DNA of 25,584 nucleotides from a virus: the IMG/VR virus record IMGVR_UViG_3300027608_000139, positions 1 through 25,584 of that record; one strand, 5' to 3'. The first letter of the stretch is position 1. The number at the start of each line of letters is the position of its first letter. Below the pieces are notes generated by a model. It did no database searches. It was not told the origin of the DNA and worked only from the letters and a program-made list of their open reading frames with translations. Of this stretch, positions 1 to 25,584 are shown in pieces. The translations under genes and the position numbers were made by a program.

Positions 1-1
1 T

Positions 2-499
2 GAAATGGATCGTCAGAAAAAATTACCTGAATATGACAGAACAATGGCAGAAATAAAAAATTATCAATTCAGTTATAATGAAAGTGAACCATTAAACAAC
101 GTTCAATTGAAAGGTTTTGCCGAAAGAGGACCCGGTGCTCTAGAAGCTGTTGAAGATTATAAAATGGAAAGAGATAGAGTAAAGAAAGAAATTCTGACAT
201 TAAATCAAACTGCCACACCAGTTGACACAACACCACAAGCGGTGACACCAACAGAAACACCAGCACCAAGTGAACAAATGTCCAATCCAAAAACAACCAG
301 TAAACTAAATGCCGTAACCAGTGAAAATTTAGAATTGAATTTACCAAGCACACCAGAATCGGTTACGACTGCACAGATTACAAACAATACGAATATCAGT
401 TCAACCAAGAGCCAAAAACCAAAAGGTCCTATACCTTCTGTGAGGAATATGGAAGATTCCTTTCAGAGAATGCTATTAAGTAGTTTACGGGTTGTATAA
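2..499 (+). CDS. C-terminal part of a virion-type structural protein (partial)
   Basis: This is the only plus-strand gene. The reading frame is open from the window edge, so the ATG at position 5 is probably internal and the true start lies outside. The visible part begins with a charged, probably helical segment (about residues 1-65), continues with a long low-complexity Thr/Pro/Ser/Asn linker (about 65-135), and ends in a short conserved-looking tail around NMEDSFQRMLLSSLRVV. A charged helical region, disordered linker and short C-terminal anchor are typical of large phage virion or tail-associated proteins, but no enzymatic motif is visible. It converges on gp32, with a hairpin terminator between them. 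A structural role is inferred from composition and opposite orientation to the replication genes; the family is not recognised. Confidence 0.6.
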   Translation, partial: EMDRQKKLPEYDRTMAEIKNYQFSYNESEPLNNVQLKGFAERGPGALEAVEDYKMERDRVKKEILTLNQTATPVDTTPQAVTPTETPAPSEQMSNPKTTSKLNAVTSENLELNLPSTPESVTTAQITNNTNISSTKSQKPKGPIPSVRNMEDSFQRMLLSSLRVV

Positions 500-503
500 T
501 AAA

Positions 504-526
504 AAACCCACCATGAAGGTGGGTTT
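504..526. terminator. Bidirectional rho-independent terminator between convergent genes
   Basis: A perfect 9-bp stem (AAACCCACC / GGTGGGTTT) with a 5-nt loop lies 4 nt after the plus-strand stop codon. It is followed by CTTTT on the plus strand and, read from the other side, by TTTTTTA on the minus strand. It can therefore end the virion gene transcript and the gp32 transcript alike. Confidence 0.9.
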
Positions 527-544
527 CTTTTAAGTAAAAGAAAA

Positions 545-1429
545 TTAATTTTCTTCAGCAAGTTTACTAAAATATGCCATATCATCATCTTCAGAATCAT
601 CTTTAAATGGAGAATCTTCTGCAACAGGTTTAGGTGCAGGCTTTGCTTTGGCTTGTTCTACAGTTGTGCGTGGTGCTTCACCATTAAGACCAAGAACTTT
701 ATCTAAGCGTTGCTTCAAAGCATCATACGACTTGAATTCACCATCTTTTAAGAGTTCCTGTAGAGAGTGTTCAGACTTCCAAATCTTCTCTAGTTCTTCA
801 TCGTCATTCAGCAAAGCAGCAGGCGATTCGAATTCAGATTTATCATAATTCTGATAACCTTCAACTTTACGGATCTTTAACTTAAAGTTGGCACCTTTCC
901 ACATATCAAATGGGTTAATTGCTTGTTCATCTTCAAATTGTGGATTCATGGCTTCTGAAATCTTATCAAAAATCTTCTTGCCAAACTTAAACAAAAATAC
1001 TTTACCTTCATTTTCTTTATTTGAAGGATCAGATACGATATAAACGTTTGCAATGTAATTTAGTTTACGTTTTTGCTTACGGACAATATCTTTATTTGCT
1101 TCAATACCAGAATTCCATAATGAGGAATTATGTTCACAAACGGGACATTGTTGATTGAGTGTGGTTAAACAATTATCAATTAACCATCCACCTGGACCTT
1201 GAAATCCGTGTGAGAAAATCTTCACCCATGGTAACGCATCATCACCATCAACTGCTGGTGCTGGGAGGAAACGAATCGTTGCCATGCCATTGCCAGATTT
1301 ATCTACGGCTGGGCGCCAGTAGTTATCTGATTTATCGTTGCCTTCGGATGAGGTATTAAGTGCCTCGATTGCTTTAGATAGTTTGTCGAGGTTGCCAGAT
1401 TGGCGTTTGAGGTTCGCAAATGAACTCAT
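545..1429 (-). CDS. 32: Single-stranded DNA-binding protein gp32
   Basis: T4-type single-strand DNA-binding protein of 294 residues (T4 gp32 is 301). It coats ssDNA during replication, recombination and repair. The N-terminus carries a basic LKRQ segment (residues 7-10) of the kind used for cooperative binding. The core has the gp32 signature around GMATIRFLPAP (49-58) and WVKIFSHGF. It has a zinc site of His74, Cys87, Cys95 and Cys98, matching the HX12CX7CX2C spacing. The C-terminus is an acidic tail rich in Asp/Glu (about 272-294), the usual docking site for partners such as gp59. Its start follows a GGAAG Shine-Dalgarno. It has its own promoter and a leader with tandem repeats. The family assignment is very secure. 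Confidence 0.97.
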   Translation of the reverse strand: MSSFANLKRQSGNLDKLSKAIEALNTSSEGNDKSDNYWRPAVDKSGNGMATIRFLPAPAVDGDDALPWVKIFSHGFQGPGGWLIDNCLTTLNQQCPVCEHNSSLWNSGIEANKDIVRKQKRKLNYIANVYIVSDPSNKENEGKVFLFKFGKKIFDKISEAMNPQFEDEQAINPFDMWKGANFKLKIRKVEGYQNYDKSEFESPAALLNDDEELEKIWKSEHSLQELLKDGEFKSYDALKQRLDKVLGLNGEAPRTTVEQAKAKPAPKPVAEDSPFKDDSEDDDMAYFSKLAEEN

Positions 1430-1445
1430 AATTTACTTCCTTTCG

Positions 1446-1467
1446 TATAAACGGTGTATAAACGGTG
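1446..1467 (-). repeat. Two tandem 11-bp repeats in the gp32 mRNA leader
   Basis: The unit TATAAACGGTG occurs twice head to tail (1446-1456 and 1457-1467) and a third partial TAT follows. On the message it reads CACCGUUUAUA twice, between the predicted transcription start near 1491 and the gp32 ATG at 1429. T4 gp32 represses its own translation by binding an unstructured leader next to the ribosome-binding site, so an autoregulatory role is a reasonable inference. Confidence 0.55.
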
Positions 1468-1497
1468 TATTAAAAACGACTTGTCCACATACTTCTC

Positions 1498-1526
1498 ATA
1501 ATATAGTAATATTTATCCAATGTCAA
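1498..1526 (-). promoter_or_regulatory. Sigma70-like promoter of gene 32
   Basis: On the minus strand, TTGACA (1526-1521), a 17-bp spacer and TATTAT (1503-1498) precede gp32. The -35 box overlaps the stop codon of the upstream nucleotidase gene. A GATAAATA sequence, close to the T4-like late consensus, sits in the spacer (1517-1510), so late transcription could also start here, but that is weaker. Confidence 0.75.
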
Positions 1527-2008
1527 GTGTACATCTTCAAAATACCGATGGTAGTAATGGCGTCCGTGTGAAGTATACCAATACCACCTTCAACTCGCCA
1601 TTGGTCGATGTTCTGTGGTGTATCATCAATCAATAGTGAATTCGAATTAGAAAAATCTCTCTTAAATCTTTTACCTGGAACCAAGTTCACAGGAAACTCA
1701 ATGTTTTGGTTATTCAACCATTCAATCTTTTGTTCCCGAATCTCTGCATCCCGTTTCTCAGAAGAAGTGGAAGAAAGAATCTCTGTTGGTACCTTTAATG
1801 ACCTGAGATAGTTAATTAACTCGATAGCATCAGGCATCAAGTTCAATGTAGCAAACTGCCTTTCAGCAATGAACATGGTGAAGAACTTGTCAAAGGTTTT
1901 ATAGGTGTCGGCCTCTTTCGGTTCAATTTTGTACAATTCCTTGTATCGTTTATTGAAATCGGCAATCACACCATCCATGTCCAAGTAAATCTTGGTAATC
2001 TTATGCAT
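1523..2008 (-). CDS. HAD-superfamily nucleotidase (5'(3')-deoxyribonucleotidase-like)
   Basis: A 161-residue HAD hydrolase. Motif I is LDMDGVIADF, with nucleophile Asp10 and general acid Asp12. Motif II-like LSSTSSEKRD lies mid-protein, and LLIDDTPQNI provides the metal-binding Asp pair of motif IV. Size and motif spacing fit the small 5'(3')-deoxyribonucleotidase/NT5C type, which removes phosphate from (deoxy)nucleoside monophosphates. In a phage such an enzyme plausibly adjusts nucleotide pools. It overlaps the end of gp59 by 8 nt and lies between genes 59 and 32, which are adjacent in T4. The exact substrate cannot be read from sequence. Confidence 0.8.
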   Translation of the reverse strand: MHKITKIYLDMDGVIADFNKRYKELYKIEPKEADTYKTFDKFFTMFIAERQFATLNLMPDAIELINYLRSLKVPTEILSSTSSEKRDAEIREQKIEWLNNQNIEFPVNLVPGKRFKRDFSNSNSLLIDDTPQNIDQWRVEGGIGILHTDAITTIGILKMYT

Positions 2009-2606
2009 ATTCTTTAATCTTTTCTTTCAAAATTTGTTTGAACTTTTCTTTATCATAATGTAGAAATGGTTTATATTTCACACATTTAGTTTTAAAACTA
2101 GGCCAAACAATATCATCATATATTTCTTTTTCCCACATCGGGAAAAAATTCATCAGGTCGTTCAAAATGATAAGTGTTTCAAGTGTTATATCTCCTTGTG
2201 TAGTATACTGCATTAACTTAGGAAATTCATTGTTTCTTACCACTAATAAATCATTTGGATTTTCTACCTTATCCAATAATACAATTATATCATTTTCAAA
2301 GGTATATGTCAAGCTTTGTTGAGTTTTTTGCCACTTGGTATAATTCTCGTCACCATCCTGAAGTAAATCACCTACCCAATCACCTTTGCCTTGTATAAAA
2401 TTGGCAATATAAAAGTTCTTGAGTTCTTCTAAATCATATTTACGAGATAGTTTATAGAATTGGTATTTTGATTTGTTGGTAGTAAATGTTTGCTTAGATA
2501 CATTTGTTTTTCCGTTGTATCTAAAGTAATCATAAGATTCGGAAGTAAAATGTAACTTCAAAGCATTCCATAAAGCATATGCGGCAAAACCGGTATTCTC
2601 CGTCAT
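2001..2606 (-). CDS. 59: Loader of the replicative helicase, gp59
   Basis: A 201-residue protein that I recognise as the T4 gp59 family (217 residues in T4). gp59 binds forked DNA and gp32 and loads the gp41 helicase. Shared features from memory of T4 gp59 are an early YxxxxYN segment (YDYFRYNG, T4 YDVIKYNW), a middle FxKLSxKYxLxEL segment (FYKLSRKYDLEEL), then GDWVGDL aligning with the T4 DAWIGDI segment, and FETFILLDSFLN-like TLETLIILNDLMN near residue 150. Position between gp33 and gp32 matches the T4 order 33-59-32. The start is 3 nt downstream of the gp33 stop. A replication/recombination role is therefore well supported. Confidence 0.88.
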   Translation of the reverse strand: MTENTGFAAYALWNALKLHFTSESYDYFRYNGKTNVSKQTFTTNKSKYQFYKLSRKYDLEELKNFYIANFIQGKGDWVGDLLQDGDENYTKWQKTQQSLTYTFENDIIVLLDKVENPNDLLVVRNNEFPKLMQYTTQGDITLETLIILNDLMNFFPMWEKEIYDDIVWPSFKTKCVKYKPFLHYDKEKFKQILKEKIKEYA

Positions 2607-2609
2607 AAT

Positions 2610-2831
2610 TTAAATTGGCAATCTGGATGTTTTCTTCAACATATTATTATCTTGAGCCTCTTCTTTAATCTTTGATTTAAGTGCGGGTGAGATTAATGTT
2701 GCGGCCACTTCAATTTCCAAACCAGTTTCTTTGCAATGGTGGCAGATAGCGTCCATATAACCTAAACGATTTTCTATCACCAAATTTTCAATCATCATAC
2801 TAAATTTTTTAATTTCTTCACGATTAGGCAT
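2610..2831 (-). CDS. 33: Late-promoter transcription co-activator gp33
   Basis: A 73-residue protein resembling the conserved core of T4 gp33 (112 residues). T4 gp33 bridges the sliding clamp gp45 to host RNA polymerase at late promoters recognised by sigma factor gp55. The matching segment runs from about residue 12 to 65: IENLVIENRLGYMDAI aligns with the T4 IEKMVEEFGMSYLEAT segment, and LKSKIKEEAQDNNML aligns with IEKIQSEAIDENLL. The protein lacks the long T4 N-terminal extension. Placement just upstream of gp59 supports the call. Its presence predicts gp55- and gp45-type proteins elsewhere in the genome and agrees with the TATAAATA element at 9041-9048. Confidence 0.82.
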   Translation of the reverse strand: MPNREEIKKFSMMIENLVIENRLGYMDAICHHCKETGLEIEVAATLISPALKSKIKEEAQDNNMLKKTSRLPI

Positions 2832-2834
2832 AAT

Positions 2835-3377
2835 TTAAATTCTACTGTAAAATATATGATTACCTATTTTCGTTACAACCTTTTGTTTATTCCAGCCAGG
2901 ATTTACATAAACTGCATGGTAATACAATGCGTTTGTTTCTGCTATTTTATCATGTAAAACTGAAACTGTCAATGCTCTTTTTGCAATTAAATGAGATTCT
3001 TCCCATCTATACCGATCATGAATGTGTACCATTTCTTTGACCATACAAGTCCATGAAAATTGACACACGGTTCTTAAATTTTGATCCGTTGTTTTCTGAT
3101 AAACAACTGAACATATATTTCGTGGAAAAATGCCACTATTAACACGATTCATTGTGACCTGTGCTACGGCTAATTTGCCTTCATAAGATTCACCAGCAGA
3201 TTCATAATAAATATTTTTAGCAAGGCATTCAATTTGTTTTAGATAATCTGCCGATACTTGTTTCTGTGTTGCATTTGTAATAAACTCTCTCGATAGAGTT
3301 GGTGCTGTATATACTATTGTTAATACTGCTAATACTACTGCTAATGTGTTAAACTTCTGTGTGTTAAATTTAAACAT
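2835..3377 (-). CDS. Membrane-anchored SleB-type cell wall hydrolase (candidate endolysin)
   Basis: A 180-residue protein with one N-terminal hydrophobic helix (residues 11-27, TLAVVLAVLTIVYTAPT) followed by a SleB/CwlJ-type (Hydrolase_2) domain. The hallmark CLAKNIYYESAGES carries the catalytic Glu59, followed by GKLAVAQVTMNRV and CQFSW, all typical of this family. These enzymes cut peptidoglycan (amidase or lytic transglycosylase activity, depending on member). The N-terminal helix could be an uncleaved signal anchor, as in signal-arrest-release endolysins, or a signal peptide. It lies just upstream of gp33 with 3 nt between them. A lysis role is likely but a virion-associated role cannot be excluded. 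Confidence 0.82.
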   Translation of the reverse strand: MFKFNTQKFNTLAVVLAVLTIVYTAPTLSREFITNATQKQVSADYLKQIECLAKNIYYESAGESYEGKLAVAQVTMNRVNSGIFPRNICSVVYQKTTDQNLRTVCQFSWTCMVKEMVHIHDRYRWEESHLIAKRALTVSVLHDKIAETNALYYHAVYVNPGWNKQKVVTKIGNHIFYSRI

Positions 3378-3397
3378 CTTTCTTCCTTATTGATTGC

Positions 3398-3419
3398 GGC
3401 GGCCAAACATCTGACCGCC
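3398..3419 (-). other. GC-rich hairpin between two genes
   Basis: An 8-bp stem (GGCGGTCA / TGGCCGCC on the minus strand, one G-T pair) with a 6-nt loop lies between the stop at 3431 and the hydrolase start at 3377. No T-run follows, so it is not a canonical terminator. It may be a processing site or mRNA-stability element. The surrounding minus strand also contains a 7-codon ATG frame (MFGRRNQ) ending just before the hydrolase ribosome-binding site. Confidence 0.5.
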
Positions 3420-3430
3420 TTGGTCTCCAA

Positions 3431-3709
3431 TTACGAATTTGTTTTCGATTTTATTTTAACTTCAGGTTGTGGAGTGGTTTGAGAAACGAATTGATTGAGA
3501 GCTTCCGCTTTCTTTACAATTTCATCTTCTGTGGGGAATGCCGGTAAGGCGGGGTAGTCAGGTGATGTTGTACCAGCAATTTTAGCTGCATCGACCTGTG
3601 TATGCCATTGCTGTTGTAGAGCATCACGTTTTGTGTGATAGTCATCAGTTAACATATCTTTGGCCATTTTTAAGAGTTCTAGCCGAATCTCATAAGGTGT
3701 CATACTCAT
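3431..3709 (-). CDS. Conserved small phage protein, function unknown
   Basis: A 92-residue protein starting MSMTPYEIRLELLKMAKDML, with a Shine-Dalgarno GGAG 7 nt upstream of the ATG. The first 50 residues are predicted helical and charged, followed by a Pro-rich stretch (TTSPDYPALPAFPTEDE) and a short helix. The opening segment resembles small proteins I recall from marine T4-like phages, but no function is known to me. It is the first gene downstream of the tmRNA, about 67 nt from its predicted 3' edge, and is followed by the hairpin and the hydrolase gene. Confidence 0.8.
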   Translation of the reverse strand: MSMTPYEIRLELLKMAKDMLTDDYHTKRDALQQQWHTQVDAAKIAGTTSPDYPALPAFPTEDEIVKKAEALNQFVSQTTPQPEVKIKSKTNS

Positions 3710-3768
3710 TTACTTCTCCTTGTGTGTGTTTATGTGTATTACCAGCGGTTTGTGTGATGCTGGTGATT

Positions 3769-3776
3769 TATTTATC
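3769..3776 (-). promoter_or_regulatory. Possible late promoter (GATAAATA)
   Basis: GATAAATA on the minus strand, one base off the T4 late element TATAAATA, lies 60 nt upstream of the 92-residue gene and just downstream of the last tmRNA hairpin. It would allow the hydrolase and gp33 genes to be expressed late independently of tmRNA. The sequence is AT-rich, so chance occurrence is possible. Confidence 0.35.
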
Positions 3777-3820
3777 CAGGTGATTCTGTTGCTAAGTTCA
3801 CCTGGCGAAACTCCGCTTAC

Positions 3821-3853
3821 CTATTAGGCAGCAAGTGCATACTTATCGTTTGC
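3821..3853 (-). other. tmRNA tag reading frame, ANDKYALAA followed by two stops
   Basis: Reading the minus strand from the GCA resume codon gives GCA AAC GAT AAG TAT GCA CTT GCT GCC TAA TAG, encoding ANDKYALAA. The E. coli encoded tag is ANDENYALAA, so this one is a residue shorter but keeps the AND start and the ALAA end recognised by ClpXP and ClpAP. The double stop also matches. Confidence 0.95.
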
Positions 3854-3940
3854 GTTTAATTTAATTAGTGATTACGCCTTCTCTGGCGATTCTCCATTGT
3901 TCTAATTATTGCCATGTCGATTCTAAAACACCCCCATCAG

Positions 3941-3995
3941 AAGTATATTGCCACTTTTGTGTTTGCTACCGAAAACTCGGTTCGTCAATATACTT
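3941..3995 (-). repeat. Inverted repeat bounding the tmRNA intervening segment
   Basis: A perfect 10-bp inverted repeat, AAGTATATTG at 3941-3950 against CAATATACTT at 3986-3995, frames the segment between the CCA end of the acceptor piece and the GGGGG start of the coding piece. Inside is a small hairpin (CCGA-GTTT-TCGG on the minus strand, 3980-3969). The stem would hold the precursor ends together for processing by RNase P and 3' trimming enzymes. Confidence 0.85.
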
Positions 3996-4056
3996 TTGGT
4001 GGAGGTGGTGGGAATCGCACCCACGTCCACAACAACTTTCAAACAACTTCTACGAA

Positions 4057-4167
4057 TTAGTTTAATACAAAAAGTATTGTTAATACACCTACAGCAAATG
4101 CACAGGCGCCCATGTAGAAAGCAAAACTTCTTACTTTATATTCTTTTACACAATCTTTGTTAGGCAT
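4057..4167 (-). CDS. Small membrane protein, 36 residues
   Basis: A 36-residue protein starting MPNKDCVKEYKVRSF and ending in one hydrophobic helix (residues 15-35, AFYMGACAFAVGVLTILFVL). The ATG overlaps the stop of the upstream gene in a TAATG junction, and a GAAAGGA Shine-Dalgarno precedes it. Positive charges before the helix suggest an N-in orientation. Its TAA stop lies inside the first bases of the tmRNA acceptor piece, so the two must come from the same or overlapping transcripts. Function unknown. Confidence 0.7.
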   Translation of the reverse strand: MPNKDCVKEYKVRSFAFYMGACAFAVGVLTILFVLN

Positions 4168-4292
4168 TACAGTATCCTTTCTAGTAACCAAATAACAAAA
4201 AGAAAACTTAAACCACCAGCCAAAAATTTTAAAGCCCCGTACTGTCTTTCGTTCTGCTCGGGAGTGCAGAGTTTTTTCCAATATTTGTTCAT
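4167..4292 (-). CDS. Small membrane protein, 41 residues
   Basis: A 41-residue protein (MNKYWKKLCTPEQNERQYG, then a hydrophobic stretch GALKFLAGGLSFLFVIWLL, then ERIL). It has one predicted membrane helix near the C-terminus. An AGGA site precedes the ATG, and the stop overlaps the next start by one base (TAATG), so the two small membrane genes are translationally coupled. It is the first gene after the promoter at 4301-4329. No family recognised. Confidence 0.7.
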   Translation of the reverse strand: MNKYWKKLCTPEQNERQYGALKFLAGGLSFLFVIWLLERIL

Positions 4293-4300
4293 AGTGTCCT

Positions 4301-4329
4301 ATTATAAGTGTTTATACTTATATAGGCAA
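4301..4329 (-). promoter_or_regulatory. Sigma70-like promoter with a palindrome, driving small genes and tmRNA
   Basis: On the minus strand, TTGCCT (4329-4324), 17 bp, TATAAT (4306-4301). The spacer holds most of a palindrome, TATAAGT-N6-ACTTATA (4303-4322), whose position over the core promoter suggests a repressor site. It is the nearest upstream promoter for the two small membrane genes and the tmRNA. Confidence 0.65.
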
Positions 4330-4338
4330 CCAGCTTAA

Positions 4339-4998
4339 TTAATATTTACCACTTTTCTCATAATATGAAATGGCATTGACTAGGCCTGTGATATGGTCCT
4401 CGGTCTTTTGTTTGAATACGATAGGACTCGAATCCTCAACGGCCATGACGATAACCAAATCATGGATAGGTTGACCAATCAACTCCTCATACATCAAGGC
4501 GTAGGCAGATGTTTGCCAGAAGTAATCTTCAATGTCCTCATGGCTCTTAATTTTTTTGGATGTTTTAAAATCAATTACCGAAAGCACACCATCGAACTCA
4601 GCAATACAATCCACTCGGCCTGCCATCTTTAATTGTGTGGACCATAATGCTTGTTCTTGGTAATGAATATTGTTAATACGATTTAAATGCGGTTTGATTG
4701 ATAAAAACATTTCATGTGCATCGGGCATAATATTACCTAATGATTCATTGTTTAAATATCGTTCACACAATGTATGAACATTTGTACCACGAGAAGTTGC
4801 TTTTTTGGTAATGGCATTGGCAACATCTTCACCCACTTTGTTGCGCCATGCCTGAAAAATATGTTTCTTTTGAGCACCAATGACTGTGGTGACCGATGGT
4901 AATTTTGTACCATCAGGTAGTTTATAAAACCGTTTACCATCAGGAAATGTTTCTGATGGTAGGTCTTGTAATACTTTTGGTGGGCAGTAATTAAACAT
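4339..4998 (-). CDS. PD-(D/E)XK (RecB/Cas4-like) exonuclease
   Basis: A 219-residue nuclease-like protein. The metal-binding core is visible as GRVDCIAEFDGVLSVIDFKT, with Asp130, then Asp143 and Lys145 of the D-x-K motif, followed by a QTSAYALMYEE helix (about 162-172) typical of RecB-family motif III. An upstream SVTTVIG segment and RGTNVHTLCERYL (about 71-83) complete the fold seen in phage exonucleases of this type. The start chosen is MFNYCPP because its ATG overlaps the upstream stop (TAATG) and has AGGA upstream; an in-frame ATG 21 nt earlier is possible. Likely a DNA repair, recombination or host-DNA degradation role. Confidence 0.82.
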   Translation of the reverse strand: MFNYCPPKVLQDLPSETFPDGKRFYKLPDGTKLPSVTTVIGAQKKHIFQAWRNKVGEDVANAITKKATSRGTNVHTLCERYLNNESLGNIMPDAHEMFLSIKPHLNRINNIHYQEQALWSTQLKMAGRVDCIAEFDGVLSVIDFKTSKKIKSHEDIEDYFWQTSAYALMYEELIGQPIHDLVIVMAVEDSSPIVFKQKTEDHITGLVNAISYYEKSGKY

Positions 4999-5138
4999 TA
5001 CCATTTTCCTATAGGGCATTTTACAAAAGGTAAATTTACTTTAATTGGCATATAACAATGGCATTGTGTGCATATTTTTATTTTAACTTTATAATTCTCA
5101 CAAGTATTGCATATGTCTAATTTTGTATTTGCATTCAT
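4998..5138 (-). CDS. Mini zinc-binding protein, 46 residues
   Basis: A 46-residue Cys-rich protein. It has CNTC at 10-13, CTQCHC at 23-28 and Cys41 in a terminal KCPIGKW. The pattern CxxCxC ... hydrophobic ... CPxGKW recurs in small phage proteins I have seen, usually annotated hypothetical, and looks like a compact zinc or metal site. It sits directly downstream of the Asp-hydroxylase-like gene (1 nt between) and its stop overlaps the nuclease start, so it is coupled to that gene. Function unknown. Confidence 0.78.
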   Translation of the reverse strand: MNANTKLDICNTCENYKVKIKICTQCHCYMPIKVNLPFVKCPIGKW

Positions 5139-5139
5139 T

Positions 5140-5922
5140 TTACGTTACGTTATAGTTGGTTACATATTTCTCTTTAATAGCTTCAAAGAAGTCAATATCT
5201 TCTTGTGTTAGCTCCGCTTCTTCTATATCTTGCCTAAATTTTCTGGTGAAATCTTCTAACTGTTGAAATTCACCTTCATACTTAAAAAACTTTGTTATTT
5301 TTTTAGTATCGTAAGCATCCATTATAATATGATATCTAGGCTCATCGGAATCATTTCTAATTTGATGCCACAAATTCACCCAAACAATGTATGCTGATCC
5401 ATCGGCCGGCATATGTAAATTTTTTCCTTGACATATATGAACACACTTTTTGTTTGTCCATAATGGTATGTGTATTCTGGCCATATAATCTGTTGTTTCA
5501 GCATCTTTGTGCACCAAGCTCTTACAATGAGGCTGTAAACAAGTTATTCTTACTCGCCTTGGTTCAAATCCCAAATCTTTCAATTTATCTACAACCTTTT
5601 TAATTTCTCCGACACAAGCTTGAGTTGGTCTATCGTGCTCCAAACTGTGAGCAATATTAAAATGTTTGTACGACTTCATAATCAATTCTCTTGTCGGTAG
5701 AAAATTTTCTAATTTTAATCCATGTTCATGCTGAACAACTTCCCAACCATCTTTCCAATCACCACGCCTACTCAAAATACTCCAACCACCAAACCCATGA
5801 TAATTTTGTGTTTCAAATTCTTCACCTTGAACAACTTGATCACCTAGAGGAAAAACACTTTCTTCTACTTCTTTTCTTAATTTTTCAATATCAAATTGAA
5901 TATCTAATTTTTCATACCACAT
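5140..5922 (-). CDS. Aspartyl/asparaginyl beta-hydroxylase-like 2OG-Fe(II) oxygenase
   Basis: A 260-residue protein with the jelly-roll oxygenase signature. His138 and Asp140 (in VHKDAET) and distal His186 (NLWHQIRN) form the iron facial triad. Arg197 in EPRYHIIMD is placed to bind 2-oxoglutarate. The combination of HxD, IHIPLWTN and a WVNLWHQIRNDSDEPRYHI segment matches the aspartyl/asparaginyl hydroxylase branch, which hydroxylates protein side chains, but other phage members have unknown substrates. It is the last oxygenase of four, its start overlapping the previous gene by 11 nt. A protein substrate, perhaps a virion protein from the same operon, is inference. Confidence 0.85.
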   Translation of the reverse strand: MWYEKLDIQFDIEKLRKEVEESVFPLGDQVVQGEEFETQNYHGFGGWSILSRRGDWKDGWEVVQHEHGLKLENFLPTRELIMKSYKHFNIAHSLEHDRPTQACVGEIKKVVDKLKDLGFEPRRVRITCLQPHCKSLVHKDAETTDYMARIHIPLWTNKKCVHICQGKNLHMPADGSAYIVWVNLWHQIRNDSDEPRYHIIMDAYDTKKITKFFKYEGEFQQLEDFTRKFRQDIEEAELTQEDIDFFEAIKEKYVTNYNVT

Positions 5923-6547
5923 TTTTTTGTTTTTCTTTCATTTCTATAAAATTGTTCAATAGATTAGTTGAAAATGTTTGCATATCGGTAGACAATGAAA
6001 TTCTCATATTTTTAGATTTATTAACATCTACAGAATGTAAAACATATGATGGAAAAAATACAAGTTTTCCTGGTTTCGGTATTATTTTTTTAAATTTAGC
6101 TCCATTAACATTTTTATAAACCTCTTTGTCCCAATCTACACCACCACGGGGATCAATTAATAATAGGTCACCACAATCATCATCTGTTTGTATATAGTAT
6201 GTTGCTGTTATTTTACTACCTCCATGATCATGTATTGCCATGGATTGTCCAGGTAAACTATAGTTAACCCAACCTCTTGTGTGATGAAATTCATATTCAT
6301 CATAATTTTTTGCAACATAATCATAAGTAAGTTCTGTCACCATTTTAATTATATAATCATTTAATGATTTTACATAAGGTGTATTCATCACCCATATATT
6401 AGAATCTTTGATATTTTTAATTTTTTCATCTGTGTAAAAATATTTCAATTCACTTAATAAATTATCATTAAATTTTTCATCAAAATCTGTTTGTATTTCC
6501 CACACCGGTGTCACCCACCAATCATTACGAATTATATTCATAGACAT
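5912..6547 (-). CDS. 2OG-Fe(II) oxygenase, TIGR02466-like
   Basis: A 211-residue protein. The proximal iron motif is HDHGGSK (His106 to His108), followed by TATYYIQ, then LLLIDPRG, and a distal His171 in FPSYVLHSV, with Arg182 in MRISLSTD for 2-oxoglutarate. The N-terminus WVTPVWEIQT resembles the start of the putative 2OG-Fe(II) oxygenase family (TIGR02466), common in marine T4-like phages. It is clearly paralogous to the 241-residue protein two genes upstream: both share W-x-PVW/PIW-E-x-QT, YYIQ, KLVFxPSYVLHxV and RISLSTD blocks. Substrate unknown. Confidence 0.86.
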   Translation of the reverse strand: MSMNIIRNDWWVTPVWEIQTDFDEKFNDNLLSELKYFYTDEKIKNIKDSNIWVMNTPYVKSLNDYIIKMVTELTYDYVAKNYDEYEFHHTRGWVNYSLPGQSMAIHDHGGSKITATYYIQTDDDCGDLLLIDPRGGVDWDKEVYKNVNGAKFKKIIPKPGKLVFFPSYVLHSVDVNKSKNMRISLSTDMQTFSTNLLNNFIEMKEKQKNVV

Positions 6548-7077
6548 CCAGTTTCTTTTAACATCTCACACACCGATTCATAATTATGTTTTCTTGTGCC
6601 TAAAGTTACGGCTTTTCTAAAAGGTTCTTCTTTATCCGATTCGACACTATGAATTTTCTTAACATTTAATACCCAAACTTCCATTGGTTGTGCCACGAAA
6701 CTACCAACTTCTTTTAATTGCTCTTTTTTGTATATGAATCCATTTGTTTGATTTTTTATTTGAAATATCTGCAAATCATCTACCAAAGGTTCATAATATA
6801 TCGTTTTACAGTTATCAGTTTCAATGTAAAAATTAATTGTGGTTAATATATCACTATCTGTATGTGGTGGTATATTTCGATTGATGGTCATAACAGTTAA
6901 ATAAAAATCTTCCCAATATTTTTTAGGTAAAATCTTATACATTATTTCGGGTTCAGGTGACCATATCTTTTTATAATCTATACCTTTATTATCAACACCC
7001 GTAAACGTATTCAACCCCTGTGTAACGGCATATATGGGTTTAGAAAACTCATAATTTAACTTTGTGAACATTTCCAT
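6538..7077 (-). CDS. Divergent 2OG-Fe(II) oxygenase-like protein
   Basis: A 179-residue protein with a plausible oxygenase core. His72 and Asp74 occur in IPPHTDSD, followed by TTINFYIET, a distal His143 in VKKIHSV, and Arg154 ten residues later in EPFRKAVTLG. This HxD...H...R order and spacing match 2OG-Fe(II) enzymes, though the rest is not close to its neighbours. The stop and start overlaps with both neighbours (10 and 22 nt) show co-translation. M3 (MFTKLNYEF) is an alternative start. Call rests on motif geometry, so it is less certain than the flanking oxygenases. Confidence 0.68.
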   Translation of the reverse strand: MEMFTKLNYEFSKPIYAVTQGLNTFTGVDNKGIDYKKIWSPEPEIMYKILPKKYWEDFYLTVMTINRNIPPHTDSDILTTINFYIETDNCKTIYYEPLVDDLQIFQIKNQTNGFIYKKEQLKEVGSFVAQPMEVWVLNVKKIHSVESDKEEPFRKAVTLGTRKHNYESVCEMLKETGCL

Positions 7078-7781
7078 TCTTTAATTTTTTTCATTCGACT
7101 GGCCCAACTTTTTAATATTACAGTATTATTGGTGTTTTTGTCAACCACCTTTCGTAAATCGGTAGATAAAGATATACGTAAATCATTTGATTTATTCTCC
7201 GTTACACCATGAAGAACATATGATGGTGTAAAGACCAATTTACCTTCAATAGGTTTGATTCTTCGTTCTTTCACTACAGGCGTACCGGTTAAAGTGGTGT
7301 TTTTCCAATCAATTGCGTTGGAACTGTCAAATAGTACCAACTCTCCACATCCTTCTGGTGCTTGTATGTAATATGTGGCCGCAATAGCGGATTCTGTATG
7401 GCCATGTACTTCTAAACCTTCTCCCGGTTCATGCACATTAACCCAGCCAAAGAAGTGCTCACAACCTTTAAGGTTTAACATTCTGATTTCTGGAATTTGT
7501 TGGGTTATTGTTTTTGTAACAATATCAATAATTTCTTGTTTGATAATGTTTAGATTGGGCTTGTCATAATCCCATATGCTGTCTTTTGGTTTTTTATCTT
7601 GGCCAGTGGCGATGCCATAACCTATACTATAAATTTCGTCTAGTAGTTTTTTATTGAATTCTGCATTAAATTTTGTTTGAACTTCCCATATTGGAGATTT
7701 CCAAAATAAGTTTTGCGCATTTTGATACCAGTGAAACTTTTCACGGTCATTCAGTTGTTCTATTTGATTTCCACTCATCAT
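7056..7781 (-). CDS. 2OG-Fe(II) oxygenase, TIGR02466-like (second paralogue)
   Basis: A 241-residue paralogue of the 211-residue oxygenase. It has His126 and His128 in EVHGHTESA, then AATYYIQ, LVLFDSS, distal His191 in FTPSYVLHGV and Arg202 in LRISLSTD. In this protein the proximal motif is HGH, so a carboxylate ligand in the usual HxD position is missing, as in the paralogue, where HDH offers an Asp between the two histidines. The start overlaps the previous gene by 35 nt with no clear ribosome-binding site. Translation may depend on coupling, and the true start is uncertain. Confidence 0.82.
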   Translation of the reverse strand: MMSGNQIEQLNDREKFHWYQNAQNLFWKSPIWEVQTKFNAEFNKKLLDEIYSIGYGIATGQDKKPKDSIWDYDKPNLNIIKQEIIDIVTKTITQQIPEIRMLNLKGCEHFFGWVNVHEPGEGLEVHGHTESAIAATYYIQAPEGCGELVLFDSSNAIDWKNTTLTGTPVVKERRIKPIEGKLVFTPSYVLHGVTENKSNDLRISLSTDLRKVVDKNTNNTVILKSWASRMKKIKEWKCSQS

Positions 7782-8073
7782 ATGCCATAATCAAAGGTTG
7801 TGCTTGCTCACGATTAATTCGAACTTCTGTACTCATTTCCGAAGCTGTGTTTGCTGTCTGCCATGGTGTGCCTTTGATGTGGTCCAATATCGGGTGATTG
7901 CCAGCATTTAATAATTCGGACAACACATTCACATGAGTTGTTAACATGGTAAAGACGTTTGCACGTTGTTCTTCAGGTAAATTTAGTATTGCATTGAAAA
8001 AAATATTGTTGAAGTAGTAATCAACATACTCATGCAATAAATCTCTCTCGATGACGATTTCATTTTCATTCAT
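7747..8073 (-). CDS. Unknown small protein between the tail-type protein and the oxygenases
   Basis: A 108-residue protein, acidic and mostly helical in appearance, beginning MNENEIVIERDLLHEYVDYYF. There is no recognisable enzymatic motif, signal peptide or membrane helix. The start overlaps the Cys-rich gene by 8 nt (ATGAATGA) and its end overlaps the first oxygenase, so it belongs to the same late operon. A chaperone or adaptor for the neighbouring Cys-rich protein is conceivable but nothing in the sequence shows it. Confidence 0.75.
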   Translation of the reverse strand: MNENEIVIERDLLHEYVDYYFNNIFFNAILNLPEEQRANVFTMLTTHVNVLSELLNAGNHPILDHIKGTPWQTANTASEMSTEVRINREQAQPLIMAYDEWKSNRTTE

Positions 8074-9013
8074 TGTATTTTTTCCTTATGAATAATTTAT
8101 TATTAAATAATTTAACTATTTTAGAATAAATTTCTGCTGAGTAATATGTTCCCGCAAATGTAATCCAAATAAAATATACGGTCAATAAACCAACTGGTTT
8201 ATTTTTATTTGGTAACTTACCTACCAAACGGCTAATTGGTCGACCAACACGCATCAATATACGGCCAATATCATTATCTCTATTCACAATATTCATAATA
8301 TAAGCCATATGTTGCGACCAAGGAGTTGCTATACGGTGAGCCCACTTAATAAATTTTTGTTTTTCAGCTTTTTTACGTTCATCTTTGGACATCCAAAGCA
8401 TAAAGTCCGGAGATTTGCCTTCCATGCCATCAACAATAACTTGAGCCCAACGAATATAACCAGCATAAACTTCTGGATCATTTTCTCTCAACCAATTACC
8501 ATATTTTTGGTCAGCATAAAAAATATCATGGGGCATCATACCGAGTTGATATAATTTATGACAAATAATTTTTGAACAATTACAAGCTTGAGCATAACAT
8601 TGAAAACTTGTACAATTATATGTTGGTGGCGGTTGTTGATTACAATTTCCTGTTTGTAACCATGATTGGCTATCACAATTTGCACAATTAATAGCTCCAC
8701 AATTAGCACACACATGGCAATTTTGACTTTGATCACCGCATCCACAATTACAATTTGATGGGTCAACTACAGGACAATTTCCTGAAGCGCAGTTTTCACA
8801 GCAATTATTAATTCCCGTGCCGTTGCAATTTCCTGCAGTATTTTTTTGAAAATAACTTAGGCCATAAAATCCAGCCATATTAGGAGTACCTGGTCGTATA
8901 GACGGCAACACTAAATTGTTTAAAAAATTTAAATCACTAGAATATGTTGATGATTGACCAATTTCTTGATTAATTTGCGATACGGATATTGGTCCAGATG
9001 ATGGTAATGTCAT
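8066..9013 (-). CDS. Tail-type protein with a 19-cysteine central region
   Basis: A 315-residue protein in three parts. Residues 1-55 (LPSSGPISVSQINQE ... LPSIRPGTPNMAGFYGLSYF) follow the LPxSGPISxSxI...FYG pattern common at the start of phage tail or fibre-associated proteins. Residues 63-151 contain 19 cysteines (63, 71, 72, 75, 80, 88, 90, 92, 99, 102, 105, 110, 113, 124, 134, 139, 144, 146, 151), many in NC/CN pairs. Residues 155-270 are a compact, Trp-rich helical region (LGMMPHDIFYADQKYGNWL, GYIRWAQVIVDGM, WAHRIATPWSQHMAY). A hydrophobic helix (about 274-291) and a basic end follow. A late promoter TATAAATA lies 28 nt upstream. Likely virion-associated; the cysteine region may be disulfide-bonded, metal-binding or enzymatically modified. 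Confidence 0.82.
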   Translation of the reverse strand: MTLPSSGPISVSQINQEIGQSSTYSSDLNFLNNLVLPSIRPGTPNMAGFYGLSYFQKNTAGNCNGTGINNCCENCASGNCPVVDPSNCNCGCGDQSQNCHVCANCGAINCANCDSQSWLQTGNCNQQPPPTYNCTSFQCYAQACNCSKIICHKLYQLGMMPHDIFYADQKYGNWLRENDPEVYAGYIRWAQVIVDGMEGKSPDFMLWMSKDERKKAEKQKFIKWAHRIATPWSQHMAYIMNIVNRDNDIGRILMRVGRPISRLVGKLPNKNKPVGLLTVYFIWITFAGTYYSAEIYSKIVKLFNNKLFIRKKYNE

Positions 9014-9040
9014 TTTTACGTCCTAATCTTTATTATTCAG

Positions 9041-9048
9041 TATTTATA
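9041..9048 (-). promoter_or_regulatory. T4-type late promoter (TATAAATA)
   Basis: An exact TATAAATA lies on the minus strand, overlapping the stop codon of the radical-SAM gene (9046-9044). With a start about 6 nt downstream, transcription would begin near 9035, 22 nt before the Cys-rich ATG. An AGGA site lies in between. It would place the Cys-rich protein, the 108-residue protein and the four oxygenases in one late operon, separating them from the radical-SAM gene upstream. Confidence 0.8.
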
Positions 9049-10495
9049 TTGTTTCTACTTTGGATTTTCCGTAAATTTCGACACCTTCAATCACACCAAT
9101 CTTCTCACTAATTATTTTGATAGGTATAATTTTCTTTTTCAAATCTTCCTTATGTTCGTAAATTGTACCAAAAATATCTTGCCTTTCGAGTGGTAGACCA
9201 TCACCTTTTATGAGTGTTGGTATATAACCTGTTATATCCTGTATAGCTAAAACAAAAAATGGTATGTTATCCGAATATGAATTTGCACAAGATATGTCCC
9301 AAAATTTTTCATCCAAAAACATACAGGCACCCTTACAAATATGTAGTACAGGACAACCAGAACATTCTTTACGGTTCGACCAATGTGTTGATGATTTAAT
9401 TGATACATTATCATAATCTTCTAATGTACCTCCGTGATGCGACTCGCCATTTTTTGACATTTCAAGAGAACTTACGTTTTGGCACGTCATTACATTACCA
9501 CGCAAATCTACAGCTAAAGCTTGTTCTTCATCCATGCCACATTTTTGACCTAAAAAATCCGATTTTCGGTGAGCAAGAACACTTTTGGTAAATTGAAACG
9601 TTTTTTCTTTTGGAATAGTGAATCCAATTTTGCCGCCTGTGGAAAATATGTCAGCAAAAGCCGTTCTTCGATATTCAAAATGGTCTTTTTTTGTTAGTAA
9701 AGAATTTGAAATTCCTTCTTCATCGTAAGCATCTACGATACCTCCTTCACCTAGTGTTACAAATTCATCACCAGTTAAATTCACAAACCATTCATAAACT
9801 TCTTTACGACTTCTATTTTTTGCGTTCATCATAGGATTAAAACTTATTACTTTACCCAAACGTTTCATCATTCTATAAAAACCCAATATTCTTTCTTTTT
9901 GTTCAGGATCGTCAAACGGATCTGGCCCACGAACTGATTGACCAGGTCCATCATGTGAAATGGCCACATCAAAATCATACATCATCAACCAATCAATAAT
10001 ATCATCTGTAAGAATAGATCCGTTTGTAATAACAGAAAATCTTGGTTTTCTTTCCCAATTCTCAAATTTTTCTGCCAACAATTCTGCTAGTGGTTTCATT
10101 GTTTTCCAATAAACAAATGGTTCACCACCCCAAAATTCTATTTTCAATCCTTTACTTTCATCAAATTCTAAAACTTCTAATTTTTTCATAAAAGCATCAA
10201 TGTCTTTTTTAGATGTTTCAGGCATACGTTCAACAAATTTTTGTGAGCAATAATCACAAGAATAATTACAACTTAATCCCATTTGAATTTTAAGTGTTGT
10301 GATTAACTTTGATTTCTTTAAAGGATTGTTTTTATTAAATGCTTTATATGGTTTTGTGTATTCTTTAGGAATTTCAATTGGTTGCGGATATTCATATACG
10401 ATACCATTGGCGTCCTTTAAAATATTGCTCATGTTATCATAATAAAATATTTTCTTATCATCTTTTGATTTTTCAGCGTGTATTTCAAATAACAT
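9044..10495 (-). CDS. Radical SAM enzyme with SPASM domain (peptide/protein-modifying type)
   Basis: A 483-residue protein. The radical SAM cluster motif CNYSCDYC gives Cys76, Cys80 and Cys83 (CX3CX2C), followed by the SAM-binding FWGGEP (121-126) and HDGP (181-184). The C-terminal half has a complete seven-cysteine SPASM set: Cys319, then Gly333-X4-Cys338, then Cys378-X2-Cys381-X5-Cys387-X3-Cys391, and Cys403. SPASM enzymes bind extra iron-sulfur clusters and usually modify peptides or proteins, for example anSME sulfatase maturase, PqqE and thioether-forming maturases. The neighbouring Cys-rich protein is the obvious candidate substrate, but this is inference. AGGAAAAATA precedes the ATG. 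The start overlaps the upstream stop by one base. Confidence 0.92.
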   Translation of the reverse strand: MLFEIHAEKSKDDKKIFYYDNMSNILKDANGIVYEYPQPIEIPKEYTKPYKAFNKNNPLKKSKLITTLKIQMGLSCNYSCDYCSQKFVERMPETSKKDIDAFMKKLEVLEFDESKGLKIEFWGGEPFVYWKTMKPLAELLAEKFENWERKPRFSVITNGSILTDDIIDWLMMYDFDVAISHDGPGQSVRGPDPFDDPEQKERILGFYRMMKRLGKVISFNPMMNAKNRSRKEVYEWFVNLTGDEFVTLGEGGIVDAYDEEGISNSLLTKKDHFEYRRTAFADIFSTGGKIGFTIPKEKTFQFTKSVLAHRKSDFLGQKCGMDEEQALAVDLRGNVMTCQNVSSLEMSKNGESHHGGTLEDYDNVSIKSSTHWSNRKECSGCPVLHICKGACMFLDEKFWDISCANSYSDNIPFFVLAIQDITGYIPTLIKGDGLPLERQDIFGTIYEHKEDLKKKIIPIKIISEKIGVIEGVEIYGKSKVETI

Positions 10496-10758
10496 TATTT
10501 TTCCTGTAATCTTTTAATTGGTCGACTTCTCTTTGTAACTTTATATATTCTATCAATTCCTGCCGAATTTTTTCCTTGTTTTGATATTCGTAATATAGCC
10601 GCTGTTGTTTTGACATCATTCTTTTTTTGCTCATTAAAACTCCTATCGTTATTATTATATTTTGGAATTTTAGAAGCGGATTCTACAGGATTAACTTTGT
10701 CATTATCTGGCCTCCTGATGTTAAGTAGAAGTGGAAGTTGATTGTTCACTATTACCAT
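10495..10758 (-). CDS. Small basic protein, function unknown
   Basis: An 87-residue Lys/Arg/Asn-rich protein (MVIVNNQLPLLLN ... RSFNEQKKNDVKTTAAILRISKQ ... KVTKRSRPIKRLQEK), with no cysteine and a basic tail. It lies immediately upstream of the radical-SAM gene, sharing one base with its start, and overlaps the previous gene by 7 nt. The GTG codon 9 nt downstream is an alternative start. No family is recognised. Position makes an accessory or recognition role for the radical-SAM enzyme possible, but the sequence has no known RiPP-recognition motif that I can see. Confidence 0.6.
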   Translation of the reverse strand: MVIVNNQLPLLLNIRRPDNDKVNPVESASKIPKYNNNDRSFNEQKKNDVKTTAAILRISKQGKNSAGIDRIYKVTKRSRPIKRLQEK

Positions 10759-11033
10759 TCTCTAGGCAACTTTGTCTTGTGTGATTTGTGTAGTGTATTT
10801 CCTGGTACCGTATCTTTAATTCGTTGTATGACACCTTTCTCAAAGGCAGAATCGGCAGTTTTGGTACGAGGAACATTCATACGACCCACGTCACCAAAAA
10901 CTGGTAGGTTCTCGGCTGAATGGTATCGTTGTAAATGTGGATTTGATTGTATGAATTCATCTAACACCGTATATGACATACGGTGTTCTTCGATTGTGTT
11001 TGTTTCTTTATTTAAAAAATCATAGGTTGGCAT
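10752..11033 (-). CDS. Small conserved phage protein, FmdB-like N-terminus
   Basis: A 93-residue protein starting MPTYDFLNKETNTIEEHRMSY. The opening MPTYDF and following beta-hairpin-like segment resemble FmdB-type zinc-ribbon regulators, but the cysteines of that ribbon are missing here, so any metal binding is lost. This shortened, Cys-less form occurs in other T4-like phages as I recall. A basic C-terminus (LHKSHKTKLPREW) follows. It is coupled to its neighbours by overlaps of 1 and 7 nt. Function unknown. Confidence 0.65.
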   Translation of the reverse strand: MPTYDFLNKETNTIEEHRMSYTVLDEFIQSNPHLQRYHSAENLPVFGDVGRMNVPRTKTADSAFEKGVIQRIKDTVPGNTLHKSHKTKLPREW

Positions 11034-11623
11034 TAACTATACTCATGGGCAAGTGATTCATTCATTTTTCGAAACCATTCTTTCATAAAGACTGGTACTT
11101 CTCTTTTATTTATCTTACCTTTCCATGACCAAAGATGTGATTTATTCATACGATAATAGTTATGATAGGATTGTAATGAATTATTCGGCACTTTACACTC
11201 ATCTGGCATGGCAGGTGTGGGGCCAGTAAATGAACCAATTGGACAATTATCCGGTACACGAGCCAAGTCAGGTATCAATCGTGCCGTGGCATGAACTTTA
11301 CCATAACGATATGTAAACTCTTTAAGTAGTTCACACCACATATTATAGAGCCAAGTATAGTTGGCCTTACTTTGGCGAACCCATATGGCTGATGGATGGT
11401 TCATCATCGTAGGCTTCATCAATCGTTCTTCACGTTCATCTGGCAGGCGCCACCGTTTGATATTACGATTATTGGTTGTTTTACCAAGGTACATCTCACC
11501 ATCAAGAACTCGGTGTGCAGTAGAAAGTAACTGAGCATACTCGATTACCATTTTACAAACATGGCGGTCAACGTGCATTTCAGCACACTTCACAGGATTA
11601 TGGTCAAGATAAAATATATTCAT
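11033..11623 (-). CDS. Conserved T4-like phage protein (sometimes labelled pyrimidine-dimer glycosylase-like)
   Basis: A 196-residue protein starting MNIFYLDHNPVKCAEMHVDRHVCKMVIEYAQLLSTAHR. The segment HVDRHVCKMVIEYAQLL, the later HPSAIWVRQSKANYTWLY and an FTGPTPAMPDEC motif are strongly conserved in many marine T4-like phages in my memory. Related sequences are often annotated as pyrimidine-dimer DNA glycosylase or hypothetical. The catalytic N-terminal Thr of T4 DenV is not evident. Treat the enzymatic name as unproven. It overlaps the next gene by 4 nt. Confidence 0.7.
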   Translation of the reverse strand: MNIFYLDHNPVKCAEMHVDRHVCKMVIEYAQLLSTAHRVLDGEMYLGKTTNNRNIKRWRLPDEREERLMKPTMMNHPSAIWVRQSKANYTWLYNMWCELLKEFTYRYGKVHATARLIPDLARVPDNCPIGSFTGPTPAMPDECKVPNNSLQSYHNYYRMNKSHLWSWKGKINKREVPVFMKEWFRKMNESLAHEYS

Positions 11624-11904
11624 AGCATTCTAATTAAACCAATAGTATCAATAGTAGTTAACAAGATGTAGTTAGCAAGCATCCCAAATGATTTCCGAGT
11701 ATAACTAGCCCAAGCATACAGAGCACAACCAGTAATCCAAACAGGATATAAAACAAGTAACGGTGGGTTCGGAACGGTAAGTGCCATAGTAATAGAGCAA
11801 CCAATACTAATAGCCCAAGCCAACAACTCAACAATAAAACGGAAACGACCACTTCGCCAGTCATCACGAATCCAATCAAAGAGATTATAAAATAAATCGT
11901 TCAT
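11620..11904 (-). CDS. Small integral membrane protein
   Basis: A 94-residue protein with about three predicted membrane helices: FIVELLAWAISIGCSITMALTV, LLVLYPVWITGCALYAWA and MLANYILLTTIDTIGLIRML. The N-terminus (MNDLFYNLFDWIRDDWRSGRFR) is amphipathic. The ATG at 11904 is preferred over an upstream GTG because it overlaps the previous stop in a TGATG junction. Similar small multi-pass proteins occur in marine phages, with no assigned role. Candidate for a holin only on size and topology, with no lysis gene next to it. Confidence 0.7.
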   Translation of the reverse strand: MNDLFYNLFDWIRDDWRSGRFRFIVELLAWAISIGCSITMALTVPNPPLLVLYPVWITGCALYAWASYTRKSFGMLANYILLTTIDTIGLIRML

Positions 11905-12185
11905 CAACACTCATCAGATCGAATCAGACTTTTTTTACCATTAAAGATAGAATCTAAATCATCGAGATCAACTTTTTGAATTGGCTCAATTTGGCTGAGA
12001 GATTTCGATTCTTCTACAATTTCTAAATTACCATCGATGTGATATCCACATCCTTTTAAAAAAGTTTCAAATTCACCAATAACGCCATGTAAATGATCGG
12101 CATTAAACTCAAACGTTTTTTTGGTGACAATTGCATCAGCAAATGGCATTGGATCATCTTCACAAATAAATGTAAATCTGCTCAT
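11904..12185 (-). CDS. Unknown 93-residue phage protein
   Basis: An acidic protein starting MSRFTFICEDDPMPFADAI, with a mixed alpha/beta appearance and an Asp-rich segment (KVDLDDLDSIFNGKK) near the C-terminus. No signal, membrane helix or enzyme motif is visible. It overlaps the preceding gene by 4 nt (ATGA) and the next by one base, so it is part of the run of coupled small genes. Function unknown. Confidence 0.7.
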   Translation of the reverse strand: MSRFTFICEDDPMPFADAIVTKKTFEFNADHLHGVIGEFETFLKGCGYHIDGNLEIVEESKSLSQIEPIQKVDLDDLDSIFNGKKSLIRSDEC

Positions 12186-12439
12186 AGTGTTGGAATCTCC
12201 AACGGTTTAGCGCTACCTTTAAGTGCTTTAACACGTTTTGCGATATCTTCACTTGAAACGGTTTGCATAGCGAATTGTTTGAATTCATCATATTCATTTT
12301 TTACTTTTAAAATACCGCCATGTAGCAAAAATAGTGCACAACCACCGGTACTCAAAGGAGCAACTTCACTAACACCATCCAAATTAATAATTACTTTACA
12401 TTCTTTTTCTACTGAATCCACTTCAACAAATAAAGACAT
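12182..12439 (-). CDS. Unknown 85-residue phage protein
   Basis: A small mixed alpha/beta protein (MSLFVEVDSVEKECKVIIN ... STGGCALFLLHGGILKVKNEYDEF). The ATG at 12439 overlaps the upstream stop (TGATG) and has GGAG 7 nt away; a GTG one codon earlier is the alternative. The early beta-strands followed by a single helix resemble a small ligand- or protein-binding fold, but no family is recognised. Confidence 0.7.
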   Translation of the reverse strand: MSLFVEVDSVEKECKVIINLDGVSEVAPLSTGGCALFLLHGGILKVKNEYDEFKQFAMQTVSSEDIAKRVKALKGSAKPLEIPTL

Positions 12440-12612
12440 CACACTTCTCCTTTTTCAGATTTATTTTCTTTTAGTTTGGCCAATTTGGCACGTTTTTCCA
12501 ACACTTCAGCTTCAATCATCATGTTTTTCCAATGGCCTCGTTTATCTGATGGCATCAGAGCAAGCATACGTTTTGTTTCTTTACTTAATTTAAAATCCCC
12601 GTTTGTTTTCAT
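12439..12612 (-). CDS. Small basic helical protein, 57 residues
   Basis: A 57-residue, Lys-rich protein (MKTNGDFKLSKETKRMLALM, then PSDKRGHWKNMMIEAEVLEKRAKLAKLKENKS). It appears to consist of two helices, the second with coiled-coil-like spacing. Its start overlaps the previous gene in an ATGA junction and its stop overlaps the next start, which strongly supports translation. Function unknown. Confidence 0.78.
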   Translation of the reverse strand: MKTNGDFKLSKETKRMLALMPSDKRGHWKNMMIEAEVLEKRAKLAKLKENKSEKGEV

Positions 12613-12875
12613 TTACCTACCTTTTGAATTACTTCACTTTTATCACAATCTTTAACACGAACTAATAATGTATCGGTTTGATTTAGTGGTCGAACAAAAA
12701 AACATTCACCCTTAACAGACCAAACTAATTTATTTTGAATGCTCCCATCAAAGTTACCATTGACAGGTGAATTAATAAAATATGGAGTGTAATAGAATGT
12801 TAAACCAAACACAACAACTGCCACAAAAAACAAAGTTTTATTTGCTTGTAACCATTCATTAATTTTTTTAAACAT
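12609..12875 (-). CDS. Small membrane-anchored protein with periplasmic domain
   Basis: An 88-residue protein with one N-terminal membrane helix (about 14-35, TLFFVAVVVFGLTFYYTPYFI), preceded by a basic cytoplasmic start, and a roughly 50-residue likely periplasmic domain with two cysteines (CFF and KDC) that could form a disulfide. It overlaps genes on both sides. Function unknown; topology is the only inference the sequence allows. Confidence 0.72.
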   Translation of the reverse strand: MFKKINEWLQANKTLFFVAVVVFGLTFYYTPYFINSPVNGNFDGSIQNKLVWSVKGECFFVRPLNQTDTLLVRVKDCDKSEVIQKVGK

Positions 12876-13104
12876 GAAACATTCCTTGAGTGTATAATAC
12901 TAACATTATACTAAAAAACACAATTAAAGTCAACAATATTATGGTAAACTTATGAGATTCTTCTTGGTAATATTCCATCTCACGTTGAATCATTTCATGT
13001 TGAGCTTGTATCATATTTGGTACATCAGGTGCCATCATCTCGATGGTTTTTTGTGATGATTCCAATCGTTTTAAAGCCTGCCAATACCGATAATATGATA
13101 ACAT
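12868..13104 (-). CDS. Coiled-coil protein with C-terminal membrane anchor
   Basis: A 78-residue protein with a long charged helix (about 1-52, rich in Gln/Glu) followed by a hydrophobic helix (about 53-73, FTIILLTLIVFFSIMLVLY). The arrangement suggests a tail-anchored protein with a cytoplasmic coiled coil, or an N-out type depending on charge. It overlaps the membrane-anchored protein gene by 8 nt, and the two may act together. No family recognised. Confidence 0.72.
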   Translation of the reverse strand: MLSYYRYWQALKRLESSQKTIEMMAPDVPNMIQAQHEMIQREMEYYQEESHKFTIILLTLIVFFSIMLVLYTQGMFHV

Positions 13105-13107
13105 AAT

Positions 13108-13788
13108 TTAATCCCATAAGTTTTCATAATACTTACCAAACAATCTAAATGCATTACGCTTTCTTTCATTGTGTGCATTTAGTCCATCCCAATCAACCTT
13201 TGGTCCAGTATAATTTTCGTCCCAAGGCAACTTATCACCACAATCGGTGTAATCAAAGAATTTGGATTCCGGATCATCAGCAACTTTTTGTTCAAATGCC
13301 CAAATCATTTCATCGAGCACCCATGCCCAGCGTTTATGAATTAAATCATCGTGGTCCATATCCAACATTTGAATGTCAGGATTAGAATGGCGTTTTGATT
13401 TTGTTTTTCTTTTTGAACCACGCAACTCAGCAGGCACATCTTCATCATCAATCCATGGCGAACCATGAGTTTCTTCTTTTAATTGTTTGAGCATTGGTAG
13501 AATGATATAAGACAAAGTGTAATCCATTGACCATGTATCATAACGGTCAATTTTTACATATTTGATTGGTGGGCGAATAAAGTCGAGTACAACACGAATG
13601 GCCTCACAAATGGGTCTAACATACTTTGTGTATTTCTCAACCCATACAGGATGATCCACATAATCTTCATCGGCAATTACACCTTTACTACGACCACATT
13701 TACTCCAATCTGTCCAAAAAAAGATATACTCAAAAACAGTATGTGGAGAAATCCAATGGCTACGATAGCCACTTAAATAAACTTTCAC
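13108..13788 (-). CDS. Conserved phage protein of unknown function, 226 residues
   Basis: A 226-residue protein starting MKVYLSGYRSHWISPHTVFE. Recurrent features I recall from other phages are the KYVKIDRYDTWSMDYTLSYIILPMLKQLKE segment (about 79-108) and a later HKRWAWVLDEMIWAFEQ segment (about 151-167), each Trp-rich and strongly conserved. Basic residues (RGSKRKTKSKRH) lie between them. The GTG start overlaps the upstream stop (GTGA) and has GGAG 7 nt upstream. No enzymatic assignment is known to me. Confidence 0.8.
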   Translation of the reverse strand: MKVYLSGYRSHWISPHTVFEYIFFWTDWSKCGRSKGVIADEDYVDHPVWVEKYTKYVRPICEAIRVVLDFIRPPIKYVKIDRYDTWSMDYTLSYIILPMLKQLKEETHGSPWIDDEDVPAELRGSKRKTKSKRHSNPDIQMLDMDHDDLIHKRWAWVLDEMIWAFEQKVADDPESKFFDYTDCGDKLPWDENYTGPKVDWDGLNAHNERKRNAFRLFGKYYENLWD

Positions 13789-14300
13789 TTTTTATCTCCT
13801 GTTGGGAATGGCCAACTAGACGGTGCCAGTTCGCCATCAAATTCAATTGGTTTAAAATATCTATCATGCAATTCTTCCATGATAGTCATCACTTGTTCGG
13901 TATTTAATTCTGTATCTTCTAATCGTTCTTCTAAATCTAAAATTTCCCACTCATCTTTTTCTACATCATGCCATACCCAAATACAAACTTCTTCTTTTGG
14001 TCTATGTATCAGGCACCATGGAGTAAACTCGTGTTCAGGAAATACAAAGCCTTCGGTCAAAGCATTTTTGTGAATAAAGACGGCAAAAGATTCCATGTTC
14101 TTATTGCCGCCTTCAATATATTGATAAAGCGCACCCTCGCCTGTTTCAAGGTCACCATAACCATCAAAAATGATTTTCATTTCTTCGACACTTGAAACAT
14201 TTTCACCAATCTCTGATCCTTCATCAGAATCGTGGTACATGGCTTTTAGATGGTGCATTAACAATTCTTCAAATCGTTCATAATCATATTCGTATGGCAT
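13785..14300 (-). CDS. Unknown acidic phage protein, 171 residues
   Basis: A strongly acidic protein starting MPYEYDYERFEELLMHHLKAM, with a Trp-containing middle (CIWVWHDVEKDEWEILDLEERL) and no signal, membrane helix or catalytic motif. It is coupled to the downstream conserved 226-residue gene by a 4-nt overlap and sits 1 nt after the epimerase stop. No family is recognised. Confidence 0.72.
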   Translation of the reverse strand: MPYEYDYERFEELLMHHLKAMYHDSDEGSEIGENVSSVEEMKIIFDGYGDLETGEGALYQYIEGGNKNMESFAVFIHKNALTEGFVFPEHEFTPWCLIHRPKEEVCIWVWHDVEKDEWEILDLEERLEDTELNTEQVMTIMEELHDRYFKPIEFDGELAPSSWPFPTGDKK

Positions 14301-14301
14301 A

Positions 14302-15150
14302 CTATACTTTCAATAATTGTGATAATGTATAAACGGATTCCATATATGTAGAAGGATTATTCAATACACTATATTCTAAATCACCCGAGCGTCTTTGGCA
14401 ATAGTTTACTTGAAAATCGCAATTGTTTACCAGTTTAAAGGTGTCTACCATTTCCTTAACAGTATGACCTTTACCATGGCCTAAATTTTCTAATGAATTG
14501 GCAGGTGTTTTAATTGCCTTTTGAATAGAATGGCATATTTCATTCACATGAACATAATCTCTAACAGGTGTGCCATCTGGTGTATTGTAATCACCACCAT
14601 ATAAATTAAATACTCCTGTTTCTCTTGCTTTCATTAAGTTATACATCAACCCATCCATATTGGTGGGTGCAATCCCATCAGACCCAATCACATTATAAAA
14701 TCTGAATGAAGTGAAAGTTTTTGTATTTTCAATGCAATATCTTCCTACTATATCTTCAGCACATCTCTTACTCAAAGCATATGGGTTGATGGGATTAGCG
14801 GCTGTGCCTGTCGATGCAAACACAAAATTTTTGTAATTCAAATTCGTTAATACATTATGTGTACCATTAATATTGGTATCATAATACTCATATGGTTTTG
14901 TTACTGATTCATTTACTTTGACCAATGCAGCCAAATGAACCACGGTGTCAAACTCATCAGAATAACATAATTGATAACCATTCGTAATATCATATGAAAG
15001 AAAATGTTTGGGTAACAGATAATCATTCAAACATGGTTTGATATCAGTACCAAACACCTCGTATCCTTCCTTTTTGAGGAGCTTTACAAGGTGCTGGCCG
15101 ATATAACCAGAACTGCCGGTCACCAATATTCTTTTTGAATCAATCATCAT
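14302..15150 (-). CDS. NAD-dependent sugar-nucleotide epimerase (UDP-glucose 4-epimerase-like)
   Basis: A 282-residue extended short-chain dehydrogenase. The Rossmann motif TGSSGYIG (Gly12, Gly15, Gly18) binds NAD, VVHLAALVKV supplies the conserved HLAA, FASTG carries the catalytic Ser/Thr, and YALSK gives Tyr124 and Lys128. The C-terminal DGTPVRDYVHV is typical of GalE-like UDP-glucose/galactose 4-epimerases, though the protein is shorter than E. coli GalE (338), with a reduced C-terminal domain. It may change sugar precursors for host surface or virion glycans, or for DNA modification. No glycosyltransferase is visible nearby. Its start overlaps the upstream stop by 11 nt. Confidence 0.85.
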   Translation of the reverse strand: MMIDSKRILVTGSSGYIGQHLVKLLKKEGYEVFGTDIKPCLNDYLLPKHFLSYDITNGYQLCYSDEFDTVVHLAALVKVNESVTKPYEYYDTNINGTHNVLTNLNYKNFVFASTGTAANPINPYALSKRCAEDIVGRYCIENTKTFTSFRFYNVIGSDGIAPTNMDGLMYNLMKARETGVFNLYGGDYNTPDGTPVRDYVHVNEICHSIQKAIKTPANSLENLGHGKGHTVKEMVDTFKLVNNCDFQVNYCQRRSGDLEYSVLNNPSTYMESVYTLSQLLKV

Positions 15151-15433
15151 ATCCTTCAGCCCAAGTTATTTTGGGATTATTTCTTTCATACAATTCAACC
15201 AAATCTTTTAAATTCCACATGAAATCGGTTTCAAAGGTATCTAACCATTTACTAAATCTACCCCAATCTTCAGCAAGCATTGGTGATAAACCAATCTCAT
15301 CACCAAATTGTCCTAAATCTTCACCACGACAATCAATACGGCCAGCAGCATAAGTCCAAAGCTCAAGGCCTCGTTCTTCATACCATTGCTTATTGATTGG
15401 TCCCATCCAGTTGGTACTATACCTCACAGGCAT
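15140..15433 (-). CDS. Unknown phage protein, 97 residues
   Basis: A 97-residue, Trp- and acid-rich protein (MPVRYSTNWMGPINKQWYEERG, then GRIDCRGEDL, then LSPMLAEDWGRFSKWLDTF). It resembles small phage proteins of unknown role that I have seen with the same MGPxNxxWYxxRGL-type opening. It overlaps both neighbours (17 and 11 nt). No function can be assigned. Confidence 0.75.
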   Translation of the reverse strand: MPVRYSTNWMGPINKQWYEERGLELWTYAAGRIDCRGEDLGQFGDEIGLSPMLAEDWGRFSKWLDTFETDFMWNLKDLVELYERNNPKITWAEGYDD

Positions 15434-15749
15434 AATTTAATTCCTTCCAATTTGTATTCTCAGGCATTATTTCAATTTCGTATTCGGCCTTATCAATGAA
15501 ATTGGCTAATACGCTGCCGCCATAGCCGTTGGTGCCATAGCAATTCTTATGACAACGATATACCGATCCAGAGGTACCATGAAATTCATAATAGTCATCT
15601 ACCAATTCAACTTTAACAATACCGCTATTGAATTGCCACGAATCAGAACCAAGATACCCTCCATACCAGCAGGCAAATACTTTATACAATGGTTCTTTAT
15701 CTGTTGTAATCTTCACAACAAGCCATCTATCAGGCGTATAATCACTCAT
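15417..15749 (-). CDS. Unknown phage protein, 110 residues
   Basis: A beta-rich 110-residue protein (MSDYTPDRWLVVKITTDKE, then YKVFACWYGGYLGSDSWQFNSG, then SGSVYRCHKNCYG). Four Cys/His residues occur in the middle without a classic zinc spacing. The ATG at 15749 overlaps the upstream stop (ATGAGTGA) and is preferred over an ATG 15 nt earlier. The WxxNSGIVKV type of segment recurs in phage proteins of unknown function. Confidence 0.75.
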   Translation of the reverse strand: MSDYTPDRWLVVKITTDKEPLYKVFACWYGGYLGSDSWQFNSGIVKVELVDDYYEFHGTSGSVYRCHKNCYGTNGYGGSVLANFIDKAEYEIEIMPENTNWKELNYACEV

Positions 15750-16095
15750 TTTCTTTTTTCTCAATCTTAATCATTTTACCATCCATGAATAGAGCTTTAT
15801 ATTCTATCCATGCATCTTGTTTCCACGATTCATGTTTATCTTCTAGTGCAGCACGATAAAATCGGATTAAACCATCAAAATCATGGCAACACACCCAGCG
15901 TTCATTAAACTGCCTGAGGTGGCCACCAAGAAATCCTTCGCCATCTACCCATTCAGCATCATAATCTTCATGCCACAAGAATAAATGACCAGAATCTCCG
16001 TTATAATCAATCTTATATTTGTCCAACATTTGGCAAGGAGTATCTTTCGTCTGATACTCCTGTCCTTGATAGTGTATGTAGTCAAACATTCCCAT
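15742..16095 (-). CDS. Conserved phage protein of unknown function, 117 residues
   Basis: A 117-residue protein starting MGMFDYIHYQGQEYQTKDTP. The MGMFDxIxxxGxEYQTKDT opening is a recurrent phage pattern in my memory, followed by a Trp/Asp-rich middle (LFLWHEDYDAEWVDGEG) and a helical end with IEKKENE. It begins right at the end of the phosphoesterase gene. No enzymatic motif is seen. Confidence 0.78.
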   Translation of the reverse strand: MGMFDYIHYQGQEYQTKDTPCQMLDKYKIDYNGDSGHLFLWHEDYDAEWVDGEGFLGGHLRQFNERWVCCHDFDGLIRFYRAALEDKHESWKQDAWIEYKALFMDGKMIKIEKKENE

Positions 16096-16971
16096 TTAAA
16101 TCTCCAAATATCTCAATTTAAATTCTTTTGCTCTTTGTTCATGGCCAATATAACCACGAGGATTACAAACTACTCTTGTATCACCAATCATATAATCAGA
16201 TACATTATGCATATGACCATGAGTCCACAATTTAATCTGTGGTCTATCTAAAATAAAATCAGATAAATCAGAAGCAAACGCACCGTTCATTAGTGTATCA
16301 TGCTTATAACACTCAGCAATACTAATTGGTGATGGTGCATGGTGTGTTACCACAACATACTGTTTTGTTTTATTCTCAGTAGCAATCTTTATGTAGTCTA
16401 ACATTTTCTTGTGGTCTTCCACAGAATCTTCTGGTGACCACTTTGAAGGTGACTGATAATGATCCACAGTTTTAACAACTAGTGTGCCATCTTCGTTACG
16501 CTCACTCTCATGGTAAACATTTCTTTTATGTTGAACCATACGATTACTATTTTTAATTACTTGAAAATCACTCATACCTTTACTGCAATGCCATAAGGTC
16601 AATGGATCACCTTTGTTCATATCAGTCCATAACGTACCAGCAACAAAGGTCACACCATCATGTTCCCATGTTTCTTTCTCAAGTAAATGAATATTTGGTA
16701 AATCAGCCAACTCAGCTTTTAATCTATCATAGGTATCAATAATATCAAAATTATAATGCTCGTGATTACCCATAATGTAAACCACATGAGGAAATTGAAA
16801 CGAACAACGCTTAAAGAAATCTTTAACCATCATTCTTTCTTTTGGTTTATTCTTGAATTGACTGGCGGTACAGATATCACCACTCAAAATTAAAACGTCA
16901 GCATTCTCCTCATTCTTTAAAAGAATGTCGCCAAATTCTAAATGAATATCAGATGCTAACGATATTTTCAT
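16096..16971 (-). CDS. Calcineurin-like metallophosphoesterase
   Basis: A 291-residue two-metal phosphoesterase. The motifs are complete and in order: SDIHLEF (Asp8, His10), LSGDI (Asp32), GNHEHYN (Asn69, His70), VVTHHAPSP (His) and THGHMH (His-x-His). Such enzymes hydrolyse phosphomono- or diesters, and in phages may act on nucleotides, RNA ends or signalling molecules. The THGHMHNVSDY ending and overall length match the bacterial/phage metallophosphatase group, but the substrate cannot be inferred. It overlaps the previous gene by a single base. Confidence 0.9.
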   Translation of the reverse strand: MKISLASDIHLEFGDILLKNEENADVLILSGDICTASQFKNKPKERMMVKDFFKRCSFQFPHVVYIMGNHEHYNFDIIDTYDRLKAELADLPNIHLLEKETWEHDGVTFVAGTLWTDMNKGDPLTLWHCSKGMSDFQVIKNSNRMVQHKRNVYHESERNEDGTLVVKTVDHYQSPSKWSPEDSVEDHKKMLDYIKIATENKTKQYVVVTHHAPSPISIAECYKHDTLMNGAFASDLSDFILDRPQIKLWTHGHMHNVSDYMIGDTRVVCNPRGYIGHEQRAKEFKLRYLEI

Positions 16972-17204
16972 TAATGTACCAGTTTGTTTTCTCGTTCTGT
17001 TTTGTGTATAACATCTTTTGGTGACTCCAAAAGCTTTATGTAATCTTCTTCAATATTGCTTTGTTTGGCTATCCATGTTAAACGAGCCAAAATCACGGCA
17101 ATCAAATTGAGTGGATGAATTTCAAATGTAGTCAACCACTTTAATAATTCAGTATCAATATCTAGTGATAGTTGCTCTAACTTATCATCATTAAATTGGG
17201 CCAT
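16971..17204 (-). CDS. Unknown phage protein, 77 residues
   Basis: A 77-residue helical protein (MAQFNDDKLEQLSLDIDTEL, then LIAVILARLTWIAKQ, then LLESPKDVIHKTERENKLVH). The middle is hydrophobic but too short and interrupted for a clear membrane helix. It overlaps the membrane protein gene upstream by 14 nt. No family recognised. Confidence 0.7.
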   Translation of the reverse strand: MAQFNDDKLEQLSLDIDTELLKWLTTFEIHPLNLIAVILARLTWIAKQSNIEEDYIKLLESPKDVIHKTERENKLVH

Positions 17205-17643
17205 GTTTCACCTTTATCATTTGGCCATTTTTCCATTGATTACGCCATTTGACTGGTTCGGCATTGTTTTCACGGTCACGCCAGAGTGCCGCACATTGTG
17301 ATTGTGTTAAACCACCATACACATTGCAATCTTCCATAAACAACTGTTGGTCAGTTTTGGGTTTTGTTTCAGGTTTGGCCGCAACCACAGGTGGTTGTGG
17401 TTTAACTTCTTCCCACTTTGGTTCTTCATTGATAACTGGTGTTTTTACTGCAGCCACTTCAACAGATTTATTATCATTCTTCGATGGCATGGCGAACACG
17501 ACAACACAAAATACTATGCCAATACCAGTAACAATAAATCGCCAGTACATGCCAACCAAAAAGATGGCAATAGCAGCAACAATTATAATCTGTAATACAC
17601 CGGTCGTTAAACCTACTTCAGCTAAATTATCAAATAATTCCAT
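17191..17643 (-). CDS. Membrane protein with Pro-rich linker and soluble C-terminal part
   Basis: A 150-residue protein with two adjacent hydrophobic helices (about 17-35 and 36-53), a Pro/Lys/Glu-rich linker (about 57-97) and a C-terminal domain with two cysteines (EDCNVYGGLTQSQCAALWRDR). The two-helix hairpin plus extended linker could span the inner membrane and reach into the periplasm. It follows the lipoprotein gene by 2 nt, and the two could work together in the envelope, for example in lysis or superinfection exclusion, but no sequence signature proves this. Confidence 0.72.
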   Translation of the reverse strand: MELFDNLAEVGLTTGVLQIIIVAAIAIFLVGMYWRFIVTGIGIVFCVVVFAMPSKNDNKSVEVAAVKTPVINEEPKWEEVKPQPPVVAAKPETKPKTDQQLFMEDCNVYGGLTQSQCAALWRDRENNAEPVKWRNQWKNGQMIKVKHGPI

Positions 17644-17645
17644 GA

Positions 17646-17888
17646 TTACTTTTTCTCAGGATATGGTTCACAATGTACATTGATTGGTACTAATACTTTA
17701 CCAGAATCAGTTTTCTTTACAACATACTCAACATTTGGCCTCATACCAGCGCCAACACAATCTTTATTGTATTTGATGACATCAGTATTTGCCAATGCTT
17801 TAGGTCCTTCGTAACCAGAGAGTTTTGGTGTTGAACTGCAACCAATCAATAACAATATCAAACTACTAACTGCTATGCTTTTTTTCAC
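17646..17888 (-). CDS. Small phage lipoprotein
   Basis: An 80-residue protein with a short basic N-terminus, a hydrophobic core (IAVSSLILLLIG) and lipobox LLIGC with Cys17, predicting lipid attachment after signal peptidase II cleavage. The mature domain has two more cysteines (KDC and HCEPYPEKK). The start is GTG, chosen because GGAG lies 7 nt upstream. It implies a Gram-negative-type envelope. Being next to the two-helix membrane protein makes an envelope pair possible, but it lacks the Pro-rich makeup of classic Rz1 spanins. Confidence 0.8.
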   Translation of the reverse strand: MKKSIAVSSLILLLIGCSSTPKLSGYEGPKALANTDVIKYNKDCVGAGMRPNVEYVVKKTDSGKVLVPINVHCEPYPEKK

Positions 17889-18087
17889 TTTTTAACTCCA
17901 TAATGTGTTTAATAACTTCTTTTGCTTGAATCATATCAGATTTAGATAAAGCCGATTCAATCAATGATTCACTAAGCGATTCTTCTTTAGAACGATTCAA
18001 CAACCATTGCATAAACAAATTTGCTTCCGATTTATCATAAAAATTTTTAATGGGTTTGCCATTCATTCTTACTGTATAAAGAATCAT
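17866..18087 (-). CDS. Unknown phage protein, 73 residues
   Basis: A 73-residue helical, Ser/Glu/Lys-rich protein (MILYTVRMNGKPIKNFYDKSEANLF, then SKEESLSESLIESALSKSDM, then KEVIKHIMELKSEKKHSS). The first 25 residues look like two beta-strands followed by helices. It overlaps the 42-residue membrane protein by an ATGA junction and the lipoprotein by 23 nt. Function unknown. Confidence 0.7.
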   Translation of the reverse strand: MILYTVRMNGKPIKNFYDKSEANLFMQWLLNRSKEESLSESLIESALSKSDMIQAKEVIKHIMELKSEKKHSS

Positions 18088-18212
18088 TTTTCAACACTCA
18101 CATTAATTGATTTGACCTTATCGATACCACCATCTAAGGCTTGTGCAATACCAGTAAAACCTACTGTACCAACAAAAAATCCTAAAACACAACCAATAAC
18201 AAAATTAATCAT
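18084..18212 (-). CDS. Small membrane protein, 42 residues
   Basis: A 42-residue protein with one membrane helix (residues 2-22, INFVIGCVLGFFVGTVGFTG) and a short soluble tail (GIDKVKSINVSVEK). The ATG is preceded by AAAGGA, and the stop overlaps the next start in an ATGA junction. It is the first gene after the promoter at 18240-18267, so it heads an operon. Glycine-rich spacing in the helix could favour helix packing. Function unknown. Confidence 0.72.
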   Translation of the reverse strand: MINFVIGCVLGFFVGTVGFTGIAQALDGGIDKVKSINVSVEK

Positions 18213-18239
18213 ATAAATTCCTTTCTCACTTTAAAAACC

Positions 18240-18267
18240 ATTATATCACAACCATGGAATAATACAA
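18240..18267 (-). promoter_or_regulatory. Promoter with 16-bp spacer (palindrome class)
   Basis: On the minus strand, TTGTAT (18267-18262), 16 bp and TATAAT (18245-18240), continuing as TATAATGGT. An 18-bp palindrome ends exactly 5 nt upstream of the -35 box. The same layout recurs at 20946-20996 and 24185-24235. Confidence 0.75.
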
Positions 18268-18272
18268 CCATC

Positions 18273-18290
18273 TGTTGTGTGGATACAACA
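18273..18290. promoter_or_regulatory. 18-bp palindrome, operator-like (copy 1)
   Basis: TGTTGTGTGGATACAACA, arms TGTTGT and ACAACA with a G-T-extended middle. It abuts the stop codon of the upstream gene (18291) and ends 5 nt from the -35 box. No T-run follows on either strand, so it is unlikely to be a terminator. Confidence 0.7.
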
Positions 18291-18509
18291 CTACTCAGGC
18301 CTCAATTCCAACTTACCAATACCAATATATTCTTCAATGGACTTCTTTAGGTTGCGCTTGGAGGTTGATGGTGGTATGAACACATAGTCCCGATGGTCGC
18401 CTGTTTTGGCACTTAGGATCTCGTTTAGGTAGGTCAAAGCATCAATTGGATTATTGAACTCTTTGAGACCTACATTATTCATCAAATTTGGTTTTGCAAT
18501 ATATTTCAC
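18291..18509 (-). CDS. Unknown phage protein, 72 residues
   Basis: A 72-residue protein (MKYIAKPNLMNNVGLKEFN, then LTYLNEILSAKTGDHRDYVFIPP, then a basic helix SKRNLKKSIEEYIG). The GTG start overlaps the upstream stop by 4 nt (GTGA). It may be nucleic-acid-binding, given the basic helix, but no family is recognised. Its stop codon abuts the palindrome at 18273-18290, so it ends an operon. Confidence 0.7.
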   Translation of the reverse strand: MKYIAKPNLMNNVGLKEFNNPIDALTYLNEILSAKTGDHRDYVFIPPSTSKRNLKKSIEEYIGIGKLELRPE

Positions 18510-18832
18510 TTTTTACCTTTTTCTTTTTTCATTAATTGTTCACGTAATGCGGCACATTCTTCTTCAAGCATTTTATTCTTACGAACTTCTGCCATCATTA
18601 CATCTTCAAACAAACTCCACAATTTCTGAAATTTAACATCATAAACATGAGCAAGGCTCTGCACATGATTTGAAACTGTGTATTCATTATCATGTTCTAC
18701 CCAGCCCTCAAATAAACCTTCATCGAGCTCTTTAAGGTCATCAACTATTCCCCAACATTTGATAATTTGTTGTTCAAAATCAAATCGGTCACTAGGTGCT
18801 TTTTGGTCACCAGCCATATGATGGTCACTCAT
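18506..18832 (-). CDS. Unknown phage protein with coiled-coil C-terminus, 108 residues
   Basis: A 108-residue protein whose N-terminus is disordered (MSDHHMAGDQKAPSDRFDFE), followed by helical segments with Trp-rich parts (IIKCWGIVDDLKELDEGLFEGWVEH). The last third is a Lys/Glu heptad-like coiled coil (MMAEVRKNKMLEEECAALREQ). Similar phage proteins of this size occur in T4-like genomes as I recall. The start overlaps the upstream gene by 8 nt (ATGAGTGA). Confidence 0.78.
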   Translation of the reverse strand: MSDHHMAGDQKAPSDRFDFEQQIIKCWGIVDDLKELDEGLFEGWVEHDNEYTVSNHVQSLAHVYDVKFQKLWSLFEDVMMAEVRKNKMLEEECAALREQLMKKEKGKK

Positions 18833-18986
18833 AACTTTTCATCCATTCCAATAATATGATTTTTGCTTCTCTGTGTTCAATGCCAAATGCCTGTTGCAAA
18901 TATGGTGAGGCACCAAACATATTGGTTACACCAGTTTCACGTAGTGTATTCAAATACTCAAACATTTCTTCTTTATCGATTGTCAT
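18825..18986 (-). CDS. Small conserved phage protein, 53 residues
   Basis: A 53-residue protein (MTIDKEEMFEYLNTLRETGV, then TNMFGASPYLQQAFGIEHREA, then KIILLEWMKSYE). The LRETGxTNMFGAxPYLQxxFG...LLEWM pattern is one I recall from many phages, always unnamed. The stop lies inside the next start (ATGAGTGA), showing coupling. It is the first gene after the hairpin terminator at 19002-19062. It resembles a short helical regulatory or adaptor protein; its function is unknown. Confidence 0.8.
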   Translation of the reverse strand: MTIDKEEMFEYLNTLRETGVTNMFGASPYLQQAFGIEHREAKIILLEWMKSYE

Positions 18987-19001
18987 AGATTTCCATAATA
19001 T

Positions 19002-19062
19002 AAAAAGGTGCCATCATATAGCTCGAGCGTTTCACAACGAGTCTAAACGACTATATGATAGC
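19002..19062 (-). terminator. Long imperfect hairpin with T-run; terminator or structured leader RNA
   Basis: A 12-bp stem on the minus strand (GCTATCATATAG at 19062-19051 with CTATATGATGGC at 19021-19010, one G-T pair) closes a 29-nt loop that can form a further CGTTT/AAACG helix. TTTTT follows at about 19007-19002. It lies 7 nt downstream of the winged-helix gene stop (19070) and 15 nt upstream of the 53-residue gene. It can work as a terminator with read-through, or as a structured regulatory leader. Confidence 0.65.
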
Positions 19063-19069
19063 GGAGAGA

Positions 19070-19405
19070 TTAAGCTGTAACAGATTGCTGCACAACAACT
19101 GGTTTTACAGGTGTTGCTTTAGTTTGTAACTGTTGGTTGCCTTTGAATCGACCATTAGAATCGAACTGGTCAAAGTTAACCAATTGATATGCCTTTACTT
19201 TACGGCCATCTTTAATTACTTTCACAATACCACCATCTTTACGAATGTTATAGATGTTGGTTGAGAGGCGATACAATACTGATTCTTGGTCTGTGCCTTT
19301 GAATACTGTTTCGATTTCAGCAGGACTCACAGGTTTGCCTGACAACATTACTTGGGTAATTTTCTCATGACGGTTTACCTTACCTTTGCGAACTGTTAAT
19401 GCCAT
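19070..19405 (-). CDS. Winged-helix-like small protein, possible DNA-binding regulator
   Basis: A 111-residue protein, basic at the N-terminus (MALTVRKGKVNRHEKITQVML), followed by a helix-turn-helix-like stretch (SPAEIETVFKGTDQESVLYRLSTNIYNIRKDG) and a beta-wing-like IVKVIKDGRKVKAYQLV. The VLYRLSTxIxxIRKxGGIVKVIKDGRKVxxYQL pattern recurs in T4-like phage proteins that I recall. The C-terminus is a Gln/Thr/Pro-rich tail. DNA binding is inferred from fold appearance. It has its own sigma70-like promoter with a 55-nt leader and a strong AGGAG site. It is a candidate partner for the palindromes described below, but no direct link is visible. Confidence 0.72.
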   Translation of the reverse strand: MALTVRKGKVNRHEKITQVMLSGKPVSPAEIETVFKGTDQESVLYRLSTNIYNIRKDGGIVKVIKDGRKVKAYQLVNFDQFDSNGRFKGNQQLQTKATPVKPVVVQQSVTA

Positions 19406-19459
19406 TGTAATACTCCTAATAAATTAATAATATAAAAACTTCTCACTTGCTACACCACC

Positions 19460-19488
19460 ATTATACTACACTTGAGATTGGTTGGCAA
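19460..19488 (-). promoter_or_regulatory. Sigma70-like promoter of the winged-helix gene
   Basis: On the minus strand, TTGCCA (19488-19483), a 17-bp spacer and TATAAT (19465-19460), again continuing TATAATGGT. It overlaps the end of the AAA+ ATPase gene. GGTTG-C-CAACC around the -35 box is a small palindrome, but the 18-bp operator-like palindrome is absent here. Confidence 0.75.
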
Positions 19489-20626
19489 CCTCAGATGTGG
19501 TAGAAATGGTACTTGTATTGGCAGGTGATTCTACCGAACTATCCACCTTGCTATACAAATCTAAGAATGCCATTTTCGTTTCTTCATCAAAACGATTCAC
19601 ACACAAGGTGATGGCCTTCATACGATCCTTGAAAATCGTAAATGCTTTGGCAATATGTACCAAACGGCGAGTGCTGATAATTTCATCAGTTGCGCCTTCA
19701 TCATACGATTTACGAACCACATCAGCCCATTGGCATAAATGCTCTACGAATTCTGCATCAGCAATTAATGGTGACAGAATTTTCTTTTCTGTTTTGGCAT
19801 CAGGATATTCCTGTTCTACCGTAATTGGAAATCGTTCTAAGAAAGCATCATCAAGAATTTGTGATAGATACTTGCCTTCATCACTACCACGACCTTTGGT
19901 ATTGGCAGTTGCAACGATTGTGAAACCAGATTTTGGATACACCATTTCACCTGATTTCTTATTGTAATGTGGTTTGCCTTCCATAATGCCTTGCAAACAC
20001 ATCAATTTATTAGAACCACGGTCGACCTCATCAATCAACAATACTGCGCCACGCTTCATAGCGATAAGAACAGGACCATCACGATTGACCACATTACCAT
20101 TGACCAATGTGGGACCACCAAGCAAATCGGTTTCATCGGTTTCAACGGAGATATTCACACGAATACACTCACGACCTAATTCAGCACACACTTGCTCGAC
20201 CATCAAGGTCTTGCCATTACCAGATAAACCAGTAACAAAGATTGGATAGAATGATTTACTACTGATAATGTTTCTCATATCTTTAAAAAAACCAAACGGT
20301 ACATAATCAGGCCATTTTTGTGGCACCGATGGTTCGGAATCATCCAACAATTTTGGTTGGCGGAACTCTAACACTTGTGCAGGTTGTGCATAAGCAACTT
20401 CTAATTCAGGTTCTTGTTCTTTCATTTTCGCTTTTGGTTTCTCGCCACTTGGTGGTACCTTGTATTGACCACGGTCATAACGATATTGTGATTTGGTCAC
20501 CAACCAATATGGATATGGTGCACCTGATTCGTTGCAAACTTGTGTAATGCCATCTCTTGTGATAATTGATTCAGAACCAAATCGTTCTTCACACGCTACA
20601 ACGAAATGCTTTGCATTTTTATTCAT
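19466..20626 (-). CDS. AAA+ ATPase, CobS/MoxR-like
   Basis: A 386-residue protein. The N-terminal 60 residues form a separate small domain, then a Lys/Glu/Pro linker (about 58-105), then an AAA+ core: Walker A GLSGNGKT (133-140), an RVNIS(V)ETDETDLLGG segment, Walker B AVLLIDEVD (194-202), and sensor 1 TIVATANTKG. It matches the CobS-like phage ATPases annotated as cobaltochelatase subunits in marine T4-like phages, which are more broadly MoxR/CbbQ-type remodellers. No CobT/CobN partner is visible, so cobalt chelation here is not supported; a protein-remodelling role is safer. It overlaps the small gene upstream by 8 nt. Confidence 0.88.
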   Translation of the reverse strand: MNKNAKHFVVACEERFGSESIITRDGITQVCNESGAPYPYWLVTKSQYRYDRGQYKVPPSGEKPKAKMKEQEPELEVAYAQPAQVLEFRQPKLLDDSEPSVPQKWPDYVPFGFFKDMRNIISSKSFYPIFVTGLSGNGKTLMVEQVCAELGRECIRVNISVETDETDLLGGPTLVNGNVVNRDGPVLIAMKRGAVLLIDEVDRGSNKLMCLQGIMEGKPHYNKKSGEMVYPKSGFTIVATANTKGRGSDEGKYLSQILDDAFLERFPITVEQEYPDAKTEKKILSPLIADAEFVEHLCQWADVVRKSYDEGATDEIISTRRLVHIAKAFTIFKDRMKAITLCVNRFDEETKMAFLDLYSKVDSSVESPANTSTISTTSEVANQSQV

Positions 20627-20750
20627 AATGTAAATCTTTCAATTTATGTTTAACACGCCTCTTGAAGGCGACCTTTGACACCACTCTTTTTGGTTTGAAT
20701 GGTGTATTACTACAAAATAATACGAAATGTGCTCTAGTTTTCTTTTTCAT
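20619..20750 (-). CDS. Small basic phage protein, 43 residues
   Basis: A 43-residue, highly basic protein (MKKKTRAHFVLFCSNTPFKPK, then RVVSKVAFKRRVKHKLKDL). The TPFKPKxV...KKxYKRxxKHK theme is one I recall from short proteins in T4-like phages. Its stop lies inside the start of the AAA+ ATPase (ATGAATAA), so it is coupled to that gene and lies just downstream of the tRNA pair. A nucleic-acid-binding or ATPase-accessory role is possible; the function is unknown. Confidence 0.8.
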   Translation of the reverse strand: MKKKTRAHFVLFCSNTPFKPKRVVSKVAFKRRVKHKLKDLHYE

Positions 20751-20770
20751 AATATACTATTTAATACTTT

Positions 20771-20845
20771 TGGTACACGGTAGGAGAATCGAACTCCTCT
20801 TACTGCCGTGAAAGGGCAATGTCCTAACCGATAGACGAACCGTGC
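20771..20845 (-). tRNA. tRNA-Glu (anticodon TTC)
   Basis: A complete 75-nt cloverleaf with encoded CCA. The acceptor stem is GCACGGT/ACCGTGT, with an unusual G1-U72 wobble at its end. The D-arm is GTC..GAC, the anticodon stem TTGCC/GGCAG holds loop CTTTCAC (anticodon at 20812-20810), and the T-arm AGGAG-TTCGATT-CTCCT is canonical. It lies 1 nt after tRNA-Tyr in the same transcript. Confidence 0.93.
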
Positions 20846-20846
20846 A

Positions 20847-20932
20847 TGGTGGGTAAGGATGGATTCGAACCAACTCAGCCTTAGGCAACGGATTTACAGT
20901 CCGCTGTAACTCTCCAACTTTACCGCTTACCC
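20847..20932 (-). tRNA. tRNA-Tyr (anticodon GTA)
   Basis: A complete 86-nt type II tRNA with encoded CCA. The acceptor stem GGGTAAG/CTTACCC is perfect, the anticodon loop reads CTGTAAA (anticodon at 20897-20895), a long variable arm follows as expected for bacterial tRNA-Tyr, and the T-loop TTCGAAT is canonical. It is the first element after the promoter at 20946-20973. Confidence 0.95.
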
Positions 20933-20945
20933 AATTCAAACTACC

Positions 20946-20973
20946 ATTATACAGATTCCACACCAGAAGTCAA
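20946..20973 (-). promoter_or_regulatory. Promoter of the tRNA/AAA+ operon (palindrome class)
   Basis: On the minus strand, TTGACT (20973-20968), 16 bp and TATAAT (20951-20946), continuing TATAATGGTAG. It lies 14 nt upstream of tRNA-Tyr and 5 nt downstream of the palindrome at 20979-20996. Confidence 0.8.
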
Positions 20974-20978
20974 CCTAC

Positions 20979-20996
20979 TGTTGTGTCCATACAACA
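20979..20996. promoter_or_regulatory. 18-bp palindrome, operator-like (copy 2)
   Basis: TGTTGTGTCCATACAACA, differing from copy 1 only in the two central bases. It starts 3 nt after the stop codon of the upstream gene (21000) and ends 5 nt from the -35 box, as in the other copies. Confidence 0.72.
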
Positions 20997-20999
20997 CTT

Positions 21000-21335
21000 T
21001 TAGTACCATGTTCTATGTTTTTCTGCAATATGTTCCAAACCATCGTATTGTACCACTTCCCAATTCACATCATCGGGTATTTCCACAATTTTTAGATTGG
21101 CAGCAAAACCAAATGATTTACTACCTAAATCTTCAACAACTTTAATCAACACAGAATCATTTCGTTCAATGTCCCTGCTTTCAAAATCTTCATTGGTATC
21201 AACATTTGTATATAATGTTATACCAAATGTGGTTTTTTCTTTTTTCAATTTGATGCCTTTGCGGTCAGCATATGTTTCGATTGCCAAATCAGACAAAGAA
21301 AAACCACCATAATCACAATTAATTACTATTTTCAT
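21000..21335 (-). CDS. Conserved phage protein of unknown function, 111 residues
   Basis: A 111-residue protein beginning MKIVINCDYGGFSLSDLAIE and ending in a strongly conserved IVEIPDDVNWEVVQYDGLEHIAEKHRTWY segment. Both ends match phage proteins I recall, which share the MKIVIN..YGGFSLS opening and the EIPDDVxWxIxxYDGxExVxExHRxW ending; none has a known role. It overlaps the SWIM-like gene by 17 nt and ends the operon, just upstream of the palindrome. Confidence 0.82.
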   Translation of the reverse strand: MKIVINCDYGGFSLSDLAIETYADRKGIKLKKEKTTFGITLYTNVDTNEDFESRDIERNDSVLIKVVEDLGSKSFGFAANLKIVEIPDDVNWEVVQYDGLEHIAEKHRTWY

Positions 21336-21714
21336 TTCTTATCTGCTCACTATGTTTACATTTACCACGATAGGCATACCCTATACAATTACATTGATAT
21401 TTACCAGATTCTAGAGTGATGGTATAGGTCTTGCCTGAATCACTTACAACCTGCCAATGAGGCACATTCAAAGCCTCTGGCTGTTGAATCACCACCGTTG
21501 CGCCAATGGCGTCCAATTCTTTGTGTTTGACCTTGATAAACTTACGCCTACGAGTGTCCATTGGTATTGGTTTGTTGAATACCTTAATCTCACCATCACT
21601 CTCACGAGCATAGGCCAAAATATTGGATTTACCATCAAACAAATAGATATGATTAGGCACCACGAACTCTGGTTCATTCCATTCGGTAACTTCTTTATAT
21701 GCACTAATACTCAT
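21319..21714 (-). CDS. Protein with a C-terminal SWIM-type zinc finger
   Basis: A 131-residue protein. The C-terminal 35 residues (GKYQCNCIGYAYRGKCKHSEQ) follow the SWIM pattern C-x-C-xn-C-x-H, a zinc site found in DNA-binding and protein-interaction modules. The first 95 residues are beta-rich without a known motif. ATG at 21714 is chosen over an upstream GTG because it overlaps the previous stop (TAATG). Zinc binding is well supported; the partner or DNA target is unknown. Confidence 0.78.
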   Translation of the reverse strand: MSISAYKEVTEWNEPEFVVPNHIYLFDGKSNILAYARESDGEIKVFNKPIPMDTRRRKFIKVKHKELDAIGATVVIQQPEALNVPHWQVVSDSGKTYTITLESGKYQCNCIGYAYRGKCKHSEQIRNENSN

Positions 21715-21905
21715 TAACACCTACCATCCAAATCTTCATCACGCCACTGGTCGTTTTCACCAGTTTCTTGCCAAACATTTAAAATCTTGGCATCAGGCCA
21801 ACCGAGTTTAATACTATACACCGCCTCTTGTGCTGAGATAGCAGAAACTCCTTCATACTGAGTATGAACCGAATCGTCCATAAATTCTACAAGGTAATAA
21901 TTCAT
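21714..21905 (-). CDS. Unknown acidic phage protein, 63 residues
   Basis: A 63-residue protein (MNYYLVEFMDDSVHTQYEGV, then SAISAQEAVYSIKLGWPDAK, then NVWQETGENDQWRDEDLDGRC). The pattern of short beta-strands and a helix ending in an AxxxxxxxxPxAxI segment is typical of small phage host-interaction-sized proteins. It shares 4 nt with the upstream gene and one base with the next. No function known. Confidence 0.72.
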   Translation of the reverse strand: MNYYLVEFMDDSVHTQYEGVSAISAQEAVYSIKLGWPDAKILNVWQETGENDQWRDEDLDGRC

Positions 21906-22078
21906 TTCTTTGCCTTTATTTTATTAATGGCATCCATAGCATCAGGATATTCCTGCATCCACGAAACCAACTCATCATTCTTCATCACATCTTGCAACGG
22001 ATCTTTTGGTCGTGTATTGACCACAATATTATACTTGGCCAATTTATTCCAATCGATTTGATAATTGTTTTTATTCAT
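21902..22078 (-). CDS. Unknown phage protein, 58 residues
   Basis: A 58-residue protein (MNKNNYQIDWNKLAKYNIVV, then NTRPKDPLQDVMKNDELVSW, then MQEYPDAMDAINKIKAKK). The start at 22078 is chosen because GGAG lies 6 nt upstream and it overlaps the previous stop by 8 nt. Mostly helical; it carries no recognisable motif. Confidence 0.68.
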   Translation of the reverse strand: MNKNNYQIDWNKLAKYNIVVNTRPKDPLQDVMKNDELVSWMQEYPDAMDAINKIKAKK

Positions 22079-22250
22079 CTTCATCTCCACCAACATAAAC
22101 TTCTTGGTAAATTGTTTTGATGATTTCGTTTGAATATTCATCAGCACAATATTCTTTTACATCTTGAACTTCATAAAAGCTTAAATGAATGATTCGGCCG
22201 GATTCAAACTCAACCATGTAAACATTTTCAACATCAGAATCGTAACTCAT
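22071..22250 (-). CDS. Unknown acidic phage protein, 59 residues
   Basis: A 59-residue acidic protein (MSYDSDVENVYMVEFESGR, then IIHLSFYEVQDVKEYCADEY, then SNEIIKTIYQEVYVGGDEDE). Beta-strand then helix, with an acidic tail. It starts 1 nt after the stop of the gene at 22252-22443, and its own end overlaps the next start by 8 nt, so it belongs to the coupled run. Function unknown. Confidence 0.72.
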   Translation of the reverse strand: MSYDSDVENVYMVEFESGRIIHLSFYEVQDVKEYCADEYSNEIIKTIYQEVYVGGDEDE

Positions 22251-22251
22251 A

Positions 22252-22443
22252 TCAAACTCCTACAATATTGGTATTATACCGCTCTTCATAAATCTTAACA
22301 ATCGTATCATCAGTCAGCTCACGCAAATTATCTGTAAGCAATTCTTTTGTTACCATTACCAATTCTGTTTTTTTCATTTTTTTAATATCTTTCATAGAAT
22401 CGGCAACTAATTCATTAATCAATCTATCAATCGTTTTACTCAT
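22252..22443 (-). CDS. Unknown helical phage protein, 63 residues
   Basis: A 63-residue protein that looks entirely helical (MSKTIDRLINELVADSMKDI, then KKMKKTELVMVTKELLTDNL, then RELTDDTIVKIYEERYNTN). Separated from its neighbours by 1-2 nt. No motif, no signal. Function unknown. Confidence 0.68.
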   Translation of the reverse strand: MSKTIDRLINELVADSMKDIKKMKKTELVMVTKELLTDNLRELTDDTIVKIYEERYNTNIVGV

Positions 22444-22445
22444 AA

Positions 22446-22685
22446 TTAATCCAATAAAATCATGTAAGCATTACCATTGTTGGTACGAAACCAATCAAGG
22501 GCTTTACGCAAACCTTTATAATCACCAATCAATTCACAACCTTTAAGGTAATCATAAACCGCAACCTCATCAGGCGTTAGAATGGTACTTTCACCACTAA
22601 ATGGATTTTGAACTTTAACTGGTTCTTTATCAAGCACCATAATGCCAGGAAATAAATCTTGAATTGCTTTTTTTGCCTTACTCAT
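22446..22685 (-). CDS. Conserved small phage protein, 79 residues
   Basis: A 79-residue protein (MSKAKKAIQDLFPGIMVLDK, then VQNPFSGESTILTPDEVAVYDYLKG, then GLRKALDWFRTNNGNAYMILLD). The NPFSGxSxxLTPDEVAVYDxIKG...LxWFRTNNxxAYMxLLD theme is one I recall from diverse phages, unnamed. The start overlaps the upstream stop by 4 nt. No enzymatic motif. Confidence 0.8.
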   Translation of the reverse strand: MSKAKKAIQDLFPGIMVLDKEPVKVQNPFSGESTILTPDEVAVYDYLKGCELIGDYKGLRKALDWFRTNNGNAYMILLD

Positions 22686-23131
22686 GCTGTTTCCTTTTCT
22701 TTACAGAATTCCACAAACTCAGGTAATGAACCAGAGAAAATAACTTCACTCTCATAATCACTACTCATGCCAAACATATTGCAACCACAATAATACACTT
22801 CAATTTTGAATTGACCATCAACATTCAAAATGTGATACTCATAATCTTGGCCACATGATTGTTGAACAACAGGATGCAAATAGAATTGACCTGCACCATC
22901 TTTGAAGTTTGCTACCATCTGTGCAGCCAAACAACCCATGCCATTGAAAAATCTCTCATTGGCACCAAGGCGTAGGCCATTGGTCATTGTACCGCTTGAT
23001 AGAAACTCTGCCAACTCAGCACCATGGCCAGATGGATAACCATCGTATTGGCGGTACATATTGATAATACGCTCAGCGGCCTCACCGCTCTTGGATTCGT
23101 TATAAACGAATGTTAAACTTCTGGTACCCAT
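22682..23131 (-). CDS. Conserved phage protein of unknown function, 149 residues
   Basis: A 149-residue protein beginning MGTRSLTFVYNESKSGEA. The block of YRQYDGYPSGHGAELAEFL (about 28-46), a following GMGCLAAQMVANFK and a late EYHILN-VDGQFKIEVY are strongly conserved in unrelated phages, as I recall. Start at 23131 is preferred over one 18 nt earlier because GGAG lies 8 nt upstream. The function is not known to me; the compact Tyr-rich fold suggests a small soluble domain. Confidence 0.85.
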   Translation of the reverse strand: MGTRSLTFVYNESKSGEAAERIINMYRQYDGYPSGHGAELAEFLSSGTMTNGLRLGANERFFNGMGCLAAQMVANFKDGAGQFYLHPVVQQSCGQDYEYHILNVDGQFKIEVYYCGCNMFGMSSDYESEVIFSGSLPEFVEFCKEKETA

Positions 23132-23145
23132 AATATAAACTCCAA

Positions 23146-23232
23146 TCAAATAAGAATAAGTGTTGGTTTTTCTTTATAGTCTATAGCCAACAAAAAAGAC
23201 TGCTGCTGTTTAGGCCGTTTATAGTCCGCCAA
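23146..23232 (-). CDS. Candidate 28-residue protein with TTG start
   Basis: A 28-codon frame (MADYKRPKQQQSFLLAIDYKEKPTLILI written from the TTG; first 20 residues MADYKRPKQQQSFLLAIDYK). A strong GGAGGAAT Shine-Dalgarno lies 6 nt upstream of the TTG, and the frame ends 15 nt before the next ATG. It fills a 110-nt gap in an otherwise gapless run of genes. Support rests on the ribosome-binding site and spacing, with no homology recognised. Confidence 0.5.
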   Translation of the reverse strand: MADYKRPKQQQSFLLAIDYKEKPTLILI

Positions 23233-23258
23233 GGATATTCCTCCATTAAGACTTCATA

Positions 23259-23573
23259 CTAATGACTACGATTATTAGCCCACTTCACACCACGCTGAAA
23301 TGCCTCAAGCTCAATACGAATCTCATGAACTGCACGAGCATCACGCTGATACACATCAAACGCTTTTGCATCACGCTTACGAGTGGAACTGGCACCACGC
23401 CTACGAGGACCACGGAACATTACAAAATATTTGGTGAAATCAATAAACTGTTTGAGTTGCTCGTAATTGTCAATCGGTACGCCTTTGTAAACTGACCGAA
23501 AACCAATTGGCGAATGATGATTAGCAAATATAGATTGCATAATATCTTCTTTCTGTTGAAAACTTAATTGCAT
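23259..23573 (-). CDS. Small basic phage protein, 104 residues
   Basis: A 104-residue protein with a Lys/Arg-rich middle (FRGPRRRGASSTRKRDAKAFD) flanked by ordered segments (GFRSVYKGVPIDNYEQLKQFIDFTKYF and ARAVHEIRIELEAFQRGVKW). The first ATG with a GGAG 7 nt upstream (at 23573) is used; another ATG 33 nt further in is possible. The basic centre suggests nucleic-acid contact. No family recognised. Confidence 0.68.
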   Translation of the reverse strand: MQLSFQQKEDIMQSIFANHHSPIGFRSVYKGVPIDNYEQLKQFIDFTKYFVMFRGPRRRGASSTRKRDAKAFDVYQRDARAVHEIRIELEAFQRGVKWANNRSH

Positions 23574-23575
23574 AA

Positions 23576-23869
23576 TTACGCTCCACACCATCTAATATGA
23601 TTAAAATTACCACTTAATACATTACCACGAATAAAGTTTCTTGCTGGTGCATTCCATGATGCTGATTTGAGAATATCACCTTGCTTAAACTTCTTATCAT
23701 CCACCAACATCACCCACGAATGTGAACTGCGTTGATTATCTTCCATGATGATATGCACATACTTACGACCAACAGCAGCATAAAACTTTTTACTATTGTA
23801 AGCCGCTGTATTGGTATAATCATCTGCCAAATGTTTAACATACGCATCAATGCCTTCGTATAAATCCAT
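23576..23869 (-). CDS. Unknown phage protein, 97 residues
   Basis: A 97-residue protein (MDLYEGIDAYVKHLADDYT, then AVGRKYVHIIMEDNQRSSHSWVML, then ILKSASWNAPARNFIRGNVLSG). Beta-strand-rich in the middle, with the conserved-looking SASWNxPARNFxRGNV block that I recall from phages. 2 nt separate it from the basic gene. Function unknown. Confidence 0.75.
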   Translation of the reverse strand: MDLYEGIDAYVKHLADDYTNTAAYNSKKFYAAVGRKYVHIIMEDNQRSSHSWVMLVDDKKFKQGDILKSASWNAPARNFIRGNVLSGNFNHIRWCGA

Positions 23870-23870
23870 A

Positions 23871-24155
23871 TTAACCTCTACTCAAATTAATCACACGAAA
23901 ATCAAATTCCATAAAACTGGTCTGGTGTGGCACAAACATAATTTTACCAACACGATTCTTTTTATTAGGTTTGGTTTCAAACTTAACAAATTTGTCAGCA
24001 GTCACCGTAACCTTATAGCAATTAAAACCAGGTTCATTACAATTAACCTGCTCTACCACACCTTCAATAAATGCATCATCACGACCAGCACATGGTGCAA
24101 AATCATATGCACGAATCACATCACCAACTTTTGCAATACCTTCAAATTTCAACAT
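23871..24155 (-). CDS. Unknown phage protein, 94 residues
   Basis: A 94-residue beta-rich protein (MLKFEGIAKVGDVIRAYDFA, then CAGRDDAFIEGVVEQVNC, then KIMFVPHQTSFMEFDFRVINL). The pattern of a small beta-barrel with GDxIRAYDF...GVVEQV...VTVTADK is one I recall from several phages. The start at 24155 has AGG 6 nt upstream and lies 30 nt after the -10 box at 24185-24190, so it is the first gene of its operon. Function unknown. Confidence 0.76.
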   Translation of the reverse strand: MLKFEGIAKVGDVIRAYDFAPCAGRDDAFIEGVVEQVNCNEPGFNCYKVTVTADKFVKFETKPNKKNRVGKIMFVPHQTSFMEFDFRVINLSRG

Positions 24156-24184
24156 AATGTACCTTTCATTCAATTTATACTACC

Positions 24185-24212
24185 ATTATACACTTACCAC
24201 AGGGGTTTTCAA
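24185..24212 (-). promoter_or_regulatory. Promoter of the palindrome class (copy 3)
   Basis: On the minus strand, TTGAAA (24212-24207), 16 bp and TATAAT (24190-24185), continuing TATAATGGTAG. The spacer contains ACCCCT, which can pair with AGGGGC just upstream of the -35. The palindrome at 24218-24235 ends 5 nt upstream. Confidence 0.78.
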
Positions 24213-24217
24213 GCCCC

Positions 24218-24235
24218 TGTTGTAAATATACAACA
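24218..24235. promoter_or_regulatory. 18-bp palindrome, operator-like (copy 3)
   Basis: TGTTGTAAATATACAACA, perfect 7-bp arms TGTTGTA/TACAACA. It abuts the stop codon of the upstream gene (24236) and ends 5 nt from the -35 box. Confidence 0.7.
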
Positions 24236-24367
24236 CTATTTGGTTTTCTTGATAGAATAACCTTTTAATAAAACCCATTCAACATATGCTTCAACGATTG
24301 CCGGTGTATCTGGCCGTTCCTGTTGTAATGCCTTTAATTCTTTGATTGTAAATTCCCATTTACTCAT
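24236..24367 (-). CDS. Small phage protein, 43 residues
   Basis: A 43-residue protein (MSKWEFTIKELKALQQERPD, then TPAIVEAYVEWVLLKGYSIK). Two helices with a short linker. It starts 2 nt after the stop of the preceding gene. The stop codon abuts the palindrome at 24218-24235. The pattern is short and gives no family call. Confidence 0.68.
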   Translation of the reverse strand: MSKWEFTIKELKALQQERPDTPAIVEAYVEWVLLKGYSIKKTK

Positions 24368-24369
24368 AA

Positions 24370-24543
24370 TTATGCCAAACTTTCATATTCTTCGATAATG
24401 TGCCGTTCTGGTATATTATCATATTTTTCAATAAGCAGCTCTTTAAGAGCTTCAAACAATTCACCACGGTTCAATGTTTGAAAATAATTCATTTCATCAC
24501 GAACCAAGGCTTCACGCATACGGTCAACATTTGAGATACTCAT
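24370..24543 (-). CDS. Small acidic phage protein, 57 residues
   Basis: A 57-residue, helical protein (MSISNVDRMREALVRDEMNY, then FQTLNRGELFEALKELLIEK, then YDNIPERHIIEEYESLA). The ATG at 24543 overlaps the upstream stop by 4 nt (ATGA) and is preferred over an earlier start inside the upstream gene. No family recognised. Confidence 0.72.
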   Translation of the reverse strand: MSISNVDRMREALVRDEMNYFQTLNRGELFEALKELLIEKYDNIPERHIIEEYESLA

Positions 24544-25073
24544 TCTTCTTCGTTCTCCTCTTCCCATTCACGCATATTCTCCGTGATACCATACATTTCG
24601 TTTAGAGTTTCTGGTAACATATCTTCCGCTTCGTCAGCAGACATACCAGAATAATCGTAATACTCGTCCGCACCTTCATACATTCCAGTGAAACCCATAC
24701 CAGGTTCATAGTAGTATGCACGAACCTCAAAACCTAGTGCTTCGAGCTTTTCGTATGCCTGTATTGGAGGACCCCATGGTGAATCAAAGGCACCAACCAA
24801 TACACCATGCTCATTGATTTCTACACCATATGGCGAGATATCCCACTTGGTACCCCAATTATTCACACACCACGAGTACCAGTCAGAATAACCGTATTTG
24901 GCGACCAATGCTTCATCAGACTCACGAGCAGGCGCCGTGGTGTCTTCCAATTCTTTTGGTAATGGAATAAACTCATTCAACAATGTACCATCAGCAAATG
25001 CTTTGGCGGCACGCTCGACCATCGCTTTATCAGGATGGGACAACTCAATATTATTATTACACCAATTTGGCAT
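24540..25073 (-). CDS. YubB/DUF1281 ferredoxin-like-fold protein
   Basis: A 177-residue protein beginning MPNWCNNNIELSHPDKAMV. The MPNWCxNxxxxxx opening, the FIPLPKEL segment, SDWYSWCVNNWGTKWDI (about 66-82) and FDSPWGPPIQAYEKL (about 98-112) are the signature of the YubB-like ferredoxin-like domain (DUF1281), widespread in plasmids and phages with no proven activity. The C-terminus is a Tyr/Asp/Glu-rich acidic tail. ATG at 25073 is preferred over a TTG two codons earlier because GAGGAG lies 8 nt upstream of it. Function unknown. Confidence 0.85.
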   Translation of the reverse strand: MPNWCNNNIELSHPDKAMVERAAKAFADGTLLNEFIPLPKELEDTTAPARESDEALVAKYGYSDWYSWCVNNWGTKWDISPYGVEINEHGVLVGAFDSPWGPPIQAYEKLEALGFEVRAYYYEPGMGFTGMYEGADEYYDYSGMSADEAEDMLPETLNEMYGITENMREWEEENEEE

Positions 25074-25075
25074 AC

Positions 25076-25159
25076 TCAAAACTCCTCAATAACAAAATAA
25101 ATTAATAACGCTGAAACGACCATATACAACAAAATACCAATAGTGATTGCGACCATCAT
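25076..25159 (-). CDS. Tiny membrane protein, 27 residues
   Basis: A 27-residue almost entirely hydrophobic frame (MMVAITIGILLYMVVSALLI, then YFVIEEF), one membrane helix. Its start overlaps the upstream stop in an ATGATGG junction, with AAGG nearby, and it contains the Shine-Dalgarno (GAGGAG) of the next gene. Coding status is likely from coupling and composition. Function unknown. Confidence 0.6.
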   Translation of the reverse strand: MMVAITIGILLYMVVSALLIYFVIEEF

Positions 25160-25278
25160 ACCTTGATTACTCGCTCAATATTCAAAGCAATATCAAACTT
25201 ACGAAATTGCTCATTGGCATATGCTACCGCTGTTGCATATGAATCAAAAAGTAAACCATCACACACATAAAAAGTCAT
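25156..25278 (-). CDS. Small phage protein, 40 residues
   Basis: A 40-residue protein (MTFYVCDGLLFDSYATAVAY, then ANEQFRKFDIALNIERVIKV). A beta-strand, a helix and a second strand. It has GGAG 7 nt upstream and is the first gene after the consensus promoter at 25302-25330. Its stop lies in the next start. No family recognised. Confidence 0.7.
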   Translation of the reverse strand: MTFYVCDGLLFDSYATAVAYANEQFRKFDIALNIERVIKV

Positions 25279-25301
25279 ACATTTTCTCCACTTAAAAGAC
25301 C

Positions 25302-25330
25302 ATTATACAGGAAACTGGTAGAAATGTCAA
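25302..25330 (-). promoter_or_regulatory. Consensus sigma70 promoter
   Basis: On the minus strand, TTGACA (25330-25325), 17 bp and TATAAT (25307-25302), both perfect consensus boxes, continuing TATAATGGT. It is the strongest promoter in the window and drives the 40-residue gene and its followers early in infection. Confidence 0.9.
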
Positions 25331-25341
25331 TACCCTGTATA

Positions 25342-25366
25342 ATAGTCGACCAAATCGGTCAACTAT
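25342..25366. repeat. Imperfect inverted repeat upstream of the consensus promoter
   Basis: ATAGTCGACC-AAATC-GGTCAACTAT: 10-nt arms with one mismatch around a 5-nt centre. It lies 7 nt downstream of the upstream stop (25374) and 11 nt upstream of the -35 box. A terminator hairpin without a real T-run, or an operator, are both possible. It differs from the 18-bp TGTTGT palindrome in sequence and spacing. Confidence 0.5.
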
Positions 25367-25373
25367 TCAAAAC

Positions 25374-25583
25374 TTAATCACAAATATTTACCGAACAACT
25401 AAGAATTAATTGCCGTTTGACAATATCCACACCAAGTATCGTATCGGCATTTGACCACCGTAAGGCACCATAACCACTCTGATTGGTACCAAGTTTGCCA
25501 GCGTTTTTCCACGCTTCACAAATTGCCAAGGTCACCGCTGGTGTCAATTCACCATCATATTCAATATCCACCGAATCTTGCCA
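25374..25583 (-). CDS. C-terminal fragment of an unknown phage protein (partial)
   Basis: The frame is open from the window edge, so this is the 3' end of a longer gene. The visible 69 residues (WQDSVDIEYDGELTPAVTLA, then ICEAWKNAGKLGTNQSGYGA, then a beta-strand end with LILSCSVNICD) show no recognisable motif. A GTG codon at 25571 could be an internal start. No function can be given. Confidence 0.6.
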   Translation of the reverse strand, partial: WQDSVDIEYDGELTPAVTLAICEAWKNAGKLGTNQSGYGALRWSNADTILGVDIVKRQLILSCSVNICD

Positions 25584-25584
25584 A

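Follow-up and report, generated by a model that had tools for sequence, protein, structure and literature searches.

Trans-translation, in which a tmRNA is charged, delivered by SmpB and EF-Tu and used to tag products for degradation, is an established pathway in its general outline.

According to the published description of the Methylophilales phage Melnitz, the two-piece tmRNA of a T4-like phage is already a published kind. Melnitz was reported in 2022 with a two-piece ssrA directly upstream of a transcription-coactivator gene. Of the 133 unique phage tmRNA structures considered in the same report, 53 have the two-piece form, and 50 of these come from marine or aquatic phages; a two-piece tmRNA is also given there for 17 of 47 related contigs (PMC9004378). 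Additional sequences within tmRNA genes are also on record, with LAGLIDADG homing endonucleases in the group I introns of intron-form tmRNA genes, and with permuted tmRNAs whose intervening sequence harbours a tRNA gene or a repetitive element (PMC11915505).

The DNA analysed here (hereafter the window, 25,584 bases) spans an entire IMG/VR virus contig and, judging from homologues of gp32, gp33 and gp59 in one cluster (phrog_224, phrog_254 and phrog_269), is a fragment of a T4-like phage. An initial annotation made from the sequence had proposed a phage-encoded permuted tmRNA in it, and the present analysis confirms, by model scores and sequence landmarks, an intact circularly permuted gene on the minus strand at 4057-3776. 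The Melnitz gene, compared by description only, is reported with a predicted glutamine riboswitch (PMC9004378), whereas none scores over the cut-off in the window. A further likeness is found in the cultured Pelagibacter phage HTVC008M (KC465899.1), where an unannotated permuted tmRNA (145120-145461) occupies the same slot between the exonuclease and a gp33-like gene and likewise has a T loop with G55 and the same acceptor strands, GGGGGTG/CACCTCC, but a different tag, ANFNEYALAA. The window gene also matches, over their full length, the RF04321 and RF01850 models, and is thereby close to bacterial two-piece tmRNAs of the beta type. It is set apart from that bacterial type by a tag of its own and a T loop with G55, and bacterial genes over the RF01850 cut-off score 160-305 bits against 94.7 for the window gene and mostly carry ANDERFALAA-type tags.

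The permuted tmRNA gene and its surroundings

The ARAGORN call for a permuted tmRNA covers 4089-3733 and gives the tag ANDKYALAA followed by two stops, and Rfam RF04321 (tmRNA_permuted) aligns to 4057-3824 with 118.8 bits (gathering score 47, E 5e-23). The initial annotation had proposed covariance models as the check on its claim, and the permuted model is well above threshold; RF01850 (beta_tmRNA, 4097-3764, 94.7 bits, cut-off 84) and RF01849 (alpha_tmRNA, 76.2 bits, cut-off 50) passed as well, while RF01851 (cyano_tmRNA, 40.5 bits) stayed below its cut-off of 70. Since the beta and the alpha cut-offs were both passed, the model scores do not tell these lineages apart.

On the minus strand the order of the parts is permuted, the CCA at 3999-3997 lying upstream of G1 at 3935. 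Reading from the 5′ side, the sequence contains a T arm, GTGGG-TGCGATT-CCCAC (T stem 4024-4020/4012-4008, T loop 4019-4013), and the 3′ acceptor strand CACCTCC (4007-4001), the two together occupying 4001-4024 and being supported by covariation in relatives. They are followed by the discriminator A (4000) and the encoded CCA, which form the predicted 3′ end of the acceptor piece (3997-4000). A 61-nt intervening spacer (3936-3996) is expected to be removed; its ends, AAGTATATTG and CAATATACTT, are predicted to pair over 10 bp directly beneath the acceptor stem, with an energy of -30.8 kcal/mol for the fold including the acceptor strands. The 5′ acceptor strand GGGGGTG (3929-3935) begins at the predicted 5′ end of the coding piece and forms 7 of 7 pairs with its distant partner, G3-U70 included. 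Within the coding piece, the tag reading frame ANDKYALAA (3827-3853) ends in the two stop codons TAA TAG (3821-3826); it is one codon shorter, in frame, than the ANDNKYALAA common in relatives and, by its likeness, would be a degradation signal. A terminal hairpin, CCAGGTG...CACCTGG (3776-3805), is kept with changed arms in relatives, as read by eye, and was used together with the model to set the predicted ends of the gene. All of the parts read by the initial annotation, i.e., a T arm and CCA upstream of the 5′ GGGGG end, a 7-bp acceptor stem with G3-U70 between distant pieces, the tag with two stops, and piece ends at 3997 and 3935, coincide with the ARAGORN call or with landmarks in the minus-strand sequence.

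The surrounding genes, all on the minus strand and assigned by PHROG where a match exists, bear out the earlier placement of the tmRNA in a T4-like cluster. The order is an exonuclease (4339-5019, phrog_298, E 1.6e-74), which is the upstream flank of the slot, two small ORFs, the tmRNA, a 92-aa ORF (3431-3709), an endolysin-like cell-wall hydrolase (2835-3377, phrog_938, E 8.4e-22), a gp33-like late transcription regulator (2610-2831, phrog_254, E 5.2e-19), a gp59-like DNA helicase loader (2001-2606, phrog_269, E 6.5e-58) and then a gp32-like single-strand DNA binding protein (545-1429, phrog_224, E 4.4e-109). The small upstream ORFs encode 41 aa (4167-4292) and 36 aa (4057-4167, with an ATG at 4167 read from the sequence), the latter ending at the tmRNA and lying within a tool-listed 74-aa TTG frame; the 41-aa and 92-aa ORFs and the 74-aa frame are without PHROG match. 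In a tblastn search, gp32 matched 2417 phage records, the top-ranked match in the phage collection being a cyanophage with 55% identity across 99% of the protein.

Immediately past the terminal hairpin, an ATAAATA motif is present at 3775-3769 (minus strand), which, in a comparison without control, resembles T4-type late promoters. From this point beyond the tmRNA, late transcription of the hydrolase, gp33, gp59 and gp32 genes could be initiated. Elsewhere in the window, adjacent tRNA-Glu and tRNA-Tyr genes lie at 20771-20932 on the minus strand, at a distance of about 17 kb from the tmRNA gene. A 315-aa ORF, part of which is very rich in cysteine, is found beside a radical SAM protein (phrog_1802; 8066-10495, minus strand), with two 2OG-Fe(II) oxygenase genes nearby (5912-6547 and 7056-7781), and its product is possibly a phage protein modified after translation.

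A conserved slot in T4-like aquatic phages

Viral contigs were scanned with the gp59 and exonuclease proteins, and the best 80 of 192 and the best 80 of 172 relatives were taken, so that near relatives are over-represented; within these sets permuted tmRNAs are recovered by ARAGORN from 42 of 80 (gp59 scan) and 53 of 80 (exonuclease scan). After pooling, 156 loci were available, HTVC008M and Marine virus AG-345-L05 included, and 114 of them have the exonuclease together with gp33 or gp59. ARAGORN finds a tmRNA in 81 of these flanked loci, in every case between the exonuclease and gp33/gp59, and Rfam adds 15 among the other 33, again all between the flanking genes, which gives 96 of 114 among the fetched close relatives. 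Some of the 114 loci are one contig fetched twice; counted as distinct intervals, 67 of 82 carry a tmRNA, or 68 with the locus L251, recovered by our own finder. Genes of this sort may be under-counted, since the L251 tmRNA is missed by both ARAGORN and RF04321. A tmRNA was detected by none of ARAGORN, Rfam and our own finder in 14 of the 82 distinct exonuclease-gp33 intervals, hence the phage tmRNA is dispensable. On a tree of 78 exonucleases, the pattern of presence and absence needs 9 changes, at least 5 of them by starred branches, these counts being slightly too high as L251 was wrongly included among the 12 proteins marked without tmRNA.

These results show that, in T4-like aquatic phages, members of the published two-piece class lie in a conserved slot next to the late-transcription genes. 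The view of the initial annotation that a permuted tmRNA in a T4-like operon is unusual therefore does not hold, given Melnitz, HTVC008M and the flanked loci with the same slot.

Several further observations were made in the contigs examined. A six-base T loop, TTCGAT, replaces the seven-base loop in 2 of 48 distinct genes, L241 among them, and was also seen by eye in L303 and L366, both missed by ARAGORN. An abiF RNA (RF03085) scores over its cut-off within a few kb of the tmRNA in L294 (6673-6710), L303 (4884-4920) and L362 (11087-11124), three related phage contigs, L294 being the same contig as L358. Outside these relatives, ARAGORN calls unannotated permuted tmRNAs in the Alcaligenes phage vB_Af_QDWS595 (OK149171.2, Schitoviridae), with the tag ANDNVYAAAA, and in the Xanthomonas phage Rb1 (PQ569993.1), with the tag ANDDNFRPALRLAA, the latter call being overlapped by a second, standard-form call. 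The T loop with G55 is present in 65 of 85 parsed syntenic phage loci, and the strict pattern matched 0 bacterial stretches; its use as a phage-specific mark was dropped after a looser pattern matched at least 120 stretches, since many of the 80 that were listed have titles naming Caulobacterales.

The origin of the slot tmRNAs was approached by a quick tree of the tRNA-like and tag segments (120 rows, 162 columns) in which 18 of 116 inner branches are starred. Cores were required to have CCACCA and a tag ending in AA, so that 6 of the 15 distinct sequences labelled beta and 14 of the 27 labelled alpha were retained, and 10 of 33 kept cores of the Caulobacterales-rich pattern set and 40 of 77 other viral cores were taken. 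The labels alpha and beta derive from model scores and the group searched, the alpha-labelled L550 and L584 having come from searches centred on a beta genome (G274). The window belongs to a starred set of 38 rows, made up of 36 slot phages, one other viral contig and the window itself, in the same part of the tree as the bacterial beta sequences. Unlike it, HTVC008M groups with marine viral and alphaproteobacterial sequences (division support 91, not starred), and ten same-slot phages fall in a starred 25-row set with six beta-labelled bacterial sequences. Since the slot phages are split between sets, tmRNAs of different lineages seem to share one phage slot, as far as a weakly resolved tree can indicate. 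The assignment of hosts from this tree was set aside, and the tree itself is given loose weight only.

Conservation and probable function

Forty-eight distinct cores could be parsed, 38 from ARAGORN and 10 from Rfam only (6 intervals were unparsed). Pair 3-70 is G-U in all 48, although G-U was not demanded by the search, the cores themselves coming from tools with their own preferences. Pairs G1-C72, G2-C71 and G7-C66 are invariant, and pairs 4-69 (GC in 43, CG in 5), 5-68 and 6-67 covary. Both sides change in the T-stem pairs 49-65 to 52-62 among 41 distinct genes, and the helix closing the spacer has a mean of 9.95 bp in 41 distinct relatives as compared to 5.54 in shuffles. The tag frame is present in 48 of 48 parsed cores, 42 of them ending in ALAA with the leucine encoded by five different codons, and the other 6 in RLAA, KIAA, KLAA or LMAA; the final AA was required by the tag search and so adds no evidence of its own.

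Taken together, the sequence and its predicted structure, the conservation and covariation, and the slot argue, with a probability of roughly 85%, for a functional phage ssrA of permuted form, whose product would be processed into two pieces, charged with alanine and used with host SmpB in trans-translation to add ANDKYALAA. In the proposed mechanism, a single transcript would fold with its spacer ends paired under the acceptor stem, and host tRNA-processing enzymes would cut at the encoded CCA (3997) and at G1 (3935). The acceptor and coding pieces would stay joined via the acceptor stem and a long helix between the halves, and the host alanyl-tRNA synthetase would charge the RNA via G3-U70. 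Host SmpB and EF-Tu would then carry it to ribosomes stalled on broken mRNAs, where translation would finish on the tag and mark the product for degradation. The benefit to the phage may be that ribosomes are kept free while mRNAs are cut during infection. Searches for SmpB gave no match at E 1 in 8 of 8 tmRNA-bearing phage records of 104-174 kb, which may be incomplete, the control being positive in 12 of 14 known genomes. Hence, judging from these records, ordinary trans-translation with SmpB supplied by the host is the most likely mode of action of the phage tmRNA, its compatibility with host SmpB and proteases being assumed.

The lack of SmpB matches would also suit an inhibitor or decoy that titrates SmpB or occupies ribosomes and so blunts host trans-translation, for which there is a precedent: the phage DS6A sequence is described as consisting of little beyond the tRNA-like domain, and inhibition of tmRNA has been reported for a similar molecule (PMC4131195, PMC11915505). 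However, a decoy would not need a tag, and the tag frame is kept in every parsed core, mostly as ALAA with synonymous changes, which makes such a role unlikely. Still less probable is a gene captured from a host, now decaying or neutral, which linkage within the cluster retains. The 14 intervals without tmRNA and the repeated changes on the exonuclease tree (9, at least 5 by starred branches, again slightly too high owing to L251) would fit such a gene, but it would not be expected to show compensatory changes around an invariant G3-U70, half-to-half pairing retained in each type, and the same slot in viral contigs and in HTVC008M.

An element whose main role is to control the downstream 92-aa ORF, hydrolase, gp33, gp59 and gp32, as a structured leader or processing site, could account for the fixed position before gp33 and for the ATAAATA motif, which follows the tag within 170 nt in 29 of 48 parsed cores; the Melnitz authors likewise propose riboswitch control at their locus (PMC9004378). 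This reading leaves G3-U70, the CCA and the tag unexplained, and the absence of an over-threshold glutamine riboswitch in the window extends to E 1 at 3300-4500; it is thus about as improbable as decay. In favour of a working RNA stand the Rfam and ARAGORN calls, G3-U70 with covariation, the pairing of the halves, the synonymous leucine codons of the tag, the in-frame loss of one codon and the slot.

Module exchange and the intervening spacer

From the comparison of their sequences, the tmRNA gene of these relatives looks like a recombination mosaic under pairing constraint. Phages with identical exonucleases carry different tmRNAs. For example, L279 and L334 have the same sequence throughout the tRNA-like part and the spacer, and nearly the same after the tag block, but differ in a block of about 30 nt containing most of the tag (ANDESYALAA and ANDNKYALAA), while L276 and L277 have the tag and 3′ part in common and differ in the tRNA-like part and the middle. 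Typing of modules was possible for 50 of the 67 distinct intervals, with clustering thresholds set by the analyst. The T-arm half and the 5′ half are of matching type in all 50 (36 A-A and 14 B-B). The middle module, by contrast, is found with either type of halves: A-A halves occur with middle A in 10 and with B in 26, and B-B halves with A in 11 and with B in 3, corresponding to 5, 21, 8 and 1 of 35 distinct module sets. By contig names, each combination occurs in at least three metagenomes, the rarest being represented by three near-identical genes. Segment similarity is correlated at 0.76 between the two halves, compared to 0.37 between T arm and middle and 0.02 between tag and middle. In 26 of 29 distinct pairs (3 of the 29 distinct halves, of another length, were excluded), 97% of helix positions are paired in a gene's own halves and 66% and 54% when halves are exchanged between types, the positions having been predicted from the same sequences that were later counted. 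The better pairing of own halves accounts for their co-inheritance. Finer mixtures within a half also occur, with pairing kept.

The spacer measures 40-101 nt in 45 of 48 distinct spacers of window-type genes. In L252, a spacer of 175 nt is nearly filled by a 50-aa ORF, and in L346, of another type, a spacer of 171 nt by a 52-aa ORF; both have AAAGG before the start, and these unrelated ORFs gave no convincing family match. A permuted tmRNA of another viral contig (L223, ~621-900, tag ANDNFAPVDFALAA) has a 207-nt spacer filled by a 62-aa ORF. ORF lengths were compared with 2000 dinucleotide shuffles each for 11 spacers longer than 110 nt, i.e., 10 of the 12 distinct long spacers plus L241, the bacterial contigs L443 and L456 being left out. 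The observed length was rarely reached in L251 (0 shuffles), L346 (0), L252 (2), L223 (4) and L241 (11), more often in L064 (56) and L149 (95), and without any signal in L118 (1989), L037 (1152), L185 (1777) and L367 (1285).

The largest insert is found in L251, in which a 517-nt spacer contains a 152-aa ORF preceded by AGGAG. Residues 2-57 of its product match the homing endonuclease family phrog_655 (E 5.2e-14), and the Pfam HNH model gives 17.7 bits, under its cut-off of 21.4. Around this insert, the tmRNA halves pair 7 of 7 with G3-U70, followed by the tag ANDNKFALAA. Five contigs (L629, L647, L650, L653 and L655) have the acceptor and spacer ends of L251 around a 40-nt spacer with no insert. 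The T-arm region of L251 is 98.7% identical over 78-79 nt to these empty sites, and its downstream part is 98.8% identical to L252; a cassette therefore seems, on sequence grounds, to have moved. Longer aligned parts of L251 and the empty-site contigs are 73-85% identical. As the HNH-type gene lies in the tmRNA spacer in a single contig, an assembly join may be involved; this is less favoured since the acceptor halves match and the changed sequence is common to the five empty-site contigs. Relatives of the endonuclease are encoded at 36 loci, L251's own contig and 35 others, and in 0 of these 35 is the relative inside a tmRNA spacer. In L611 (2615-3480), a permuted tmRNA with the tag ANDEAFLMAA has a 159-aa relative starting 36 bp away on the other strand, and in L610 a 168-aa relative lies on the opposite strand about 560 bp from one.

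L251, L252 and L346 resemble described cases in that foreign sequence is present in a removable part of a tmRNA gene, with the difference that the endonucleases described there sit in group I introns while the HNH-type gene of L251 sits in the spacer of a permuted form (PMC11915505). A literature search by titles and abstract starts, outside preprints and most subscription journals, retrieved neither a published endonuclease gene in a permuted tmRNA spacer nor published tag-module recombination in phage tmRNAs. It can be tentatively proposed, as one possibility among less specific ones, that the split-tmRNA locus is a modular recombination spot driven by homing. Being cut from the RNA, the spacer would offer protein genes a safe place to land, and among them would be the gene of an HNH homing-type endonuclease. 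Gene conversion by this enzyme would move the paired tRNA halves and swap modules for the tag and the pseudoknot from phage to phage, renewing the tag and preserving the ribosome-rescue core.

The window gene is a well-supported addition to the published class of phage two-piece tmRNAs, and the mosaic at the level of the family, together with the spacer cassette, is worth a specialist's look. Natural swaps of the tag, the pseudoknot and the paired halves offer a testable view of which tmRNA parts have to fit together, and a homing-type endonuclease gene housed in the spacer would make this part of an RNA gene a mobile-element site of a new kind.
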